NCBI RefSeq assembly: GCF_024979315.1
Contig: NZ_JANLCK010000003.1
Coordinates: forward strand, 62,001-126,000
Length of the DNA: 64,000 nucleotides
From: Herbiconiux oxytropis
GTDB taxonomy: Bacteria > Actinomycetota > Actinomycetes > Actinomycetales > Microbacteriaceae
Reading direction: 5' to 3'
In this document: positions 1-64,000 of the stretch, in pieces
How the letters are laid out: every line of letters starts with the position of its first letter
How positions within the stretch are numbered: the first letter of the stretch is position 1
Translations under genes and position numbers: made by a program
Notes under the pieces: generated by a model
Told to the model about the DNA's origin: nothing
Databases searched by the model: none
What the model saw: the letters and a program-made list of their open reading frames with translations, nothing else

Positions 1-82
1 GGCCGAACCTCCTGGCCGAACCTCTCTCCGACGCGGTCTGAGCGCGCCGAGCCGTGCGCATCCCGTCAGCCGAGTGCAGAGC

Positions 83-1036
83 ATGAAGTCGCTCGACGCC
101 CTCGAGTTCTCTCGCAACTACGGGTTCTGGAGCGAGGCCGAGCAGCAGGCCCTTCTCTCGTCGCGGGTGGCCATAGCGGGGGTCGGTGGCGTCGGCTTCC
201 AGGTGGGCTCGAAGCTCGCGCGCATGGGGGTCTCGAACTTCTCGATCGCCGACCCGGAGGAGTTCGAGCCGCAGAACGCCAATCGCGTGCCCGGTGCGAG
301 CAGCCGCACCTATGGCCGCTCCAAGGCCGAGGTCTTCCGCGAGGAGGTGAAGGCGATCAATCCGGATGCCACGGTGCACGTCTACCGAGACGGCGTCACG
401 GTCGAGAACGCGGACGAGTTCCTCGCCGGCGCCACCCTCGTCTTCGACGAGTCCGAGACGACGCATCCCGAGATCGGCACCACGATCGCGCGGGGCGCGA
501 GGGCCCTCGGCATCCCGAACCTGCTCGTGGTGAACGTGGGCTTCGCGGCGACGGTGACCGCCTTCCATCCGGGCAGCCGGTTCACCTTCGAGCGCTTCAT
601 GGGCCTGCCCGAGGGAGCGCCGCTCGACGAGATCGCGGCCTCGACGGTCGACTTCTCGCGCTTCCTCCCTTACGTGCCGCCCTACAGCGACCTGAGGGGG
701 CTCGTGGCGATGACCACGGAGGGCCCGGACGGCACGCGACCCTCGCTGCCCTCGATCGCGCCCGGCGTCGACCTCGCGAGCGCGCTCGGCACCACCCAGG
801 CCTTCCTCCACCTCACCGCCGCCGCGGGCGTCGCCAACCGCCGCCGCCGGCCGATCTGGGCGCCGCGCCTGGCCTACCTCGATGCCTACACCCTCCGCGC
901 TCGCGTGCTCCGAGCCTCCCGCGCCACCCACTGGCGCCATGTGCTCGCCGCAGCCCTCCGCGACCGCACCCACCGCAACCCCCGCGCGGCCTACACCCAC
1001 GCCGACATCGCCCGCCGCACCCCGCCCGCCCCCTGA
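83..1036 (+). CDS. ThiF/HesA/MoeB-family adenylyltransferase (E1-like)
   Basis: E1-like enzyme of 317 residues from ATG 83; GTG 74, three codons earlier, is the alternative and neither has a clear Shine-Dalgarno. Residues about 30-170 form the nucleotide-binding fold: glycine-rich AGVGGVG (32-38), Asp57 after strand 2, the NANR motif (65-68), a helix carrying GRSK, and VFDESE at the position of the Mg-binding aspartate. Family members adenylate the C-terminal glycine of ubiquitin-like or sulfur-carrier proteins. I find no cysteine anywhere, so the thioester Cys and the CxxC zinc pairs of ThiF/MoeB are absent. Residues about 170-317 are an unrecognised Arg-rich part. No carrier-protein gene is visible beside it; a partner could lie upstream of the window. 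Confidence 0.8.
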   Translation: MKSLDALEFSRNYGFWSEAEQQALLSSRVAIAGVGGVGFQVGSKLARMGVSNFSIADPEEFEPQNANRVPGASSRTYGRSKAEVFREEVKAINPDATVHVYRDGVTVENADEFLAGATLVFDESETTHPEIGTTIARGARALGIPNLLVVNVGFAATVTAFHPGSRFTFERFMGLPEGAPLDEIAASTVDFSRFLPYVPPYSDLRGLVAMTTEGPDGTRPSLPSIAPGVDLASALGTTQAFLHLTAAAGVANRRRRPIWAPRLAYLDAYTLRARVLRASRATHWRHVLAAALRDRTHRNPRAAYTHADIARRTPPAP

Positions 1037-1322
1037 ACCGAGTTGCGGCCGTGGCCGCTCGTGCTGCGCGGGGGGAGCGCTGCTCCTACCCTCGGTCGGT
1101 CATCGAGCTGAGGCGCAGCCTGCGTTGCTGGCCCATCGACAGCTCACCGATGCGCTTGCTCGATGCCGCGGCTCGGAACGTTCGACGAGCGCGGTGGGCC
1201 TCACTCAGCCGTCAGAGGAACAACAGATGCACCCCTCGATCGTCGTGTGCCACCTCGGCCGTTCGCAATCGGTCCGCCGACGATCAACCCCTGGTTGGCA
1301 TCGGCGGTGACCTTCGCGTCCC

Positions 1323-1328
1323 TAGCGT
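1323..1328 (+). promoter_or_regulatory. -10 box TAGCGT, leaderless start of ABC ATPase
   Basis: TAGCGT ends 6 nt before ATG 1335, so the transcript should begin at or next to the start codon. The preceding 298-bp gap (1037-1334) holds nothing else I can recognise. Confidence 0.55.
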
Positions 1329-1334
1329 CGAAGC

Positions 1335-2081
1335 ATGAGTATCGACCCGGGTTCTTCTGCTGCCCCCGACGGGCGACACCGCCTCGTCGCCGAGGAGAAG
1401 GCTCGGTTGTCGGTCAGAGGTGTTCTCGTCCGGTACGGCGAGGCCGTCGCGTTGGACGGCGTCGATCTGGCTGTCCACGACGGCGAGTCGGTGGCGATCA
1501 TGGGGCCCTCGGGATCGGGAAAGAGCACGCTGCTCCACGCGATGGCAGGCATCATCAGCCCCGACGAGGGAACGGTGACGCTGCGCACCCGCGATGGCGT
1601 CCGAGAGCTCGGCGGATTGTCGGACGCCGCGCGATCGGCACTGCGTCTCCGGGCGTACGGGTTCGTCTTCCAGCAGGGCATGCTCATCCCGGAGCTCACG
1701 GCGGCGGAGAACGTGGCGATGCCTCTGCTCCTGACCGGCACGGGGAAGAGCGCAGCGGTGAGGCATGCAACACGCCTCCTGGAGGAACTGGGCCTGGCGG
1801 GGCTCGAGGGCCGCAGGATCGGCCAGCTCTCGGGGGGTCAGGCGCAGCGTGTGGCGATCGCTCGAGCCCGCGCGACGGATGCTCAGATCGTCTTCGCCGA
1901 CGAGCCGACAGGCGCGCTGGACTCGAGGACGGCATCGGAGGTCTTGGACGTCCTGCTCGCAGAGACCACGGCGCAGGGACGGGCCCTGGTGGTGGTGACG
2001 CACGACGAGGACGTGGCGAGCCGGTGCTCACGAGTCGTTCGGCTGAAAGACGGTCGCATCATCGGAAGCGACACGCGGTGA
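1335..2081 (+). CDS. ABC transporter ATP-binding protein (MacB/LolD-like)
   Basis: Cytoplasmic ATPase subunit of an FtsX-type ABC transporter, 248 residues. It shows Walker [10 protein letters not shown], the Q-loop region FVFQQGM, the signature LSGGQAQRV, Walker [12 protein letters not shown] and the H-loop VVTHDE. The EPTGALD form is typical of the LolD/MacB/BceA group that drives lipoprotein or peptide export or detoxification. It overlaps the permease gene by four bases (GTGA), so the two are probably translationally coupled, and the histidine kinase and response regulator genes follow. Substrate unknown; an envelope-stress or antimicrobial-peptide role is inference from the gene order. 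Confidence 0.9.
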   Translation: MSIDPGSSAAPDGRHRLVAEEKARLSVRGVLVRYGEAVALDGVDLAVHDGESVAIMGPSGSGKSTLLHAMAGIISPDEGTVTLRTRDGVRELGGLSDAARSALRLRAYGFVFQQGMLIPELTAAENVAMPLLLTGTGKSAAVRHATRLLEELGLAGLEGRRIGQLSGGQAQRVAIARARATDAQIVFADEPTGALDSRTASEVLDVLLAETTAQGRALVVVTHDEDVASRCSRVVRLKDGRIIGSDTR

Positions 2082-3445
2082 GCGCACGGGACTCAGCGAA
2101 CGGCCGGCTGTCGGCGCTGTGGCTGCTGGTCAGGCCCGCTCGCGGTGATCTCGCGACGACGGCGCTGCCCGTCGTCGCGTTCGCCGTGATCTCCACGGTG
2201 GCGCTCGGCGTGGTGGCGCTGGCGCAGGCGTACTGGAACGCACCGGACCCCGAGGGCTTCGGGCAGTACCGCATCCTCGCGGCGGGGATGCTGGCGGTGC
2301 TGGTGGTGCCCGTCGGCACGCTCGGCGCCGCCGCCGCGCGTCTGTCCGCGCGTCGTCGCGAAGACCGACTCGCGACGCTGCGGCTGATGGGAGCCTCCTC
2401 GTCCTGGGTGCGCGGAGTCGCGCTCGTCGAAGCAGCACTGGTCGCGGCCGCGGGCGCACTCCTGGGGCTCCTGCTCTACCTGCCGCTGACGACCCTCCTC
2501 TCGATCATCGACGTCGTCGGCACCCCGCTGGGTTCGGTGGGTGCCTGGCTGTCGTTGCCGCTCGGAGCAGTGCTCCTGCTCACCGTCGTGCTGGTCGCGG
2601 TGGTGAGCGCCGGCGCGAGCCTCCGACGCGTCCTGATCTCCCCGCTCGGTGTGCGCCTTCGCGAGAGCGCTCCGCGGATGCACTGGCTGCGCGTCGTGAT
2701 CGCGGTGCTCGTGGTGGGCGTTGCCGTGCTCGTGCTGCAGCTGACGTCGGTCAGCTGGGGGGCCGTGGGAGTCACGGCGGCACTGGTCGTGGTGCTCGTC
2801 GCGGTGATGGCGGTGCTGAACGTGCTGGGCCCGTATCTCGTGGGGCGTCTCGCTCGGCGCTGGCTCGCGCGCTCGAGCGATGCCGGAACGCTGATCTCCA
2901 TGCGCGGGGTGCTCGAATCACCGCAGGCGGCGTGGCGGCAGGTGTCCGGTGTCGCGTTGGCCGGCTTCGTCGCGGTGCCCGCCGGCTCCGTGCTGGGCTT
3001 CCTCGACACCGTGCAGAGGCTCTCCGATGCCGTGACGACCGAGCAGATCCTGTTCTTCGGCGACATCCGGCTCGTCGTGGTGGCCGCTGTCGCGGTGTCC
3101 TTCCTGCTGGTCGCCTGTTCGGTGGGTGTCACCCAGGCGGCCGCGGTGATGGAGCGTCGAGCACTCTTCGTGGGCCTCGACCGCCTGGGCATGCCGTTCT
3201 CCGTGATGGACCGCGCGAGGCACCTGTCGGTCAGCACCCCACTTCTGGTGGCGGCCATCGTGCCGTCGCTCATCGCCGCACTGCTCGTGGCGCCCGTCGT
3301 CGGGATCTCGGTCGTCACGGCGCCTCTGTTCATCGTCACGGTTGCGGGCTGCATAGTCGCCGGCGTCGTGCTGGTCCAGCTCGGCGTCGTCGCAACCGCA
3401 CCCGTGCTGAGGCGCGTCCTGACGCAGCCGGATCGCGCGCTGTGA
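2078..3445 (+). CDS. FtsX-like ABC transporter permease
   Basis: Membrane subunit of 455 residues starting at GTG 2078, which overlaps the TGA of the ATPase gene. The open frame extends far upstream, but that part lies antisense-like over the ATPase gene and is not coding. Hydrophobic segments flank an FtsX domain near residues 60-180, recognisable from the LRLMGASSSWVRG motif followed by two long helices; a second set of helices follows in the C-terminal half. The stop overlaps a possible GTG for the kinase gene. Its role is transport of an unknown substrate together with the upstream ATPase. Confidence 0.85.
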   Translation: MSARDSANGRLSALWLLVRPARGDLATTALPVVAFAVISTVALGVVALAQAYWNAPDPEGFGQYRILAAGMLAVLVVPVGTLGAAAARLSARRREDRLATLRLMGASSSWVRGVALVEAALVAAAGALLGLLLYLPLTTLLSIIDVVGTPLGSVGAWLSLPLGAVLLLTVVLVAVVSAGASLRRVLISPLGVRLRESAPRMHWLRVVIAVLVVGVAVLVLQLTSVSWGAVGVTAALVVVLVAVMAVLNVLGPYLVGRLARRWLARSSDAGTLISMRGVLESPQAAWRQVSGVALAGFVAVPAGSVLGFLDTVQRLSDAVTTEQILFFGDIRLVVVAAVAVSFLLVACSVGVTQAAAVMERRALFVGLDRLGMPFSVMDRARHLSVSTPLLVAAIVPSLIAALLVAPVVGISVVTAPLFIVTVAGCIVAGVVLVQLGVVATAPVLRRVLTQPDRAL

Positions 3446-3519
3446 CCACTGCAGTTCAACCCACGAGAAGGAGCGCAGGGGAGAATGAGAGCGCAGCTCG
3501 GGAGGGAGGTCGCAAGGGT

Positions 3520-4737
3520 ATGAGTGCTCGTTCAGCCCAGCCGGTCGTGGAGGCCGCAGAGGTCGACCGCGTGCTCGCCACGCGGCTGCTGCGCTGCTTC
3601 ACTGCTCATCGGAGTGTGGTCGACGGGCTCGTCGTTTCGACGTGCTTCGTGGTCCAGACGCTCGTGCTCGTGCTGCCGGGCGCTCAACCGCTCTGGCCGG
3701 GGCTCGTGGTGGTGATCGTCTCGTGCGTGCTGCTGCTGTGGCGCCGTCGGTTTCCGCGGGCGATCCTCGTCGGAGTGGCGCTGGTGAGCACGGTGGGCCT
3801 GCTCCTGCCCAGCCCCGTCGCACTGCTGGCACTGCCCACCGCCGTGGCCCTCGGCACCGTGGCCTCCATGCTGCCCATCGGGACCGCGCTCCTGGGCTAC
3901 GCGGTCGTCGTCGGCCTGCCCGCTGCAGGGGCTCTCGTCCGCTTCCTGACGACCGGGGCGACCGAGGCGCCCTCGTTGCTCGACCCGCTGGCGTTGCTCG
4001 CTCTGGCGCTGGGGTTGGCGGCCCGCGGTGCGACGCAACGCAGGGAGGCTCTCACGGAGATGGTCAACCAGCGGCTCATCACGGCGCGGGTCGTGGAGCG
4101 GCAGCGCATCTCAGCGGAGATGCATGACATCGTCGCGCACTCCCTGTCGACGATGATCGCCCTCGCCGACGGGGCATCGAGTGCCTGGCAGAGGCATCCC
4201 GAGCGGTCGGCCATCGCTCTGAACAGACTCGGCGATGTCGGGCGCGGCGCGCTGGCCGACATGAACCGGATCCTGCAGGTGCTCCGTGAGGACGACCCGG
4301 TCCTGGACGAGAGACTGCACCATTCGGGACACAACGTCCCGGAGGTGGAGGAGCTCGTCGACGTCCTCCGCAGCGCAGGGATGCCCGTCAGGCTCATCCG
4401 CTCCGGGGAAGCGATGCCGGGCGACCCTGCGCTGTCGACGACGGTGTACAGGATCGTCCAGGAGTCGCTCACCAACGTGCTGCGCTATGCCGCGGAAGCC
4501 ACGCGAGTGGAGGTCGGCATCGACGTCGCGGGCGGCACCGTCGCGGTGCAGGTCATCGACGACGGCCGCGCCGGCACCCACCGGAGCCGAGTGCCGAGTC
4601 AGGGGAGCGGGCAGGGGCTGCTCGGCATAGCAGAGCGCGCCGCCGCGTATGGCGGAAGCAGCGCAGCAGGCCCTCGCGAGGGCGGGGGCTGGTCGACGAG
4701 CGCCACTCTGCTCTTCGACCGTGGAGCACCTGAATGA
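3520..4737 (+). CDS. Sensor histidine kinase, NarL/DesK type (HisKA_3)
   Basis: Membrane sensor kinase of 405 residues. ATG 3520 is preferred because GGAGGGAGG lies about 10 nt upstream; an in-frame GTG at 3442, overlapping the permease stop, is the alternative. The N-terminal 165 residues contain about five hydrophobic helices. The dimerisation helix carries RISAEMHDIVAHSLS with phospho-acceptor His202. The ATPase part shows the N-box-like VQESLTNVLRYA and the G-box GQGLLGIAERA. It is the likely phosphodonor for the response regulator, whose ATG overlaps this gene's stop (ATGA). The stimulus is unknown; linkage to an ABC transporter suggests sensing of a cell-envelope-active compound. Confidence 0.9.
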   Translation: MSARSAQPVVEAAEVDRVLATRLLRCFTAHRSVVDGLVVSTCFVVQTLVLVLPGAQPLWPGLVVVIVSCVLLLWRRRFPRAILVGVALVSTVGLLLPSPVALLALPTAVALGTVASMLPIGTALLGYAVVVGLPAAGALVRFLTTGATEAPSLLDPLALLALALGLAARGATQRREALTEMVNQRLITARVVERQRISAEMHDIVAHSLSTMIALADGASSAWQRHPERSAIALNRLGDVGRGALADMNRILQVLREDDPVLDERLHHSGHNVPEVEELVDVLRSAGMPVRLIRSGEAMPGDPALSTTVYRIVQESLTNVLRYAAEATRVEVGIDVAGGTVAVQVIDDGRAGTHRSRVPSQGSGQGLLGIAERAAAYGGSSAAGPREGGGWSTSATLLFDRGAPE

Positions 4738-5426
4738 CGGCGATCGCTCCCTCGCCGATCCGAGTCCTCGTGGTCGATGACCAGGAACTCGTCCGGATGG
4801 GCAACGCGCTGACGCTGGACTCCGCGGCCGACATCGAGGTCGTGGGCGAGGCGGCGACGGGGGAGGAGGCGATCCGGCGCACCCGGGAATGCAGACCCGA
4901 CGTCGTTCTCATGGATGTGCGGATGCCCGGCATGGGCGGCATCGAAGCGACCAGGATCATCACCACGGCTCACCCGGCCACCCGCGTTCTCCTACTCACC
5001 ACCTTCGACGTCGACGAGTACGCCTTCGGCGGCCTCGACGCCGGCGCCAGCGCCTTCCTGCTCAAGAGCACCCAGCCGGACAGGCTGCAGCAAGCTGTTC
5101 GAACGGTCCATGCCGGCGAGGCCGTCGTCGAACCGAGGATCACCAGGCATCTCGTCGAGCACTTCGCCTCGCGGGGGCGGCAGCGCGAGGGTGGGGGAGA
5201 AGGCGAGACGGCCCATCCGCTGGCCCCGCTCAGCCCTCGCGAGCTCGACGTGTTCGGCTGCATCGTCGCCGGGCTGTCGAACAGCGAGATCTGCGAGACC
5301 CTCCACCTCTCGCCGGCCACGGTGAAGACCCACGTGAACCGCATCTTCGCCAAGCTGCGCCTGCGCGACCGGGTCCACGCGGTGATCCTCGGATACGAAA
5401 TCCGGGGTCGGCGGCATCCGGGCTAG
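4734..5426 (+). CDS. Response regulator, NarL/FixJ family (LuxR-type HTH)
   Basis: DNA-binding response regulator of 230 residues. The receiver domain (about 8-125) contains the acidic pair in VVDDQE, phospho-acceptor Asp61 in VVLMDVRMPG, and the conserved Lys in FLLKSTQP. A polar, Gly/Arg-rich linker (about 145-160) leads to a LuxR-type helix-turn-helix with LSPRELDVFGCIVAGLSN and LSPATVKTHVNRIFAKL. It overlaps the kinase gene by four bases, which completes an ABC transporter plus two-component operon. It probably controls the upstream transporter genes; no binding site is identifiable. Confidence 0.92.
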   Translation: MTAIAPSPIRVLVVDDQELVRMGNALTLDSAADIEVVGEAATGEEAIRRTRECRPDVVLMDVRMPGMGGIEATRIITTAHPATRVLLLTTFDVDEYAFGGLDAGASAFLLKSTQPDRLQQAVRTVHAGEAVVEPRITRHLVEHFASRGRQREGGGEGETAHPLAPLSPRELDVFGCIVAGLSNSEICETLHLSPATVKTHVNRIFAKLRLRDRVHAVILGYEIRGRRHPG

Positions 5427-5451
5427 GGGCATCCGGCCCCGGCTCGCGGTG

Positions 5452-5694
5452 TCAGACGGCGATGCGGGCGATGGGACCCGTGACATCGGCGGGGGTGTAG
5501 CGCTCTGCCGCCTCGTCGGGCGTCGCAAAGGGCCCCGACCACGCGAACCGGTCGTGCCGGTGCGCGAGCTTCATGTACCAGCCGTCTTTCATGAGGTAGA
5601 CGGTGGCGAGCGGGGCGCTCGTCTCGGGGTCGTCCTCGACGTGGCAGAGGATCGCGAGGGCGTCGTTCTTGCGATGGATCACAATCTCGTTCAC
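5452..5694 (-). CDS. Conserved hypothetical protein, about 80 aa
   Basis: Small soluble protein that I do not recognise. GTG 5694 is chosen because a TATCGT box ends 7 nt before it and the extension to 5778 has a different, low-complexity composition. The sequence is acidic and mixed alpha/beta, with HRKNDALAILCHVEDD near the start and the patch WYMKLAHRHDRFAWSGPFA in the middle, followed by DEAAERY, which resembles the regular amphipathic ending of small cytoplasmic domains. It has no signal peptide or membrane helix. It stands alone, convergent with the response regulator gene. Confidence 0.6.
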   Translation of the reverse strand: MNEIVIHRKNDALAILCHVEDDPETSAPLATVYLMKDGWYMKLAHRHDRFAWSGPFATPDEAAERYTPADVTGPIARIAV

Positions 5695-5701
5695 GAGACC
5701 G

Positions 5702-5707
5702 ACGATA
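5702..5707 (-). promoter_or_regulatory. -10 box TATCGT for the small hypothetical gene
   Basis: Read on the minus strand, TATCGT lies 7 nt before GTG 5694, consistent with leaderless transcription. Confidence 0.4.
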
Positions 5708-5828
5708 CAGACCTGAGGGGCGCGCCATGTTACGGGGAGAATAAGAATCGGGGCGGCTGCCACGCCGGTTCCCGACATGGTTCGTCAACCCCTCATCCGA
5801 GGGGTCCGCGACGGTGTAATGTGAGGCC

Positions 5829-5950
5829 GACGGGGACGTCAGCGACGCCTCTGCTCCATGGCCGTAAGGGTAACGGCACATCATGGCTGAGGGGTCGACG
5901 TCTCCCTGCGGGATGAGAGTATCGGGTCCTCTCATCCCGCTAAACCTTTT
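5829..5950 (+). ncRNA. Candidate structured cis-acting leader RNA before the VOC gene
   Basis: A possible -10 (TAATGT, 5817-5822) precedes a nested helix set: GGG+GACGTC (5832-5840) with GACGTC+T+CCC (5897-5906, one bulge); CCTC (5848-5851) with GAGG (5889-5892); CCAT (5856-5859) with ATGG (5883-5886); GCCGT (5861-5865) with ACGGC (5873-5877). A perfect 12-bp terminator-like stem follows directly at 5908-5940, then TAAACCTTTT. The layout of one closed multi-helix domain plus a stem before the gene resembles a riboswitch with its expression platform. I do not recognise the class and cannot run covariance tests. It could also be a free-standing sRNA. Confidence 0.4.
5908..5940 (+). terminator. 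Perfect 12-bp hairpin, terminator or attenuator
   Basis: GCGGGATGAGAG (5908-5919) and CTCTCATCCCGC (5929-5940) are exact complements around a 9-nt loop, followed by TAAACCTTTT. It sits 28 nt before the GTG of the VOC gene, so it can act as an attenuator or end an upstream small RNA. Confidence 0.5.
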
Positions 5951-5968
5951 AAGGGCAGGGAGGAACGC

Positions 5969-6355
5969 GTGCAGCTCCGGGGCGTGCATCACATCGCCGT
6001 CATCGCCACCGACTACGAGCGCTCGAAGGCCTTCTACTGCGGCGTGCTCGGCTGCACGCTGCTGCGCGAGGTGCACCGGGCGGATCGCGATTCGTGGATG
6101 GGTGACCTGGCTCTGAACGGCAGCTACCTGATCGAGCTCTTCTCCTTCCCGTCTCCGCCCGCGCGTGCAACCTGGCCAGAGGCCACCGGGCTCCGGCACC
6201 TCGCCTTCGCGGTCGAGTCCGTGGCCGAGGCCCGGCGGGAGCTGCTGGCTGCGGGGGTGCGCTGCGAAGAGGTGCGGACAGATCCGCACACCGGCAAGCA
6301 GATGATGTTCTTCTTCGATCCGGACGATCTCCCCCTGGAGCTCTACCAGGTGTGA
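5969..6355 (+). CDS. VOC-family protein (glyoxalase/dioxygenase fold)
   Basis: Small cytoplasmic protein of 128 residues with one vicinal-oxygen-chelate domain. GTG 5969 is set by a strong Shine-Dalgarno GGGAGG (5958-5963). The N-terminal module begins VHHIAVIATDYERSKAFYC and the C-terminal module has LRHLAFAVESVAEARREL and ends FFFDPDDLPLELYQV. His6/His7, Glu in the ELF strand, a His in LRHLAF and the terminal Glu are in the usual metal-ligand positions, so a metal is likely. The pattern resembles the GloA-like YaeR subgroup; the substrate cannot be told from sequence. It lies directly behind the structured leader at 5829-5950. Confidence 0.8.
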   Translation: MQLRGVHHIAVIATDYERSKAFYCGVLGCTLLREVHRADRDSWMGDLALNGSYLIELFSFPSPPARATWPEATGLRHLAFAVESVAEARRELLAAGVRCEEVRTDPHTGKQMMFFFDPDDLPLELYQV

Positions 6356-6374
6356 GCTTCACCTTGTGCGACAT

Positions 6375-6390
6375 TCGAAACTATGTTCGA
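6375..6390 (+). promoter_or_regulatory. LexA-type SOS box
   Basis: TCGAAA-CTAT-GTTCGA matches the actinobacterial SOS consensus TCGAAC-N4-GTTCGA at 11 of 12 positions, and the outer arms extend to ATTCGAA / TTCGAAT (6373-6379, 6386-6392). A TATGTT -10-like box (6382-6387) lies inside it, and the ATG of the radical SAM gene follows 8 nt after the box, so bound LexA would block initiation. Confidence 0.75.
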
Positions 6391-6397
6391 ATGAAGC

Positions 6398-7465
6398 ATG
6401 CGCTGGAACCAGCAGTCCCTCGACCAGGAGGCACCCGCGGCCCTGCCCGGCCTCGCGAGGCTGAGCAACCTCGTGCGGAGCGTGCAGACTCCGGAGTTCG
6501 CCGGCATCACCTTTCACGAGGTGCTCGCGAAGAGCGCCCTCAACCATGTTCCGGGCACGAGCACGGCCATGCCGTTCGCCTGGACCGTCAACCCCTACCG
6601 TGGCTGCTCGCACGCTTGCGTCTACTGCTTCGCCCGGCCCACCCACCGCTACCTCGAGCTCGACGAGGGGGCCGACTTCGACCAGCAGATCATCGTGAAG
6701 GTCAATGTCGCGGAGGTCCTTGCCCGGGAGGTGGCGAAGAAGAGCTGGCAGCGTCCTGCGGTGGCGCTCGGCACCAACACCGATCCCTATCAGCGCGCCG
6801 AGGGCCGCTACGCGCTCATGCCGGGCATCGTGAGCGCGCTTGCGGGGTCGGGAACGCCGTTCTCGGTGCTCACGAAGGGCTCACTGCTCCGGCGCGACCT
6901 CGACCTGATCGCCACGGCCGCCGAGTCGGTTCCGGTGTCGATCGCGATGTCGATCGCGGTCTACGACGACGAGCTCCAGCAGTCGATCGAGCCGGGCACC
7001 CCGAGCACGAAGGCGCGACTGGCCACGGTGGCGGCGGTGCGCGAGAAGGGCCTCGACTGCCAGGTCTTCCTCATGCCCGTGCTGCCGCTGCTCACGGATA
7101 CGCGTGAGCACCTCGACCACGCGCTCGCCTCGGTCGCCGCCTCGGGCGCCTCGAGCGTCGTCTACTCGGCGCTGCACCTGAAGCCCGGCGTCAAGCAGTG
7201 GTTCCTCGCGTGGCTGGCGCGGGAGCATCCGGAGCTCATGGCCCCGTATGCGCGCATCTACGCCAAAGGCCCTTATGCGCCGGAGGAGTATCGGCGGTGG
7301 CTGGGTGAGCGGATGCGACCCCTGCTGCACAAGCACGGGCTCGATCGGTCGCGGCCCGCCGTGGGCACGGGCGGGCCGGCGTTCCGCGCGGCGGCCCGTC
7401 GGTTCCGGGAGCACGGGCAGGTGGGGTTCGGGCCGGCCGACGACACGCAGCCCGTGCTGTTCTGA
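6398..7465 (+). CDS. Rv2578c-family radical SAM protein
   Basis: Radical S-adenosylmethionine protein of 355 residues. The 4Fe-4S cluster motif is Cys70-x3-Cys74-x2-Cys77 (GCSHACVYCFAR), followed by RPTHRYLELD and TNTDPYQRAEGR, both characteristic of the SPL-like Rv2578c group, and by a TIM-barrel-like core to about residue 270. The family is related to spore photoproduct lyases and is predicted to act on DNA or nucleotides, but no reaction is established. The SOS box immediately upstream places it in the DNA-damage response here. It is monocistronic: a strong hairpin follows at 7509-7553. Confidence 0.88.
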   Translation: MRWNQQSLDQEAPAALPGLARLSNLVRSVQTPEFAGITFHEVLAKSALNHVPGTSTAMPFAWTVNPYRGCSHACVYCFARPTHRYLELDEGADFDQQIIVKVNVAEVLAREVAKKSWQRPAVALGTNTDPYQRAEGRYALMPGIVSALAGSGTPFSVLTKGSLLRRDLDLIATAAESVPVSIAMSIAVYDDELQQSIEPGTPSTKARLATVAAVREKGLDCQVFLMPVLPLLTDTREHLDHALASVAASGASSVVYSALHLKPGVKQWFLAWLAREHPELMAPYARIYAKGPYAPEEYRRWLGERMRPLLHKHGLDRSRPAVGTGGPAFRAAARRFREHGQVGFGPADDTQPVLF

Positions 7466-7508
7466 GGGCCGGGCCGCTCCGACGTGAGGTGCACTCCGTT
7501 GAAGAAAG

Positions 7509-7553
7509 GAGCGACCGGCCGCGGGGATGGGGGGACCTGGCGGCCGGTCGCTC
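7509..7553 (+). terminator. Terminator hairpin after the radical SAM gene
   Basis: Perfect 14-bp inverted repeat GAGCGACCGGCCGC (7509-7522) / GCGGCCGGTCGCTC (7540-7553) around a 17-nt G-rich loop. There is no T-run after it. The rest of the gap to 7720 contains no recognisable feature. Confidence 0.6.
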
Positions 7554-7720
7554 TACCGATCGAGGATGGGGAATCAGCGACCGATCTGGGTTCGAATGAA
7601 CCGATTGAGAACATGGTGCGCCGCGAACTGCCGAATTGACTGCATTCAACCTGGCAATTCCCCGCATCGGTGCGCCGAATCAGACCTGGGGTCTGCTCCG
7701 GCGGTGAGCGACAGCGGGCT

Positions 7721-7726
7721 TAGGGT
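7721..7726 (+). promoter_or_regulatory. -10 box TAGGGT for thymidine kinase
   Basis: TAGGGT ends 6 nt before GTG 7733, consistent with leaderless transcription and with the GTG rather than the later ATG as start. Confidence 0.5.
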
Positions 7727-7732
7727 TGACGG

Positions 7733-8344
7733 GTGGCGAAACTGTACTTCCGATTCGGGGCGATGAACAGCGGCAAGAGCACCGCGATGCTCCAGGCCGC
7801 GTTCAACTACGAGGAGCGCGGACAGCAGGTGCTCATCGCGAAGCCGTCGATCGACACCAAGGGCGACCTGCAGATCGTCTCCCGGCTCGGAGTCACCCGC
7901 GATGCCGACTTCCTCATCGCGCCCGACACCGACGTGCGGGTCGAGTTCGCGGCGCGGCGCGACGAGGTCGTGCTGCAGACCGGATCGGAGGTGAGCTGCC
8001 TGCTGATCGACGAGGCGCAGTTCCTCACCCCGCTGCAGGTCGACGACCTGCTCCGCATCGCCATCCTCGACGGCGTCCCGGTGCTCGCCTACGGCATCCG
8101 GAGCGATTTCCTGACCGCGGGCTTCCCGGGCAGCATCCGTCTGCTCGAGGTGGCGCACTCGCTCGAGGAGCTCAAGACCATCTGCCGCTGCGGTCGCAAG
8201 GCGATCTTCAACGCGCGCCGGATCGGGGACCGTTACATCTTCGACGGTGCTCAGGTGGCCATCGACGGAGAGGACGTGACCTACGAGTCGCTCTGCGGTG
8301 CCTGCTACCTCGAGGAGTCACACGGGGTGCTCGGCCGCCACTGA
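7733..8344 (+). CDS. tdk: Thymidine kinase
   Basis: Type II thymidine kinase of 203 residues that phosphorylates thymidine with ATP in the salvage route to dTTP. The P-loop is GAMNSGKS (9-16); the LLIDEAQFL strand supplies the Walker B aspartate and the catalytic-base region; the lasso domain has the zinc cysteines CRCGRK and CGACY near residues 145-150 and 185-190. Length fits the family. The start is GTG 7733, since translation from the first ATG would lose the first strand. The small unknown gene at 8376 follows after 31 bp and may share the transcript. Confidence 0.95.
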   Translation: MAKLYFRFGAMNSGKSTAMLQAAFNYEERGQQVLIAKPSIDTKGDLQIVSRLGVTRDADFLIAPDTDVRVEFAARRDEVVLQTGSEVSCLLIDEAQFLTPLQVDDLLRIAILDGVPVLAYGIRSDFLTAGFPGSIRLLEVAHSLEELKTICRCGRKAIFNARRIGDRYIFDGAQVAIDGEDVTYESLCGACYLEESHGVLGRH

Positions 8345-8375
8345 GCCCGAGCCTCCACCGAAAGGACACGGCTGA

Positions 8376-8669
8376 ATGCTCCCTCCCATCATCGTCGAGA
8401 TCGCCGAAGTCGACGGCACCACGGTCGAGGTGCCCCTCGGCACCCTGCTCGTGCTCGCCACAGGCCGGGATGCGGCGGTCTCCGGCTGGTCGGCGCAGAT
8501 CGCCGATTCCGCGGTGGCGTCGTTCGTGCCCGGTCGCGACGACGGCAGTGCGACGTTCAATCCGGGCGTCGAGCCGCACTCCGTGGGCGTCACCGAGGTC
8601 GTGCTGCGTGGCGGCGGCGCCGGCGCGGTGCTCACTTTCACCCTCACGGTCGCGCCGCCCGCGAGGTAG
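8376..8669 (+). CDS. Hypothetical protein, 97 aa
   Basis: Small protein not recognised. A GAAAGGA Shine-Dalgarno lies about 10 nt upstream of ATG 8376. The sequence is rich in beta-branched residues and glycine with short predicted strands (IIVEIAEVDG, VEVPLGTLLVLAT, VGVTEVVLRGG, LTFTLTV), giving the look of a small all-beta domain of immunoglobulin or jelly-roll type. It has no signal peptide, cysteine or membrane helix. It follows thymidine kinase and precedes another short unknown gene on the same strand. Confidence 0.6.
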   Translation: MLPPIIVEIAEVDGTTVEVPLGTLLVLATGRDAAVSGWSAQIADSAVASFVPGRDDGSATFNPGVEPHSVGVTEVVLRGGGAGAVLTFTLTVAPPAR

Positions 8670-8735
8670 CGGCACCAAGGGCGCGGGAGCGCAACGGGGT
8701 TGCCGCTCCCGCTGGCCGGGAGCAGGGTGGGAGAC

Positions 8736-9071
8736 ATGAAGAGTGTCTCCTATGCCGGTCTCAGCTTCCAGACAGCCGACGAAGTAGCCGATGCCCTTCT
8801 GCGGCTCGCGACAGCCCTGGGCGTGAAAGAGAAGGCCGAGACGGTCGAGATCCCCATCGTGGAAGAGGGTGGCGCGCTCAACATCGTGCAGCTCGTGGTC
8901 GGGCCGGCCAGCCAGTTCATCTCCCGGCATGTCGACTCTCCCTACGCCGACCCCGAGAGCGGTGAGGTGGTGGAGCGGCTCGACCAGCGCACGAGGCTCC
9001 TCGAACTGCCGCGCGCCGCAGCCGTCTCGGCGAGCGAGTACGACCGGTTCGACATCGACCAGCCGTCGTGA
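8736..9071 (+). CDS. Hypothetical protein, 111 aa
   Basis: Small acidic protein of unknown function. ATG 8736 is preferred over an in-frame start at 8700 because GGGTGGGAG precedes it at the right distance. The sequence begins with a strand and helix (SYAGLSFQTADEVADALLRL), continues with a basic and acidic helix and a beta hairpin (VEIPIVEEGG, NIVQLVVGPA), and ends with a tail rich in Ser and Asp. No family motif, signal peptide or membrane segment. It ends just before the hairpin at 9105-9139. Confidence 0.6.
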   Translation: MKSVSYAGLSFQTADEVADALLRLATALGVKEKAETVEIPIVEEGGALNIVQLVVGPASQFISRHVDSPYADPESGEVVERLDQRTRLLELPRAAAVSASEYDRFDIDQPS

Positions 9072-9104
9072 GCGGGCAACCGCAGCCCTAATGGCCCTTG
9101 ACGC

Positions 9105-9139
9105 GAGAAGCCGGTCAGATCTGATCTGACCGGCTTCTC
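9105..9139. terminator. 16-bp perfect hairpin between converging transcripts
   Basis: GAGAAGCCGGTCAGAT (9105-9120) and ATCTGACCGGCTTCTC (9124-9139) pair exactly around a 3-nt loop. It lies between a plus-strand gene end and the minus-strand tRNA-Pro, so it can end both transcripts. Confidence 0.7.
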
Positions 9140-9143
9140 TCTG

Positions 9144-9217
9144 TCGGGGTAGCGGGATTCGAACCCACGACCTCCTCGTCCCGAACGAGGCGCGCTACCA
9201 AGCTGCGCCACACCCCG
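9144..9217 (-). tRNA. tRNA-Pro (CGG)
   Basis: Full cloverleaf on the minus strand: acceptor CGGGGTG/TACCCCG with discriminator A, D-arm with AGCTTGGTA, anticodon stem CCTCG/CGAGG enclosing TTCGGGA (anticodon CGG), and T-arm GTGGG-TTCGAAT-CCCGC. No CCA is encoded. Confidence 0.95.
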
Positions 9218-9295
9218 AAGTGGATCGCCACGTCTCCGCGGCCAAGGCCTCGTTAAGGATAGCCGATAAATCCGGAGCGTTCGACCGCCTGTGGA

Positions 9296-10222
9296 TCAGG
9301 GGCGGGACGTGAGGGTGAGCAGTGTCACCTCGGGCCGGCAGGCGAAGCGGAACGGGGCGTAGATCGATGTGCCGAGGCCTGCCGAGACGTTGAGGAAGGC
9401 TGAGCGGAATCCGTGGCGCCAGAGGCTCAGGCCCTTGACCTGCTTCCGGGGGATGTCGCAATTGGTCACGAGTGCACCGTAGCCGGGCACGCAGACCTGG
9501 CCCCCGTGGGTGTGACCGGCGAACACGACCTCCGCGCCGTGGGTCACGAAGGAGTTCAAGACATACTGATACGGCGCGTGGGCCACGCCGATCCGCAGGC
9601 GCGGACCGCGGTCGTCGTCTTCGAGCAGTGCGTCGAGGGCGCCGGGGATGCGATCGAGCCGGTCGAAGTGCCGGTGCGGGTCGTCCACACCGAAGAAGTC
9701 GATGATGGTTCCCTGCACCTCGGTGGTGACCGCCGCGTTGTTGAGGTTCTTCCAGCCGAGGGAGTCGAAGTAGGCGGTCAAGGCATCGGTGTCGAGTTTC
9801 TCGACCCGATGCGCGTGCTTCGACGGGCCGAGGAAGTAGCGCAACGGGTTCTTGAACGAAGGGCCGAAGTAGTCGTTGGAGCCGTGCACGTAGACGCCGG
9901 GGATGCCGGCGAAGACATCGAACGCCGCCTTGATGCCCGCGAGACCGTCACGGTGCCCGAGGTTGTCTCCGGTGTCGACGATGAGCTGCGGATCCAGGCG
10001 CGCGAGCTCCCGAACCCACTGCTGCTTGTCGGTCTGCCAGGGCGCCATGTGCAGGTCGCTGAGGTGCAGCACGCGCAGCGGAGCGGAGCCCGGGGGAAGG
10101 ACCGGCACGGTGGCGGTGCGCAAGGTGTACTGCTTGCGCTCGACGAAGGTGCCGTAAGCGACCGCGCCGGCGCCGGCCGCCGCGACGAGCCCTACGGCTG
10201 TCGCGGCGGCACGAGCACTCAC
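9296..10222 (-). CDS. Metallophosphoesterase (YkuE-like), membrane-tethered
   Basis: Calcineurin-like phosphoesterase of 308 residues. An N-terminal hydrophobic stretch (about 5-25, Ala/Gly/Val-rich) probably anchors it in the membrane or exports it. Metal-binding motifs occur in order: HLSDLHM (D-x-H), VDTGDN (GD), HGSNDYFG in place of GNHD (with Asn and Asp kept), a late HAP and the final GHTHGG. These bind two metal ions that cleave a phosphoester; the natural substrate is unknown. It begins 2 bp after the stop of the penicillin-binding protein gene and is almost certainly co-transcribed with it, as I recall for Rv3683 and ponA2 of M. tuberculosis. Confidence 0.88.
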   Translation of the reverse strand: MSARAAATAVGLVAAAGAGAVAYGTFVERKQYTLRTATVPVLPPGSAPLRVLHLSDLHMAPWQTDKQQWVRELARLDPQLIVDTGDNLGHRDGLAGIKAAFDVFAGIPGVYVHGSNDYFGPSFKNPLRYFLGPSKHAHRVEKLDTDALTAYFDSLGWKNLNNAAVTTEVQGTIIDFFGVDDPHRHFDRLDRIPGALDALLEDDDRGPRLRIGVAHAPYQYVLNSFVTHGAEVVFAGHTHGGQVCVPGYGALVTNCDIPRKQVKGLSLWRHGFRSAFLNVSAGLGTSIYAPFRFACRPEVTLLTLTSRP

Positions 10223-10224
10223 GC

Positions 10225-12732
10225 TCAGCCTGCCTTCGTGGTGACCCTGAGCTTGTCGCTCCCGGCACGGATCGGCTCGCCTGCGCCGGGCGAGGTTGCC
10301 GTGACCTTCACGCCACTACCACCGGACGGGCCGTCGAACACGATCTGGTTCTGCTGGATGCCGGCCGCGGTGATGGCGGCGACGGCCTGACTCGGCGACA
10401 TGCCTGTCACGTTCGGCACCGAGCGCAACTGGCCGTTGGAGGTGAAGACGGTGATCGTCGACCCCTTCGTGGCCGAACCTGCGGGGGAGCTGCCGTCGAC
10501 GAGGCCGGCCGGCTGGGTGGAGTCGATCACCCCGCCGTCCTGGAAGTCGAAGCCGGCGGCCGTGACCGCACCACGGGCGGCATCGATGGTCATGCCGGCG
10601 AGGTTGGGGATGTTCACCTGCACGCCGTTGATCAGGTCGCTCGTGGCGCTCGGGAACTGGTTGCCGCCGTACTTCGTGTTGGCGTTGCCCATGTAGGTGC
10701 TCCAGATGAAGTGCCGGAGCTGGCCGCCGTTCTGGCCGTTGACCGAGGTGTTGCGGAGCGAGACGGTGCCCACGACATTGCCCACCCAGACCGCGGTGGC
10801 GAGCTCGGTCGTGGCGCCCACGAACCAGGTGTCCTTCTCGGAGTCGGTGGTGCCGGTCTTGCCGAAGAGCGGGATGCCGTCGTCGGGGTTCGAGGCTGCA
10901 CCGGTTCCACCGTTGACGACGCCCTTGAGCGCGTCGACCATGGCGGCGGCCACGTTGGGCTCGACCGCGGGAGTGCAGGTCGAAGGAGGCACCGGGAGCT
11001 CATTGCCCTGGTTGTCGAGGATCCGCTTGATCGCGACGGGGGAGCAGTAGACCCCCTCGTTGGCGACCGCGGCGAACGCGCCCGCCATGGTGAGCGGAGC
11101 AATCTCGTTGGTGCCGAGCACATCGGCCGGGTTGTCGCCCAGCGGGTTGCCGTCGGCGCGGTGCACTCCGAACGCCTCGGCGGTCTGCTTGATCTCGCAC
11201 TGGTCGAGCTTCTGCGCCATGCGCAGGTAGGCGAGGTTGACCGACGCCGCAGTGGCGGCGCGCACGGTGACGTTGCCGGGGTTCGATCCGCCGTCGTTCT
11301 TGACCGCGTAGGTGCCGCCGTTGCCGCCGGTGCAGCTGTTGCGGAACTGCGCGAGGTTGAGCGTTCCCGCGTTGCCGTTGATGATGTCGCCGAGCGAGTG
11401 GCCCGTCTTCAGCCAGTCGGCGAGGGTGAAGATCTTGTAGGTCGATCCCACCTGGAAGCCGGTCGATCCGCCGTAAGCGAAGTCGGTGCTGTAGTTCACG
11501 GCGCTGGCACCCGGGTTGGTGGCAGTGACCTCGGGGTCGGCCGAGTAGTCCTTGTTCTGCACCATCGCGAGCACCTCGCCGGTGCCGGGCCGCACCGTCA
11601 CGAGCGAGGATCCGATGTCGAAGTCGTAGGCCTTCGGCACGTTGGCGTTCACGGCGTCCATCGCCGCGATCTGCAGGTCGACGTCGAGGGTCGTGTAGAT
11701 CTGGTAGCCGCCGGTCTTGAAGTTGGTCCAGCGGGTGTTCTCGTCCTCACCGAAGGCGGGGTCGTTCTTCACGATGGCGGTCACGTAGTCGCAGAAGAAC
11801 CCGGCGGCGATGTCGTTCGCGGTCTGGCAGCCCGTCGAGGGCGGCACGATGTTCGGGGTCACCGGGGTGGCGATGGCCTCGTCGAACTGCGCCTGGCTGA
11901 TCTTGTGCTCCTTGAGCATGGCGGGCAGCACGTCGAGGTCGCGGCGGGCCTGGTTGTCCGGGATGTTCTCCGGCCAGTCGATGCGCAGGTCGTTCGGCGC
12001 GTTGACGATGGCCACGAGGCTCGCCGCCTGCGCCACGGTCAGATCGGTGGCGTTCACGCCGAAGTAGTACTTCGCGGCCGACTGGATGCCGTAGACCCGG
12101 CCGCCGAAGGGCGCGATGTTGAGGTAGCCGAGGAGGATGTCGTCCTTCGAGAACTCCTTCTCTAGGCCGATCGCGAGCTTGATCTCCTTGAGCTTGCGAT
12201 CGATCGTGGTCTTCGTCGCCTCTTCGTAGGCGGCGTCGCGCTCCGCCTCGTCCTGGATCGACTCGGCCTTCTGCACCTGGATGTTGCGGACGTACTGCAT
12301 CGAGATCGTCGATGCACCACTGCCTGAGGTCTCGAGGGCGTTGCCGGCGGCCGCACGCAGGGTCGACTGGATGTCGACGCCGCCGTGGGAGTAGAAGCGG
12401 GGGTCCTCGGTGGCGATCACCGCGTCTTTGACGAAGGGGGAGATCTGGTCCCACCCGACCTCTTCGCGGTCCTGCTCGAACACGGAGGCGAGGAGCCGGG
12501 GGCTGCCGTCGCTGTTCGTGGCGTAGATGTTGGTCTTCTCGGCAAGCTCGTCCGGCTTGATGTAGCTCGGGAGGTTCTCGAACATACCGATCGAGTTGTT
12601 CGCGGCAATGCCGGTCACGGCGAGTGCGGGCGTGACCATGGCTGTGACGAGGATGCCCGCGATTGCGCTCATACCCACGATCCCCAGAATGGCTCCGACC
12701 ACACCGCTAGCTGAGGCTTTCGGGGCAGACAT
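10225..12732 (-). CDS. Bifunctional class A penicillin-binding protein with PASTA repeats
   Basis: Peptidoglycan polymerase and cross-linker of 835 residues, acting on lipid II outside the membrane. One membrane helix (about 10-45) is followed by a GT51 glycosyltransferase domain with catalytic Glu109 in ATEDPRFYSHGG, then a transpeptidase domain with SxxK Ser430-Thr-Tyr-Lys433, SxN Ser497-Val-Asn499 and KTG at 625-627. Two PASTA repeats form the C-terminus (about 695-765 and 766-835). ATG 12732 is set by a TACCCT -10 box 7 nt upstream; the longer open frame runs into the neighbouring plus-strand genes. Its position beside the phosphoesterase suggests a PonA2-type enzyme. Confidence 0.93.
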   Translation of the reverse strand: MSAPKASASGVVGAILGIVGMSAIAGILVTAMVTPALAVTGIAANNSIGMFENLPSYIKPDELAEKTNIYATNSDGSPRLLASVFEQDREEVGWDQISPFVKDAVIATEDPRFYSHGGVDIQSTLRAAAGNALETSGSGASTISMQYVRNIQVQKAESIQDEAERDAAYEEATKTTIDRKLKEIKLAIGLEKEFSKDDILLGYLNIAPFGGRVYGIQSAAKYYFGVNATDLTVAQAASLVAIVNAPNDLRIDWPENIPDNQARRDLDVLPAMLKEHKISQAQFDEAIATPVTPNIVPPSTGCQTANDIAAGFFCDYVTAIVKNDPAFGEDENTRWTNFKTGGYQIYTTLDVDLQIAAMDAVNANVPKAYDFDIGSSLVTVRPGTGEVLAMVQNKDYSADPEVTATNPGASAVNYSTDFAYGGSTGFQVGSTYKIFTLADWLKTGHSLGDIINGNAGTLNLAQFRNSCTGGNGGTYAVKNDGGSNPGNVTVRAATAASVNLAYLRMAQKLDQCEIKQTAEAFGVHRADGNPLGDNPADVLGTNEIAPLTMAGAFAAVANEGVYCSPVAIKRILDNQGNELPVPPSTCTPAVEPNVAAAMVDALKGVVNGGTGAASNPDDGIPLFGKTGTTDSEKDTWFVGATTELATAVWVGNVVGTVSLRNTSVNGQNGGQLRHFIWSTYMGNANTKYGGNQFPSATSDLINGVQVNIPNLAGMTIDAARGAVTAAGFDFQDGGVIDSTQPAGLVDGSSPAGSATKGSTITVFTSNGQLRSVPNVTGMSPSQAVAAITAAGIQQNQIVFDGPSGGSGVKVTATSPGAGEPIRAGSDKLRVTTKAG

Positions 12733-12739
12733 AGGATCA

Positions 12740-12745
12740 AGGGTA
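12740..12745 (-). promoter_or_regulatory. -10 box TACCCT for the penicillin-binding protein gene
   Basis: On the minus strand TACCCT ends 7 nt before ATG 12732; this decides the start of a frame that stays open for another 213 codons. Confidence 0.5.
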
Positions 12746-12775
12746 AGTGACAAAGCTATGAATTGCTGAGAAGGG

Positions 12776-12973
12776 ATGGCTGTGCCGAACTCTGCGCCTG
12801 CCTGGGAATACGTGACGACGCCGTTGATGATCCACAACACCACGGGCATCCTGAACTCCTGGGGGTCGGACGGGTGGGAGCTCGTGCAGATCGTGACGGG
12901 GCCCGAGGGTGGTCTGGTGGCGTATCTCAAGCGGCCTGTTGCCTCCGCGTCTGCTCCCGCATCGGGAGCGTGA
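12776..12973 (+). CDS. Small DUF4177-like protein, 65 aa
   Basis: Short cytoplasmic protein with the layout of DUF4177: WEYVTTPL strand, a helix ending NSWGSDGWELVQIV, and a closing GGLVAYLKRP strand. The function of the family is not known. ATG 12776 follows GAGAAGGG. It is divergent from the penicillin-binding protein gene, and its TGA overlaps the GTG of the RidA gene (GTGA), so the two proteins are made from one message. As I recall the same pair occurs in M. tuberculosis (Rv3678A and Rv3678c). Confidence 0.75.
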   Translation: MAVPNSAPAWEYVTTPLMIHNTTGILNSWGSDGWELVQIVTGPEGGLVAYLKRPVASASAPASGA

Positions 12974-13449
12974 GTCCCGTGTCGCAGGTCGCCACCCGGC
13001 TCTCGGAGCTCGGCGTCACCATCCCTACGGTCTCGGCACCCGCCGGTGCCTACATCCCCGCCGTCATCTCGGGCCGGCTCGTCTTCACCGCGGGCCAGCT
13101 GCCGTTCGTCGATGGCGCGCTGCCCGCTACGGGCAAGGTCGGCGAAGGCGCCGGCCTGGTCTCTCCCACCGACGCGAAGGGCTACGCGCGACTCTCGGCC
13201 GTGAACGCGCTCGCCGCCGTGGAGAGCGTGCTCGGCTCGCTCGATCGTGTCACGCGGATCGTGAAGGTCGTGGGGTTCGTGGCTTCGGACCCGTCGTTCA
13301 GCGGGCAGCCCGGTGTCATCAACGGCGCCTCGGAATTCCTCGTCGATGTGTTCGGCGACCAGGGGATCCACGCGCGTTCGGCGGTGGGCGTGGCGGTGCT
13401 GCCGCTCGACTCGCCCGTCGAGGTGGAGCTGATCGTCGAGTTCGACTAG
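12970..13449 (+). CDS. RidA/YjgF-family enamine/imine deaminase
   Basis: RidA-like protein of 159 residues; family members hydrolyse reactive enamine and imine intermediates of amino-acid metabolism such as 2-aminoacrylate. The fold is visible from LVFTAGQLPF through NALAAVESVLGSLDRVTRIVKV to the closing strand VEVELIVEFD. The substrate-binding arginine is kept (Arg136 in HARSAVGV). The first 25 residues are longer than in typical RidA, as in the YjgH-like actinobacterial group. GTG 12970 overlaps the stop of the preceding gene. It converges with acs after 18 bp. Confidence 0.85.
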   Translation: MSPVSQVATRLSELGVTIPTVSAPAGAYIPAVISGRLVFTAGQLPFVDGALPATGKVGEGAGLVSPTDAKGYARLSAVNALAAVESVLGSLDRVTRIVKVVGFVASDPSFSGQPGVINGASEFLVDVFGDQGIHARSAVGVAVLPLDSPVEVELIVEFD

Positions 13450-13467
13450 TTGCGGGCTGCCCGCCCG

Positions 13468-15444
13468 TCAGCGCATGGTCTTCGAGATCACGCTCATCAC
13501 GTGCGTGTCGGCGAGTGTAGTCGTGTCGCCCACCTCGCGGCCTTCGGCGACGTCGCGGAGGAGGCGCCGCATGATCTTGCCGGAGCGGGTCTTGGGCAGT
13601 TCGGTGACGATGAAGACCTCGCGGGGTCGTGCGATGGCGCCGATCTGGGCGGCGACGTGCGCCCGCAGGATCGCGCCGGCGTCGTCGGCCGCCGCGGCAT
13701 CCGCTTGGCTGGCGCGGGTGATGACGAACGCGACCACAGCCTGACCGGTGGTCTCGTCGCTCGCGCCCACGACGGCCGCCTCGGCGACCATGGGGTGCGA
13801 CACGAGGCTCGACTCGATCTCGGCCGTGCTGAGGCGGTGGCCGGAGACGTTCATGACGTCGTCGACGCGGCCGAGGAGCCAGATGTCTCCGTCTTTGTCG
13901 CGTCGGGCGCCGTCGCCGGCGAAGTAGGTGCTGGGGCCGAACTTCGACCAGTAGGTCTCGACGAACCGGTCGGGGTCGCCCCAGATGCCTCGGAGCATGC
14001 TCGGCCACGGCTCGGTCACCACGAGCAGGCCGCCCTGGTCGGCGCCGGTGGAGTGGAAGCCCTCGTCGACGACATCGATCGCGATTCCCGGGATCGGCAC
14101 CTGCGCGCTGCCAGGCTTCAGGGTGGTCACGCCGGGCAGGGCCGAGAGCATGATCGCACCCGTCTCGGTCTGCCACCACGTGTCGACCACCGGGGTGGTG
14201 CCGCCGCCGATGACGTCGCGGTACCAGACCCACGCCTCCGGGTTGATGGGTTCGCCCACGCTGCCGAGCAGGCGCAGGCTCGACAGGTCGAATTCCGCCG
14301 GGATCTGGCGGCCGAGCTTCATGAAGGTGCGGATGGCGGTGGGGGCGGCGTAGAGGATCGACACCTTGTGCTTCTGCACGATCTCCCACCACCGCCCGGG
14401 GTGCGGGGTGTCGGGGGTGCCCTCGTAGATGACCTGGGTGGCGCCGTTGGCGAGCGGCCCGTAGACCACGTACGAGTGCCCCGTGATCCATCCCACATCT
14501 GCAGTCGACCAATACACGTCCTCCTCGGGCTTCAGGTCGAACACATTCTTGTGAGTGAACGCGACCTGGGTGAGGTAGCCGCCGGATGTGTGGAGAATTC
14601 CCTTGGGCTTGCCGGTTGTGCCGGAGGTGTAGAGGATGAACAGCGGATTCTCCGCCGGGAACGCCTTCGCGATGTGCTCGGAGTCGACCTGGGCGATCTC
14701 CTCGTCCCACCACAGATCCCGGCCCTCGACCCAGTCGACGTCGTTGCCGCCGCGCTTCACGACGAGCACGTTCCGGACGGTGGTGCTGGTGCCGTCCGCA
14801 TCGGGTGCGAGAGCGGCGTCGACGGCGGGCTTGAGCGGGAAGACCCGCCCCTTGCGGTAGCCGCCGTCGGCGGTGATCACGAGCTTCGCGCTCGCATCGT
14901 TCACCCGGTCCCGGATGCTCTCGGCGCTGAAACCGCCGAAGATCACGGTGTGCACAGCCCCCAGGCGCGCGACCGCGAGCATCGCGATGACGGCCTCGGG
15001 AACGAGGGGGAGGTAGATCGCGACCCGGTCGCCCTGGCGGATGCCCAGCGCGGTGAGGAGATTGGCGGCTCTCTTCACCTCGGCGGTGAGCTCGGCGTAG
15101 GTGAAGGTGCGGCTGTCGCCGGGCTCGCCCTCCCAGTTCAGAGCGACGCGGTCGCCGTGACCCGCGATGACGTGGCGGTCGAGACAGTTGTAGGCCACGT
15201 TCAGCTCGCCGTCGTCGAACCAGGTCGCGAACGGAGGGTTCGACCAGTCGAGCGTGCGGGAGAAGGGCTTGTGCCAGTGCAGCAGGTCCCTCGCCTGGAC
15301 ACCCCAGAACTCCTGCCGCTCCGCAGGTGTCGTGCCGGCCTGCGTGTAGAGGTCGCGGGTGGCCACAGCCTGTGCGGCGAAAGCGTCGCTCGGCGGGAAC
15401 CGCCGCGACTCGTGCAGCAGATTGTCGATGTTGTCAGCCGTCAT
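13468..15444 (-). CDS. acs: Acetate--CoA ligase
   Basis: Acetyl-CoA synthetase of 658 residues, converting acetate, ATP and CoA to acetyl-CoA via acetyl-AMP. The N-terminal ACAS domain contains HKPFSRTLDWSNPPFATWF; the AMP-binding core is marked by ILYTSGTTGKPKGILHT (P-loop) and VDTWWQTETG; the hinge and C-terminal domain carry FAGDGARRDKDGD and the acetylation lysine in KTRSGKIMRRLLRDV. Length is normal. A GGGAG Shine-Dalgarno precedes ATG 15444. The preceding intergenic region contains the 6C RNA transcribed in the opposite direction. Confidence 0.96.
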   Translation of the reverse strand: MTADNIDNLLHESRRFPPSDAFAAQAVATRDLYTQAGTTPAERQEFWGVQARDLLHWHKPFSRTLDWSNPPFATWFDDGELNVAYNCLDRHVIAGHGDRVALNWEGEPGDSRTFTYAELTAEVKRAANLLTALGIRQGDRVAIYLPLVPEAVIAMLAVARLGAVHTVIFGGFSAESIRDRVNDASAKLVITADGGYRKGRVFPLKPAVDAALAPDADGTSTTVRNVLVVKRGGNDVDWVEGRDLWWDEEIAQVDSEHIAKAFPAENPLFILYTSGTTGKPKGILHTSGGYLTQVAFTHKNVFDLKPEEDVYWSTADVGWITGHSYVVYGPLANGATQVIYEGTPDTPHPGRWWEIVQKHKVSILYAAPTAIRTFMKLGRQIPAEFDLSSLRLLGSVGEPINPEAWVWYRDVIGGGTTPVVDTWWQTETGAIMLSALPGVTTLKPGSAQVPIPGIAIDVVDEGFHSTGADQGGLLVVTEPWPSMLRGIWGDPDRFVETYWSKFGPSTYFAGDGARRDKDGDIWLLGRVDDVMNVSGHRLSTAEIESSLVSHPMVAEAAVVGASDETTGQAVVAFVITRASQADAAAADDAGAILRAHVAAQIGAIARPREVFIVTELPKTRSGKIMRRLLRDVAEGREVGDTTTLADTHVMSVISKTMR

Positions 15445-15600
15445 GTTGCTATCGCTCCCTTGCGAGACACACCCTCGGAATTCCTCGACGATACCGCACC
15501 GCCAGAACGCCCTCGTGCTGCGCTCGTTGCATCCCGTTGCGTGCGTGAGAGGGCGTCGGTGCGACCCCCCATCCGGGGGCTGAGAATTCGCTGGGCTGGT

Positions 15601-15628
15601 TTGACCGGATGTTTCGAGCGGGTAAACT
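15601..15628 (+). promoter_or_regulatory. Promoter of the 6C RNA
   Basis: TTGACC (15601-15606), a 16-bp spacer and TAAACT (15623-15628) form one of the best -35/-10 pairs in the window, placing the start near 15635 at the foot of the first hairpin. Confidence 0.65.
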
Positions 15629-15635
15629 CGTAGCT

Positions 15636-15735
15636 ACCGGACCTCGTGTCCGGATGCAGCGCAACAGTGATTCCCCCCAATCCAGCGTTGCTGCGGCGGC
15701 ACCCTTCCCCCCATTGGGTGCCGCCCCTTCTCTTT
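15636..15735 (+). ncRNA. 6C small RNA (B11-like)
   Basis: About 100-nt RNA with three hairpins. Hairpin 1: CCGGAC/GTCCGG (15637-15653). Hairpin 2: GCAGC (15656-15660) with GCTGC (15690-15694), inner stem GATT/AATC (69-72 with 79-82 of 15600) closing a loop of exactly six C (15673-15678). Hairpin 3: GGCGGCACCC (15695-15704) with GGGTGCCGCC (15716-15725), whose loop holds six C (15707-15712), followed by CCTTCTCTTT as intrinsic terminator. Two stem-loops with six-C loops define the actinobacterial 6C RNA motif. Its position between acs and the Tad genes matches, from memory, B11 in M. tuberculosis, where the C-rich loops base-pair with G-rich mRNA start regions. Confidence 0.88.
15695..15735 (+). 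terminator. Intrinsic terminator of the 6C RNA
   Basis: The third hairpin of the 6C RNA (10 perfect base pairs) is followed by CCTTCTCTTT. It isolates the RNA from the downstream tadA-like gene, which has its own -10 box at 15867. Confidence 0.75.
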
Positions 15736-15866
15736 AAGCGATTCCCTTTCTCTCAGCGATTCTTTGCGGAAGAGCGACGACGAGGTCGTCTCCTGCACAG
15801 GCTGCTTCCGCGCCGATGGTCTTCACAGATCGAGTGAGGGGCAGGCGCGCGGAGGTCTCCGCGGAA

Positions 15867-15872
15867 TAGCGT
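15867..15872 (+). promoter_or_regulatory. -10 box TAGCGT for the Tad locus
   Basis: TAGCGT ends 6 nt before ATG 15879, consistent with a leaderless Tad transcript. Between the 6C terminator and this box (15736-15866) nothing else is recognisable. Confidence 0.5.
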
Positions 15873-15878
15873 GCCCGC

Positions 15879-16910
15879 ATGCTCTCCCTCCCCGACATCG
15901 CGCGCCGCGCCGAGGCCTTCGGCCCTCTCGCCCGCTATCTCGACGACCCCCGAGTCACAGACCTCTTCGTCAACGGCCACTCCGAGCTGTGGCTCGATCA
16001 CGGGGCTGGGCTCGAACCGGCCGATGACTGGAGCTGCCCGAGCGAGCAGCACCTCCGCGACTTCGCCGTCCGGCTGGTGGCCCGTGGTGGCCGGCACATC
16101 GACGAGGCCGCTCCCTGCGTCGACGTCGAGCTCGAAGGCACCCGGGTGCACGTGGTGCTGCCCCCGGTGGCGGTGGGCGGCACCTGCATCTCGGTCCGGG
16201 TGGCGAGGTCGGTGCGGCCCTCTCTCGACGAACTCGACCGCGCGGGGCTCTTCGGCGCCGGCTCGCGCGGCACAAGGCGGCGATCCGTGCTCGAGGCCGC
16301 GGTGCGCGCACGCACGAACCTGCTCGTCACCGGCGCGGGAGGCAGCGGCAAGACGACCCTGCTGGCGGCCGTCCTCGCGGCCTCAGATCCGCGGGAGCGC
16401 ATCGTCGTCATCGAAGACGTCGCCGAGCTGCGCATCTCCCATCCGCACGTCGTCACGCTCGAGTCCCGGCAGCCGAACCTCGAGGGGGCGGGTGGTGTCG
16501 CCGCCGCCGAGCTCGTGCGCCAGGCGCTGCGCATGCGTCCGGACCGGCTGGTCGTGGGGGAGTGCCGGGGTGCTGAGATCCGGGAACTCCTGGCGGCGCT
16601 CAACACCGGTCACGACGGTGGTGCAGGCACTCTTCACGCCAACGCCCTCGCCGACGTGCCCGCGCGGCTCGAGGCGCTCGGCGCGCTCGCGGGTCTCGAC
16701 GCGGTCGCTGTGGCCAGGCAGGCGGTCAGCGCCATCGGACTCGTCTGCCACCTGCGGCGCACCTCGGCGGCCGTCCGCGAGGTGGAGGGCTATGGCACTC
16801 TCGCTCTCGACCCGCGCGACCGACTCGTCGTGCGCGAGCTCGAGCTTCCGGAGCCTGGGCCGGAGCGTGATCCCGAGGTCGCGAGGTCGCCCGGGAAGGC
16901 CCTGGCATGA
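15879..16910 (+). CDS. tadA: TadA/CpaF-family secretion ATPase
   Basis: Cytoplasmic ATPase of 343 residues that powers assembly of Tad/Flp pili. An N-terminal all-alpha/beta part (1-130) with YLDDPRVTDLFVNG is followed by the RecA-like core: Walker A GAGGSGKTT (152-160), an Asp-box with IVVIEDVAEL, Walker B region RPDRLVVGECRG and the His-box GHDGGAGTLHANA. It lacks the long N-terminal extension of some CpaF proteins, as in actinobacterial Tad ATPases. It overlaps the next gene by four bases (ATGA). Confidence 0.92.
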   Translation: MLSLPDIARRAEAFGPLARYLDDPRVTDLFVNGHSELWLDHGAGLEPADDWSCPSEQHLRDFAVRLVARGGRHIDEAAPCVDVELEGTRVHVVLPPVAVGGTCISVRVARSVRPSLDELDRAGLFGAGSRGTRRRSVLEAAVRARTNLLVTGAGGSGKTTLLAAVLAASDPRERIVVIEDVAELRISHPHVVTLESRQPNLEGAGGVAAAELVRQALRMRPDRLVVGECRGAEIRELLAALNTGHDGGAGTLHANALADVPARLEALGALAGLDAVAVARQAVSAIGLVCHLRRTSAAVREVEGYGTLALDPRDRLVVRELELPEPGPERDPEVARSPGKALA

Positions 16911-17911
16911 GGGTGGCGCGCGTCGAGCGAGGCAGGACACCCGTGGGGGAGCAGGTGGCGAGCGTGGTGGAGCAGCTGGCGGTGCTCGTCGCCGCCGGAG
17001 TGGCGCCGGTGCAGGCCTGGGGCTATCTCGCCGAGGCGATCGACGACGAGTTCGTCTCCGGCGTGGCCGAAGAGGCGAGTCGTGGGGTTCCGGTGGCAGA
17101 GGCCGTCGTGCGTGCGATCGCCGGATCGTCGACGGTGGGGGGTCCGGCTGCGGGCAGCGGTCGGGGTCTCCGCTCCGGCGGCGCGGCCGACGCATGGCGA
17201 GCGCTGGCCGCGGCGTTGTTCGTCGCCACCGAGTCCGGTGCGCCGATGCGACTCTGCCTCACCGACATCGCCGAGTCCCTCCGGCAGCTCGGAGGAGTCG
17301 AGCGAGACATCGCCGCGGCTCTCGCCGGTCCGGCGGCCACGGCCCGGCTCGTCATGGTTCTGCCGGCGATCGCCGTGCTCGGGGGCAGCCTGATCGGCCT
17401 CGACTCGCTCGGCACCCTGCTCGGCACTCCTGCCGGAGTGACCTGCCTCCTCCTCGGCCTCCTGCTCTCCGGTGCGGGGCGGTGGTGGAGCTCGCGGCTG
17501 CTGCGCCGTGCGCGTCGCATCGACCCGACGCCGGGTCTCGAGCTCGAACTCGTGGCCGTGGCGGTCGGTGGCGGTGGCTCCCTGCCCGCGGCCCGGTCGC
17601 TCGTCCGGGATGCGTTCGACCGGTACGGTCCGACACGACGGCCGCACCGACCTGACGGTCCGAACGACCCGGCAGAGCAGACGGTCAGAGCGGTCCTGCT
17701 CCTGGCGAGCCGATCCGGTGCGCCGCCCGCTCTGCTGCTGCGCAGTGAGGCCGCGCGCATCCGTCGTGACGCCGTCAGCGCTGCGCAGGAACGAGCCGCC
17801 GCACTCGGGGTCTGGCTGATGCTGCCGCTCGGCCTGTGCATCCTCCCCGCCTTCATCCTTCTGGCGGTGGCCCCCGTGCTCCTCGGGGTCCTCGCCGGCG
17901 CACCGATGTGA
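16907..17911 (+). CDS. Fused TadB/TadC-like platform protein (T2SSF family)
   Basis: Inner-membrane platform protein of 334 residues. It contains two similar units. The first (about 15-190) has a helix EQLAVLVAAGVAPVQAWGYL, a second helix with ALFVATESGAPMRLCL and two membrane helices (about 145-190). The second (about 205-334) repeats this order: LELELVAVAVGGGGSLPAA, VLLLASRSGAPPALLL and closing membrane helices (about 300-330). In most Tad loci these are two genes, tadB and tadC; here one polypeptide carries both. Each unit matches the type II secretion F fold. It is coupled to tadA by an ATGA overlap. Confidence 0.82.
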   Translation: MRVARVERGRTPVGEQVASVVEQLAVLVAAGVAPVQAWGYLAEAIDDEFVSGVAEEASRGVPVAEAVVRAIAGSSTVGGPAAGSGRGLRSGGAADAWRALAAALFVATESGAPMRLCLTDIAESLRQLGGVERDIAAALAGPAATARLVMVLPAIAVLGGSLIGLDSLGTLLGTPAGVTCLLLGLLLSGAGRWWSSRLLRRARRIDPTPGLELELVAVAVGGGGSLPAARSLVRDAFDRYGPTRRPHRPDGPNDPAEQTVRAVLLLASRSGAPPALLLRSEAARIRRDAVSAAQERAAALGVWLMLPLGLCILPAFILLAVAPVLLGVLAGAPM

Positions 17912-17942
17912 TCCCTCCGCATCCCTCAGGAAAAGAAGTCCA

Positions 17943-18233
17943 ATGAAAGGAAATCCGATGAACGCCCGAGATCTCATGAAGGCCCACGCCCTGCCACCCC
18001 TGAACGATCCACCGTGCCGGGATGAGCGGCCCCGGCCCGTCAGGTGGGGGCGATCACGCGCACGGCGGTTCGTCGCGGAACTCCGGGACGACTCCGGAGC
18101 CGCCACAGCGGAATACGCCATGGTCGTGCTCGCGGCGGTGGGACTCGGCGGGCTCCTCGCGGCGATCCTGAAGAGCGGCGAGGTGCGTTCGATGCTCACC
18201 GACCTCATCAGCCGTGCTCTCACGGCGGCCTGA
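17943..18233 (+). CDS. Flp-like prepilin (DUF4244 family)
   Basis: Candidate major pilin of 96 residues counted from ATG 17943; ATG 17958, preceded by AAAGGAAA, is equally likely and gives 91. After a polar, Arg/Pro-rich leader comes DDSGAATAEYAMVVLAAVG, a class III prepilin site (cleavage after Gly52 or the next Ala, Glu57 at the +5-like position) leading into one hydrophobic helix and a short basic tail. The leader is much longer than in classical Flp. It sits between the platform gene and two TadE-like genes. Confidence 0.8.
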   Translation: MKGNPMNARDLMKAHALPPLNDPPCRDERPRPVRWGRSRARRFVAELRDDSGAATAEYAMVVLAAVGLGGLLAAILKSGEVRSMLTDLISRALTAA

Positions 18234-18236
18234 GCC

Positions 18237-18617
18237 ATGCGTCCGGCGATCGTCGACGAGCGGGGTTCGGTGTCTGCTGAGTTCGCGATGATCCTGCCGG
18301 CGCTGGCCATGGTCATCGCTCTCGGGGTGACCGCCGCACAACAGTGCGGTGGGGTGCAGATGCGGCTGGCCGACGCGGCCGCGGATGCCGCCCGGATGAT
18401 CGGGCGAGGCGAAGGCGCCGGGAGCGCAGCTGCGCGGGTCCAGGCCGCGCAAGGCGGCGCCTCGATGTCGGTCCAGCGAGACGGGGTGCTCGTGTGCGTC
18501 ACCGCCTCCGCTGTTCCCGCGGGCGGCATCGCCTCGACGCTCACCCTCGAACTGTCCGCCACGGGCTGCGCTCTCGACGATCAGGGCGGTGTCGCGGATG
18601 CGGGGCGACCGGAGTGA
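18237..18617 (+). CDS. TadE-like pseudopilin
   Basis: Small membrane protein of 126 residues. The N-terminus has the prepilin-like pattern DERGSVSAEFAMILP (Gly10, Glu15) directly before a hydrophobic helix (about 14-35); the remainder is an extracytoplasmic domain with two cysteines (the CGG after the helix and the late CAL) that could bridge. TadE proteins are minor pilins needed for Flp pilus assembly. It starts 3 bp after the prepilin gene and its TGA overlaps the GTG of the next gene, so it is embedded in the Tad operon. Confidence 0.8.
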   Translation: MRPAIVDERGSVSAEFAMILPALAMVIALGVTAAQQCGGVQMRLADAAADAARMIGRGEGAGSAAARVQAAQGGASMSVQRDGVLVCVTASAVPAGGIASTLTLELSATGCALDDQGGVADAGRPE

Positions 18618-18967
18618 AGCCGGGCCGGATCGCGGAGGACGAGGGAAGCGGGAGCATCGCGGGCGCAGCCGCGGTCGTGTTCGTCGCGGCTCTCCTCTGC
18701 GCGGTGGTGCCGCTCGGAGCAGCGCTCGCTGAGGTCGAGACCCTGCGCGGGGCGGCCGACGCCAGCGCCCTCGCCGCCGCGGACACCGCCTCCGGGAGGG
18801 TTGCGGGCGTGGCGTGCGAGCAGGCCACCGCGATCGTGCGCCGCCTCGGAGTGGAGGTGAGTTCGTGCGCCGTCTCTGCTCAGGGTGTCGCCAGCATCTC
18901 CGTCACGACCACGATCCTGGGCATCTCCGTCGGGGCCCGGGCGCGGGCCGGTCCGCCGGTTCGATGA
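18614..18967 (+). CDS. TadE-like protein, Rv3654c family
   Basis: Protein of 117 residues starting at GTG 18614, which overlaps the stop of the preceding gene (GTGA). After a short charged leader EDEGSGSIAG comes one hydrophobic helix (about 16-42) and then an LRGAADASALAAAD segment typical of the helicase/secretion-neighbourhood TadE-like family (Rv3654c), ending in a small beta-rich region with two cysteines. It closes the Tad operon. As in M. tuberculosis the last Tad gene is followed, after a short gap, by topA. Confidence 0.75.
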   Translation: MKPGRIAEDEGSGSIAGAAAVVFVAALLCAVVPLGAALAEVETLRGAADASALAAADTASGRVAGVACEQATAIVRRLGVEVSSCAVSAQGVASISVTTTILGISVGARARAGPPVR

Positions 18968-19000
18968 CCCCGGCGGCCGGACCAGGCCGAGGGGGCGCTG

Positions 19001-19234
19001 TCAGTCGACGACCGACTGCACGTAGCGGTAGTCGACGGCGCTGGGCTGATCGGAGTCGGCGAACTCGAGGCCGGAGGAGCGCCGGTAGAGGTAGTGCTTG
19101 GCGTTCGACGACGCCGGGATGGAGAGTCGGGCCTGGGGCTCACCCGCCTCCGTGAAATCGGTGCGAATGGTCTTGCCCTCGAGGGGTCCGTCGGTGAACT
19201 TCGCGGTGTACGAACCATGGGTGACAGCTGCCAT
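19001..19234 (-). CDS. Conserved hypothetical protein, 77 aa
   Basis: Small cytoplasmic protein I do not recognise. ATG 19234 is chosen over an in-frame ATG at 19285 because GAGGAG lies 9 nt upstream of it. It consists of probable beta strands: HGSYTAKFTDGPLEGKTIRTDF, ARLSIPA and a central KHYLYRRSSG patch with several aromatic residues, ending in DYRYVQSVVD. No cysteine, signal peptide or membrane helix. It lies alone between the Tad operon and topA, in convergent orientation to the former. Confidence 0.6.
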   Translation of the reverse strand: MAAVTHGSYTAKFTDGPLEGKTIRTDFTEAGEPQARLSIPASSNAKHYLYRRSSGLEFADSDQPSAVDYRYVQSVVD

Positions 19235-19405
19235 AGGGATCAGCTCCTCTTCATTGAAGTGTGAACCGGTGATGGTCACCACCATTGTCCACCCGACGCC
19301 CGTGACCGCAATGGGTCGCCGAGTCGGGAATTAGGCTCCACCCTGGAACGTATGTGTATGGTGTGCCTGACGGAACAGGTGGTTCCCTCTATATAAGGAG
19401 AAAAG

Positions 19406-22321
19406 TTGGCCAGCCCGAGAAAGCTCGTCATCGTCGAGTCGCCGACGAAGGTGAAGTCGATCGCCCAGTACCTGGGGGAAGGCTTCGACGTGATGGCTTC
19501 CGTCGGCCACATCCGCGACCTGGTGGAGCCCAAGAACCTGCCCGCCGAACTCAAGAAGGGCTCGCTCGGCAAGTTCTCCGTCGACGTCGAGAACCGCTTC
19601 GAGCCCTACTACGTCGTCTCCGACGCGAAGAAGAAGACGGTCGCCGATCTGAAGAAGGCGCTGGCCTCCGCCGACGAGCTCTACCTCGCCACTGATGAAG
19701 ACCGCGAAGGCGAGGCCATCGCGTGGCACCTGCTCCAGGTGCTGAAGCCCAAGGTGCCCGTCAAGCGCATGGTCTTCCATGAGATCACGCGCGAGGCCAT
19801 CGAGGCGGCGCGTGACAACACCCGGCAGATCGACGACGCACTCGTCGACGCCCAGGAGACCCGCCGCATCCTCGACCGTCTCTACGGCTACGAGGTCAGC
19901 CCCGTGCTCTGGCGCAAGGTCGGCCCCGGTCTCTCCGCAGGCCGCGTGCAGAGCGCCGCCACCCGCCTCGTCGTCGACCGGGAGCGCGAGCGCCTCGCCT
20001 TCACGAGCGCCAACTACTGGGACCTCTCGGCCACGCTCGCGCCCGCCGACACCGCCGCGTCCGCTCCGGAGAAAGACGCCTTCTCCGCACGACTCGTGCG
20101 TCTGAACGGTGAGCGCGTCGCCAGCGGTCGCGACTACGACGAGCAGGGCAAGCTCAAGGGCAAGGCCATCGCGCTCGGCGAGACCGCGGCCACCGCACTC
20201 CGCACGGCCCTCGAGGCCGATGGGGTGCCCATCACCGTCTCGAGCGTCGATTCGAAGCCCTACACGCGTCGTCCGGCTGCTCCGTTCACCACCTCCACGC
20301 TGCAGCAGGAGGCGGCCCGCAAGCTCCGCTTCTCGGCCCGCCAGACGATGAGCGTGGCGCAGTCGCTCTACGAGAACGGCTACATCACCTACATGCGCAC
20401 CGACTCGCCCTCGCTCTCGCAGCAGGCGATCACCGCAGCGCGCAACCAGGCTGCCAAGCTCTACGGCGCCGACACCCTGCCCGACAAGCCGCGCCTCTAC
20501 AGCGGCAAGGGCAAGAACGCGCAGGAGGCCCACGAGGCCATCCGCCCCTCCGGCGAGGTCTTCAAGACCCCGTCCGAGGTGTCGTCGGTCCTCCGCGGCA
20601 ACGACTTCAAGCTCTACGACCTCATCTGGAAGCGCACGGTCGCCTCGCAGATGGCCGACGCGAAGGGCTCGACGGCTTCGGTCGCCATCACGGCGGGCCC
20701 CGTCGCGGTCGAGGAGCTGGGCGGTTCGACCACGGCCGAGTTCTCGGCATCCGGAACCGTCATCACCTTCCGCGGCTTCCTGCACGCCTACGAAGAGGGG
20801 CGGGACGAGGAACGCAACGCCGCGGCCGAGCCCACCGAGGCGAAGCTCCCCCCTCTCAAAGAGGGTCAGGCGCTCGCGGCCACCGCCATCGAGGCTGCGG
20901 GCCACGACACCACCCCACCGCCGCGCTACACCGAGGCGAGCCTCGTGAAGGCGCTCGACGAGCTCGGCATCGGCCGCCCCTCCACCTACGCGTCGATCAT
21001 CTCGACCATCATCGACCGCGGCTACGTCACCCCCCGAGGCCAGGCACTCGTGCCCAGCTGGACGGCGTTCTCGGTGGTGAGACTGCTCGAGGACTTCTTC
21101 TCCGAGCTCGTCGACTACGACTTCACGGCCGCCCTCGAAGCCGACCTCGACAAGATCGCCGACGGCGAAGAGGATCGCGTCGACTGGCTCAACGGCTTCT
21201 ACTTCGGCAGCGAGGGCCACCCCGGCCTCCGCAACGTCATCGACAACATGGGCGAGATCGACGCGCGTGCCGTGAACTCGGTCGCGATCGCCGACGACAT
21301 CACCCTGCGCATCGGCAAGTACGGCCCCTACCTCGAAGTGGTCGACCCCTCGGGCGATCTCGAGGCGACACCTCGACGCGTGAACCTGCCCCAGGAGCTC
21401 GCTCCGGACGAGCTCACGCCCGAGAAGGCGCGCGAGCTCATCGACGCTCCCGTCGTGACCGACCGTGTGATCGGCGTCAACCCCGAGAACGGCAAGGAGA
21501 TCGTGGCGAAGGACGGCCGGTTCGGTCCCTACGTCACCGAGCTCGAGCCCGTCGTGCCCGAGGCTCCGGAAGCAGCCGATGCGGCCGGCACGGCGTCGGC
21601 CCCGGCCCCGGCCACCTCGGCCGGGTCGACCGCCGAGGCGGGTGCGAAGAAGGCCCCGGCCAAGAAGCCCGCCGCGAAGAAGGCGGCCGCCGCGGTGAAG
21701 CCGCGCACGGCATCGCTGTTCAAGTCGATGGATCTCGCGAGCATCGACCTCGACACCGCCCTGCGATTGCTCAACCTGCCGCGGGTGGTCGGCGAAGATC
21801 CCGAGTCGGGTGAGCCCATCACCGCCCAGGGCGGCAAGTTCGGCCCGTACCTGAAGAAGGGCACCGACACCCGTTCGCTCACGAGCGAGGATCTGATCTT
21901 CGAGATCGACCTCCCGGGAGCGCTCGAGCTCTTCGCGCAGCCGAAGTACGGTGCGCGCCGGGCATCGTCGGCGCTGAAGGAGTTCGACGCCGACCCCGAG
22001 AGCGGCAAGCCGATCAAGGTCAAGGACGGCCGGTTCGGCCCCTACGTGACCGACGGCGTGACGAACGCCACGATCCCGCGCGGCGAGACCGTCGAGGAGG
22101 TCGACTTCGAGCGGGCCGTGCAGCTGCTCGCCGACAAGCGGGCGAAGGGCCCGGCCAAGCCGAAGGCGAAGGCTCCGGCCAAGAAGCCCGCGGCGCGGAA
22201 GCCCGCAGCGAAGACGACGACCGCGAAGACGACGGCTGCGAAGGCCACGGCCGCGAAGTCGACGGCGACCAAGACGGCCGCGGCCAAGGCACCCGCTCGC
22301 AAGGCGGCGCCGAAGTCGTGA
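19406..22321 (+). CDS. topA: DNA topoisomerase I
   Basis: Type IA topoisomerase of 971 residues that relaxes negative supercoils. The start is TTG 19406 with Shine-Dalgarno AAGGAG (19395-19400). The Toprim domain begins KLVIVESPTKVKSI and has TDEDREGEAIAWH; the active-site tyrosine is in YITYMRTDSPSLS (about residue 330). Instead of zinc fingers the C-terminus has four GK/GR-[FY]-GPY repeats (for example GRFGPYVTE, GKFGPYLKK), then a Lys/Ala/Pro-rich tail of about 60 residues made of AAK/APAKKPA units. Such basic tails are typical of actinobacterial TopA and aid processive relaxation. It overlaps tmk by four bases. Confidence 0.96.
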   Translation: MASPRKLVIVESPTKVKSIAQYLGEGFDVMASVGHIRDLVEPKNLPAELKKGSLGKFSVDVENRFEPYYVVSDAKKKTVADLKKALASADELYLATDEDREGEAIAWHLLQVLKPKVPVKRMVFHEITREAIEAARDNTRQIDDALVDAQETRRILDRLYGYEVSPVLWRKVGPGLSAGRVQSAATRLVVDRERERLAFTSANYWDLSATLAPADTAASAPEKDAFSARLVRLNGERVASGRDYDEQGKLKGKAIALGETAATALRTALEADGVPITVSSVDSKPYTRRPAAPFTTSTLQQEAARKLRFSARQTMSVAQSLYENGYITYMRTDSPSLSQQAITAARNQAAKLYGADTLPDKPRLYSGKGKNAQEAHEAIRPSGEVFKTPSEVSSVLRGNDFKLYDLIWKRTVASQMADAKGSTASVAITAGPVAVEELGGSTTAEFSASGTVITFRGFLHAYEEGRDEERNAAAEPTEAKLPPLKEGQALAATAIEAAGHDTTPPPRYTEASLVKALDELGIGRPSTYASIISTIIDRGYVTPRGQALVPSWTAFSVVRLLEDFFSELVDYDFTAALEADLDKIADGEEDRVDWLNGFYFGSEGHPGLRNVIDNMGEIDARAVNSVAIADDITLRIGKYGPYLEVVDPSGDLEATPRRVNLPQELAPDELTPEKARELIDAPVVTDRVIGVNPENGKEIVAKDGRFGPYVTELEPVVPEAPEAADAAGTASAPAPATSAGSTAEAGAKKAPAKKPAAKKAAAAVKPRTASLFKSMDLASIDLDTALRLLNLPRVVGEDPESGEPITAQGGKFGPYLKKGTDTRSLTSEDLIFEIDLPGALELFAQPKYGARRASSALKEFDADPESGKPIKVKDGRFGPYVTDGVTNATIPRGETVEEVDFERAVQLLADKRAKGPAKPKAKAPAKKPAARKPAAKTTTAKTTAAKATAAKSTATKTAAAKAPARKAAPKS

Positions 22322-22938
22322 GCGGGGTCTTCATCACGCTCGAGGGTGGTGACGGTTCCGGCAAGAGCACGCAGGCGGGTCTGCTCGAGGCCTGGCTCGT
22401 CGAGGCCGGGCAGACCGTCGTGCGCACTCGTGAGCCCGGCGGCACCGATCTCGGCACCGAGGTGCGTGAGATCGTGCTGCACAGCCGCGGGCACATCGCT
22501 CCGCGCGCGGAAGCTCTGCTCTATGCGGCGGACCGTGCGCATCACATCGCCACCAAGGTGCGCCCGGCCCTCGAGCGCGGCGAGGTCGTGGTGCAGGATC
22601 GCTACCTCGACTCGTCCGTCGCCTATCAGGGAGCCGGGCGCGTGCTCGATGCGGCCGAGATCCGCTCGCTCAGCCTGTGGGCCGCCGAGGGGCTCCTCCC
22701 GGATCTCACGATCCTCCTCGACCTCGACGAGATCGCGGCCCGCGCCCGGCTCGACGGTGCCAACAAGCGCTTCGACCGGCTCGAGGCCGAGAAGAGCGAG
22801 TTCCACGCCCGCGTGCGCTCGGCGTTCCTCGGCCTGGCCGCAGACGAGCCCGAGCGCTTCCTCGTGCTCGACGCCGCGCTGCCCCCCGAGGAGCTCGCCG
22901 CCCGCATCCGTGCGCGCGTCGCCCCCCTCCTCGCCTGA
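22318..22938 (+). CDS. tmk: Thymidylate kinase
   Basis: dTMP kinase of 206 residues, making dTDP from dTMP and ATP. P-loop EGGDGSGKST (9-18), the DR motif in VVQDRYLDSSVAYQG, and the lid region IAARARLDGANKRFD are all present. GTG 22318 overlaps the topA stop (GTGA). The last 20 codons belong to a 63-nt tandem duplication: a second, diverged copy of ALPPEELAARIR continues in frame directly after the TGA. This suggests the present stop truncates an older, longer C-terminus or that slippage copied the gene end. Confidence 0.94.
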   Translation: MSGVFITLEGGDGSGKSTQAGLLEAWLVEAGQTVVRTREPGGTDLGTEVREIVLHSRGHIAPRAEALLYAADRAHHIATKVRPALERGEVVVQDRYLDSSVAYQGAGRVLDAAEIRSLSLWAAEGLLPDLTILLDLDEIAARARLDGANKRFDRLEAEKSEFHARVRSAFLGLAADEPERFLVLDAALPPEELAARIRARVAPLLA

Positions 22939-22989
22939 GCGCTGCCCCCCGAGGAGCTCGCCGGCCGCCTCCGTGAGCGCGCCCGCGAC
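22876..22989 (+). repeat. 63-nt tandem duplication across the tmk stop codon
   Basis: GCGCTGCCCCCCGAGGAG starts at 22876 and again at 22939. The first 25 nt are identical and the next 20 nt nearly so. Copy 1 encodes ALPPEELAARIRARV and ends in the TGA; copy 2 reads ALPPEELAGRLRERA in the same frame after it. Confidence 0.85.
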
Positions 22990-23070
22990 TTGACAGCAGT
23001 TGTGCGTAAGAGCGCCGACTTGACACATCTTGTGTCAAGTGGGCGCTCTTACCCGCGCTTTCTGTCAAGT
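22988..23070. repeat. Nested palindromic element between tmk and holB
   Basis: Three pairs of inverted arms are nested: outer ACTTGACAG (22988-22996) / CTGTCAAGT (23062-23070); middle GTAAGAGCGCC (23006-23016) / GGCGCTCTTAC (23042-23052); inner ACTTGACAC (23018-23026) / GTGTCAAGT (23032-23040), loop ATCTT. Middle and inner arms form a 21-bp stem with one G-G mismatch. The motif ACTTGACA occurs four times in 83 bp. It may act as a terminator for tmk, a REP-like element or a protein-binding site. Confidence 0.7.
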
Positions 23071-23137
23071 GGCGGCGGGGTCCCTGGGCTGGGTCCCCGG
23101 GCGGGCGCTGCCGGAACGGACTGTCAGGGGCTGCCGA

Positions 23138-23143
23138 TAGATT
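23138..23143 (+). promoter_or_regulatory. -10 box TAGATT for holB
   Basis: TAGATT ends 6 nt before ATG 23150; holB therefore has its own leaderless promoter downstream of the palindromic element. Confidence 0.5.
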
Positions 23144-23149
23144 GGGGGC

Positions 23150-24406
23150 ATGAGCGTATGGGATGACCTCACCGGCCAGTCGGCCGCCATCGAGGTCTTC
23201 CGCGCGGCCGCCGAGAGCTCCACGCGCAAGGCCGCCGGGGGAGTCGTGCACGACACCCCCGATTCCATGACGCACTCGTGGCTGGTCACCGGCCCTCCGG
23301 GGTCCGGTCGTTCCAATCTGGCGTACGCATTCGCATCCGCTCTGCTCTGTCGCAACGGCGGCTGCGGAGAGTGCTCCGACTGCCGTCAGGTGGCGGCCCG
23401 GTCGCACCCCGATCTGGCCGTGCTCGCCACCGAGCGCGTCATCATCTCCATCGAGGAGGTGCGCCGGCTCGTCTCGGCGTCGCAGTTCTCGCCGTCGGTC
23501 GCACGCTACCGCGTGGTGGTCATCGAAGACGCCGACCGCATGCAGGAGCGCACGTCGAACGTGCTGCTGAAGGCCCTCGAGGAGCCGCCCGAGCGCACGG
23601 TCTGGATTCTCTGCGCCCCCAGCGAGGCCGATCTGCTGCCCACCATCCGCTCGCGAGTGCGCTCCGTGCGTCTGCGCGTGCCGAGCACCCAAGATGTCGC
23701 GGCGCTGCTCGTGAAGCGCGACGGCGTCGAGCCCGAGCTCGCCGAGCGCGCTGCCCGTGAGTCGCAGAGCCACATCGGCATGGCTCACCGCCTCGCCACC
23801 AACGACGAGGCGAGGGCCCGCCGGGCCGAGACGCTCGATCTCGCGCTCGACGTGCGGAGCGTGGGCGACGCCGTGCGCGGGGCAGCCAGGCTGCTCGAGA
23901 TCGCGGGCGCCGACGCTCAGGCCATCACCGAGGAGCGCGACGCCCAGGAGCGCGCCGCCGCACTCCGCTCGCTCGGTGTCGAGCCCGGCCAGGCGGTTCC
24001 GCAGGCCCTCCGCGGCCAGATCAAGACTCTCGAAGAAGACCAGAAGCGTCGCGCCACCCGAAGCCTCCGCGACGGCCTCGATCGCATCCTGACCGACCTG
24101 CTGTCGCTCTTCCGTGACATCCTGCTCGTGCAGCTCGGCGCCGTGAGCGACACCGGGGGCACATCTGGCGGCACTCCCGCTGCTCCCGGCGCTCCGGTCG
24201 TCGACCTCGAGCTCGTCAACGAGGCCATCCGCTCCCGCGTCCTCGAGGCGGCGGCCGGTAACGATTCGTCATCGACCCTCGCGGCGATGGACGCGATAGC
24301 GGCCGCCCGGCGGAGGATTGCGGCGAACGTGGCTCCGGCGCTCTCGCTCGAAGCGATGCTCGTGACGCTGGCCGACTCCTCCCGCCACGCCCACCGCACC
24401 GGGTAG
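23150..24406 (+). CDS. holB: DNA polymerase III subunit delta'
   Basis: Clamp-loader subunit of 418 residues. The AAA+ region (about 1-220) has a degenerate Walker A GPPGSGRSN (Arg for Lys), a zinc module CRNGGCGECSDC, the sensor helix VVIEDADRMQERTSNVLLKALEEPP and the SRVRSVRL sensor-2 region. Loss of the P-loop lysine is normal for delta', which acts as the stationary arm of the loader and does not hydrolyse ATP. The C-terminal collar domain includes a Gly/Ala/Pro-rich loop near residues 340-360. As I recall the neighbourhood topA-holB is conserved in actinobacteria. Confidence 0.93.
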   Translation: MSVWDDLTGQSAAIEVFRAAAESSTRKAAGGVVHDTPDSMTHSWLVTGPPGSGRSNLAYAFASALLCRNGGCGECSDCRQVAARSHPDLAVLATERVIISIEEVRRLVSASQFSPSVARYRVVVIEDADRMQERTSNVLLKALEEPPERTVWILCAPSEADLLPTIRSRVRSVRLRVPSTQDVAALLVKRDGVEPELAERAARESQSHIGMAHRLATNDEARARRAETLDLALDVRSVGDAVRGAARLLEIAGADAQAITEERDAQERAAALRSLGVEPGQAVPQALRGQIKTLEEDQKRRATRSLRDGLDRILTDLLSLFRDILLVQLGAVSDTGGTSGGTPAAPGAPVVDLELVNEAIRSRVLEAAAGNDSSSTLAAMDAIAAARRRIAANVAPALSLEAMLVTLADSSRHAHRTG

Positions 24407-24452
24407 CGCCCACCGCCCCGCCCGCACCGCTCCACCCCACGAAAGGCCCTCC

Positions 24453-26042
24453 GTGACCTCGAACCGCACCCCCCGCCGCGCGCGACGCCTCGTCGGCGCG
24501 CTCGCCGTCGTGGCGGCATCCGCTCTGCTGCTCACGGGCTGCGTCACCTGGTTCACCGGCAGCTACTCCCCGCCGCAGTCCGCCGTCACCCCGGCGGCCC
24601 CCGCCACGACGGCGCCCACCGACGAAGACGTCGCCCCCGAGCTCGAGCCCTTCTACACGCAGCCCCTCTCCTGGGAGTCGTGCGGCGGCCCGTTCCAGTG
24701 CACCACCGCGATCGCCCCGCTCGACTGGGCGAACCCGCAGGACGGCCGCACAGTCGACCTCGCGATCATCAAGAAGGCGGCCTCCGGCGGCGATCGCCTC
24801 GGCTCCCTCTTCGTCAACCCGGGCGGCCCGGGTGGGTCGGCCTACGACTTCGTGGAGCAGTCGGCCGACTACGCGGCACACCCCAGCCTGCAGTCCAGCT
24901 ACGACCTCATCGGCTACGACCCCCGGGGCACCGGTCACTCGGATGCGGTGAAGTGCCTCACCGACCCGGAGAAGGACGCCTGGCTCTACGACATCGTGCC
25001 GGGGGAGCGCGGCTCGGAGGAGTGGATCGCGGCCTACACCGCCAACGCGAAGGGCTTCGCCGACAAGTGCGCCCAGAACACGGGCGACCTGCTCGAGTTC
25101 ATCGGCACCGAGAGCACGATCCGCGATCTCGACATGCTGCGCGCCCTTGTGGGCGACCCGGCACTGAACTACCTCGGCTACTCCTACGGCACTCTGCTCG
25201 GGGCCGAGTACGCCGAGGAGTTCCCCGACAAGGTCGGCCGCATGGTGCTCGACGGTGCCGAGGATCCGGCCTCGAGCGGCTTCGACATCACGATCTCCCA
25301 GGCGGAGGGCTTCGAGCGCGCTCTCACGAGCTACCTCGACGCCTGCACGAGCGGTTCCGGCTGCTGGTTCGACGGCACCACCGAGCAGGCGCTCGCGAAG
25401 ATCCAGGATCTGCTGGCCGAGGTCGACGAGAGCCCACTCAAGGGCAGCGACGGCCGCGAGCTGGGCTCGTCGAGTCTGCTCACCGCGATCTTCTACCCGC
25501 TCTACAACGAGGCGAACTGGGGCTACCTCGACACCATGTTCCTCGCCGTCGACCAAGGGCAGGCCGACTTCGCCCTGCAACTGGCGGATGCCTACAACAG
25601 CCGCAACGAAGACGGCACCTACGCCGACAACCTGATCGAGTCGTTCAATGCCATCTCGTGCGCCGACTACCCCGCCATCACCGATCCCGCCGTCATCGCC
25701 GAGCAGAACGAGCGGCTGATCGCGGCTTCTCCCACGGTCGGCCCGTACTGGACCTACGGTGACATCGCGTGCGCGCAGTGGCCCTTCCCCTCCACGCGCG
25801 TGCCCGACACGGTCACTGCGGCGGGCTCCGCTCCGATCCTCGTGGTGGGCACGACCGGCGACCCGGCCACGCCCTACAAATGGGCCGAGGCGTTGGCCGG
25901 TCAGCTCGAGAACGGTCACCTCGTGACCTTCCAGGGCGAGGGGCACACCGCCTACAACTCGTCGAGCTGCGTGTCGGATGCCGTGGACGCCTACTTCCTC
26001 GACGGCACGGTGCCCTCCGCCGATCCCGAGTGCACGAGCTGA
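24453..26042 (+). CDS. Secreted lipoprotein alpha/beta-hydrolase (TAP-like peptidase)
   Basis: Exported peptidase of 529 residues related to Streptomyces tripeptidyl aminopeptidase and SlpD/E. The N-terminus has Arg residues, a hydrophobic core and lipobox LLTGC, so the protein is probably lipid-anchored. The oxyanion region is NPGGPGGSAYDF; the nucleophile serine is in LGYSYGTLLG; the acid is in VVGTTGDPATP; the histidine is in EGHTAYNSS. The C-terminal TAP-like domain (about 430-525) contains the last two. It probably removes short peptides from protein N-termini outside the cell. The TetR gene follows after 11 bp. Confidence 0.88.
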   Translation: MTSNRTPRRARRLVGALAVVAASALLLTGCVTWFTGSYSPPQSAVTPAAPATTAPTDEDVAPELEPFYTQPLSWESCGGPFQCTTAIAPLDWANPQDGRTVDLAIIKKAASGGDRLGSLFVNPGGPGGSAYDFVEQSADYAAHPSLQSSYDLIGYDPRGTGHSDAVKCLTDPEKDAWLYDIVPGERGSEEWIAAYTANAKGFADKCAQNTGDLLEFIGTESTIRDLDMLRALVGDPALNYLGYSYGTLLGAEYAEEFPDKVGRMVLDGAEDPASSGFDITISQAEGFERALTSYLDACTSGSGCWFDGTTEQALAKIQDLLAEVDESPLKGSDGRELGSSSLLTAIFYPLYNEANWGYLDTMFLAVDQGQADFALQLADAYNSRNEDGTYADNLIESFNAISCADYPAITDPAVIAEQNERLIAASPTVGPYWTYGDIACAQWPFPSTRVPDTVTAAGSAPILVVGTTGDPATPYKWAEALAGQLENGHLVTFQGEGHTAYNSSSCVSDAVDAYFLDGTVPSADPECTS

Positions 26043-26053
26043 GTGCCGGCCCG

Positions 26054-26782
26054 ATGAGCATCCCGGAGCCGGGCCTGCGCGAGCGCAAGCGCCGGGCCAC
26101 ACGCCGTCGCATTCAGCTCTCCGTGCTGCGGCTCACGGCCGAGCACGGCCTCGACCAGGTCACGATCGACGACATCAGCCGCGACGCCGGGGTCTCGCCG
26201 CGCACGTTCTTCAACTACTTCCCCACGAAGGAGGACTCGCTCGCGGGGGATCTCCCGATGACCTTCGACGAGGAGACCGCGCGCCGGTTCGAGGCTCTCG
26301 GGCCGGACGGCGATCCGCTCGGCGACCTCATCGCGATCATGGCCGAGCAGGCCGACGCTGAAGCCGACGGCGCCGTCGACCCGGAGCTGCACCAGCTCCG
26401 ACGCCGGCTCGTGGCCGACTACCCGCAGATCGTGGCGCTCAAGATGGACAGGGTGCGGGCGTTCGAGGCCACCGTGAGCGCGTCGGTGGCGAAGCGGCTG
26501 GCGGCGGGCGGCGCAGGATCGAGCGGCTCGGGATTGAGCAGCGCCGGATCGGTCAGCGCCGGGGCCTCGACGAGCGACCCGAGCGACCCGAGCGACCCGA
26601 GCGACCCGGTCGATCCCGAGATCGCCGAGCGGGCGCGCCTGATCAGCCTGCTCGTGCTGACGGTCGCGCGAGCGGCCTGGACCTCGTGGCTCGAGCATCC
26701 GGAGTCGGCATCGCTGCGGGAGCTGCTGCTGCGCTCGCGTGCGCGGCTGCACGAGGTGGCGGGGGCGGCTGCTCGCGGTTGA
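26054..26782 (+). CDS. TetR/AcrR-family transcriptional regulator
   Basis: One-component repressor of 242 residues from ATG 26054. The N-terminal HTH is clear: RRATRRRIQLSVLRLTAEHG followed by VTIDDISRDAGVSPRTFFNYFPTKED. The ligand-binding part is a helical domain interrupted at about residues 155-185 by a Ser/Gly-rich linker that ends in four SDP repeats. It lies 11 bp behind the TAP-like peptidase gene in the same direction and could regulate it; no operator was found. The ligand is unknown. Confidence 0.87.
   Translation: MSIPEPGLRERKRRATRRRIQLSVLRLTAEHGLDQVTIDDISRDAGVSPRTFFNYFPTKEDSLAGDLPMTFDEETARRFEALGPDGDPLGDLIAIMAEQADAEADGAVDPELHQLRRRLVADYPQIVALKMDRVRAFEATVSASVAKRLAAGGAGSSGSGLSSAGSVSAGASTSDPSDPSDPSDPVDPEIAERARLISLLVLTVARAAWTSWLEHPESASLRELLLRSRARLHEVAGAAARG
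26572..26607 (+). repeat. Four 9-nt tandem repeats inside the TetR gene
   Basis: GAGCGACCC occurs four times in direct succession (starts 26572, 26581, 26590, 26599), encoding repeated Ser-Asp-Pro in the linker of the TetR protein; a diverged fifth unit (VDP) follows. Confidence 0.9.
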
Positions 26783-26851
26783 GGGTGTGCGCCGGGGCTT
26801 TCCGGATCGGCTATGCTTTGTTGCTGTGCCGCTCGTGAAGCGAACGGCCAG

Positions 26852-26927
26852 GCCGCCTTAGCTCAGTCGGCAGAGCGATTCACTCGTAATGAATAGGTCG
26901 TGGGTTCGATTCCCACAGGCGGCCCCA
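26852..26927 (+). tRNA. tRNA-Thr (CGT) with encoded CCA
   Basis: Acceptor GCCGCCT/AGGCGGC, D-arm with AGCTCAGTCGGCAGAGC, anticodon stem TTCA/TGAA around CTCGTAA (anticodon CGT), and T-arm GTGGG-TTCGATT-CCCAC. Discriminator C26924 is followed by an encoded CCA (26925-26927). The final A is the first base of the next gene's ATG. Confidence 0.94.
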
Positions 26928-27910
26928 TGACTGAACCAATCCGCTGGGGGATCCTCGGCACCGGTGGCATCGCCTCCACGTTCGTGACCGACATCCAGGC
27001 CGCGGGTCTCGCGGTGTCCGCGGTGGGATCGCGTCGCGCCACGAGAGCCGAGGAGTTCGCCGGCCGTTTCGGGATCGCCCGTGCGCACGCGAGCTACGAG
27101 GCCCTCGTGGCCGATCCGGAGGTCGACGTCATCTACGTCGCCACCCCGCATCCGTTCCACGCCGAGAACGCGCTGATGGCCATCGCCCACGGCAAGCACG
27201 TGCTCGTCGAGAAGCCGTTCACGCTCAACGCCGCCGAGGCCGAGCGCGTGCTGACCGCCGCCGACGAGGCGGGCGTCGCGCTGCTCGAGGCGATGTGGTC
27301 GCGGTTCCTGCCTCAGATGGTGCGCATCCGGGAGATCATCGCCTCAGGCACTCTCGGCGACGTGCGCACCGTGCTCGCCGACCACCAGCAGCTCCTCCCC
27401 TCGGATCCCTCGCATCGATTGCAGTCGCCCGAGCTCGGCGGGGGAGCCCTGCTCGACCTGGCCATCTACCCGGTGTCGCTCGGCGTGGATCTGCTCGGCC
27501 TGCCCACCGGCGTGCTGGCCCACGCCAGCATGACCGCCACCGGGGTCGACCGCCAGACCGCGATCATCCTCGAGCACGAGGGCGGCCGCCAGTCGGTCTC
27601 GCACAGCGCACTCGACACCGCAGGTCCTGTGCGGGCGGCGATCGTGGGCACGCTCGCCCGGATCGAGATCGACCGCACCTGGTACGCGCCCACGACGTTC
27701 CGCGTGATCGACCCCGACGGCCGCGTGCTCGAGAGCTTCGAGCCCGCGAGCGGCGAGCAGGGCATGCGCTACGAGGCTCTCGAGCTCGAGCGGATGATCC
27801 GGGCCGGCGAACGCGAGAGCCCGGTGCTCCCGCACGCCGAGACTCTCGCGATCATGCGCACGCTCGACGACATCCGCGCCCGGATCGGCCTCCGCTACCC
27901 GGGCGAATAG
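26927..27910 (+). CDS. Gfo/Idh/MocA-family oxidoreductase
   Basis: NAD(P)-dependent sugar or polyol dehydrogenase of 327 residues. The Rossmann domain starts IRWGILGTGGIASTFV and contains DVIYVATPHPFHAEN and the signature EKPFTLNAAEAE with the catalytic Lys. The C-terminal alpha/beta domain includes GGGALLDLAIYPVSL with the usual Asp and Tyr. The substrate is unknown, though the dihydrodiol/xylose dehydrogenase-like branch is plausible. ATG 26927 shares its A with the 3' end of tRNA-Thr; there is no room for a Shine-Dalgarno outside the tRNA body. An upstream in-frame start at 26900 would lie inside the tRNA. Confidence 0.88.
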   Translation: MTEPIRWGILGTGGIASTFVTDIQAAGLAVSAVGSRRATRAEEFAGRFGIARAHASYEALVADPEVDVIYVATPHPFHAENALMAIAHGKHVLVEKPFTLNAAEAERVLTAADEAGVALLEAMWSRFLPQMVRIREIIASGTLGDVRTVLADHQQLLPSDPSHRLQSPELGGGALLDLAIYPVSLGVDLLGLPTGVLAHASMTATGVDRQTAIILEHEGGRQSVSHSALDTAGPVRAAIVGTLARIEIDRTWYAPTTFRVIDPDGRVLESFEPASGEQGMRYEALELERMIRAGERESPVLPHAETLAIMRTLDDIRARIGLRYPGE

Positions 27911-27991
27911 CGCAGGCCGAGGACTCGGGACGGCGGTTCCGCATCGGGCTCGGCTCAACGGCTGCGGCACGGCGTGTCGAGCGAGGCCGGG

Positions 27992-27997
27992 TACCAT
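27992..27997 (+). promoter_or_regulatory. -10 box TACCAT for the DD-peptidase gene
   Basis: TACCAT ends 7 nt before ATG 28005. It overlaps the earlier in-frame ATG 27996, which argues for 28005 as the leaderless start. Confidence 0.45.
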
Positions 27998-28004
27998 GGC
28001 ATCG

Positions 28005-29759
28005 ATGTCGGACGACGAGAACCCTCGCACACGACGCGAGCTCCGCGAAGCGGAGGCTCGCGCGGCCGAGACGAGCCGGGGCGCGGATGCCGCGGACCGG
28101 GCGCCCGGGGAGAGCTCGGCAGGCCAGCCGGAGTGGGCGACCGCCGACACCGCACCTACGGCGATCATCCGGCCGGCCACCGCGGATGTGCCCGTGCCCG
28201 TGCCCGTGCCGGCGCCCGCGCCCGCGGTAGCGGCATCGCGCGACAGCATCGCGCCTGCCGCACCGGCCCCGTCCGCCGCGACGGGCGACGAGGCAGCCGC
28301 CACCACCGCCACTGCTACCACCCCCGCCGCCCCCGGCTTCCGAGCGCGCATCAGCCGCCACCCCCGCGCCTGGGCCGTGGCCGCAGCGGCGACAGCCGTG
28401 GTGCTGCTCGGCGGTGGCGCCTTCGCCGCCGGTGCCGCCGTGGGGGCCGGCGACCCGCAGAGCGCGCCGATCGCAGCCGCCACCGACGTGGCATCCGCGA
28501 CGCCGACCCAGACCCCCACGCCGACCCCCACTCCGGAGCCCCGCCCGGTTCCGCAGGCCGCCGCGGCGCCCGCAGCCCTCCGCACCTGCTCGGTGGCGGG
28601 TCTCGCGGCAGACCCCCGCCTCGGCACCTTGTACGGCAGCGTGCGCAACGCCGCCACCGGCGAACTCCTCTTCGACCGGGCCGGAACGACCCCGGCACGC
28701 ACAGCGAGCGTCATGAAGGTGCTCTCGAGCGCGGCGGCCCTGGCGGTGCTGGGCCCCGATCACCGCGTGCCCACCACCGTGGTCAAGGGCACCGAGCCCG
28801 GCCAGGTCGTGCTCGTGGGGGGTGGCGACATCACGCTCGCGAGCAACGGCTCCAACGTCTACGAGGGCGCGGCGAGCATGCAGGACCTCGCCGCCCAGAC
28901 CAGCGCGGCCTGGGAGGCCGACCCGAGCACGGCCGGCACCTCCATCACGTCGATCGTGCTCGACGCGAGCGTGTTCTCAGGCGACCGCTGGCAGCCGTCG
29001 TGGCTGCGCAAGGAGCAGGTCGACGGCTACTCCTCCGAGGTCACGGGCCTCCAGGTCGACGGCGACCGCGCGGAGCCGGGAGCCAACGTGTCCACTCGCA
29101 GCGACAACGCGGTGCTGCGCGCGGGCCAGGCGTTCGCGCTCGCCCTGGGGGCACCGGATGCGGCACTCGCGGAGGGGCTCGCCCCCGCCGGTTCGCCGCA
29201 GCTCGGCCAGGTGCTCTCGGCGCCCGTGTCGACCATGGTGCAGGAGGCACTCCTGCGCTCGGACAACACCGAGGCCGAGATGCTCGCCCGCCTCGTGGCC
29301 GTGCAGCTCGGCGTGGGCAACGACTTCGCGGCGCTGCAGACCGCCATTCCGCAGGCGCTCGCCACCTACGGGCTCGACACGAGTGCGCTCGTGATCGCCG
29401 ACGGCTCGGGCCTCAGCGATGACAACGGCGTGCCCACCGACTTCCTCAGCCGCCTTTTCATCAAGATCAACGCGCACGAGGGCGACCTCGGCGTGATCGC
29501 GGCCGGCCTGCCTGTCGCCGGCCAGAGCGGCACCCTCGCGGGGCGGTTCGGCGGGTCGCCCGCAGCCGGCAGCGTCATCGCGAAGACCGGTTGGATCGAC
29601 ACCGGTTACACCCTCTCCGGCATCGTCAGCGCCGGCGACGGCAGCGTGCTCACGTTCGCGTTCTTCGCCCTCGACGACGTGGACGACAGTGCCCGCGCGG
29701 CCCTCGACGAGCTCACGACCGGCGTCTACGAGTGCGGAAACAACCTCTCCGATCTCTAG
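28005..29759 (+). CDS. dacB: D-alanyl-D-alanine carboxypeptidase/endopeptidase (PBP4, S13)
   Basis: Exported peptidoglycan DD-peptidase of 584 residues. A charged cytoplasmic head and a long Pro/Ala-rich segment (to about 105) precede one membrane helix (about 120-145), then a Thr/Pro linker (PTQTPTPTPTPEP). The S13 catalytic motifs follow: SxxK in ARTASVMKVLSS, SxN in LRSDNTEAEM and KTG in VIAKTGWIDTGY. It removes terminal D-Ala or cleaves cross-bridges. The long cytoplasmic N-terminus is unusual for PBP4 but seen in actinobacteria. The TAG stop is also the beginning of the -10 box of the next gene. Confidence 0.9.
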   Translation: MSDDENPRTRRELREAEARAAETSRGADAADRAPGESSAGQPEWATADTAPTAIIRPATADVPVPVPVPAPAPAVAASRDSIAPAAPAPSAATGDEAAATTATATTPAAPGFRARISRHPRAWAVAAAATAVVLLGGGAFAAGAAVGAGDPQSAPIAAATDVASATPTQTPTPTPTPEPRPVPQAAAAPAALRTCSVAGLAADPRLGTLYGSVRNAATGELLFDRAGTTPARTASVMKVLSSAAALAVLGPDHRVPTTVVKGTEPGQVVLVGGGDITLASNGSNVYEGAASMQDLAAQTSAAWEADPSTAGTSITSIVLDASVFSGDRWQPSWLRKEQVDGYSSEVTGLQVDGDRAEPGANVSTRSDNAVLRAGQAFALALGAPDAALAEGLAPAGSPQLGQVLSAPVSTMVQEALLRSDNTEAEMLARLVAVQLGVGNDFAALQTAIPQALATYGLDTSALVIADGSGLSDDNGVPTDFLSRLFIKINAHEGDLGVIAAGLPVAGQSGTLAGRFGGSPAAGSVIAKTGWIDTGYTLSGIVSAGDGSVLTFAFFALDDVDDSARAALDELTTGVYECGNNLSDL

Positions 29760-29762
29760 ACT
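29757..29762 (+). promoter_or_regulatory. -10 box TAGACT for nicotinamidase, overlapping dacB stop
   Basis: TAGACT ends 6 nt before ATG 29769. Its first three bases are the dacB stop codon. Confidence 0.5.
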
Positions 29763-29768
29763 GGGAGC

Positions 29769-30362
29769 ATGGCGAAGGCTCTGTTCATCATCGACGTCCA
29801 GAACGACTTCATCGAGGGCGGTGCCCTCGGCGTCACCGGCGGCACGGCCGTGGCGGAGGGGATCTCGCGGCTGCTCGCCACGCATCCCGACACCTACGAG
29901 TTCGTCATCGCCTCGCGCGACTGGCACGACCCGGAGAACGACAACGGGGGGCACTTCGCCACGACCGAGGCCCCCGACTTCGTGACCACGTGGCCCGTGC
30001 ACTGTGTCGCAGGAACCTACGGTGCCGAGTACCACGACGAGCTCACCACGCGCGCCATCGACCATCACGTGCGGAAGGGTCAGGGTCAGCCGGCCTACTC
30101 CATCTACGAGGGCACCACCGAGGAGGGCGGCACCGTGCACGAACTGCTCGACGCGAACGGCGTCACGGAGGTCGACATCGCCGGCCTCGCCACCGACTAC
30201 TGCGTGCGCGCCTCGGCGCTCGACGCGCTCGAGCACGGCCGCCGGGTGCGCATCATCACCGATCTCGTGGCGGGGGTGTCTCCGGATGCGTCGCGCGCCG
30301 CCATCGCCGAGCTCGCCCACGCGGGCGCCGACCTCGTGACCTCGGACCTCGTCGACCGCTAG
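29769..30362 (+). CDS. pncA: Nicotinamidase (isochorismatase superfamily)
   Basis: Enzyme of 197 residues hydrolysing nicotinamide to nicotinate in NAD salvage. The triad is Asp9 (IIDVQNDF), a lysine near 103 in HVRKGQGQ, and nucleophile Cys145 (LATDYCVRAS). The metal site is in SRDWHDPENDNGGHFA: Asp51, His53 and His62. The cis-peptide VHC segment (TWPVHCVAGT) is also present. Length and motif spacing match PncA. It is preceded by a leaderless promoter and converges with the pucR-type gene; the gene ends lie in an 18-bp tandem duplication. Confidence 0.93.
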   Translation: MAKALFIIDVQNDFIEGGALGVTGGTAVAEGISRLLATHPDTYEFVIASRDWHDPENDNGGHFATTEAPDFVTTWPVHCVAGTYGAEYHDELTTRAIDHHVRKGQGQPAYSIYEGTTEEGGTVHELLDANGVTEVDIAGLATDYCVRASALDALEHGRRVRIITDLVAGVSPDASRAAIAELAHAGADLVTSDLVDR

Positions 30363-30386
30363 GCCGGTGTCGACCGTTAGGCCGGT
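30351..30386. repeat. 18-bp tandem duplication at converging gene ends
   Basis: GTCGACCGCTAGGCCGGT (30351-30368) is followed directly by GTCGACCGTTAGGCCGGT (30369-30386), differing at one base. Copy 1 carries the pncA stop (TAG) and copy 2 the minus-strand stop (TAA) of the PucR gene. Confidence 0.9.
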
Positions 30387-32020
30387 CGGGACGGGCGGGC
30401 CAGCTCGAGGGCCGCGAGGAGCGCCCAGAGCTCGGCGCGGCCCTGGAACGTGTCGAGGGGCACGCCGAGGCGGTCGGCGAGGGAGTCGATGCGCAGCCGC
30501 AGACTGTGCCGGTGGAGGCCCAGCTCGCGGGCGGCCGGATCCCACCGCCCGTTGTGCCGCAGCCACACCTCGGCGAAGCGCAGTGACTCCCGGCCCTCGG
30601 CCGATCTCAGGAGCGGCGCGAGTCTGGCGCGCGCCACATCGGCCACCGATCCTGTCGCCAGCAGACCGAAGAAGCTCTGGTTCACGAGCTGCGAGAAGTC
30701 GGCGACGCGACCCGCCGGCGCCCCCTCGGCCGCCCGCACCGCCTGCGTGAGTGCCACGTTCAACTCGTCCCAGCCCGCCGGATCCGAGACGCCCGCCGTC
30801 GCCGAGTGCGCCTCGAGGAACGCGCGCTCGCCGCGCACGCGCCCCTGGTCGACGAGCAGCACGAGGTGCTCGCCCGTGGTCACCGTGAAGTAGCCCGTGC
30901 GTGGGCGCGCCGCCCGCCGCTCGAGGCTGTCGTGGAGGGCCGGCGTCACCGACGGCAGCGGGATGGCGAACACCTGGAACGGCTCGCCGGGGAGCACGAT
31001 CCGGATGGCGCCGGCCGCGCGCCGCACGGTCTCGACGCCGCCGTCGCGGAGCAGCTGGAACAACTGCTCCATGATCGTGCGGTGGCTGATCCGCAGATCC
31101 TCCGCGTGCTCGAGCGACACGTCGGCGAGGGCGGTGAGAACCGTCGCGACCGCCTCGTCGCCCGCGTCGAAGGGATCGGCCCGCGCCCAGGCGATCACTC
31201 CGTGGGTGCGGCCAGGGGCCCCGAGGGTCTGGGCCGTGCCGGGCCGCCCGCCGGCCGAGAAATCTGATCGCGACCGCGGCCCGGTCCCGGCACCAGACCG
31301 TTCCGGTGGTCCGTCCAGCCCGCCGGAGCCGGCCTCTCCGCGGACTTCGCCCATCATGGAGACCATCGATTCCGTCTGCGGGTCGGATGCCGCAGGGGTT
31401 GTCGAAGTGCGCGCCAGCAGCCGCTCCACCTGCTCACGGAGGCCGGCGGCGGCCCCCGAACCACCGCTGCCTCCCGCGTGCTCGATCACCTGCGCGTCTG
31501 CGTCGAACACCCACACCTCCGCGCCGAGTGCCGCGGCCGCTACCCCCACGGCGGCTCCGAGCCCGCCGCCGCCCACGGCCGCCTGCGCGATGTCGTTCTG
31601 CGCCGCGAGCGCCCACTCGACGCGGGCACGAGCCGACTGCGCCTCGTGCTCCGCGATGAACCGCGAGATCGCGATGAACGGAGTGTCGTACGGGATCTCC
31701 ACGAGCGGGATGCCCGCCTCCGCGCACGCCGCCACCAGCTCGGCGGGCGTGCCCTCACGCACGACCTCGGTGCCGAAGCCGATCGCCACCACTCCGACGC
31801 CCGCCAGACGCTGCACATAGCCGCGATAGTCGTCCGCGTCGTAGTTCGCGAACTGGCGGCCCGTGGTGAGGAGGAGCTGGCCCGCACCGACGAACGGAGT
31901 CGGGTCGGGGAGGTCCGAGTTGTGGGCCCAGTCGACCGCGTAGTCGTGCAGATCCTGCGGCGTCAGGAGGTCGATCGCGAAGTCCTGCTCGGCGAGGACG
32001 AGATCGAGGGTGATCGGCAT
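30377..32020 (-). CDS. PucR-family transcriptional regulator
   Basis: Transcription factor of 547 residues. The N-terminal PucR domain (about 5-130) has LDLVLAEQDFAIDLLTP and the KRLAGVGVVAIGFGT-like segment VQRLAGVGVVAIGFG. The middle (about 150-420) includes a GGDEF-like regulatory region and a Gly/Ser/Arg-rich linker around residues 215-260. The C-terminal HTH_30 domain reads WLRHNGRWDPAARELGLHRH and ends RLGVPLDTF. PucR/CdaR regulators activate amine and purine catabolic genes; this one is divergent from gabT, so control of the GABA genes is likely (inference). A TAGGCT box precedes ATG 32020. Confidence 0.88.
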   Translation of the reverse strand: MPITLDLVLAEQDFAIDLLTPQDLHDYAVDWAHNSDLPDPTPFVGAGQLLLTTGRQFANYDADDYRGYVQRLAGVGVVAIGFGTEVVREGTPAELVAACAEAGIPLVEIPYDTPFIAISRFIAEHEAQSARARVEWALAAQNDIAQAAVGGGGLGAAVGVAAAALGAEVWVFDADAQVIEHAGGSGGSGAAAGLREQVERLLARTSTTPAASDPQTESMVSMMGEVRGEAGSGGLDGPPERSGAGTGPRSRSDFSAGGRPGTAQTLGAPGRTHGVIAWARADPFDAGDEAVATVLTALADVSLEHAEDLRISHRTIMEQLFQLLRDGGVETVRRAAGAIRIVLPGEPFQVFAIPLPSVTPALHDSLERRAARPRTGYFTVTTGEHLVLLVDQGRVRGERAFLEAHSATAGVSDPAGWDELNVALTQAVRAAEGAPAGRVADFSQLVNQSFFGLLATGSVADVARARLAPLLRSAEGRESLRFAEVWLRHNGRWDPAARELGLHRHSLRLRIDSLADRLGVPLDTFQGRAELWALLAALELARPSRPA

Positions 32021-32026
32021 GGGGGG

Positions 32027-32032
32027 AGCCTA
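32027..32032 (-). promoter_or_regulatory. -10 box TAGGCT for the PucR gene
   Basis: Read on the minus strand TAGGCT ends 6 nt before ATG 32020. Divergent from the gabT promoter; the 103-bp gap should contain the PucR binding site, which I cannot identify. Confidence 0.5.
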
Positions 32033-32110
32033 ATCGATGCGGCTGACAGTCTGGCTCACATCGCGGCGAAGTCTGCCGGAACGGCACGGGCTATCGGGCT
32101 GCCGGCGACC

Positions 32111-32116
32111 TACAGT
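32111..32116 (+). promoter_or_regulatory. -10 box TACAGT for gabT
   Basis: TACAGT ends 7 nt before ATG 32124 and supports this start over the open frame that extends back to 32037. Confidence 0.5.
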
Positions 32117-32123
32117 GAGTGCC

Positions 32124-33476
32124 ATGACCATGACTCTCGACAGCACCCTCGGGGGCCCGACGCTCGAGCAGCGCCGCCACCTCGTCACCTCCATCCCCGG
32201 CCCGAAATCGGCCGAGCTGCATGCCCGCAAGGCGGCGGCGGTCGCGAGCGGCGTGGGAGTCATGCTGCCGGTCTACGTGCAGGCGGCCGGCGGTGGTGTG
32301 GTCGTCGACGTCGACGGCAACTCGCTCATCGACTTCGGATCCGGGATCGCCGTGACGGGTGTGGGCAATGCGGCCCCCGCCGTCGTCGAGGCGGTCACCG
32401 CCCAGGTGGCGCAGTTCACGCACACCTGCTTCACCATCACGGGCTACGAGGGCTACATCGAGGTCGCCGAGGCTCTCAACGCGCTCACCCCCGGCAGCTT
32501 CGACAAGCGCACCGCGCTGTTCAACTCGGGTGCCGAGGCCGTGGAGAACGCCATCAAGATCGCCCGCCACTTCACCAAGAAGCAGGCCGTCGTGGCCTTC
32601 GACCACGGCTACCACGGCCGCACGAACCTCACCATGGCCCTCACCGCCAAGTCAATGCCCTACAAGAGCGGCTTCGGCCCCTTCGCGCCCGAGGTCTACC
32701 GCGCGCCGATGTCATACCCCTTCCGCGACAACGGGCTCACCGGCCCCGAGGCGGCGCGCCGTGCGATCACCCAGATCGAGAAGCAGATCGGCGCCGACAA
32801 CCTCGCCGCGGTCATCATCGAGCCCATCCAGGGCGAGGGCGGCTTCATCGAGCCCGCCCCCGGCTTCCTGCCCGCCGTCGCCGCCTGGGCGAAGGCCAAC
32901 GGCGTCGTCTTCATCGCCGACGAGGTGCAGACCGGCTTCGCCCGTACGGGCCAGCTCTTCGCCTCCGAGCACGAGGGCCTCGAGCCAGACCTCATCGTGA
33001 CCGCCAAGGGGATCGCCGGCGGCCTCCCGCTCTCGGCCGTCACCGGCCGCGCCGAGATCATGGACTCCGCTCACGCCGGCGGACTCGGCGGCACCTACGG
33101 CGGCAACCCCATCGCGTGCGCCGCGGCGGTGGCCACCATCCGCAGCTTCCAGGAGGACGGCCTCGTCGAGCGCGCCCGCACCATCGGCACCCTCTTCCGT
33201 GGCCGACTCAACGCCCTCCGGGCAGCGGATGCGCGCATCGGCGACGTCCGGGGCCGCGGCGCGATGATGGCGATCGAGATCGTCGACCCGGCCACGGGTG
33301 ATCCGGATGCCGCCCTCACCGCGAAGATCGCCGCCTACGCCCACCAGAACGGAGTGGTGCTGCTCACCTGCGGCACCTACGGCAACGTGATCCGGTTCCT
33401 GCCCCCGCTGACCATCTCGGACGAGTTGATCACCGACGGGCTCGACGTCATCCGCGACGCGTTCATCGCCGCATGA
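32124..33476 (+). CDS. gabT: 4-aminobutyrate--2-oxoglutarate transaminase
   Basis: Class III PLP-dependent aminotransferase of 450 residues moving the amino group of GABA to 2-oxoglutarate, giving succinic semialdehyde and glutamate. Features in order: FNSGAEAVENAIKIAR, the PLP-stacking DHGYHGRTNLTMALT, EPIQGEGGF, the FIADEVQTGFARTG aspartate and the Schiff-base lysine in IVTAKGIAGGLPLSAV. Length matches GabT. The ATG of the dehydrogenase gene overlaps its stop (ATGA), making gabT the first gene of the GABA operon. Confidence 0.93.
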   Translation: MTMTLDSTLGGPTLEQRRHLVTSIPGPKSAELHARKAAAVASGVGVMLPVYVQAAGGGVVVDVDGNSLIDFGSGIAVTGVGNAAPAVVEAVTAQVAQFTHTCFTITGYEGYIEVAEALNALTPGSFDKRTALFNSGAEAVENAIKIARHFTKKQAVVAFDHGYHGRTNLTMALTAKSMPYKSGFGPFAPEVYRAPMSYPFRDNGLTGPEAARRAITQIEKQIGADNLAAVIIEPIQGEGGFIEPAPGFLPAVAAWAKANGVVFIADEVQTGFARTGQLFASEHEGLEPDLIVTAKGIAGGLPLSAVTGRAEIMDSAHAGGLGGTYGGNPIACAAAVATIRSFQEDGLVERARTIGTLFRGRLNALRAADARIGDVRGRGAMMAIEIVDPATGDPDAALTAKIAAYAHQNGVVLLTCGTYGNVIRFLPPLTISDELITDGLDVIRDAFIAA

Positions 33477-34918
33477 ACGCCGCCCGCACGGCCACCGACG
33501 GTGTCGACAGCGCCCTCGAAGCGGCCGGAGCAGCCGGAGCGGCCGGAGCCGCCGGGGCCGCCGGGGCCGCCGGGGCGGATGCCGCCCGCGCACGACTGAT
33601 GACCGAGCCGGCACCTGTGACCGCCCCCATCCCGACGATCGCCCACGCGCACGCCGGCGCCTCGGCGCTCGCCGACGCCCGTGCCCAGCTCGCCGACGCC
33701 GTCGGGGAGCTCGGCTACGACGAGGGCACCTACGCCATGCTGGCCGCCGCCCGTCGCGAGCTCGCCGTGAGCATCCCGCTGCGGCGCGACGACGGCAGCA
33801 CCCAGGTGCTCACCGGCTACCGTGTGCAGCACAACATCTCGCGCGGACCGGCGAAGGGGGGCCTCCGCTACGCGCCCTCGGTGAACATCGACGAGGTGCG
33901 GGCGCTCGCGATGTGGATGACGTGGAAGTGCGCCCTGCTCGACGTGCCCTACGGCGGCGCCAAGGGCGGCATCGCGATCGATCCGCGGCGCTACAGCACG
34001 CTCGAGCTCGAGCGCGTGACCCGCCGGTTCACGAGCGAGATCCTGCCGATCATCGGCCCGCACCAGGACATCCCGGCGCCCGACATCGGCACCGACGAGC
34101 AGACCATGGCGTGGATCCTCGACACCTATTCGGTGACGCAGGGGCACACCGTGCCCGGCGTCGTCACCGGCAAACCGCTCAGCCTCGGGGGCTCGCTCGG
34201 CCGCGCGAGCGCCACGAGCCGCGGGGTGGTGCACGTGGCGAAGGCGGCCCTCGAGTCCGAGGGCATCGACCCTCGAGGCGCCACCGCCGCCGTGCAGGGC
34301 TTCGGCAAGGTGGGCCGAGACGCCGCGCGCTTTCTCGAGCAGGAGGGAGCCAGGGTGGTCGCGGTGAGCGACCAGTACGGCGCCGTGCAGGCCGGTCTCG
34401 ACGGCGCCGGCGGCACGAAGGGCCTCGACATCGAGGCGCTCGCCGCCCACGTCGACGCCACCGGCTCGGTGGTGGGCTTCGCCGGCGGCGACGCCCTCCC
34501 GCCTGCAGACCTGCTGACGCTCGAGGTCGACCTGCTCGTGCCGGCCGCCGTGGAAGGTGTGATCCACGAGGACAACGCCCGCGACATCCGGGCGCGCCTC
34601 ATCGTGGAGGGCGCAAACGGCCCGACCACGCGGGAGGCCGACCGCATCCTGCGCGAGCGTGGCGTGGTGGTCGTGCCGGACATCCTCGCGAACGCGGGCG
34701 GCGTCATCGTCTCCTACTTCGAGTGGGTGCAGGCCAACCAGTCCTACCGCTGGGACGTGCGCGACGTCGAGCAGCGTCTGGCCGAGCGCATGATCGCGGC
34801 GTGGCACGGGGTCTCCCGGTATGCTCGCGACAGCGGGATGACCCTGCGCGCGGCAGCCACAACCCTGGCCGTCCAGCGGGTCACCGAGGCACATCGCCTG
34901 CGCGGTCTGTACCCCTGA
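33473..34918 (+). CDS. Glu/Leu/Phe/Val dehydrogenase (probable glutamate dehydrogenase)
   Basis: Amino-acid dehydrogenase of 481 residues. The catalytic domain has RVQHNISRGPAKGGLRY, MTWKCALLDVPYGGAKGGI with the active-site lysines, and PAPDIGTDEQTMAWI; the NAD(P) domain has VQGFGKVGRDAARFL. It most resembles hexameric glutamate dehydrogenase. Located between gabT and gabD it would turn the glutamate made by GabT back to 2-oxoglutarate. The first 45 residues are not family-typical and include six AAG tripeptides; ATG codons further in (for example MTEPAPV) are alternative starts, but the ATGA overlap with gabT supports 33473. Confidence 0.88.
   Translation: MNAARTATDGVDSALEAAGAAGAAGAAGAAGAAGADAARARLMTEPAPVTAPIPTIAHAHAGASALADARAQLADAVGELGYDEGTYAMLAAARRELAVSIPLRRDDGSTQVLTGYRVQHNISRGPAKGGLRYAPSVNIDEVRALAMWMTWKCALLDVPYGGAKGGIAIDPRRYSTLELERVTRRFTSEILPIIGPHQDIPAPDIGTDEQTMAWILDTYSVTQGHTVPGVVTGKPLSLGGSLGRASATSRGVVHVAKAALESEGIDPRGATAAVQGFGKVGRDAARFLEQEGARVVAVSDQYGAVQAGLDGAGGTKGLDIEALAAHVDATGSVVGFAGGDALPPADLLTLEVDLLVPAAVEGVIHEDNARDIRARLIVEGANGPTTREADRILRERGVVVVPDILANAGGVIVSYFEWVQANQSYRWDVRDVEQRLAERMIAAWHGVSRYARDSGMTLRAAATTLAVQRVTEAHRLRGLYP
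33521..33574 (+). repeat. Six 9-nt repeats at the dehydrogenase N-terminus
   Basis: GC[GAC]GCCGG[AG]-type 9-mers repeat six times and encode (Ala-Ala-Gly)6. The repeat lies outside the conserved enzyme fold. Confidence 0.85.
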
Positions 34919-34999
34919 TCCGCCTGCCCGTGCGCCGGCCGAGCGCAGGAGCCTCTTCCTCCCCACGACCTCAGCAACCTCATGACGAGAAGGACAGCA

Positions 35000-36466
35000 A
35001 TGACCGCATCGACCGAGACCGACCTCCTCGCCGGAGTGCCCGACCGCCTCTTCATCGGCGGATCGTGGGTGCACGGCTCGACCGGCAAGACCTTCGACGT
35101 GATCGACCCGGCCACGGGCACCGTGATCAAGTCGATCGCGGACGCGACGCCGGAGGACGGCATGCGCGCCCTCGATGCCGCGGTGGCCGTGGCCGATGAG
35201 TGGGCGGCCACGGCACCCCGCCAGCGCGGCGAGATCCTGCGCGGGGCGTTCGATCTCCTGCAGCAGCGTCGGGACGACATGGCGCTGCTCATGACGCTCG
35301 AGATGGGCAAGCCGCTCGCCGAGGCGCAGGGCGAGGTGACCTACGGCGGTGAGTTCCTGCGCTGGTTCAGCGAGGAGGCCGTGCGCATCTCGGGCCGCTA
35401 CGGCTCGAACCCCGAGGGCACCGGCCAGATGGTCGTCTCCCAGCGCCCCGTGGGCCCCTGCTACCTCATCACGCCGTGGAACTTCCCGCTCGCCATGGCG
35501 ACGCGCAAGATCGCGCCCGCACTCGCGGCCGGCTGCACCGTGGTGGTCAAGCCCGCCGCGCTCACGCCGCTCACGACGCTCTTCATCACCCGCCTGCTCG
35601 AGGAGGCCGGGCTGCCCGCCGGTGTCGTGAACGTCGTCACGAGCTCGCAGTCGCGCGCCATCTCCGAGCCGATCATCGCCGACCCGCGGCTGAGGAAGCT
35701 CAGCTTCACCGGCTCCACCCCGGTGGGCCGCACTCTCATGAAGCAGGCGGCCGACAACGTGCTGCGCACCTCCATGGAGCTCGGTGGCAACGCCCCGTTC
35801 GTGGTCTTCGGCGACGCCGACCTCGACAAGGCGGTCGACGGCGCGATGGCGGCGAAGTTCCGCAATATCGGCCAGGCCTGCACGGCGGCCAACCGCTTCA
35901 TCGTGCACTCGTCGGTGGCGAAGGACTTCGCCGACCGCCTCGCCGCCAAGGTCGACTCGCTGCGCGTGGGTCGCGGCACCGAGGAGGGCGTGGGGATCGG
36001 CCCGCTGATCGACGACAAGGCCGTCGACAAGGCCGACGAGCTCGTGCAGGACGCCGTGAGTCGCGGCGCGACCCTCGTCGCGGGCGGCAAGCGGATCGAG
36101 GGCCCCGGCAGCTTCTACGAGCCCACCGTGGTCTCGAATGTGCCCTTCGACAGCGAGATCCTCCGCGAGGAGATCTTCGGCCCGGTGGTGAGCATCGTGC
36201 AGTTCGACGACGAGGATGAGGCCGTGCGTCTCGCGAACGACACCGAGTACGGTCTCGTCTCCTACGTCTTCACCGAGTCGCTCGCCCGCGGTCAGCGCAT
36301 GATCCAGAAGCTCGACACGGGCATGATGGGCCTCAACGTCGGCGTCATCTCGAACGCCGCCGCCCCCTTCGGCGGGGTGAAGCAGTCGGGCCTCGGGCGC
36401 GAGGGCGGCGCCGAGGGCATCCACGAGTACCTCTCGACGAAGTACACCCTCATCCCGAACAGCTGA
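35000..36466 (+). CDS. gabD: NAD(P)-dependent succinate-semialdehyde dehydrogenase
   Basis: Aldehyde dehydrogenase of 488 residues oxidising succinic semialdehyde to succinate. ATG 35000 is preferred over 34982 because GAGAAGGA lies between them at Shine-Dalgarno distance. Motifs: ITPWNFPLAMATRKIAPALA with the coenzyme-binding region, SFTGSTPVGRTL, catalytic Glu in MELGGNAPFVVF, catalytic Cys in GQACTAANRF, and EEIFGPVVSIV. The sequence is of the GabD type. It is the last gene of the GABA operon; the 81-bp gap before it leaves open whether it has its own promoter. Confidence 0.93.
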   Translation: MTASTETDLLAGVPDRLFIGGSWVHGSTGKTFDVIDPATGTVIKSIADATPEDGMRALDAAVAVADEWAATAPRQRGEILRGAFDLLQQRRDDMALLMTLEMGKPLAEAQGEVTYGGEFLRWFSEEAVRISGRYGSNPEGTGQMVVSQRPVGPCYLITPWNFPLAMATRKIAPALAAGCTVVVKPAALTPLTTLFITRLLEEAGLPAGVVNVVTSSQSRAISEPIIADPRLRKLSFTGSTPVGRTLMKQAADNVLRTSMELGGNAPFVVFGDADLDKAVDGAMAAKFRNIGQACTAANRFIVHSSVAKDFADRLAAKVDSLRVGRGTEEGVGIGPLIDDKAVDKADELVQDAVSRGATLVAGGKRIEGPGSFYEPTVVSNVPFDSEILREEIFGPVVSIVQFDDEDEAVRLANDTEYGLVSYVFTESLARGQRMIQKLDTGMMGLNVGVISNAAAPFGGVKQSGLGREGGAEGIHEYLSTKYTLIPNS

Positions 36467-36506
36467 GTCACCCCGCACGAGTCACCCCGCCCGGGTCACT
36501 CCGTGG
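36465..36506. repeat. Three 14-nt tandem repeats across two gene ends
   Basis: GAGTCACCCCGCAC (36465-36478), GAGTCACCCCGCCC (36479-36492) and the diverged GGGTCACTCCGTGG (36493-36506) follow each other. The first overlaps the gabD TGA and the third contains the minus-strand stop of the permease gene. Confidence 0.85.
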
Positions 36507-37935
36507 CGAGGGCGCGCACCGGTGAGACCCGGGTGGCACTCCGCGAGGGCACCACGGTGGCGGCGAGCGTGAGCAGCGCCGCCGCCACAGCCGTGCCCAG
36601 CACGAGCTGCCACGGCACCACGGGCAGGATGAACGCGGGCGCGCCGGGCATCGACGACAGCAGCGACTGGGCGCCCGCCCACCCGTAGAAGATCCCCACC
36701 GCGAGCCCCACGAGCACGGCCGCGGCGGTGAGCTGTGCGCTCTCGACAGCGATCATGCGCCGCAGCTGTGCGGCGGTGAAGCCGAGAGCCCGGAGCAGTC
36801 CGAGCTCTCGGGTGCGCTGCAGCACGCTGAGCGAGAGGCTGTTGACGAGCCCGACGGCTGCGATCAGCGCGCTGAACCCCAGGAGCGCCGAGAAGATCAC
36901 CACAGTGGTGGTGATGACCGTGTCGAGCTGGGCAGCCATCTCCGGATCGTCGAAGGCCGAGCCGAGCACCTGGCGGTAGGTCGCGGCGGCGACCGCGAAC
37001 ATGCTCACGAGGCCCACCCCGATGACGAGCCCGATGGTGGTCCGGGTGCTGCGCTCGGGGTACCGCACGGCGTTGAGCGCGGCCAGCCGAGCCGCCGCGC
37101 CCCCGCCGAAGAGCCGGCTGCCGAGGATCCGTCCCACGGCACGGAGCGCCGGGGGCATCACGAGCCCCGCTCCGAGCACGAGCCCGGAGAACGAGAGCAT
37201 GCCGCCGAGCACGGCGGGCAGGATGCCGATCGGGTTCAGGCTGCCGATGACGATCCCGGCTGCCAGCAGGAGCGCCCCGAGCACGAGCAGTGCGAGGGCC
37301 GCGGCGTTCCGCCCGCGTCGGCCGCGCAGCTCCTCGTGACGGAGCTCCGTCGAGCCGCTGAGCGCCTGCAGCGGCGACACGTCGAGCACCCGGCGCGAAC
37401 CCACCCACGAGGCGAGCCAGGTGGTGAGGATCACGGCGATGATCGGCAGAACGACCACCGGGGGAGCGAGGTCGTAGGGGAGCGCCGGTGCGTGGCCGCC
37501 GGCCACGGCCACGGCGAGGAGCGCGGCCGAGACCCCGGTGCCCAGGAGTGCTCCCAGCACACTTCCGACGACGCCCACAGCCAAGCCCTCCCGCGCGATC
37601 GCGCGGCGACGGCTCCGCGCCGAGGCGCCGACGAGCCGCAGCAGAGCGATGGTGCGGGTGCGCCCGGCGACGATCGTGGCGAACGTGTTGGAGGTCACGA
37701 CGGCGCCCACGTACACCGCGATCGCGATGAACACGAAGCCGAGCATCGCGAGCACGAGCGCGACCATGCTGCTGGAGCCGGTGAGATCGTCGGCCGCGAT
37801 CACGGCAGCCAGCGCCCCCGTGATCTGCAGCAGCGACACGCCGAAGGCCGCCGAGAGTGCGGCGACCAGGATGCTCGGGGCGTGCTGACGAGCCGCCGAG
37901 AGACGTGCCGCCGCGATGCCCTTCGACCCGGTCAT
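36496..37935 (-). CDS. FtsX-like ABC transporter permease
   Basis: Integral membrane subunit of 479 residues with two FtsX units. The first (about 60-190) has IALLRLVGASARSRRRAIARE between long hydrophobic helices; the second (about 330-475) has LGLLRALGFTAAQLRRMIAVE and ends SRSATRVSPVRALATE, the usual MacB/LolC-like closing. It partners with the ATPase at 37932-38693 through an ATGA overlap. Substrate unknown. The cluster with a two-component system mirrors the one at 1.3-5.4 kb. Confidence 0.88.
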   Translation of the reverse strand: MTGSKGIAAARLSAARQHAPSILVAALSAAFGVSLLQITGALAAVIAADDLTGSSSMVALVLAMLGFVFIAIAVYVGAVVTSNTFATIVAGRTRTIALLRLVGASARSRRRAIAREGLAVGVVGSVLGALLGTGVSAALLAVAVAGGHAPALPYDLAPPVVVLPIIAVILTTWLASWVGSRRVLDVSPLQALSGSTELRHEELRGRRGRNAAALALLVLGALLLAAGIVIGSLNPIGILPAVLGGMLSFSGLVLGAGLVMPPALRAVGRILGSRLFGGGAAARLAALNAVRYPERSTRTTIGLVIGVGLVSMFAVAAATYRQVLGSAFDDPEMAAQLDTVITTTVVIFSALLGFSALIAAVGLVNSLSLSVLQRTRELGLLRALGFTAAQLRRMIAVESAQLTAAAVLVGLAVGIFYGWAGAQSLLSSMPGAPAFILPVVPWQLVLGTAVAAALLTLAATVVPSRSATRVSPVRALATE

Positions 37936-38693
37936 GCGGCGCCCTCCATGCCCAGCATGTAGTCGCTGATCTCGGCGGCGCTCGAGGGGCCCCGGTCTTC
38001 CACCACGCGTCCGTCGGCCAGGAACACGATGCGGTCGGCGTAGCTCGCGGCCACCGGATCGTGGGTCACCATCGCGATGCTCTGGCCGTAGTCCCGGCAG
38101 GCCGACCGCAGGAGGCCGAGCACCTCGCGGCCGCTCCGCGAGTCGAGATTGCCGGTGGGCTCGTCGGCGAAGACGAGGTCGGGCCTGGTGCCGAGCGCGC
38201 GCACGATCGCGACGCGCTGCTGCTGCCCGCCCGACAGCTCGTGCGGCCGGTGCCGCAGCCGCTCCCGCAGGCCGAGGGAGTCGACGAGGCCGTCGATCCG
38301 GAGCCGGTCGTCGGGGGAGGGCCGCCGGCCATCGAGCTCGAACGGCAGCAGGATGTTGCCCAGCACGTCGAGCGTCGGCACGAGGTTGAACGACTGGAAG
38401 ACGAAGCCCACGCGTCGTCGTCGCAGCTCCGTGAGGCGCGCATCGCCGAGCGTCGTGATCTCGGTGTCGCCGAGCCAGACGCGGCCGCCCGACGGCGAGT
38501 CGAGGCCCGCCATGATGTGCATGAGCGTCGACTTGCCCGATCCGCTCGGCCCCATCACGGCCGTGAACTCGTGGGGGCGGATGCCGACCGAGACGTCGTC
38601 GAGCGCCGTCACGGCGGTGTCGCCGCGGCCGTAGGACTTGCTGAGGTTCGCGACCCGGGCGACGAGGCCCAGGTCTGTCGTGGTGATCTCCAT
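37932..38693 (-). CDS. ABC transporter ATP-binding protein (MacB/LolD-like)
   Basis: ATPase subunit of 253 residues: Walker [19 protein letters not shown]-type Q-loop ([12 protein letters not shown]), signature [11 protein letters not shown], Walker [11 protein letters not shown] and H-loop MVTHDP. The [11 protein letters not shown] form is diagnostic of the LolD/MacB/BceA group. A leaderless promoter (TAGCGT) precedes ATG 38693. It overlaps the permease gene downstream. The response regulator and kinase genes lie upstream on the same strand after an 86-bp gap. Confidence 0.92.
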
Positions 38694-38699
38694 GCTCTG

Positions 38700-38705
38700 A
38701 CGCTA
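38700..38705 (-). promoter_or_regulatory. -10 box TAGCGT for the ABC ATPase gene
   Basis: On the minus strand TAGCGT ends 6 nt before ATG 38693; the transporter genes are thus a transcript separate from the two-component genes behind them. Confidence 0.5.
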
Positions 38706-38779
38706 CGGTCGGCCCGCCGGGGCCCGCGTCGGACGACGGGACGACCCTCGTACATCTCGAGGATGACGTCGTGCGCGAC

Positions 38780-39466
38780 TCAGACCAGCCCGTGCTCGTG
38801 CGCGAACACCACGAGCTGCACGCGATCGCGCAGCTCGAGTTTGCCCAGCACGCGGCTGACGTGCGTCTTGACCGTGGCCTCGGAGAGGAACTCGGCCGCG
38901 GCGATCTCGGCGTTGCTCAGCCCCCGCGCGGCGAGGGCGAAGATCTCCTTCTCGCGCGCGGTGAGGGCTCGGAGGGAACCCCGGGCGGCGAAGACCGGCG
39001 ATACCCTGCCGGCTGCGGGGGCCGTGCCCACGTGCTCGAAGAGCTCCCGCACGGCTGCCGCCGACACCACGGCGTCACCGGCGTGCACGGTTCGGATGGC
39101 GGAGAGCAGGAACTCCGGATCGGCGTCCTTCAGCACGAAACCGCTCGCGCCGGCCCGGATCGCCCGAGCGGCGGCCTCGTCGAAGTCGAAGGTGGTGAGC
39201 ACGATCACGCGGGGCGGGGGCGCTGCCGCAGAGGCGGGCCGGGTGAGGATGCGCCTGGTCGCCTCGATGCCGTCGACACCGGGCATCCGCAGGTCCATGA
39301 GCACGACGTCGGCGCGGTGCTCGAGCGCGGCCGCGGCACCCGCGGCTCCGTCGTCGGCCTCCGCGACCACCTCGAGATCGGCCTGCGAGTCGACGACCAT
39401 GCGCACGCCCGCACGGAACAGCGGCTGGTCGTCGACGAGCACCACACGGATCACGGAGCCGCTCAT
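38780..39466 (-). CDS. Response regulator, NarL/FixJ family (LuxR-type HTH)
   Basis: Response regulator of 228 residues. The receiver domain has VVLVDDQPLFRAG, phospho-acceptor Asp58 in VVLMDLRMPGVDG, and Lys in GFVLKDADPEF. The LuxR-type HTH has LTAREKEIFALAARGLSNAEI and SEATVKTHVSRVLGKLELRD. Its ATG overlaps the kinase stop (ATGA), which fixes the start at 39466; the frame remains open upstream over the kinase gene, but that part is not coding. It probably controls the ABC transporter genes downstream. Confidence 0.92.
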   Translation of the reverse strand: MSGSVIRVVLVDDQPLFRAGVRMVVDSQADLEVVAEADDGAAGAAAALEHRADVVLMDLRMPGVDGIEATRRILTRPASAAAPPPRVIVLTTFDFDEAAARAIRAGASGFVLKDADPEFLLSAIRTVHAGDAVVSAAAVRELFEHVGTAPAAGRVSPVFAARGSLRALTAREKEIFALAARGLSNAEIAAAEFLSEATVKTHVSRVLGKLELRDRVQLVVFAHEHGLV

Positions 39467-40647
39467 GATGCCTTCTCCTCGCCGAGTGCCTGCGGGGCAT
39501 CGGCCCGGTCGATCGGCACGGCGAACCGCACGACGAACCGGCCGTCCTCCCGCCCGGAGGTCAGGCGCCCGCCGGCGAGCTGAACCCGCTCCCGCATTCC
39601 GGTGATCCCGTACCCGGGCGCATCCGGTGCCGGCGTCGGTGCCGCGGCGCCGAGCCCGTTCGAGACGCTCACCGAGAGCTCCGCCGCGCCCCAGTCGATC
39701 CGCACCCCGGCCGCCTGCCGGTCGCCGTGCCGGAGCGCGTTCACGAGCGCCTCCTGCAGCACGCGGTAGACCGCGAGCTGCTGCCCGGGCGGCAGCGCCA
39801 CGGAGGCGCCGTACTCCTCGACCCGCACCGGCAGCCCGGCATCGGTCAGCTGCGAGAACAGCGTCGGCAGCTCGGCGAGGGTGGGCTGCGGCCCGCGCTC
39901 GTCGTCGTCCCGCAGCTGAGCGAGCAGCACCCGCACCTCGGAGAGGGCCTCTCGGGCGGTCGACGAGATCGTGACGAGCGCGGCCTCTGCGGCGGCCGGA
40001 TCCGCCCGGCCTGCATAGCGGGCGCCATCGGCCTGCGCGATCACGACCGCGAGCGAGTGGGCCACCACGTCGTGCATGTCGCGGGCGATGCGGGTGCGCT
40101 GCTGCTGCACCCTCGTCTCCCGCTCCGCGGTCGCCTGCCGGAGGCGGCTCTCCCTCGCCGTGGCCCAGGTCTTGGCGAGCAGGCCGAGGGTCCAGCTCAG
40201 CGCGAGCAGGCCGGCGATCGAGGCCGTGTAGATGAGGAAGATCACGGAGAGCTGGGCACCCTCGGGCGCCGGCGCGCCCGGCTGCCGGAGGGCCGGGCCG
40301 AAGGCGAGATAGGCGCCGGCCACGAGTGCGCCGACGACGGCCGACGCGAGGCCGGCCCACTTGACGACTCGTCCGCCGTAGCGCGCGGTCGCGTAGAGCA
40401 TCGGAAGCACGGCAAGATCGGCCACGTCCGGGGGGAGCGATGCCGCCATCTGCAGCCCGGTGGCGGCCCAAGCGATGGCAAGGGCGAGCGCCGGGCTGAC
40501 TCGACGCAGGGCGAGCACGGCGCCCAGCAGCAGCACGGCCACCACGCCCGCCGGCGGGAGGCCGCCGAGCACGAGCCACAGCAGCACGCACGCGATCCCG
40601 ATGCCGAGATCGAGGCCCCACTGCCAGGGCTGCACGGAGCGGAGCAT
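39463..40647 (-). CDS. Sensor histidine kinase, NarL/DesK type (HisKA_3)
   Basis: Membrane kinase of 394 residues. ATG 40647 is preferred over an in-frame GTG at 40653 because a TAGCGT box ends 6 nt before it and touches the GTG. About five membrane helices fill residues 10-155. The dimerisation helix has RTRIARDMHDVVAHSLA with phospho-acceptor His192. The ATPase part has LQEALVNALRHGD and GYGITGMRERVQLAGG. It pairs with the response regulator downstream and is divergent from the GntR operon across about 60 bp of shared promoter DNA. Confidence 0.92.
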   Translation of the reverse strand: MLRSVQPWQWGLDLGIGIACVLLWLVLGGLPPAGVVAVLLLGAVLALRRVSPALALAIAWAATGLQMAASLPPDVADLAVLPMLYATARYGGRVVKWAGLASAVVGALVAGAYLAFGPALRQPGAPAPEGAQLSVIFLIYTASIAGLLALSWTLGLLAKTWATARESRLRQATAERETRVQQQRTRIARDMHDVVAHSLAVVIAQADGARYAGRADPAAAEAALVTISSTAREALSEVRVLLAQLRDDDERGPQPTLAELPTLFSQLTDAGLPVRVEEYGASVALPPGQQLAVYRVLQEALVNALRHGDRQAAGVRIDWGAAELSVSVSNGLGAAAPTPAPDAPGYGITGMRERVQLAGGRLTSGREDGRFVVRFAVPIDRADAPQALGEEKAS

Positions 40648-40653
40648 GCCCAC

Positions 40654-40659
40654 ACGCTA
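40654..40659 (-). promoter_or_regulatory. -10 box TAGCGT for the kinase gene
   Basis: Minus-strand TAGCGT ends 6 nt before ATG 40647 and decides between that ATG and GTG 40653. Confidence 0.5.
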
Positions 40660-40666
40660 TCGCCTC

Positions 40667-40696
40667 TTGACATCCCGGACCGGAGCTGGTTGGTTA
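40667..40696 (+). promoter_or_regulatory. Promoter of the GntR-ABC operon
   Basis: Consensus -35 TTGACA (40667-40672), an 18-bp spacer and TGGTTA (40691-40696) place the start a few bases before ATG 40709, so the message has almost no leader and no Shine-Dalgarno. Confidence 0.55.
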
Positions 40697-40721
40697 GTTA
40701 CATGAGTAATGAACCAACCAG
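40686..40721 (+). promoter_or_regulatory. Palindromic operator over the GntR gene start
   Basis: CTGGTTGGTT (40686-40695) and AACCAACCAG (40712-40721) are perfect 10-bp inverted arms. Between them TTAC-ATGA-GTAA forms a second, inner palindrome. The element covers the -10 region and the ATG, so bound GntR protein would block transcription of its own operon. Confidence 0.75.
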
Positions 40722-41092
40722 GGGTCGTCGTGGATGAGTCACGACCGATCTTCGTTCAGATCGCGGAGTTGATCGAGATCGACATCATCTCGGGCGGTCT
40801 GCCCGAGGAGACCCAGGTTCCCTCCACGAACGAGTTCGCAGCCTTCCACCGCATCAACCCGGCCACGGCCGGCAAAGGTGTGAACCTGCTCGTCGATGAA
40901 GGGATCCTCTACAAGAAGAGGGGAATCGGCATGTTCGTCGCCACCGGGGCACGCGATCGGCTGATCGGGCAGCGCCGTCAGAGGTTCGAGAACGACTACG
41001 TGGGCCCGCTCGTGGCGGAGGCCGACAAGCTCGGCATCACACGCGCGCAGCTCGCCGAGATGATCAGACGAGAAGAGGGGAGCGCCGAATGA
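40709..41092 (+). CDS. GntR-family regulator, YtrA subfamily
   Basis: Small DNA-binding protein of 127 residues. The winged HTH occupies about 10-80: FVQIAELIEIDIISGGLPEE, VPSTNEFAAFHRINPATAGK and the wing DEGILYKKRGIGMFV. The remaining C-terminal part is a short helical dimerisation segment without a ligand domain, as in the YtrA subfamily. Such genes typically begin ABC transporter operons and repress them until a cell-wall-active compound is sensed. The perfect palindrome over its start is the probable site. It overlaps the ATPase gene by four bases. Confidence 0.88.
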   Translation: MNQPGVVVDESRPIFVQIAELIEIDIISGGLPEETQVPSTNEFAAFHRINPATAGKGVNLLVDEGILYKKRGIGMFVATGARDRLIGQRRQRFENDYVGPLVAEADKLGITRAQLAEMIRREEGSAE

Positions 41093-41979
41093 GCGCCGTC
41101 GTGGAGGTCAAGGACCTCAGCAAGAACTACCGCACCGTCACCGCCGTGGACGAGGTGAGCTTCACCGTGGAGGAGAACACCATCTACGGGCTGCTCGGCC
41201 GCAACGGAGCGGGCAAGACCACGCTCATGCAGCTGCTCACCGGGCAGGAGTTCGCGAGCTCGGGCGAGATCCGGGTGTTCGGGGAGTCGCCGGTGGAGAA
41301 CGCCGGCGTGCTCGAGCGCACGAGCTTCATCAAGGAGAGCCAGAAGTACCCGGACGACTTCCAGCCCAAGCACGTGTTCGCCAGCGCCCCCTGGTTCTTC
41401 CCGGAGTGGGATGCCGAGTTCGCCGAGCGCCTCATCGCCGACTTCCGGGTGCCGCTGAAACGCCGCATCAAGAAGCTCTCGCGCGGCCAGCTCTCCTCCA
41501 TCGGCGTGATCGTGGGGCTCGCCTCGCGGGCCCCGCTCACCTTCTTCGACGAGCCCTACCTGGGGCTCGATGCCGTGGCGCGGCAGATCTTCTACGACCG
41601 TCTGCTCGAGGACTACGCGGAGCATCCGCGCACCGTCATCCTCTCGACTCACCTGATCGACGAGGTCTCGAACCTCCTCGAGCACGTGCTCGTGATCGAC
41701 GAGGGGCGGATCATCGTCGACCAGGCCGCCGAGGAGCTCCGGGGCTCGGCCACCACGATCGTCGGAACCCGGGCGGGCGTCGACTCGTTCGTCGCCGGTC
41801 GCGAGGTGCTGCACCGCGACCACATCGGAGGCCTGGCCTCCGTGACCGTCGGGCGGCTCGACCCGCTCGAACGCCAGGAGGCCGCCGAACTCGGCCTCGA
41901 ACTGTCTCCCGTCTCGCTGCAGCAGCTGATCGTGCAGAAGACGAACGTCCCTGCCAAGGAATTCGAGGTGAAGTCATGA
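41089..41979 (+). CDS. ABC transporter ATP-binding protein (YtrB-like)
   Basis: ATPase of 296 residues. Walker A is GRNGAGKTT, the signature is degenerate (LSRGQLSS instead of LSGGQ), Walker B is LTFFDEPYLGLD and the H-loop is ILSTHLIDE. A C-terminal extension of about 80 residues follows the nucleotide-binding domain, as is common in gliding or antibiotic-type exporters. It is co-transcribed between the GntR regulator and a membrane protein with ATGA overlaps on both sides. Substrate unknown. Confidence 0.9.
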   Translation: MSAVVEVKDLSKNYRTVTAVDEVSFTVEENTIYGLLGRNGAGKTTLMQLLTGQEFASSGEIRVFGESPVENAGVLERTSFIKESQKYPDDFQPKHVFASAPWFFPEWDAEFAERLIADFRVPLKRRIKKLSRGQLSSIGVIVGLASRAPLTFFDEPYLGLDAVARQIFYDRLLEDYAEHPRTVILSTHLIDEVSNLLEHVLVIDEGRIIVDQAAEELRGSATTIVGTRAGVDSFVAGREVLHRDHIGGLASVTVGRLDPLERQEAAELGLELSPVSLQQLIVQKTNVPAKEFEVKS

Positions 41980-42761
41980 CCGCCGTCCAGACCCCCACGG
42001 CCGCCCGAACGGCGGCCGGATCCGGGAGCCGCGTGATCCCCGTGGTGCGCCTGCACCTCGTGAACCGGTTCAGCATGCTCGTGCTGCCGTGGATCATCCT
42101 CGGCTTCATCTTCCTGGTGAACCTCGCGATCTGGTGGATCGTGATGAGCGCCGTGGGGCCCGATGCCGATCGGGCCGATGTGCAGGAGGGGCTGCAGTGG
42201 AGCGGCGCGTCGTTCTACATCTTCGTGTACATGATGGTGCTCGGGGTGCAGGCGATCGCTCTCACCTTCCCGTTCGCCCTCGGCTTCAGCGCCACCCGGC
42301 GCGACTTCTGGCTGGGCACATCGCTCACCTTCGTGCTGCTCTCGGCGCTCTACGCCGCCGGCATGACGGTGCTCGCGCTGATCGAGGTGACGACCGACGG
42401 CTGGTGGCTCGGCGGGCGCATGTTCAGCGCGCTCTACTTCGGGGGCGACGCCATGCCGTGGTACGCCCGGTTCTTCCTGTTCTTCGCCACGTTCCTGTTC
42501 TTCTTCTTCGTGGGAGCGCTCGCCGCGGCGATCTACCAGCGCTGGCGTGTGAACGGCATGCTGATCTTCTTCGGCGCCCTCACGGTGGCGCTCGTGGGAG
42601 CGGCGGCCCTGATCACCTTCAGCGAGTCCTGGCCGGCCGTCGGCACCTGGTTCGTCGAGACGGGAGCGCCAGGGGTGGTGGCCTGGAGCCTCGTGCCCAC
42701 GGCCCTCGCCGCTCTCGTCGGCTACGTGATCCTCCGCCGCACCACCCCGAAGAACAGCTGA
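41976..42761 (+). CDS. ABC transporter membrane protein, YtrC/D-like
   Basis: Integral membrane protein of 261 residues from ATG 41976; the longer open frame upstream overlays the ATPase gene. Six hydrophobic helices can be traced (about 28-55, 75-105, 115-140, 160-190, 200-225 and 235-255), without a conserved domain that I recognise. As the third gene of the operon it should form the channel for the upstream ATPase. Several charged and Tyr/Trp-rich loops lie between helices. Export or extrusion of an envelope-active compound is an inference from the YtrA-type regulator. Confidence 0.82.
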   Translation: MTAVQTPTAARTAAGSGSRVIPVVRLHLVNRFSMLVLPWIILGFIFLVNLAIWWIVMSAVGPDADRADVQEGLQWSGASFYIFVYMMVLGVQAIALTFPFALGFSATRRDFWLGTSLTFVLLSALYAAGMTVLALIEVTTDGWWLGGRMFSALYFGGDAMPWYARFFLFFATFLFFFFVGALAAAIYQRWRVNGMLIFFGALTVALVGAAALITFSESWPAVGTWFVETGAPGVVAWSLVPTALAALVGYVILRRTTPKNS

Positions 42762-42786
42762 GAGCAGTGGGGCCGGAGACGCGGGG

Positions 42787-44724
42787 CTAGACGAGGAGCT
42801 GGTGCTTGGCGAGGTCGCGGTAGAGCGGCGTCGAGAGCACCAGCTCCGAGTGCGTGCCCACGCCCACCACGCGGCCGTGGTCGACGACGACGATCTGGTC
42901 GGAGTCGACCACGGTCGACAGCCGGTGGGCGATCACGATGAGCGAGCGGTTCTCCGCCACGGCGTCGATCGCCTCGCGGAGCATCTGCTCGTTCAGGCCG
43001 TCGAGCGAGGAGGTCGACTCGTCGAGCAGGAGAACCGGGGGAGCCGCGAGCAGGGCGCGCGCGATGGCGAGGCGCTGGCGCTCGCCACCCGAGAGCATCA
43101 CGCCGTCTTCGCCCACGGCGGCGTCGAGGCCCTCCTCCGAACGCTCCAGCACCTCGCCGAGGTTGACGGCGTGCAGCACGCGCACGCACTCCTCGTCGGT
43201 GGCGTCGGGGGTGGCGAGCAGGAGGTTCTGGCGGATCGTGCCCGCGAGCACCGGGGCGTCCTGCTCCACGTAGCCGATCTGCGAGCGCAGGTCGATGCGG
43301 TCGAGCTCGCGTACATCCACGCCGCCGAAGCGCACCGAGCCCGAGGTGGGGTCGTAGAAGCGCTCGATCAGGGCCAGGATGGTGCTCTTGCCGGCACCGG
43401 AGGGGCCGACGATGGCGGTGCGCTTGCCTCGGGCCGCCGCGAAGCTCACGCCGTGCAGCACGCCCTTGCCGGCCACGGCGTCTAGGGTCGTGTCTCCGGC
43501 CGGCTCACCGTCCGGAGCTGCAGCGAAGCCGGCAGCCGCAGCTGCAGCGGCGGTCTCGAGCGCCGCTTCGTCCTCCACCTTCGCGGGCGTCTCGTAGGCG
43601 AAGTGCACGTCGACGAACTCGATCGCCGGGGCCCCGGCCAGAGCGGCGCCGACGGCTCCCGCCGCAGCCGCCTTCGCCGCGATCTCCCGGTCGTCCTGCC
43701 CCTCCACGGGGAGGTCGATGACCTCCTGGATGCGCCCGAGCGCGCCGAGCGCCTGGTTCACCGAGTTGATCGCACCGAAGGCCTGGCCGAGCGGCATGAT
43801 CATCATGAACAGGAACAGGATGAACGACACCAGGCTCGCGATCGTGATGGCCCCGGAGGCCACGCGGAAGCCGCCGACCCCGAGCACCACGAGGAACGAC
43901 ACCTGCAGGGCGATGCCCGCGATCGGCACGACGAGGGCCGAGATCTTCGCGACCTTCACGCCCATGTCGAACGCGCCCCGCGCATCCGCTTCGATGGCGG
44001 CGGTCTCGCGCTCGGTGGCGTTGGAGGCGCGCACGGTGCGGATGGCGCTGATGGAGCGCTCCACGGCGGCGGCGAGATCGCCGACCTTCTCCTGCTGCTT
44101 GCGGCTGACGACCCGCACGCGGCCGGAGATGAGCACGACCGTGACGACCGAGACGGCGATGACGAGCACCGTGAGCCCGAGGAGCACCGGGTCGATGATG
44201 AGCATCGCGATCAGGGCGCCGACGAACACCAGGGAGCCGCCCACGGCATCCACGAGCCCCTGCGTGATGACGGCATAGAGCATGGTGGTGTCCGAGCCGA
44301 CGCGGGAGACGAGGTCGCCGGTGCGTCTCCGGTCGAACTGGCTGATGGGCAGGCGCAGGATGCGGTGCACGAGCTGCCGGCGCGCCGAGTAGACGACCGA
44401 GGTGCCCGTGCGCTGCAGCAGGTAGTGCTGGTAGCCGCTGATGACACCGGAGACGATGACGAGGCCGACGAGCGCCCAGACGAGCATGTCGAGCGGATCG
44501 CCGGCCTGCACGACCGTGATGACCTGGCTCACGAGCAGAGGCTGGGCGAGGCTCGCGGCGGCGCCCACGATGCTGAGGGCGACCACGAGCGCGAGCACCT
44601 TCTTGTGCTCGAAGAGGAACGGCAGCAGCTGGCTGAACCTCGCTCGCGGACCATCGTCGGCGGCCTTGCGGCCACGCCCGAGGGGACTGCGCGAGCGCGG
44701 GGGAGTCGACGTGCTGGAGCTCAT
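42787..44724 (-). CDS. ABC exporter, fused membrane and ATPase domains
   Basis: Type IV ABC exporter half-transporter of 645 residues that works as a dimer. The membrane domain with six helices spans about 40-325 and has the coupling-helix region RTGDLVSRVGSDT. The ATPase domain begins at AIEFVDVHFAYE (about 367) and contains Walker A GPSGAGKST (440-448), signature LSGGERQR, Walker B LLLDESTSSLD and the IAHRLST H-loop. Residues about 378-420 are an extra Ala/Glu-rich segment inserted between the first strands of the ATPase domain. It may export a drug, lipid or peptide. GGAG lies just before ATG 44724. Confidence 0.92.
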   Translation of the reverse strand: MSSSTSTPPRSRSPLGRGRKAADDGPRARFSQLLPFLFEHKKVLALVVALSIVGAAASLAQPLLVSQVITVVQAGDPLDMLVWALVGLVIVSGVISGYQHYLLQRTGTSVVYSARRQLVHRILRLPISQFDRRRTGDLVSRVGSDTTMLYAVITQGLVDAVGGSLVFVGALIAMLIIDPVLLGLTVLVIAVSVVTVVLISGRVRVVSRKQQEKVGDLAAAVERSISAIRTVRASNATERETAAIEADARGAFDMGVKVAKISALVVPIAGIALQVSFLVVLGVGGFRVASGAITIASLVSFILFLFMMIMPLGQAFGAINSVNQALGALGRIQEVIDLPVEGQDDREIAAKAAAAGAVGAALAGAPAIEFVDVHFAYETPAKVEDEAALETAAAAAAAGFAAAPDGEPAGDTTLDAVAGKGVLHGVSFAAARGKRTAIVGPSGAGKSTILALIERFYDPTSGSVRFGGVDVRELDRIDLRSQIGYVEQDAPVLAGTIRQNLLLATPDATDEECVRVLHAVNLGEVLERSEEGLDAAVGEDGVMLSGGERQRLAIARALLAAPPVLLLDESTSSLDGLNEQMLREAIDAVAENRSLIVIAHRLSTVVDSDQIVVVDHGRVVGVGTHSELVLSTPLYRDLAKHQLLV

Positions 44725-44777
44725 GGCTCCATTCTCTCAGGCGTCGACACCCCCACCGCCCGCTCGGCGGAGCCTCG

Positions 44778-46121
44778 TCAGCTCACGTTGTCGGCGTAGT
44801 CGACGTCGCGGTTCTCCTTGCTGATGATGAGCGCGCCGAGGGTGATCAGCGCCATCAGCGAGAGGTAGTTGCCGACGAGGGCGGGGCTGCCGTCGGCCGC
44901 GGTCCAGAGCGCCACCGCGATGAAGGGCGCCACAGCGGCACCGAGGATCGACGCCACGTTGTAGCTGATCGCCGAGCCCGTGTAGCGCACGTTCGCCGGG
45001 AAGAGCTCGGGCAGCTCGGAGCCCATGGGGCCGAAGGTGAGGCCCATCAGGGTGAAGCCGATGATGAGCAGCGACATGACGCCCACGAACCCGCCCGCGA
45101 ACAGCGGGACGAAGAACAGGCCGAACGCGGTGATGCCGATCGTGGTCCAGATGAGCGTCATCCGGCGGCCGAAGCGCTCGGCGAGCGGACCCGCCGCGAG
45201 CGTGAAGATGCCGAAGAACACGCAGCCGACGACGAGCATGATGAGGAACTCGTTGCGGTCGTAGCCGAGACCGGCGACCGGCGCGTCCGTGGCCGTGGTG
45301 CCGAACGTGAGGGTGAACGTGGTCATCAGGTAGAAGAGCACGTAGGTGGCCAGCATGATGAACGTGCCGAGGATGAGCGGGCGCCAGCTGGTCTTGAACA
45401 CACGGGCGAGCGGGAGCTTGGCGACCTCGCCGCGCTCGACGACCTTGGTGAAGGCCGGGGTCTCCACGAGCTTCAGGCGCACGTAGAGGCCGACGATGAC
45501 GAGCACGGCGCTCGCGAGGAACGGCACGCGCCAGCCCCAGGCCAGGAAGTGCTCGGAGTCGAGGGTCGTGCTCAGCACGAGGAAGACGACGTTCGCGATG
45601 ATGAAGCCGATCGGCGCGCCGAGCTGCGGGAAGGTGCCGTAGATGGAGCGCTTGCCCTTGGGGGCGTTCTCGGTGGCGAGGAGGGCTGCTCCCGACCACT
45701 CACCGCCGAGCCCGAGGCCCTGGCAGAAGCGGAACAGCACGAGCAGGCCGGGGGCGATGATCTCCCAGCCGGGGGTGAGGCCCGTGGGGAGGCAGCCGAT
45801 CAGCACCGTGGCGATGCCCATCGTGAGCAGCGATGCCACGAGGGTCTGCTTGCGGCCGATCCGGTCACCGAAGTGGCCGAACAGGATGGAGCCGATGGGG
45901 CGGGCCACGAAGGCCACACCGAACACCGCGAACGACTGCAGCAGCGAGATGGTCGGATCGCTGTTGGCGAAGAAGAGCGTGGGGAACACGAGCACCGCGG
46001 CGGTGGCGTAGACGTAGAAGTCGTAGAACTCGATCGAGGTGCCGATGAGGCTGGCGAGGATGACCCGGCTGCGGGTGTTGACGGGCGCGTCGGGCTTGGC
46101 GTCTAGGACGGTGGAGGACAT
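44778..46121 (-). CDS. MFS transporter, metabolite:H+ symporter (MHS) family
   Basis: Major-facilitator carrier of 447 residues with twelve predicted helices. The MHS signature occurs in the loop between helices 2 and 3: GSILFGHFGDRIGRKQTLV, and the N-terminus reads VILASLIGTSIEFYDFYVYA, as in ProP, ShiA and KgtP. The helix-5 region has GLGLGGEWSGAALLATENAP. These carriers import small acids such as shikimate, oxoglutarate, proline or betaine with protons; the substrate is not determinable from sequence. Divergent from ribokinase. Confidence 0.9.
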   Translation of the reverse strand: MSSTVLDAKPDAPVNTRSRVILASLIGTSIEFYDFYVYATAAVLVFPTLFFANSDPTISLLQSFAVFGVAFVARPIGSILFGHFGDRIGRKQTLVASLLTMGIATVLIGCLPTGLTPGWEIIAPGLLVLFRFCQGLGLGGEWSGAALLATENAPKGKRSIYGTFPQLGAPIGFIIANVVFLVLSTTLDSEHFLAWGWRVPFLASAVLVIVGLYVRLKLVETPAFTKVVERGEVAKLPLARVFKTSWRPLILGTFIMLATYVLFYLMTTFTLTFGTTATDAPVAGLGYDRNEFLIMLVVGCVFFGIFTLAAGPLAERFGRRMTLIWTTIGITAFGLFFVPLFAGGFVGVMSLLIIGFTLMGLTFGPMGSELPELFPANVRYTGSAISYNVASILGAAVAPFIAVALWTAADGSPALVGNYLSLMALITLGALIISKENRDVDYADNVS

Positions 46122-46214
46122 CTCGGCTTTCGGAGGGAGGAGGGAGGTGGTGCACGCGGACGCGCTAGTTTACCCGCCGTTTAGGATGCTCTGAGACGCA
46201 CGGAGGAGAAGCAC

Positions 46215-47060
46215 GTGGGAACTGTCGTTGTGGTGGGCTCGCTGAACATCGATTCGGTGGTGGAGGTCGAGAGGCACCCGGCACCCGGGGAGACGCTGCT
46301 CGGCGGCGACCTCGTGAAGCACTTCGGGGGCAAGGGGGCGAACCAAGCCATCGCCGCGGCGCGCGCCGGGGCCCGCGTGGGGTTCATCGGGCGCGTGGGC
46401 GACGACGCTGACGGCGACGCGTACCTGCGCCGGCTCGCGCAGTACGGCATCGACACGACCCACATCGCCCGCACGAAGGGCGTCGCCACGGGGCACGCGG
46501 CCATCGCGGTGGCAGCCGACGGCGAGAACACGATCATCGTGTCGCCCGGTGCGAACGGCCGGGTGGGGGTCGGCGACCTGGCGCCTCTGCAGTCGCTGCA
46601 GCCCGGCGACGTGCTGCTCGGATCGCTCGAGGTCGATCTCGCCGTGATCGCCGAGGCGGCGCGCATCGCGGCCGGGCGCGGCGCACGCGTGGTGCTCAAC
46701 CTGGCGCCGTACGCGGCGCTGCCGGCCGACGTGCTGGCGCTCGCCGATCCTGTGGTCGTGAACGAGCACGAGGACGAGCTGATGCGTGGGGGCCTCGGTG
46801 AGGGTGCCGGTGCCGGTGGCGGCGCTCCGGATGTCCCGGGTTCGGTGCTGGTGACGCTCGGTGCGCGCGGATCACGGTGGGGCAGCACCGAGGTTCCCGC
46901 GGGAGCGGTGACCTCGGTGGTCGACACGACGGGCGCCGGGGACTGCTACTGCGGAACGCTCGCGGCGGCGCTCGCCGCGGGGGCGACGGACGCGGATGCG
47001 ATGCAGGCCGCCTCGACGGCCGCCGCCCAGTCCGTCTCCTGGGTGGGCGCGCAGCCCTGA
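46215..47060 (+). CDS. rbsK: Ribokinase (PfkB family)
   Basis: Sugar kinase of 281 residues phosphorylating ribose at O5. GTG 46215 is preceded by GGAGGAGAAG. The N-terminal motif is VVVGSLNIDSVVEVERHP; the substrate region has GGKGANQAIAAARAG; the ATP and catalytic motif is VVDTTGAGDCYCGTLAAAL with the catalytic Asp in GAGD. A Gly-rich insertion (GLGEGAGAGGGAPD) lies near residue 200. It is shorter than many ribokinases but complete. It has no ribose transporter next to it; the divergent MFS gene is of a different transport class. It converges with ribH. Confidence 0.88.
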   Translation: MGTVVVVGSLNIDSVVEVERHPAPGETLLGGDLVKHFGGKGANQAIAAARAGARVGFIGRVGDDADGDAYLRRLAQYGIDTTHIARTKGVATGHAAIAVAADGENTIIVSPGANGRVGVGDLAPLQSLQPGDVLLGSLEVDLAVIAEAARIAAGRGARVVLNLAPYAALPADVLALADPVVVNEHEDELMRGGLGEGAGAGGGAPDVPGSVLVTLGARGSRWGSTEVPAGAVTSVVDTTGAGDCYCGTLAAALAAGATDADAMQAASTAAAQSVSWVGAQP

Positions 47061-47070
47061 CGCGCGCGGC

Positions 47071-47547
47071 TCAGGCGCGGAGGTCGCGGAGGGTGATCGC
47101 GGTGGCGACGGCGGCTTCGGCCGCCTCGCGGCCCTTGTCCTCCTTCGAGCCCGGGAGCCCGGCGCGGTCGAGCCCCTGCTGCTCCGTGTCGAGCGTCAGC
47201 ACGCCGAAGCCCACGGGCTTGCCCGTCACGATGCTCACCTGCGTGAGGCCGGAGGTCGCGGCATCCGACACGTACTCGAAGTGGGGGGTGCCGCCTCGGA
47301 TGATCACGCCGAGCGCGACCACCGCATCCGCCCCGGCCTCGAGCGCCGCCTTCGAGACCACGGGCAGCTCGAAGCTCCCGGCCACGCGCACGAGCGTGCT
47401 CGTGACGTGCGCCTCGTCGAGCGCCTTCTGCGCTCCGGCGATCAGTCCGTTCGTGATCACGTCGTGCCAGGTGCCGGCGATGATGGTGACGTTGAGGCCG
47501 GTGCCGTCGAGATCGACGTCGAGGCTGGGGGCTCCTGCTCCGCTCAT
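47071..47547 (-). CDS. ribH: 6,7-dimethyl-8-ribityllumazine synthase
   Basis: Penultimate enzyme of riboflavin synthesis, 158 residues, joining the ribityl-uracil from RibD with the butanone phosphate from RibB. Conserved blocks: [56 protein letters not shown] with the catalytic His, and [19 protein letters not shown] 47547 is set by AAAGGA 7-12 nt upstream. It is the last gene of the riboflavin operon, 40 bp after ribBA. Confidence 0.95.
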
Positions 47548-47587
47548 GGGAGGGTCCTTTCGGTGAGGGGGTGCCGTTGAGGGCGGG

Positions 47588-48949
47588 TCAGTGGGCGGCG
47601 GGCAGCACGTGCCCCATGCGGTCGCGCTTGGTGTCGAGGTAGCGGCGGTTCTGCTCCGTCGCACCCACCACGAGGCCCACGCGCTCGGCGACCTCGATGC
47701 CGCGCGCCTCGAGCTGGCTCACCTTCTCGGGGTTGTTGGTGAGCAGCCGGATGCGCCGGGCGCCGAGATCGTCGAGGATCGCCACGGCGGCGCCGTAGTC
47801 GCGGGCGTCGGCGGGGAGGCCGAGGGCCACGTTGGCGTCGAGGGTGTCGAGTCCGTCCTCCTGCAGCCGGTAGGCGCGCAGCTTGTTGACGAGGCCGATG
47901 CCGCGGCCCTCGTGACCGCGGAGGTACACCACCACGCCGCCGTCTTCGGCGACGAGGTCGAGCGCGGCGTCGAGCTGAGGGCCGCACTCGCACTTGAGCG
48001 AGCCGAATGCCTCGCCGGTCAGGCACTCGGAGTGCACGCGCACGAGCGGGGTCGTCGAGGCCAGGGCCGCCGGGTCGCCCGAGACGATCGCCAGGTGGTC
48101 GGCCCCGGTCTCGAGGTCGCGGTAGGCGCGCATCCGGAGCGGACCGTGCACGGTGGGCACGAGGGTCTCGACCTCGAAGTGCACGCGGCCGGCGCCGGAT
48201 CCGGGCAGCGATCCGGGCCCGGCGTGACGGGTGGGAACCGGGGCGCCGTCGGCTGCGGCGACCGCGGCATCCACGGTCGAGGGGTCGGCCGTGAGGAGGG
48301 TCTCGGCGGCGGCCTCGGCCGCGACGTCGGGCGCGAGCCCGTCCTGCTCGTTGAGGTACTCGATCAGCAGCTCGATCGTGGTCACCGGCAGGCCGAAGCG
48401 CTCCCCGGTGGCGAAGAGCTCGTCCATCTTCATGGCCGAACCGTCCTCAGCGATCATCTCGCCGATCGCGCCCACGGGCTCGAGACCGGCGGCCTTCAGC
48501 AGATCGACGGCGGCCTCGGTGTGGCCCGCGCGGTCGCGCACCCCGCCGGGCACGGCGCGGAGCGGCACGATGTGGCCGGGGCGGATGAGGCTCGCCGCGG
48601 TCGAGGTGGGGTCGCCGAGCACCCGCAGGGTCAGGGCGCGGTCATGGGCGCTGATCCCTGTGGTCACACCCTCGGCGGCGTCGACCGTGATCGTGTAGGC
48701 GGTGTGCCGGGTGTCCTCGCTGTTGACCACCATGGGCGGCAGGGCGAGCTCGTCGGCGCGCTCGCTCGACATCGGAGCGCACAGGTAGCCGGAGGTCCAG
48801 CGCACCATCCAGGCCACCCACTCGGTCGAGGCGAGGGCCGCCGAGATGATGGCGTCGCCCTCGTTCTCACGGTCGGCGGCGTCGGAGACGAGCACGGGCT
48901 TGCCGGCACGCAGTGCCTCGAGCACCTCGGACATGGGGGCGAGCGTCAT
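47588..48949 (-). CDS. ribBA: Bifunctional DHBP synthase / GTP cyclohydrolase II
   Basis: Two-domain riboflavin enzyme of 453 residues. The RibB part (about 5-205) has [15 protein letters not shown] with the acidic metal site, [14 protein letters not shown] and [14 protein letters not shown]. The RibA part (about 240-450) has the zinc motif [32 protein letters not shown] and LLTNNPEKV. It makes the butanone phosphate from ribulose 5-phosphate and opens GTP. Residues about 205-250 are a variable linker. The ATG overlaps the ribE stop, so the genes are translationally coupled. Confidence 0.95.
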
Positions 48950-49611
48950 GATCCGCTCCTCGTGGTGAGGCCGAGCGAGACGAGTCGCTCGACGTGGCGG
49001 GCCAGGATGTCGGTCTCGATGTTCACGCGGTCCCCTGGGCGCAGGGTGCCGAGGGTGGTGGCGGTGAGCGTCTCGGGGATGAGGGAGACCTCGAACCAGT
49101 GACCGCCGTCCGCCGCGCCGGCCGCCGCGCCGTCCGCCGCGTCACCTGAAGCCTTCTGGCCTACCGACGAGACGGTGAGCGAGACCCCGGAGACCGAGAT
49201 CGAGCCCTTGTCGACAACGAGCGGCGCGAGCGCGTCGTCGAGCGAGAAGCGCAGCACGCTCCAGGCCTCGCCCGGAGTCACCGAGATCACGGTGGAGGTG
49301 CCGTCGACGTGCCCTTGCACGATGTGGCCGCCGAGGCGGTCGCCCACCCGCGCGGCGCGCTCGAGGTTGACGGTGTCGCCGACCGTGAGCGATCCGATGG
49401 TCGACATGGCGAGGGTCTGCGCCATCACGTCGGCCCGGAAGGTGTCGGGGGTCTGGTCGATGACCGTGAGGCACACGCCCGAGACGGCGATCGAGTCCCC
49501 GTGCGCGGCGTCGCTGACCGCGAGGGGGGCTCGTACCGTGATGACGGCCGCGTCGGCGGTGCGCTCGAGGGCGAGGACCTCGCCGAGCTCTTCGATGATT
49601 CCGGTGAACAC
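48946..49611 (-). CDS. ribE: Riboflavin synthase, alpha chain
   Basis: Final enzyme of the pathway, 221 residues, dismutating two ribityllumazine molecules to riboflavin. Two homologous lumazine-binding domains occur: MFTGIIEELGEVLALE to about 95, and HIVQGHVDGTSTVISV onward to about 200, each with its conserved VSGVCLTV / VSGVSLTV motif. A Ala/Gly/Asp-rich insertion (about 155-175) interrupts the second domain. ATG 49611 begins 3 bp after the ribD stop codon, within the riboflavin operon. Confidence 0.94.
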   Translation of the reverse strand: MFTGIIEELGEVLALERTADAAVITVRAPLAVSDAAHGDSIAVSGVCLTVIDQTPDTFRADVMAQTLAMSTIGSLTVGDTVNLERAARVGDRLGGHIVQGHVDGTSTVISVTPGEAWSVLRFSLDDALAPLVVDKGSISVSGVSLTVSSVGQKASGDAADGAAAGAADGGHWFEVSLIPETLTATTLGTLRPGDRVNIETDILARHVERLVSLGLTTRSGS

Positions 49612-49614
49612 CGT

Positions 49615-50676
49615 CTACTCCTTCGTGGGCGCCGAGGCGTCCGGTCGTGCGACGAGGAGGACGTCGTCGCCCAGTCGTCGCAGGTCTGTGAAGACGAGCC
49701 GCCGCTGCTCGCCGATCGACTCGACCCCGAGGTCGCCGACCGCCGTCATCGGCCCCCCGATGAGGGTCGGCGCGAGGTACACGAGCAGTTCGTCGGCGAG
49801 CCCGGCCGCGAGGAACGCGCTCGCGAGCGTGGGGCCGCCCTCCACGAGCACCGAGCGCACCTCCTCGTCGAAGAGCTCCCGGAGCATGGCGTGCAGGTCG
49901 AGGCCGTCGAAGGTGCGCAGGGGCAGCGGATGCGCGTGCACGCGCGCCGTGGCCGGCACCGCACGGCGGCCCACGACCACGGGTGCGGGCTGGTGCGGGA
50001 GGAGGCCGTCGTCGCCCCGAGCGGTGAGCTCGGGATCGTCGGCGAGCAGGGTTCCGGTGCCCACCAGGATCGCGTCGGCGTCGGCCCGCCGACGGTGCAC
50101 GTCGGCGCGGGCCTGTGCGCCCGTGATCCAGCGGCTCGAACCGTCGGCCGCCGCCGCGCGGCCGTCGAGGCTCGAGGCCCACTTCACGGTCACGAAAGGC
50201 CGGCCGAGCCGCATGGCGGTGAGCCACGGCCGGATGGTCTCGGCGGCCTCGTGGGCGAGGAGACCCTGCTGCACGTCGAGTCCGGCCTCGCGCATCCGCT
50301 CGCCCCCGCCGCCGGAGCGGACCCCGGGGTCGGGGACCGCGTAGACCACGCGCGAGACGCCGGCTTCGATGAGGGCCACGCTGCAAGGGCCGGTGCGACC
50401 GTGGTGGTTGCAGGGCTCGAGGCTCACCACGGCGGTGGCGCCGCGGGCGAGCTCGGGGCGCACCAGTGCCCGGAGGGCGGCGACCTCGGCGTGCGGGGTG
50501 CCCGCACCCTCGTGCCAGCCCTCGGCGAGCACGTCGCCCTCAGGGGAGAGCAGCACGCAACCGACCTGCGGGTTCACGCCGTGACGGGGCCCGCGACGGG
50601 CCAGCTCGAGCGCCCGGATCATGGCGTCACGCACGGGCGCGGTGATCGCGTCGGCCTCGCGCGGTGCTGTCGTCAT
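49615..50676 (-). CDS. ribD: Bifunctional deaminase/reductase RibD
   Basis: First gene of the riboflavin operon, 353 residues from ATG 50676. The N-terminal deaminase has the zinc motif HAEVAALRAL and PCNHHGRTGPC; the C-terminal reductase has FVTVKWASSLDGR, DAILVGTGTLLADDP and VEGGPTLASAFL. It deaminates and then reduces the pyrimidine intermediate. The open frame continues to 50886, but that stretch is the FMN riboswitch and not protein. Expression should be repressed by FMN. Confidence 0.95.
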   Translation of the reverse strand: MTTAPREADAITAPVRDAMIRALELARRGPRHGVNPQVGCVLLSPEGDVLAEGWHEGAGTPHAEVAALRALVRPELARGATAVVSLEPCNHHGRTGPCSVALIEAGVSRVVYAVPDPGVRSGGGGERMREAGLDVQQGLLAHEAAETIRPWLTAMRLGRPFVTVKWASSLDGRAAAADGSSRWITGAQARADVHRRRADADAILVGTGTLLADDPELTARGDDGLLPHQPAPVVVGRRAVPATARVHAHPLPLRTFDGLDLHAMLRELFDEEVRSVLVEGGPTLASAFLAAGLADELLVYLAPTLIGGPMTAVGDLGVESIGEQRRLVFTDLRRLGDDVLLVARPDASAPTKE

Positions 50677-50749
50677 CGGGTTCCTCGTCGTCGGACGAGC
50701 CCCGGGGTGCGCTGAAGCGCCGACGGCCCCGCCCTCGGCAGAACCGCCC

Positions 50750-50919
50750 GTGCGCCTCTCATCCGGACTGAGGGAGGCCTGGGCCTCGCCATTACCGTCG
50801 GTTCTGGAATTGCACCAGATCAGCCTTCGTCGCGATCCGCACCGCCTGGGCGGTGCTTCTCTCATCTCGGGCTCGCGGACTTTCACCGCCGGTTCAGAAT
50901 CTCACTGACCCCGGAGCAC
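50750..50919 (-). promoter_or_regulatory. FMN riboswitch (RFN element)
   Basis: On the minus strand: GTGCTCCGGGGTCAGTG, GATTCTGAACCGGCGGTGA, AAGTCCGCGAGCC, GATCTGGTGCAATTCC, AGAACCGACGGTAATGG and GTCCGGATGAGAG, the conserved RFN blocks in order, with terminal GTGC/GCAC pairing. The GGCGG-rich stretch between 50749 and ribD may form the switching stem. Confidence 0.93.
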
Positions 50920-50938
50920 GTATCGAATATCGTACACC

Positions 50939-51700
50939 TCAGCGAGAGGCCGGGCCCGCCGTCGGCAGCGCCAGCCGCTCGGGCGCGCGGCCGATCATGC
51001 TCGACAGACCCCAGCCGGTGACCTTGGCGAGGGCCTCGACCACGATGCCGGTCGACATCTTCGAGGCGCCCTCGGCGCGCTCGACGAAGGTGATCGGGAA
51101 CTCGCCGATCCGGGCGCCGCTGCGCTCGAACAGCCACGCCATCTCGATCTGGAAGCAGTAGCCCTGCGAGTTGACCGTGGTGAGATCGATGGTGCGGAGC
51201 GAGTCGGCCCGGAAACCGCGGTAGCCGCTCGTGAGGTCGTGCAGCCTCGACTGCAGCAGCACACGCGCGTAGGCCGTGCCGGTGCGGGAGATGAGCTTGC
51301 GGTAGGCGGGCCAGTTCACGATCACGCCACCCGGGATCCACCTCGTGCCGATGGCGAGGTCGTTCCCGCCCTCGAGCAGGGCGATCAGGCGGGGGAGCTC
51401 CTCGGGCTGGTGCGAGCCGTCGGCGTCCATCTCCACCACGAAGTCGTAGTCGCGGGCGAGAGCCCAGCGGAAGCCGGCGCCGTAGGCCGCGCCCAGGCCG
51501 TTCTTCTCGGTGCGGTGCAGCACCTGCACGCGGTCGTCTGCCGCGGCGAGGCGATCGGCGAGCTCACCGGTGCCGTCGGGGGAACCGTCGTCGACCACGA
51601 GCACGTGGGCGGTGGGCTCCGTCGCGAGCACGCGCTCGACGACGCCCGCGATCGAACCGATCTCGTTGTAGGTCGGTATCACGACCACGGTCTTCGCCAC
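50939..51700 (-). CDS. Polyprenol monophosphomannose synthase (GT2)
   Basis: Glycosyltransferase of 253 residues that moves mannose from GDP-mannose to polyprenyl phosphate, the donor for lipoglycan synthesis and protein mannosylation. Motifs: VVIPTYNEIGSIAGVVERV, VVDDGSPDGTGELAD, FVVEMDADGSHQPEELP with the metal-binding DAD, and NGLGAAYGAGFRWAL. It lacks membrane helices, as in actinobacterial Ppm1-type enzymes. GTG 51700 follows GAGGAG. Divergent from the GtrA gene, whose product is often linked to polyprenyl-linked sugars. Confidence 0.9.
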   Translation of the reverse strand: MAKTVVVIPTYNEIGSIAGVVERVLATEPTAHVLVVDDGSPDGTGELADRLAAADDRVQVLHRTEKNGLGAAYGAGFRWALARDYDFVVEMDADGSHQPEELPRLIALLEGGNDLAIGTRWIPGGVIVNWPAYRKLISRTGTAYARVLLQSRLHDLTSGYRGFRADSLRTIDLTTVNSQGYCFQIEMAWLFERSGARIGEFPITFVERAEGASKMSTGIVVEALAKVTGWGLSSMIGRAPERLALPTAGPASR

Positions 51701-51847
51701 GTGCTCCTCGTTCGATCAGGACTGCTGTCTTCGCTCGAAAGCGTACTGACTACTCCCGTTCATTCTCGCCCGTTACGCTCAGCATTGACCTGGAAGATAC
51801 GAAATGTTCGCTTCCTCTCTCTCTGTGCAGAAACGGCAGATCCCTAC

Positions 51848-52360
51848 ATGAGCAGTGCCCCGGCTCCCCGGTCGCGGTGGCGTGTCCTCTTCTCCGAGTT
51901 CATCAGGTTCGGCCTGGTGGGCGGCGTCGGCTTCGTGGTCGACGTGGGAGTGTTCAACCTCCTGAGGCTCACGGTGATGAGTCCCGAGAACATGCACGAG
52001 GGCCCCGTGGTGGCCAAGCTCATCTCGACGGCGCTCGCCATCGTGGTGAACTGGCTCGGCAACCGGTTCTGGACCTTCCGCGAACGCCGGCGGCACGACG
52101 TGCTGCGCGAGAGCCTCGAGTTCTTCGCCGTGAGCATCGCGGGCATGGGGATCGGGCTCGCCTGCCTGTGGTTCTCGCACTACGTACTGGGCTTCACGTC
52201 CCTTCTCGCCGACAACATCGCCGGCAACGTGATCGGGCTCGCGCTCGGGGCCGCGTTCCGCTTCGTGCTGTACCGCGTGTGGGTGTTCGGCGACAAGCGC
52301 AAGCACAGCCGCAGCGCCGTCGAGATCGAGACCATGGGCAAGACCCCGTCCGTCTCGTAG
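51848..52360 (+). CDS. GtrA-family membrane protein
   Basis: Four-helix membrane protein of 170 residues from ATG 51848. The GtrA signature is visible: FIRFGLVGGVGFVVDVGVFN, then STALAIVVNWLGNRFWTF and the last helix region LGAAFRFVLYRVWVF. GtrA proteins are thought to help flip undecaprenyl- or decaprenyl-linked sugars during cell-envelope glycan synthesis. Its neighbour in divergent orientation makes polyprenyl-phosphate mannose, which fits such a role. The open frame continues upstream but the extension lies opposite the mannosyltransferase gene. Confidence 0.87.
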   Translation: MSSAPAPRSRWRVLFSEFIRFGLVGGVGFVVDVGVFNLLRLTVMSPENMHEGPVVAKLISTALAIVVNWLGNRFWTFRERRRHDVLRESLEFFAVSIAGMGIGLACLWFSHYVLGFTSLLADNIAGNVIGLALGAAFRFVLYRVWVFGDKRKHSRSAVEIETMGKTPSVS

Positions 52361-52396
52361 ACTGACCGGCACGCACATCTGAACACGCCGTGACAT

Positions 52397-52602
52397 CTGC
52401 GGCGGGAGAGTCCGGTCGCAGCCATCGGCCGGCGCCGTAGGAGCAATCCCTCTCCGGGAAACTCTCAGGCCCCCGCACCGCCGCAGCGAGGCGACTCTGG
52501 AGAGCGAGGCACCGTCGCCACCCGCGCCGGCCGTCTCCACCGACGGGGCAAGCGGCCGAACGCCGCGGAATCTCTCAGGTACCACGACAGAGCGGAGAGG
52601 AC
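52397..52602 (+). promoter_or_regulatory. Tandem glycine riboswitch
   Basis: Aptamer 1 (52397-52486): closing stem CTGCGGCG/CGCCGCAG, GGGAGAGTCC, GTAGGAGCAATCC and AAACTCTCAGGCCCC. Aptamer 2 (52490-52602): GACTCTGGAGAGCG, CCGACGGGGCAAGC, GAATCTCTCAGGTACCA and GACAGAGCGGAGAGG. Both carry the conserved glycine-pocket blocks, joined by a short linker. It lies 34 nt before the serine deaminase gene. Confidence 0.93.
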
Positions 52603-52636
52603 TCGAGCGGCGCCCGCGCGCCGGAGACGGAGTCCC

Positions 52637-54091
52637 ATGACGCTCAGCACCTTCGACCTGTTCTCTGTGGGCATCGGTCCGTCGTCGTCGCACACCGTGG
52701 GGCCCATGCGGGCCGCCTCCGCCTTCGCCGCCCTTCTCGTCGCCGAAGGGCGGCTGCCGGTGGTCGCCTCCGTGCGCGTCGACCTCTACGGATCGCTCGC
52801 CGCCACCGGCCGCGGGCACGGCACCTTCGGCGCGGTGCTGCTCGGGCTCGAGGGGCACCGGCCCGAGGAGATCCTCCCCGAGACCGTCGAGGCGCGGCGC
52901 TCGGCCATTGCGGCGTCCGGATGCGTGCTGCTGGGCGGGGAGCGCTCGATACCGCTCCGGGAGGACGACCTCGTGCTGCATCCGCTCACCGTGCTGCCCC
53001 GGCACAGCAACGCGCTGAGGTTCACGGCGGTCGCGGTCGGTGGCGAGGTGCTGGCGTCGGAGACGTACTACTCGGTGGGCGGTGGGTTCGTCGAGCGGGA
53101 GGGGGACATCGCCGATGGGGCGGCGGGTTCCGGTGAGGGTGACGTGCGCGTCGGTGCCGTGCCGTTCCCGTTCCGCACGGCCGCCGAGCTGCTGGGGCAT
53201 TGCGCAGCCTCCGGATTGTCGTTCGCGGGCGTGATGCTCCGCAACGAGGTCGAGGTGTCCGGGTGCGACGAGGCCGAGGTGAGTCGTCGCCTCCTCGTCG
53301 TCCGCGACGTGATGGACGAGTGCGTGGCCACGAGCCTCGGCCGCACCGGGGTGCTCCCGGGCGGGCTGTCCGTGCGGCGGCGGGCCCCCGAGTGGCTGGC
53401 GCGGCTCGAGGCAGCCGATCCGCTCGGGGCACCGGAGTACTGGCAGGAGTGGGTGAACCTCGTGGCGCTCGCCGTGAACGAGGAGAACGCATCCGGCGGG
53501 CGGGTTGTGACGGCGCCCACGAACGGGGCCGCGGGCATCGTGCCCGCCGTGCTGCACTACGCGCGGAACTACCTGCGGCGGGGTGAAGGTGCGAGCGGCG
53601 GCGACGGCGCGGGCGGCGACGAGGGTGGCGCGGGCGCGGGGCTCAGCGCCGACGAGGTGTGCGTGCGGTTCCTGCTCGCAGCGGCCGCGGTGGGCGTGCT
53701 CTACAAGGAGCAGGCGTCGATCTCGGGGGCGGAGGTGGGCTGTCAGGGCGAGGTGGGCTCCGCGTCGTCGATGGCGGCCGCCGGTCTCGCCGAGGTGATG
53801 GGCGGCACCCCCGCGCAGGTCGAGAACGCCGCCGAGATCGCGATGGAGCACAACCTCGGGCTGACCTGCGATCCGATCGGCGGACTCGTGCAGATCCCGT
53901 GCATCGAGCGCAACGCGCTCGCCGCCGCGAAGGCCATCAACGCGGCGCGGATGGCGCTGTGGGGCGATGGCAGCCACCACGTGAGCCTCGACCAGGTGAT
54001 CGCGACGATGCGCGAGACCGGGCGGGACATGAACTCGAAGTACAAGGAGACCTCACTCGGCGGACTCGCCGTCAGCGTCGTGGAGTGCTGA
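52637..54091 (+). CDS. sdaA: L-serine ammonia-lyase (single chain, iron-sulfur)
   Basis: Serine deaminase of 484 residues, converting L-serine to pyruvate and ammonia with a 4Fe-4S cluster. The beta-type domain starts [20 protein letters not shown]; the alpha-type domain has [32 protein letters not shown] and IERNA, providing the three cluster cysteines. A Gly/Asp-rich loop (about 314-338) interrupts the alpha domain. The start is ATG 52637; the tandem glycine riboswitch precedes it, so glycine probably turns the gene on to dispose of serine made from glycine. Confidence 0.94.
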
Positions 54092-54111
54092 GTGCTGAGT
54101 GGTCGAGTGCT
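54083..54111 (+). repeat. 7-nt repeats over the sdaA stop codon
   Basis: GAGTGCT at 54083, 54090 and 54105, with the diverged GAGTGGTC between the last two. The stop TGA (54089-54091) spans the first junction. Confidence 0.75.
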
Positions 54112-54120
54112 GCGCGGGGC

Positions 54121-54126
54121 TACGGT
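54121..54126 (+). promoter_or_regulatory. -10 box TACGGT for the FUSC-type gene
   Basis: TACGGT ends 6 nt before GTG 54133; this decides the start in a frame open since 53659. Confidence 0.5.
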
Positions 54127-54132
54127 GGACGG

Positions 54133-55257
54133 GTGACCAGCCACGCCGCGAGCTCGAAGGGCAAGCCGGGGGCCGGCGCGCGCCTGGCCTCGGCGCTCCG
54201 CCGCACGCTCGCACCCGCCCGGGCGTTCCAGACCGCCCGCACGCCCCTGCTGCAGGTGCTGAAGACCGCAGCGGCCGCCGTGCTCGCCTGGATCGTGTGC
54301 TCGTTCGTGGCGCCGGGCCAGGTGCCGGTGTTCGGCGCGATCGCCGCGATCATCGTGGTGCAGCCGAGCGTCAATCAGTCGCTCAGCCGCGGCATCGAGC
54401 GGTCGATCGGCGTGATCGTGGGCGTGGTGGTGGCATACCTCTCGGCGCTCGTGCTCGGCTCCGCCGGGTGGGTCATCCTGGTGGCCATCGCCGTGTCGCT
54501 GCTCGTGGGCTGGGCGCTGCGGTTCCCGCAGTCCTCCACGGTGCAGATCCCGATCAGCGCGATGCTCGTGCTGGCGCTCGGGGCGCAGACGCCCGACTAC
54601 GCGATCGCGCGGATCATCGAGACGGTGCTGGGGGCACTGATCGGCATCTTCATCAACTGGCTGATCGTGCCGCCCATCGCCCTGCAGCCCGCGCACGAGG
54701 CGATCGCGGCGCTCGGACGCGAGGTCGCGGCCACCATGGACGGCCTTGCCGCCGTGCTGAGCGGGCCCACCGACGAGGCCTACCGCTCGGGGCTGCTCGT
54801 GGAGGCGCGGCTGCTCCGGCCCATGCAGGCCAAGGCCGACGCGGCCATCACAGCGGCGGTCGAGAGCCTCCGCTTCAATCCGCGGCGCTCCAACCACCGC
54901 GAGCAGATCGACTCGGATCGGGAGCTGCTCGCGATGCTCGTGATCGTGGTCACCCGCGTGCTCGGCATGGCCAGGGCGCTCAACGACCGCTTCGACGACA
55001 CGCTGCACCGCGAGCCGACGGCGCGGGCCATCGGCGAGGAGCTCCGGCGGGCCGCCCACGACCTCCGACTCGTGATGCAGCACTCGAACCTGCCGGTCGA
55101 CGAGGAGGAGTCGCTCGGCGAGGACGAGCTCACGCTCACGGCGCCGCTGCAGACCATCGCGCCCGACCCGACCCACTGGATCCTGATCGGCTCGCTCCTC
55201 GAGGATCTCCGCCGCGTGCGCGAGGAGATCGTGGGAGCCTCGAGCGACCTCCGCTGA
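54133..55257 (+). CDS. FUSC-family membrane protein (aromatic acid exporter-like)
   Basis: Membrane protein of 374 residues from GTG 54133. After a basic head, LLQVLKTAAAAVLAWIVCSF begins a block of about six helices (about 38-180) with FGAIAAIIVVQPSVNQSLS, the characteristic FUSC/ArAE segment. A cytoplasmic helical domain follows to the end. Related proteins (YhcP/AaeB, FUSC) extrude aromatic acids or fusaric acid. It is monocistronic, between serine deaminase and the converging trpS gene. The substrate is unknown. Confidence 0.83.
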   Translation: MTSHAASSKGKPGAGARLASALRRTLAPARAFQTARTPLLQVLKTAAAAVLAWIVCSFVAPGQVPVFGAIAAIIVVQPSVNQSLSRGIERSIGVIVGVVVAYLSALVLGSAGWVILVAIAVSLLVGWALRFPQSSTVQIPISAMLVLALGAQTPDYAIARIIETVLGALIGIFINWLIVPPIALQPAHEAIAALGREVAATMDGLAAVLSGPTDEAYRSGLLVEARLLRPMQAKADAAITAAVESLRFNPRRSNHREQIDSDRELLAMLVIVVTRVLGMARALNDRFDDTLHREPTARAIGEELRRAAHDLRLVMQHSNLPVDEEESLGEDELTLTAPLQTIAPDPTHWILIGSLLEDLRRVREEIVGASSDLR

Positions 55258-55273
55258 CGCGGACCGGGTGCCG

Positions 55274-57141
<1,868 letters not shown>

Positions 57142-57147
57142 GCGGCA

Positions 57148-57153
57148 AGCTTA
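57148..57153 (-). promoter_or_regulatory. -10 box TAAGCT for xthA-trpS
   Basis: Minus-strand TAAGCT ends 6 nt before ATG 57141, a leaderless promoter for the repair and synthetase genes. Confidence 0.5.
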
Positions 57154-57204
57154 CCGGCGGCCACCGACACCGAGCGCGGTGCCGGTGGCCCTCGGCGGGA
57201 CCGC

Positions 57205-60200
57205 TCAGACCGCGCAGACGGTCGCTGCGGCCAGCACGGTCACGGACCCCGTGGCGAAGCCCGCGACGGCCGGCGCCTCGAGCCGGAAGGCGAGGGCGCC
57301 TGGCGGCGTGCCGGGCGGCACCGTCACGCGCAGGCGGAGCAGACCCTCGGCGTCGACGACCGCGGAGTAACGGCCCTCCGCCGCCGCCCACGTGAAGGAG
57401 ACGACGGTTCCCGGGGCGAGTCCGGATGCGCTCACCGTGATCGCCTCGCCCTGCACCACATCGGCGCGGTCGGCGGTGACGTCGAACTCCGTCCAAGCGA
57501 CCTCGGCCTCGCTCACCACGACGGTCGCCGTGGCGACGGAAGCGCGACCGCGCTCGTCGGTGACGGTGAGCGTGATCGTGTACTCGCCTTCGGCCTCGTA
57601 GACGTGCGGCACGACGGACTCGCTGCCGGACACCACGGCGGTGCCGTCGCCGAAGTCGAACGAATAGACCGGCGACGCGCCCTCGTAGAGGCTGGCGCTC
57701 GCGTCGAACGAGGTGGCGACTCCGGGAACGACCGCACCCGACCAGGCGACGTGAGGACTCGGAGCGGTGCTCGCATCCTCGATCGCGGCGATGATCTCGT
57801 CGCCGACCTCGGAGGCGCCCGAGATGTCGGCGACGGTGCCGCCGCTCGCCGCGGCGAGCGGGTTCAGCTGCTCGGTGAGCTGGCCGTCAGAGCTCAGCCC
57901 GTAGAGTCCGACCGGGAGACCCGTGGCCTCGGCGAGCGGGACGGCCCCGGAGAGGGCTGAGACGCCGCCGCCCGTGCCCTCGCCGGCCAGGCCCTCGGTT
58001 CCGGGGCAGACGGGCAGCGCTGGTCCACCGATGATGTTGCCGGCGCCGTTCTGACAGACCGAGGCGGTGCCCGCCAGGAAGCCGGCGATCTGAGCTCCCG
58101 TGAAGGCCGTGTGCACCTCGGGATCGTGCGAGGGTGCATCGCCCATCACGACCATGGCGCGCGCGGCCGAGGAACGCCACTCCTCGGTGAGGGCCGTGGC
58201 CACGCCCGAGTAGACGGCTTCGGGGAGGTCGCCGCCGCCCGAGGCGTAGAGCGTCGACAGCGCCGAGTCGAGCGAGGCGAGATCGCTCGTGAGCGGCTGC
58301 ACCGTGCGGGCGATGAACTCGTCTCCGTAATCGCGGTACTCCACGAGCCCCACCCTGGCGCTCTTCGCTGTCGAGGCGAGCTTGCCGGCGATGGTGCGGG
58401 CGTTGTCGACGGCAGCCGAGATGTAGCTGCCCATCGAACCCGTGGTGTCGATGACGAACATCAGGTCGATGGCCTCACGGACCGTGCCGCCGCCGTCCTC
58501 CCCCGGGACCGGCCCGGACGAGCCCCCGCCCGAGCCGCCGTCTACCGGCGGATCGGTGTCCGGCGTCACCCCGAAGGTCTTGCTGAGCTTCAGCAGTACG
58601 AACTTGTAGGTGACCTCGCCGAGCGTCCAGTCCAGGAGGGTGATGTTGAACACCGGCACCTCGACCACCAGGGCGAGCCCTGCGGCGATCTTCACGTAGA
58701 CCTCGACTGCGGCCGTGAGCGTGCCCGCCGAGCTGCCTTCGACCGACACGGATGCGCCCAGCAGGAACGACATCGACACCTCCGGTCCGGCCGCGCCATA
58801 CAGGAGCGCCGACGCCGAGAACCTGGGGCCGAATGACGCGTCGAGCGCACCCCCGCCCGTCACCTCGTCGTCGTAGGTCGCGATCTGGGGGTCGCCCTTG
58901 GTGCCGCTCGGAGCCTCGTCGATCTTCGTGCACGTGCCGTCGAGGCACTGCACGCCGATCTTCTTCTCGACCTTCTCGGACATGGAGTACTGCAGGTTGG
59001 CCGTCGCGGTGACCGAACCCGTGAGCGCGAGCGACACGCTCGGGCTGACGTAGACGGGAATGCCGAGATACACCGTGATGCCCGGGAAGTAGTACTTGGC
59101 GATGTCGCGTTCGAACTTCTTGAGCGACTGTGAGACGGAGGCTTCGAGGTAGATCGCGATCTCGCTCTTCACCTCACTCGAGAGTGTGAACGACGTCTCG
59201 AAGTTCAGGTGCGGCTTCGGGATCGCCCACGACCAGGTGACCCAGACCTCCGCCGAGATCGAGAGCGTCGCCGTCGTCGACTGCGAGGCTTCGAGGTAGA
59301 AGCCGCCCTCGACCTTGACCTTCGCCTTGGTCTTCTTGCCGTCGGTCTTCGAGGAGTCCTCGGTGCTGTCCGACTCCTTCATGTAGCCGAGCTTGATCGC
59401 ACTGCTCATGGTCTTGGAGGCAGAGACCTCCCCGCCCACGACCGAGGGAACGGCCTTCCCTGCGGTGGCGGAACGGCTTTCGAGCGACGACGCGGCCGGG
59501 CGGTCGCCCTCGGCGGACCCGCCCTCCGTGATCTCCTCGCCGTCCGTGAGCTCGACCATGTCCGTGTCGTCGACGGCCGTGTCGTCGACCCAGGCCGCGA
59601 GGCCGTCACCGGCGACGATCTCGTCGACTCCGGCAGCCGCCGCCTCCGTGACCTCGACCACGGCCGTCGGGGTCTCACCTGCGCCGAGCTGGAACTCCTG
59701 ATCGGCCTTCGCCTGCACGACGACGTCTGTGATGACGGCGGACTCGGTGTGCAGCACCGTGCCCGTCGCCGTGCGGTCGACGGCCACGATCTTCCGCAGG
59801 AAGCCCTGAGGAGCATTCGGGATGGCAGAGGCGACGAGGTAGTCGCCGGCACCCACCGTGAGGTCGCAGACCACGACCACCGTGTCGGCGGTCACGGCCG
59901 TGACCGCGATGGCGACCGGATCGTCGAGGATCTGCACGTCGTCGACGATCACTGTCTCGCCCTCGTCCGGCAGCACCACGTCGAGGTCGATGCTCGTGCG
60001 CGCCGTCGTGCCGTCGCGATCCGTGGCGACCACCTCGAAAGTCCGTTCGCCCGAGGTGGGGACGGCGGTGTCGAGGCTCCAGGAGGTTCCCTCCGGAGTC
60101 TGGCGCACGGCCGCCGAGCCGATCAGGGTGTCACCGGAGCGCACGGTGACCGTGGCGATGGTGCCGCCGTCGACCTTCAGGCCGCCCTCGAGGGCGATCA

Positions 60201-61431
60201 CACCGCCGGTCTCAGCGAGGTCGACCCGATCGCCGGATCCGTGACTGGTCACGGTGACCGCCAGTTCGTCGGATGCCGTGGTGGCTTCACCGAGGATGCC
60301 CGCGACAACGACGGCGCCGGCGGTGAACGAACCGCGCTTGGTCGACAGAGCCGAGTCCTCCCCGAGGAGCACGAGCTGAGGAGCGGCACCCGCCGCGCCG
60401 TCGACGAGGACGCCGTTGCTGCGACCGGACGCCCCGGTGTCGGGGGTGAGTGCGCTGCGCTCCGGGGCGCCTGCGGCCCAGACCAGCGCGAGTGCGTGGG
60501 CGGCTTCCGCGAGTCCGGCGGTGGAGACCGGGGAAGGGGCGCCTGCAGACACCTTCACCCGTTGCGGATCGGATGCGGGGGCGGGGACCAGGCTGCCGGC
60601 GACGTTCGCGGGCAGGATCTCGCCGAGTGGGCCCTGCGGGGCGTCGCCCATGTAGCCGCGCACGGTGAGGGCGATCGACAGCGACTCCGGACCCGAGATC
60701 GAGATGTCACCGTCGGCGTCGGGGAAGGCGATCGTGGAGATGGTGTCGCCGCCGCGCACCGGGAGCGCGAGTCCGCCGAGCTCGAGGGTTCCGGATGCCG
60801 TGCTGTCGCCGTGCACGGCCGCGGTCACGAACACTCCGCGGACATCGGTGCTCGGCACACCGCCGAGGCCGACCACGCCGATGCTGACGCCCGTCGCGCC
60901 GAGGGGGAGCGGGCCCTCCTGCGGGGTGCGGAGCACGGGCATCGGCAGTGCCACGAGCGAGCCGGGCAGCTGGGCAGCCGACGCGAAGACGGCGATGGTC
61001 TCGACGCGCACGTCGACCGGCGTCGTGGCCTGCAGCGCGAAGGAGCCGTCCCCGGTGAGCGGAACGAGCACGGTCGTGCTGCCGGAAGCGCCGGCGGAGA
61101 GACGCAGCGCTTCGGCGCCGGATGCGGAGACGGCTGTGGCGGCGGCGGGCTCGAGACCGGTGAGGCGCACGAGTGCCGAGGCCGGGGCGGGGCCGGTGGG
61201 TGTGCCGGGCGTGACATCGATCTGCACCGGATCCGAGCCCAGGGTGCTGCCCACGGACAGCTGCGAGTCGACCACGGGGACCGACGGGGCGATCGCGGTG
61301 TACCCGGCCGTCGCCGCCGGAGGTACGGGGGACGCGGCGGCGGCACTCGCCGCGAGGCCTCCCGTGCCGAGGACGGAGCCCGCGACCACAGCGGCTGCGG
61401 TGGCGGACGCGAGCAGAGAGAGCCGCTTCAT
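57205..61431 (-). CDS. Large secreted surface protein with VWA and PKD domains
   Basis: Exported protein of 1408 residues of unknown function. Signal peptide about 1-34 (Lys-Arg, then an Ala-rich core). Residues about 45-290 contain beta-rich modules with the TVLVPLTGDGSFALQATTP-type pattern common in actinobacterial surface stalks; 290-660 is more beta sandwich-like and acidic. Residues 660-955 are a distinct beta/amphipathic region (YLEASQSTTATLSISAEVWV, AIYLEASVSQSLKKFERDIA) that I cannot assign. A Gly/Ser linker leads to a VWA domain (988-1215) with MIDAS-like Asp995-Thr-Thr-Gly-Ser999, a PKD domain (1225-1308, FDFGDGTAVV) and a C-terminal Ig-like end. No sorting signal or C-terminal membrane helix. 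Its ATG overlaps the upstream gene (ATGA). Confidence 0.87.
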   Translation of the reverse strand: MKRLSLLASATAAAVVAGSVLGTGGLAASAAAASPVPPAATAGYTAIAPSVPVVDSQLSVGSTLGSDPVQIDVTPGTPTGPAPASALVRLTGLEPAAATAVSASGAEALRLSAGASGSTTVLVPLTGDGSFALQATTPVDVRVETIAVFASAAQLPGSLVALPMPVLRTPQEGPLPLGATGVSIGVVGLGGVPSTDVRGVFVTAAVHGDSTASGTLELGGLALPVRGGDTISTIAFPDADGDISISGPESLSIALTVRGYMGDAPQGPLGEILPANVAGSLVPAPASDPQRVKVSAGAPSPVSTAGLAEAAHALALVWAAGAPERSALTPDTGASGRSNGVLVDGAAGAAPQLVLLGEDSALSTKRGSFTAGAVVVAGILGEATTASDELAVTVTSHGSGDRVDLAETGGVIALEGGLKVDGGTIATVTVRSGDTLIGSAAVRQTPEGTSWSLDTAVPTSGERTFEVVATDRDGTTARTSIDLDVVLPDEGETVIVDDVQILDDPVAIAVTAVTADTVVVVCDLTVGAGDYLVASAIPNAPQGFLRKIVAVDRTATGTVLHTESAVITDVVVQAKADQEFQLGAGETPTAVVEVTEAAAAGVDEIVAGDGLAAWVDDTAVDDTDMVELTDGEEITEGGSAEGDRPAASSLESRSATAGKAVPSVVGGEVSASKTMSSAIKLGYMKESDSTEDSSKTDGKKTKAKVKVEGGFYLEASQSTTATLSISAEVWVTWSWAIPKPHLNFETSFTLSSEVKSEIAIYLEASVSQSLKKFERDIAKYYFPGITVYLGIPVYVSPSVSLALTGSVTATANLQYSMSEKVEKKIGVQCLDGTCTKIDEAPSGTKGDPQIATYDDEVTGGGALDASFGPRFSASALLYGAAGPEVSMSFLLGASVSVEGSSAGTLTAAVEVYVKIAAGLALVVEVPVFNITLLDWTLGEVTYKFVLLKLSKTFGVTPDTDPPVDGGSGGGSSGPVPGEDGGGTVREAIDLMFVIDTTGSMGSYISAAVDNARTIAGKLASTAKSARVGLVEYRDYGDEFIARTVQPLTSDLASLDSALSTLYASGGGDLPEAVYSGVATALTEEWRSSAARAMVVMGDAPSHDPEVHTAFTGAQIAGFLAGTASVCQNGAGNIIGGPALPVCPGTEGLAGEGTGGGVSALSGAVPLAEATGLPVGLYGLSSDGQLTEQLNPLAAASGGTVADISGASEVGDEIIAAIEDASTAPSPHVAWSGAVVPGVATSFDASASLYEGASPVYSFDFGDGTAVVSGSESVVPHVYEAEGEYTITLTVTDERGRASVATATVVVSEAEVAWTEFDVTADRADVVQGEAITVSASGLAPGTVVSFTWAAAEGRYSAVVDAEGLLRLRVTVPPGTPPGALAFRLEAPAVAGFATGSVTVLAAATVCAV

Positions 61432-62075
61432 CGCGTGCTCCTCTCGCCGGTGCGGCGCGTTCGCGCCAGCATCAGTGCGCCGCCGGCGGCGAGCAGGAGA
61501 GCCAGCACGACGAAGGGAGCGACCGCTGCCCCCGTGTCGGCGAGGTCGCCGCCGCGCGAACCGGCCGGGCGAGAAGTGCCCGGGTCGGTGATGTCGGAGG
61601 GGACAGGCTCTCCGTCGCCGGGGATCGTTCCCGGATCGGTGTCGGGGTTGGCCGAGAGGGGGACCTGCGCCCCGACGACTGCCAGCACCACGCCGGAGGC
61701 GTCGACGACCGTGATCGAGACGTCGGGAGTGATGGCGATCGTGGAGCTCACGTAGACGGACGTGGCCCCAGGGGTCACGGGCACGACAGCTCCCGCGCCG
61801 AAGCTCGTGGGCGAGACCGGCACGCCCGCTGTCGAGGCCTGCTCGATCACGAGGCTGAGCGCGGATGCCTGGGTGCCGCCCGATTCCACATCGATCCAGG
61901 CGGAGACCCCCTCGGCGGGGACGACCACATCGAACCGTGCCACGGAGACGGGCTCGGGCAAGGCGGCTGCTCCGGCAGCGGCGATACCGCCGGAACCCGT
62001 GAGACCGGCGAGAGCCACCGCGACCGCGATCGTGCGGAGTGCAGTGCGCAGGCGCGTTCGAGCGCGTGTTTCCAT
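61428..62075 (-). CDS. Small LAxTG wall-anchored surface protein
   Basis: Exported protein of 215 residues from ATG 62075, preceded by GGGGGAAG; an in-frame ATG at 62090 is possible, while the open frame to 63545 covers other genes. Signal peptide about 1-38. One beta-rich domain (about 44-135) resembles the stalk modules of the next gene's product (VVPVTPGATSVYVSSTIAIT). A Pro/Asp-rich spacer (145-170) leads to a sorting signal: Leu178-Ala-Asp-Thr-Gly182, a hydrophobic stretch and RTRR. LAxTG is the motif used by class E sortases of actinobacteria. It is coupled to the VWA/PKD gene by an ATGA overlap; no sortase lies in the window. Confidence 0.85.
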   Translation of the reverse strand: METRARTRLRTALRTIAVAVALAGLTGSGGIAAAGAAALPEPVSVARFDVVVPAEGVSAWIDVESGGTQASALSLVIEQASTAGVPVSPTSFGAGAVVPVTPGATSVYVSSTIAITPDVSITVVDASGVVLAVVGAQVPLSANPDTDPGTIPGDGEPVPSDITDPGTSRPAGSRGGDLADTGAAVAPFVVLALLLAAGGALMLARTRRTGERSTR

Positions 62076-62173
62076 CGTGTCTTCCCCCATCGCCGTCCCC
62101 CAGAACGTCGTCGGGTCACACTCTATTCGACAACTGAAGTCGTGCGCGACACGGGTGCACGACTGCGTGCCGC

Positions 62174-63388
62174 TCAGCGCTTCTTGGCCAGCTCCACCTT
62201 CTCGGCCTGGTCGAGGTCGTCGAGCTTCTCGAGCTTCTTGCGCAGGCGACGGCGTTGCAGGCCGCTCGTCTTCGCCATCTGCTCCTGCAGGCGCTCCCGC
62301 TCGGCAGACACCAGCACGTCGCGGGCTTCCGCCACGCGGCGTTCCCTGTCGTTCTCGATCTCCTCGGGGCTGAGCGAGCGGGGGTCGATCCCTGCGTCGT
62401 CCATGCCGACCGCGATCCAGGTCGCCGAGATCAGGATGACCCGGCAGACGAGGTTGAGGAAGATCATGATGCCGATGATCACCGCGAAGGACGCCAGCAG
62501 CGGGTTCGACGTCGCTCCGCCGAGCAGCTGCGTGCCGAGGATCTTCAGCACGCCGAGCGCCGCACCACCGATGGCGGCACCGGCGAACAGCCGCTTCTTC
62601 GGGATCTTCACGCCCGAGAGCACCCGGAAGGCGCCCGCCAGCACGAGCGAGTCGAACACGAACACCACGAGCACGCCCACGAGCCACGCCACGAAGAGGG
62701 CGAAGGGGGAGCGGGTGTCGATCCCCAGCAGGCCGAAGGCGAAGGAGAGGCCCTGGTTGCTCACGAGGCTCACGACGGCCGACAGCACGATGGCCACACC
62801 GAAGGTGAGTGCCAGGCCGAGATCTTTCACCTTGAGCAGGATGAACAGGGTCTTCGGCGGCTCCAGCACGAACAGGCGCCGGATGGAGTCCCGCGTCGAC
62901 GCAAGCCAGCCGATCGCGGTCAGGATCAACCCCACGAGGGCGATGGCTCCGGTCCAGCCGAGAATCCTCGCCTCCATCAGGGCGTCCGGATCGATCGCAC
63001 CGCCCTCGCCGATCAGGCCCGGGATGGCGTTGCCGAGCTGCGCCACGATCGAGTCGAGCAGCGCCGGGTTGCCGGCGAGCACGATCCCGAAGATCGAGAA
63101 GCCCACCCAGATGCCCGCGAAGATGGCGAAGACGGCCTGGAACGACATCCCTGAGGCCATGATCTCGCCGCCACTCGCGCCGAACCTCAGGAACACCCGC
63201 ACCGGCTTGAGCTGCATCACCCACGCGATCAGCTTCGCGATGCCGGTGGGCGGCTTCTCGGGCCCCTCGTCCTTCTTCGCCACCTCGATCGCCGGAGGCG
63301 CACCCGCCGCGACCTTCGTGGTGGCCCTGTCGTCGTCGACCGCCGTGTTCCCGCTGCCGGAGCCCGACTTCCCACGCACCTCGCTCAT
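62174..63388 (-). CDS. YihY/BrkB-family membrane protein
   Basis: Integral membrane protein of 404 residues. The family signature ASGGEIMASGMSFQAVFAIFAGIWV starts the membrane part (about 68-100), which has five or six helices to about residue 330 with KLKD-type loops (ILLKVKDLGLALTFG). The C-terminal 65 residues are a charged coiled-coil-like helix (ENDRERRVAEARDVLVSAE, RRRLRKKLEKLDDL). The family was once called ribonuclease BN, an identification no longer accepted; the function is unknown. As I recall a yihY gene next to xthA is frequent in actinobacteria. Confidence 0.88.
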   Translation of the reverse strand: MSEVRGKSGSGSGNTAVDDDRATTKVAAGAPPAIEVAKKDEGPEKPPTGIAKLIAWVMQLKPVRVFLRFGASGGEIMASGMSFQAVFAIFAGIWVGFSIFGIVLAGNPALLDSIVAQLGNAIPGLIGEGGAIDPDALMEARILGWTGAIALVGLILTAIGWLASTRDSIRRLFVLEPPKTLFILLKVKDLGLALTFGVAIVLSAVVSLVSNQGLSFAFGLLGIDTRSPFALFVAWLVGVLVVFVFDSLVLAGAFRVLSGVKIPKKRLFAGAAIGGAALGVLKILGTQLLGGATSNPLLASFAVIIGIMIFLNLVCRVILISATWIAVGMDDAGIDPRSLSPEEIENDRERRVAEARDVLVSAERERLQEQMAKTSGLQRRRLRKKLEKLDDLDQAEKVELAKKR

Positions 63389-63525
63389 GTTCCCAGCCTG
63401 TCACGCCCGCCCCCTTCCCGCCCGGCTGCTTCCCGGAGAAGTCGGCGGGGAAATCGCCGGCCGGTGGGAAACGACGGACCAGAGGCTCCTGTTCCCAGCG
63501 AGGCTCCGTCGTCTGCACCCGGGCC

Positions 63526-64000
63526 TCACAGCACGAGGGCGGCACGGACGGCCGCCAGGCACGAGGCCCAGTCGAAGAGCACCTGAGAGTAGCTGAAGTG
63601 CAGCACGCGGTACCCCAGTCGCGTCAGTTCGGCGGCCCGCCGTCGATCCCGCTCGAACGCGGCAGGATCATCGTGGAACTCCCTTCCGTCGATCTCCACC
63701 ACCACCCGGTCGCCCACGAGCAGATCCACGCGGTACCGGCCGATCCGCACCTGCGGGCGTACTTCCAGCCGTGCTTCGAGCAGGCGGCAGCGCGCGACGG
63801 ACTCGACGCCGGACTCGGCGCGCGGATCGACTCGTGCCAGTGCCCGGACCAACCGGGGTGCGCCCTCGAACGAACGCGACAGCTCCCAGGTGGTGCCGAC
63901 CCCGATCCGGAGTGCCGAGTCGAGGACCGCCACCACGAACGCGGAGTCGAGTTCGACTGGCATATGCCGGATGACGAGCGGCACAGGCAGCGGTTCGTGC
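63526..64000 (-). CDS. DUF559 domain protein, N-terminus beyond the window
   Basis: C-terminal part (about 158 codons) of a protein whose frame stays open to the window edge, so its start is missing. The visible end is a DUF559 domain, an endonuclease-like fold related to very-short-patch-repair nucleases: VRIGRYRVDLLVGDRVVVEIDG with Asp and Glu-x-Asp, then HDDPAAFERDRRRAAELTRLGYRVLHFSY. In actinobacteria such proteins often carry an N-terminal AbiEi-like HTH region; only part of it would be present here. The gap to the YihY gene (63389-63525) shows nothing. Confidence 0.75.
   Translation of the reverse strand, partial: HEPLPVPLVIRHMPVELDSAFVVAVLDSALRIGVGTTWELSRSFEGAPRLVRALARVDPRAESGVESVARCRLLEARLEVRPQVRIGRYRVDLLVGDRVVVEIDGREFHDDPAAFERDRRRAAELTRLGYRVLHFSYSQVLFDWASCLAAVRAALVL

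Follow-up and report, generated by a model that had tools for sequence, protein, structure and literature searches.

A conserved overlapping gene pair of Herbiconiux oxytropis encodes a putative wall-anchored protein and a large secreted protein that it may hold at the cell surface

Two overlapping genes between yihY and xthA

The window analysed here is a stretch of 64,000 nucleotides of the Herbiconiux oxytropis genome (contig NZ_JANLCK010000003.1, positions 62,001 to 126,000). It carries two overlapping genes with the following features:

57172..62169, no strand: stretch flanked by presumed xthA and yihY, which only the window species has here (comparison with the relative G008)
61428..62075, minus strand: small protein gene (215 aa, putative wall-anchored partner; ORF and translation)
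61656..61946, minus strand: Ig-like beta domain of the small protein, residues 44–140 (AlphaFold2; aligned in 14 homologues)
61437..61544, minus strand: sorting signal of the small protein, LADTG, hydrophobic helix and RTRR tail (sequence)
61428..61431, minus strand: ATGA overlap of the small-gene stop and the large-gene start (sequence)
57205..61431, minus strand: gene of the large, predicted secreted protein (1408 aa; ORF and translation)
60250..61290, minus strand: D1 (48–149), D2 (160–283) and D3 (285–394), tandem beta domains, a possible C1q/TNF-like pseudo-trimer
60400..60426, minus strand: D3 loop GRSNGVLVD, residues 336–344, candidate docking loop (motif counts and the gap in the homologue L046)
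59965..60255, minus strand: D4 (393–489), Ig-like domain
59686..59961, minus strand: D5 (491–582), beta domain (domain profile and model)
58564..59466, minus strand: D6 (656–956), distantly DUF7223-like beta region (PF23865 below cut-off; low-confidence model)
58108..58464, minus strand: VWA domain (VWA_4, PF25106; 990–1108) with DTTGS at 995, window species only
57514..57762, minus strand: PKD domain (PKD_4, PF18911; 1224–1306), window species only

The coordinates, the strand, the two protein lengths and the ATGA overlap given in a preliminary description of this DNA were all reproduced from the sequence. That description had taken the overlap to mean that the two proteins are made in a fixed relation; coupled translation is supported by it, a fixed ratio is not.

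Similarity to the close relative G008 ended at about 62169 and restarted at about 57171. Throughout the other Herbiconiux genomes (15/15), yihY and xthA are neighbours with matched ends 46–119 bp apart, and neither gene of the pair had a match at this site in any of the 15, among them a relative whose YihY and XthA are ~97–98% identical to those of the window. One of the 16 Herbiconiux genomes thus has the pair here, and the four other carriers of the genus have it at other sites, two of them adjoining an ORF read as hisD (the names yihY, xthA, trpS and hisD were read from the protein sequences). On the simplest reading of these comparisons, both genes may have been gained together at the yihY–xthA site.

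The small protein and the sortases of the genome

The small protein consists of an N-terminal hydrophobic helix (residues 3–26), a beta domain predicted by AlphaFold2 at a pLDDT of 79–97 per ten-residue block, a linker and a C-terminus in which LADTG (178–182) is followed by a hydrophobic helix (187–213) and RTRR, as the preliminary description had said. The portions consulted of one study give LAXTG as the substrate motif of class E sortases (PMC5148588), and by inspection the small protein has the features of such a substrate, namely a signal peptide, LAxTG, a hydrophobic helix and a basic tail. Two sorting-signal models matched it below their cut-offs, NF058582 (NCBIfam LAVTG) at 22.7 bits (E 7.6e-05; cut-off 27) and TIGR01167 at 13.9 bits (cut-off 15.9).

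The genome contains four sortase-family matches, none of which adjoins the pair. The class E sortase that the proposed anchoring would call for was found at G000:C12:270809-271207 (NF033747, 230.1 bits; cut-off 160). The others are a class C sortase gene (254 bits; cut-off 160), a class F-like sortase (113.9 bits; cut-off 166) and a weak class E-like match (39.4 bits; cut-off 160). In the same genome, a class C sortase gene adjoins a gene whose protein ends in LPLTG with a hydrophobic helix; together they may be a pilus locus (L002, 4–2043).

The large protein and its missing anchor

The large protein begins with a hydrophobic signal and carries VWA and PKD domains and no recognisable sorting signal, in agreement with the preliminary description. 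Residues 1–985 of the window protein had no Pfam match at E≤1. For the first member listed, no Pfam or NCBIfam family exceeded its cut-off over the core as a whole, and the tally over 15 members yielded weak single-domain matches and nothing more. The D6 region, modelled at low confidence with long strands, had earlier been left unassigned; when it was compared with profile libraries, DUF7223 (PF23865) reached 22.0 bits in the protein of locus L045 (cut-off 27) and E≤0.01 in 1 of 15 members, a distant likeness, and it had no match in the window protein at E≤1 in Pfam. A similar beta module had been proposed to be common to both proteins; profile comparison of the small domain against the large core, taken as six segments, reached probabilities of 0.1–1.7%, which leaves the shared module unproven.

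No sorting signal was recognised in any of the 15 large proteins that have the small partner (see below), and the C-terminal anchor that better prediction might have revealed was looked for in the window protein and not recognised. Residues 1388–1406 are mildly hydrophobic (1.74, Kyte-Doolittle window), with no motif and no basic tail; they look to us like the final strand of a beta domain, and the other 14 partnered proteins have no C-terminal hydrophobic stretch. Five of the latter (L049, L050, L051, L052 and L116) have a loose sorting-motif match in their last 70 residues without a hydrophobic stretch. Inspection by eye from 57205 to xthA found nothing suitable for read-through or frameshift into an anchor. 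We propose that the two genes probably make up one surface-display unit, in which the small wall-fixed protein would hold the large unanchored one.

The pair is conserved across relatives

A 507-residue core piece of the window protein found matches in 4 of the 16 genomes of the genus, its own included. Profile A1, built from five cores, matched 14 of 398 family genomes, 11 of them nearly full length. Profile A3 (15 rows) matched 43 of 396 order genomes, three nearly full length at E<1e-80 (window genome included), and 40 of 396 phylum genomes, one nearly full length at E<1e-80 (the window genome itself counted); the remaining A3 matches in order and phylum were weaker or covered part of the core. 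Nesterenkonia, Leucobacter and metagenome-assembled Bifidobacteriaceae and Promicromonosporaceae are among the relatives with the core.

The core was matched nearly full length at E<1e-80, a threshold chosen after the hits were known, at 16 distinct loci, and 15 of these have the small gene immediately upstream in the same orientation (the window, L020, L021, L022, L023, L044, L045, L047, L048, L049, L050, L051, L052, L053 and L116), so that the check for genes standing apart in most relatives, suggested earlier as a way to disprove the pair, did not do so. The paired loci span at least three families (labelled f1, f6 and f20). Their junctions are 4-nt overlaps in 13 cases (ATGA in 10, GTGA in 3) and gaps of 1–2 nt in two, counted with the nearest ATG taken as the start. 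By eye, all 15 small proteins have LxxTG, a hydrophobic stretch and basic residues at the C-terminus; the motif is LAxTG in eight of them and LPVTG in the Nesterenkonia protein.

When the small beta domain was searched for by itself, with a profile whose training loci include the same genomes, 11 of 398 family genomes matched, identical to the 11 with a near-full-length core. Such co-occurrence has a chance probability of 1.2e-21 with both 398-genome samples taken as identical from their handles. Because the best two candidates per genome were scored in the core search and the best 12 in the small-domain search, lone cores or lone partners could be missed. The partner at L116 was found with a small-protein profile not containing L116 and is an independent case. 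Distances among small and among large proteins correlated (Mantel r 0.705, 14 loci, 0 of 10,000 permutations, uncorrected for species relatedness).

Two of the paired loci have further neighbours, assigned by eye. At L048 (9764–12055, genome G266) a SipW-type signal peptidase-like ORF and an RCC1-like-repeat ORF adjoin the pair, and near the pair of Herbiconiux sp. GW715 (L021, 11111–15310) stands a gene for a carbohydrate-active-enzyme-like protein of 1399 aa with an LAHTG end.

The small protein might instead serve to dock or prime the formation of a covalent link, such as an isopeptide bond or a sortase-made polymer, the pair then forming a pilus-like fibre. A class C sortase gene is encoded elsewhere in the genome, and one of 15 members each weakly matched the streptococcal pilin isopeptide model TIGR03786 (E 0.0078) and the FctA isopeptide domain PF12892 (E 0.0064). 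We nevertheless regard such a fibre as very unlikely, as the large protein has no recognised sorting signal, the sortase genes of the window genome are not beside the pair, and none was noticed by eye beside it in the relatives.

Relatives without the small partner

The sixteenth locus with a high-scoring core, L046, is unpaired, and its large protein has SLH repeats at the N-terminus (PF00395, 82.3 bits). No sorting signal was found upstream of its gene in the three forward frames of 524 bases, which are all that the contig holds there. The partner was also absent from the stretches fetched for more distant homologues, which were sampled as 20 stretches and come from 19 genomes out of the 81 others matched in the order or phylum. 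Together these gave 24 partnerless ORFs, L046 included; the two of L119 (5203–8684), overlapping frames of 670 and 519 aa, are perhaps pieces of one gene with a frameshift, and those in L122, L123, L124 and L128 are cut by or near contig ends.

Pfam confirmed SLH forms in L046, L130 (one of its two copies scanned) and L131. A script-based classification recognised a C-terminal membrane helix in L054, L125, L126 and L128, a strong N-terminal helix in L119, L121, L127 and L132, which could be a signal peptide, and a lipobox in L133 and L055. Neither partner nor recognised anchor was found for L117, two proteins in L118, L120, L129 and L134, or for L122, L123 and L124, which are on short contigs. 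L130 (genome G482) encodes two similar D5–D6–RCC1 proteins (4177–7212 and 13582–16596) whose starts are ~9 kb apart, which suggests a duplication within this surface family.

The strongest argument for the small protein as the anchor is the presence of a separate sortase substrate in place of the anchors built into the large proteins of relatives. The forms without any recognised anchor count against it, and some relatives may therefore need none. They also favour a reading in which the two are surface proteins expressed together with no binding between them, the small one an independent wall protein and the large one released, or held by wall or glycan in another way; their interaction is a putative one. 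This reading seems unlikely to us, given the adjacency of the genes at 15 of 16 loci and their overlap, the presence of both genes in the same 11 of 398 genomes and the SLH repeats of L046, the close relative that lacks the partner.

A candidate docking site in D3

If the small protein holds the large one, D3 is the candidate site of docking. Its profile scored 98–133 bits in all 15 partnered proteins and had no convincing match in the 24 partnerless ORFs (one at 8 bits); the training set of the domain profiles was every partnered protein but L116, 14 in all, which favours these, and L046 was kept out of it as well. The pattern GRxxG..[VL][DE], derived from partnered proteins before counting, occurs in 13 of the 15 partnered large proteins and in none of the 24 partnerless ORFs. 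L046 keeps D1, D2, D4, D5 and D6 at intermediate scores and misses the D3-loop segment. Since the partnered proteins supplied both the profile and the pattern, and the partnerless ones are mostly distant, the clean comparison is with a single protein, L046. The acidic linker (585–655) was considered as a docking site as well; its profile misses L116, which has a partner, and the linker is thus not required.

An exchangeable C-terminal tip

The VWA and PKD domains of the window protein scored above their cut-offs of 27 bits (PF25106, 52.2 bits; PF18911, 50.5 bits), and the former contains a DxTxS-type motif, DTTGS, which we presume may bind metal. Both domains are absent from the other four Herbiconiux large proteins, which stop shortly past the equivalent of residue 956; elsewhere in the genus the window tail has local similarity only, over the PKD or the last domain (7 of 16 genomes, own included). 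Among the 15 partnered proteins, the tip is VWA–PKD in one (the window), RCC1 in one (L044, truncated by the contig end), LRR in one (L045) and carboxypeptidase-regulatory in one (L047), and 11 end at most 49 residues beyond the core. The metal-dependent adhesive arm, which the preliminary description had placed at the centre of the arrangement, is therefore not supported as its essence: with VWA–PKD in one of 15, different tips in others and none in 11, the conserved object is the core with its partner, the tip being exchangeable and VWA and PKD accessory to that unit. The pair may have a role in adhesion. Variable C-termini might also recall polymorphic toxins; the modules found are VWA, PKD, LRR, RCC1 and carboxypeptidase-regulatory, with no toxin family among them.

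The large protein could also be an extracellular enzyme or a factor binding a nutrient such as polysaccharide or metal, kept near the cell and not an adhesin. We consider this improbable: in the proteins scanned, neither Pfam nor NCBIfam matched a catalytic family, and the tip modules are mostly of types that we take to be binding ones. In its favour are the presumed metal binding by DTTGS and the csc clusters, whose set with a small LPxTG protein has been proposed, in the passages available of the source, to serve carbon source acquisition (PMC1534035).

A proposed display unit and its precedents

For the display unit that we favour, the steps would be as follows. Both proteins would be exported through their N-terminal signals and co-produced by translational coupling; a class E sortase would use LADTG to attach the small protein to the wall; its exposed Ig-like domain would hold the large protein at the surface; and the large protein would act as a conserved scaffold, made up of a three-domain head, an Ig domain, D5 and the long-stranded beta region, presenting an exchangeable C-terminal module, here VWA and PKD. 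A more specific version, possible if rather doubtful, is an unnamed actinobacterial display platform in which D1–D3 form a natural single-chain pseudo-trimer of C1q/TNF-like jelly-roll domains, docked via D3 and its GRxxG loop on a sortase-fixed Ig-like receptor, with the C-terminus freely exchanged (VWA–PKD, RCC1, LRR or none) and both genes travelling between sites as one cassette. D1–D3 and C1q/TNF-like heads share 8–9% identity, in a model built from 8 sequences; in contrast to the trimeric heads of C1q, adiponectin and Cbln1, three different domains would stand in one chain here, and Pfam gave no C1q match.

In the literature on Bacillota, csc (cscA–D, WxL) clusters are described, in the parts of the source seen, as exported-protein operons with an uncharacteristically small LPxTG protein, CscD, and a proposed cell-surface complex (PMC1534035). 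The likeness lies in a small sortase-type protein encoded together with exported ones, whereas neither Herbiconiux protein has WxL or DUF916 among its Pfam matches at E≤1. The long and short chaplins of Streptomyces, of which the short ones are not known to have an anchor, are another precedent; chaplins are small hydrophobic proteins, whereas here the partner is one large modular protein, and neither protein has a chaplin-domain match (Pfam, E≤1). ScaE of Ruminococcus is a sortase-fixed protein with a single cohesin. Cellulosome anchoring scaffoldins are surface proteins that retain a large secreted scaffold via a cohesin–dockerin pair, as extracts of one source have it (PMC5141474); the Herbiconiux pair differs in having no cohesin or dockerin match in Pfam. 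Bee-gut bifidobacteria have large surface proteins with RCC1 repeats, according to sections of a further source (PMC4449606). These share the RCC1 module with the L044 tip, but each such LPxTG protein is self-anchored, whereas here the anchor would be a separate protein. In the open-access literature, no paper was recognised on this gene pair, on DUF7223 or on Herbiconiux together with sortase; we describe the family, not found in print there, as a conserved coupled anchor-and-arm pair with csc clusters and chaplins as its precedents.

Sortase substrates are usually assessed singly, while here anchor and functional arm appear as separate coupled genes. Because of this separation, and because SLH repeats replace the anchor gene in a close relative, other large secreted actinobacterial proteins that look unanchored may be held by a neighbour. 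Core and partner would form a testable binding pair, and the exchangeable tip might serve in protein display.

Elsewhere in the window, two riboswitches scored above the Rfam gathering score, an FMN riboswitch at 50747–50922 (minus strand) and a glycine riboswitch aptamer at 52393–52490 (plus strand). The ORF at 52637, directly downstream of the latter, resembles L-serine dehydratase by eye.
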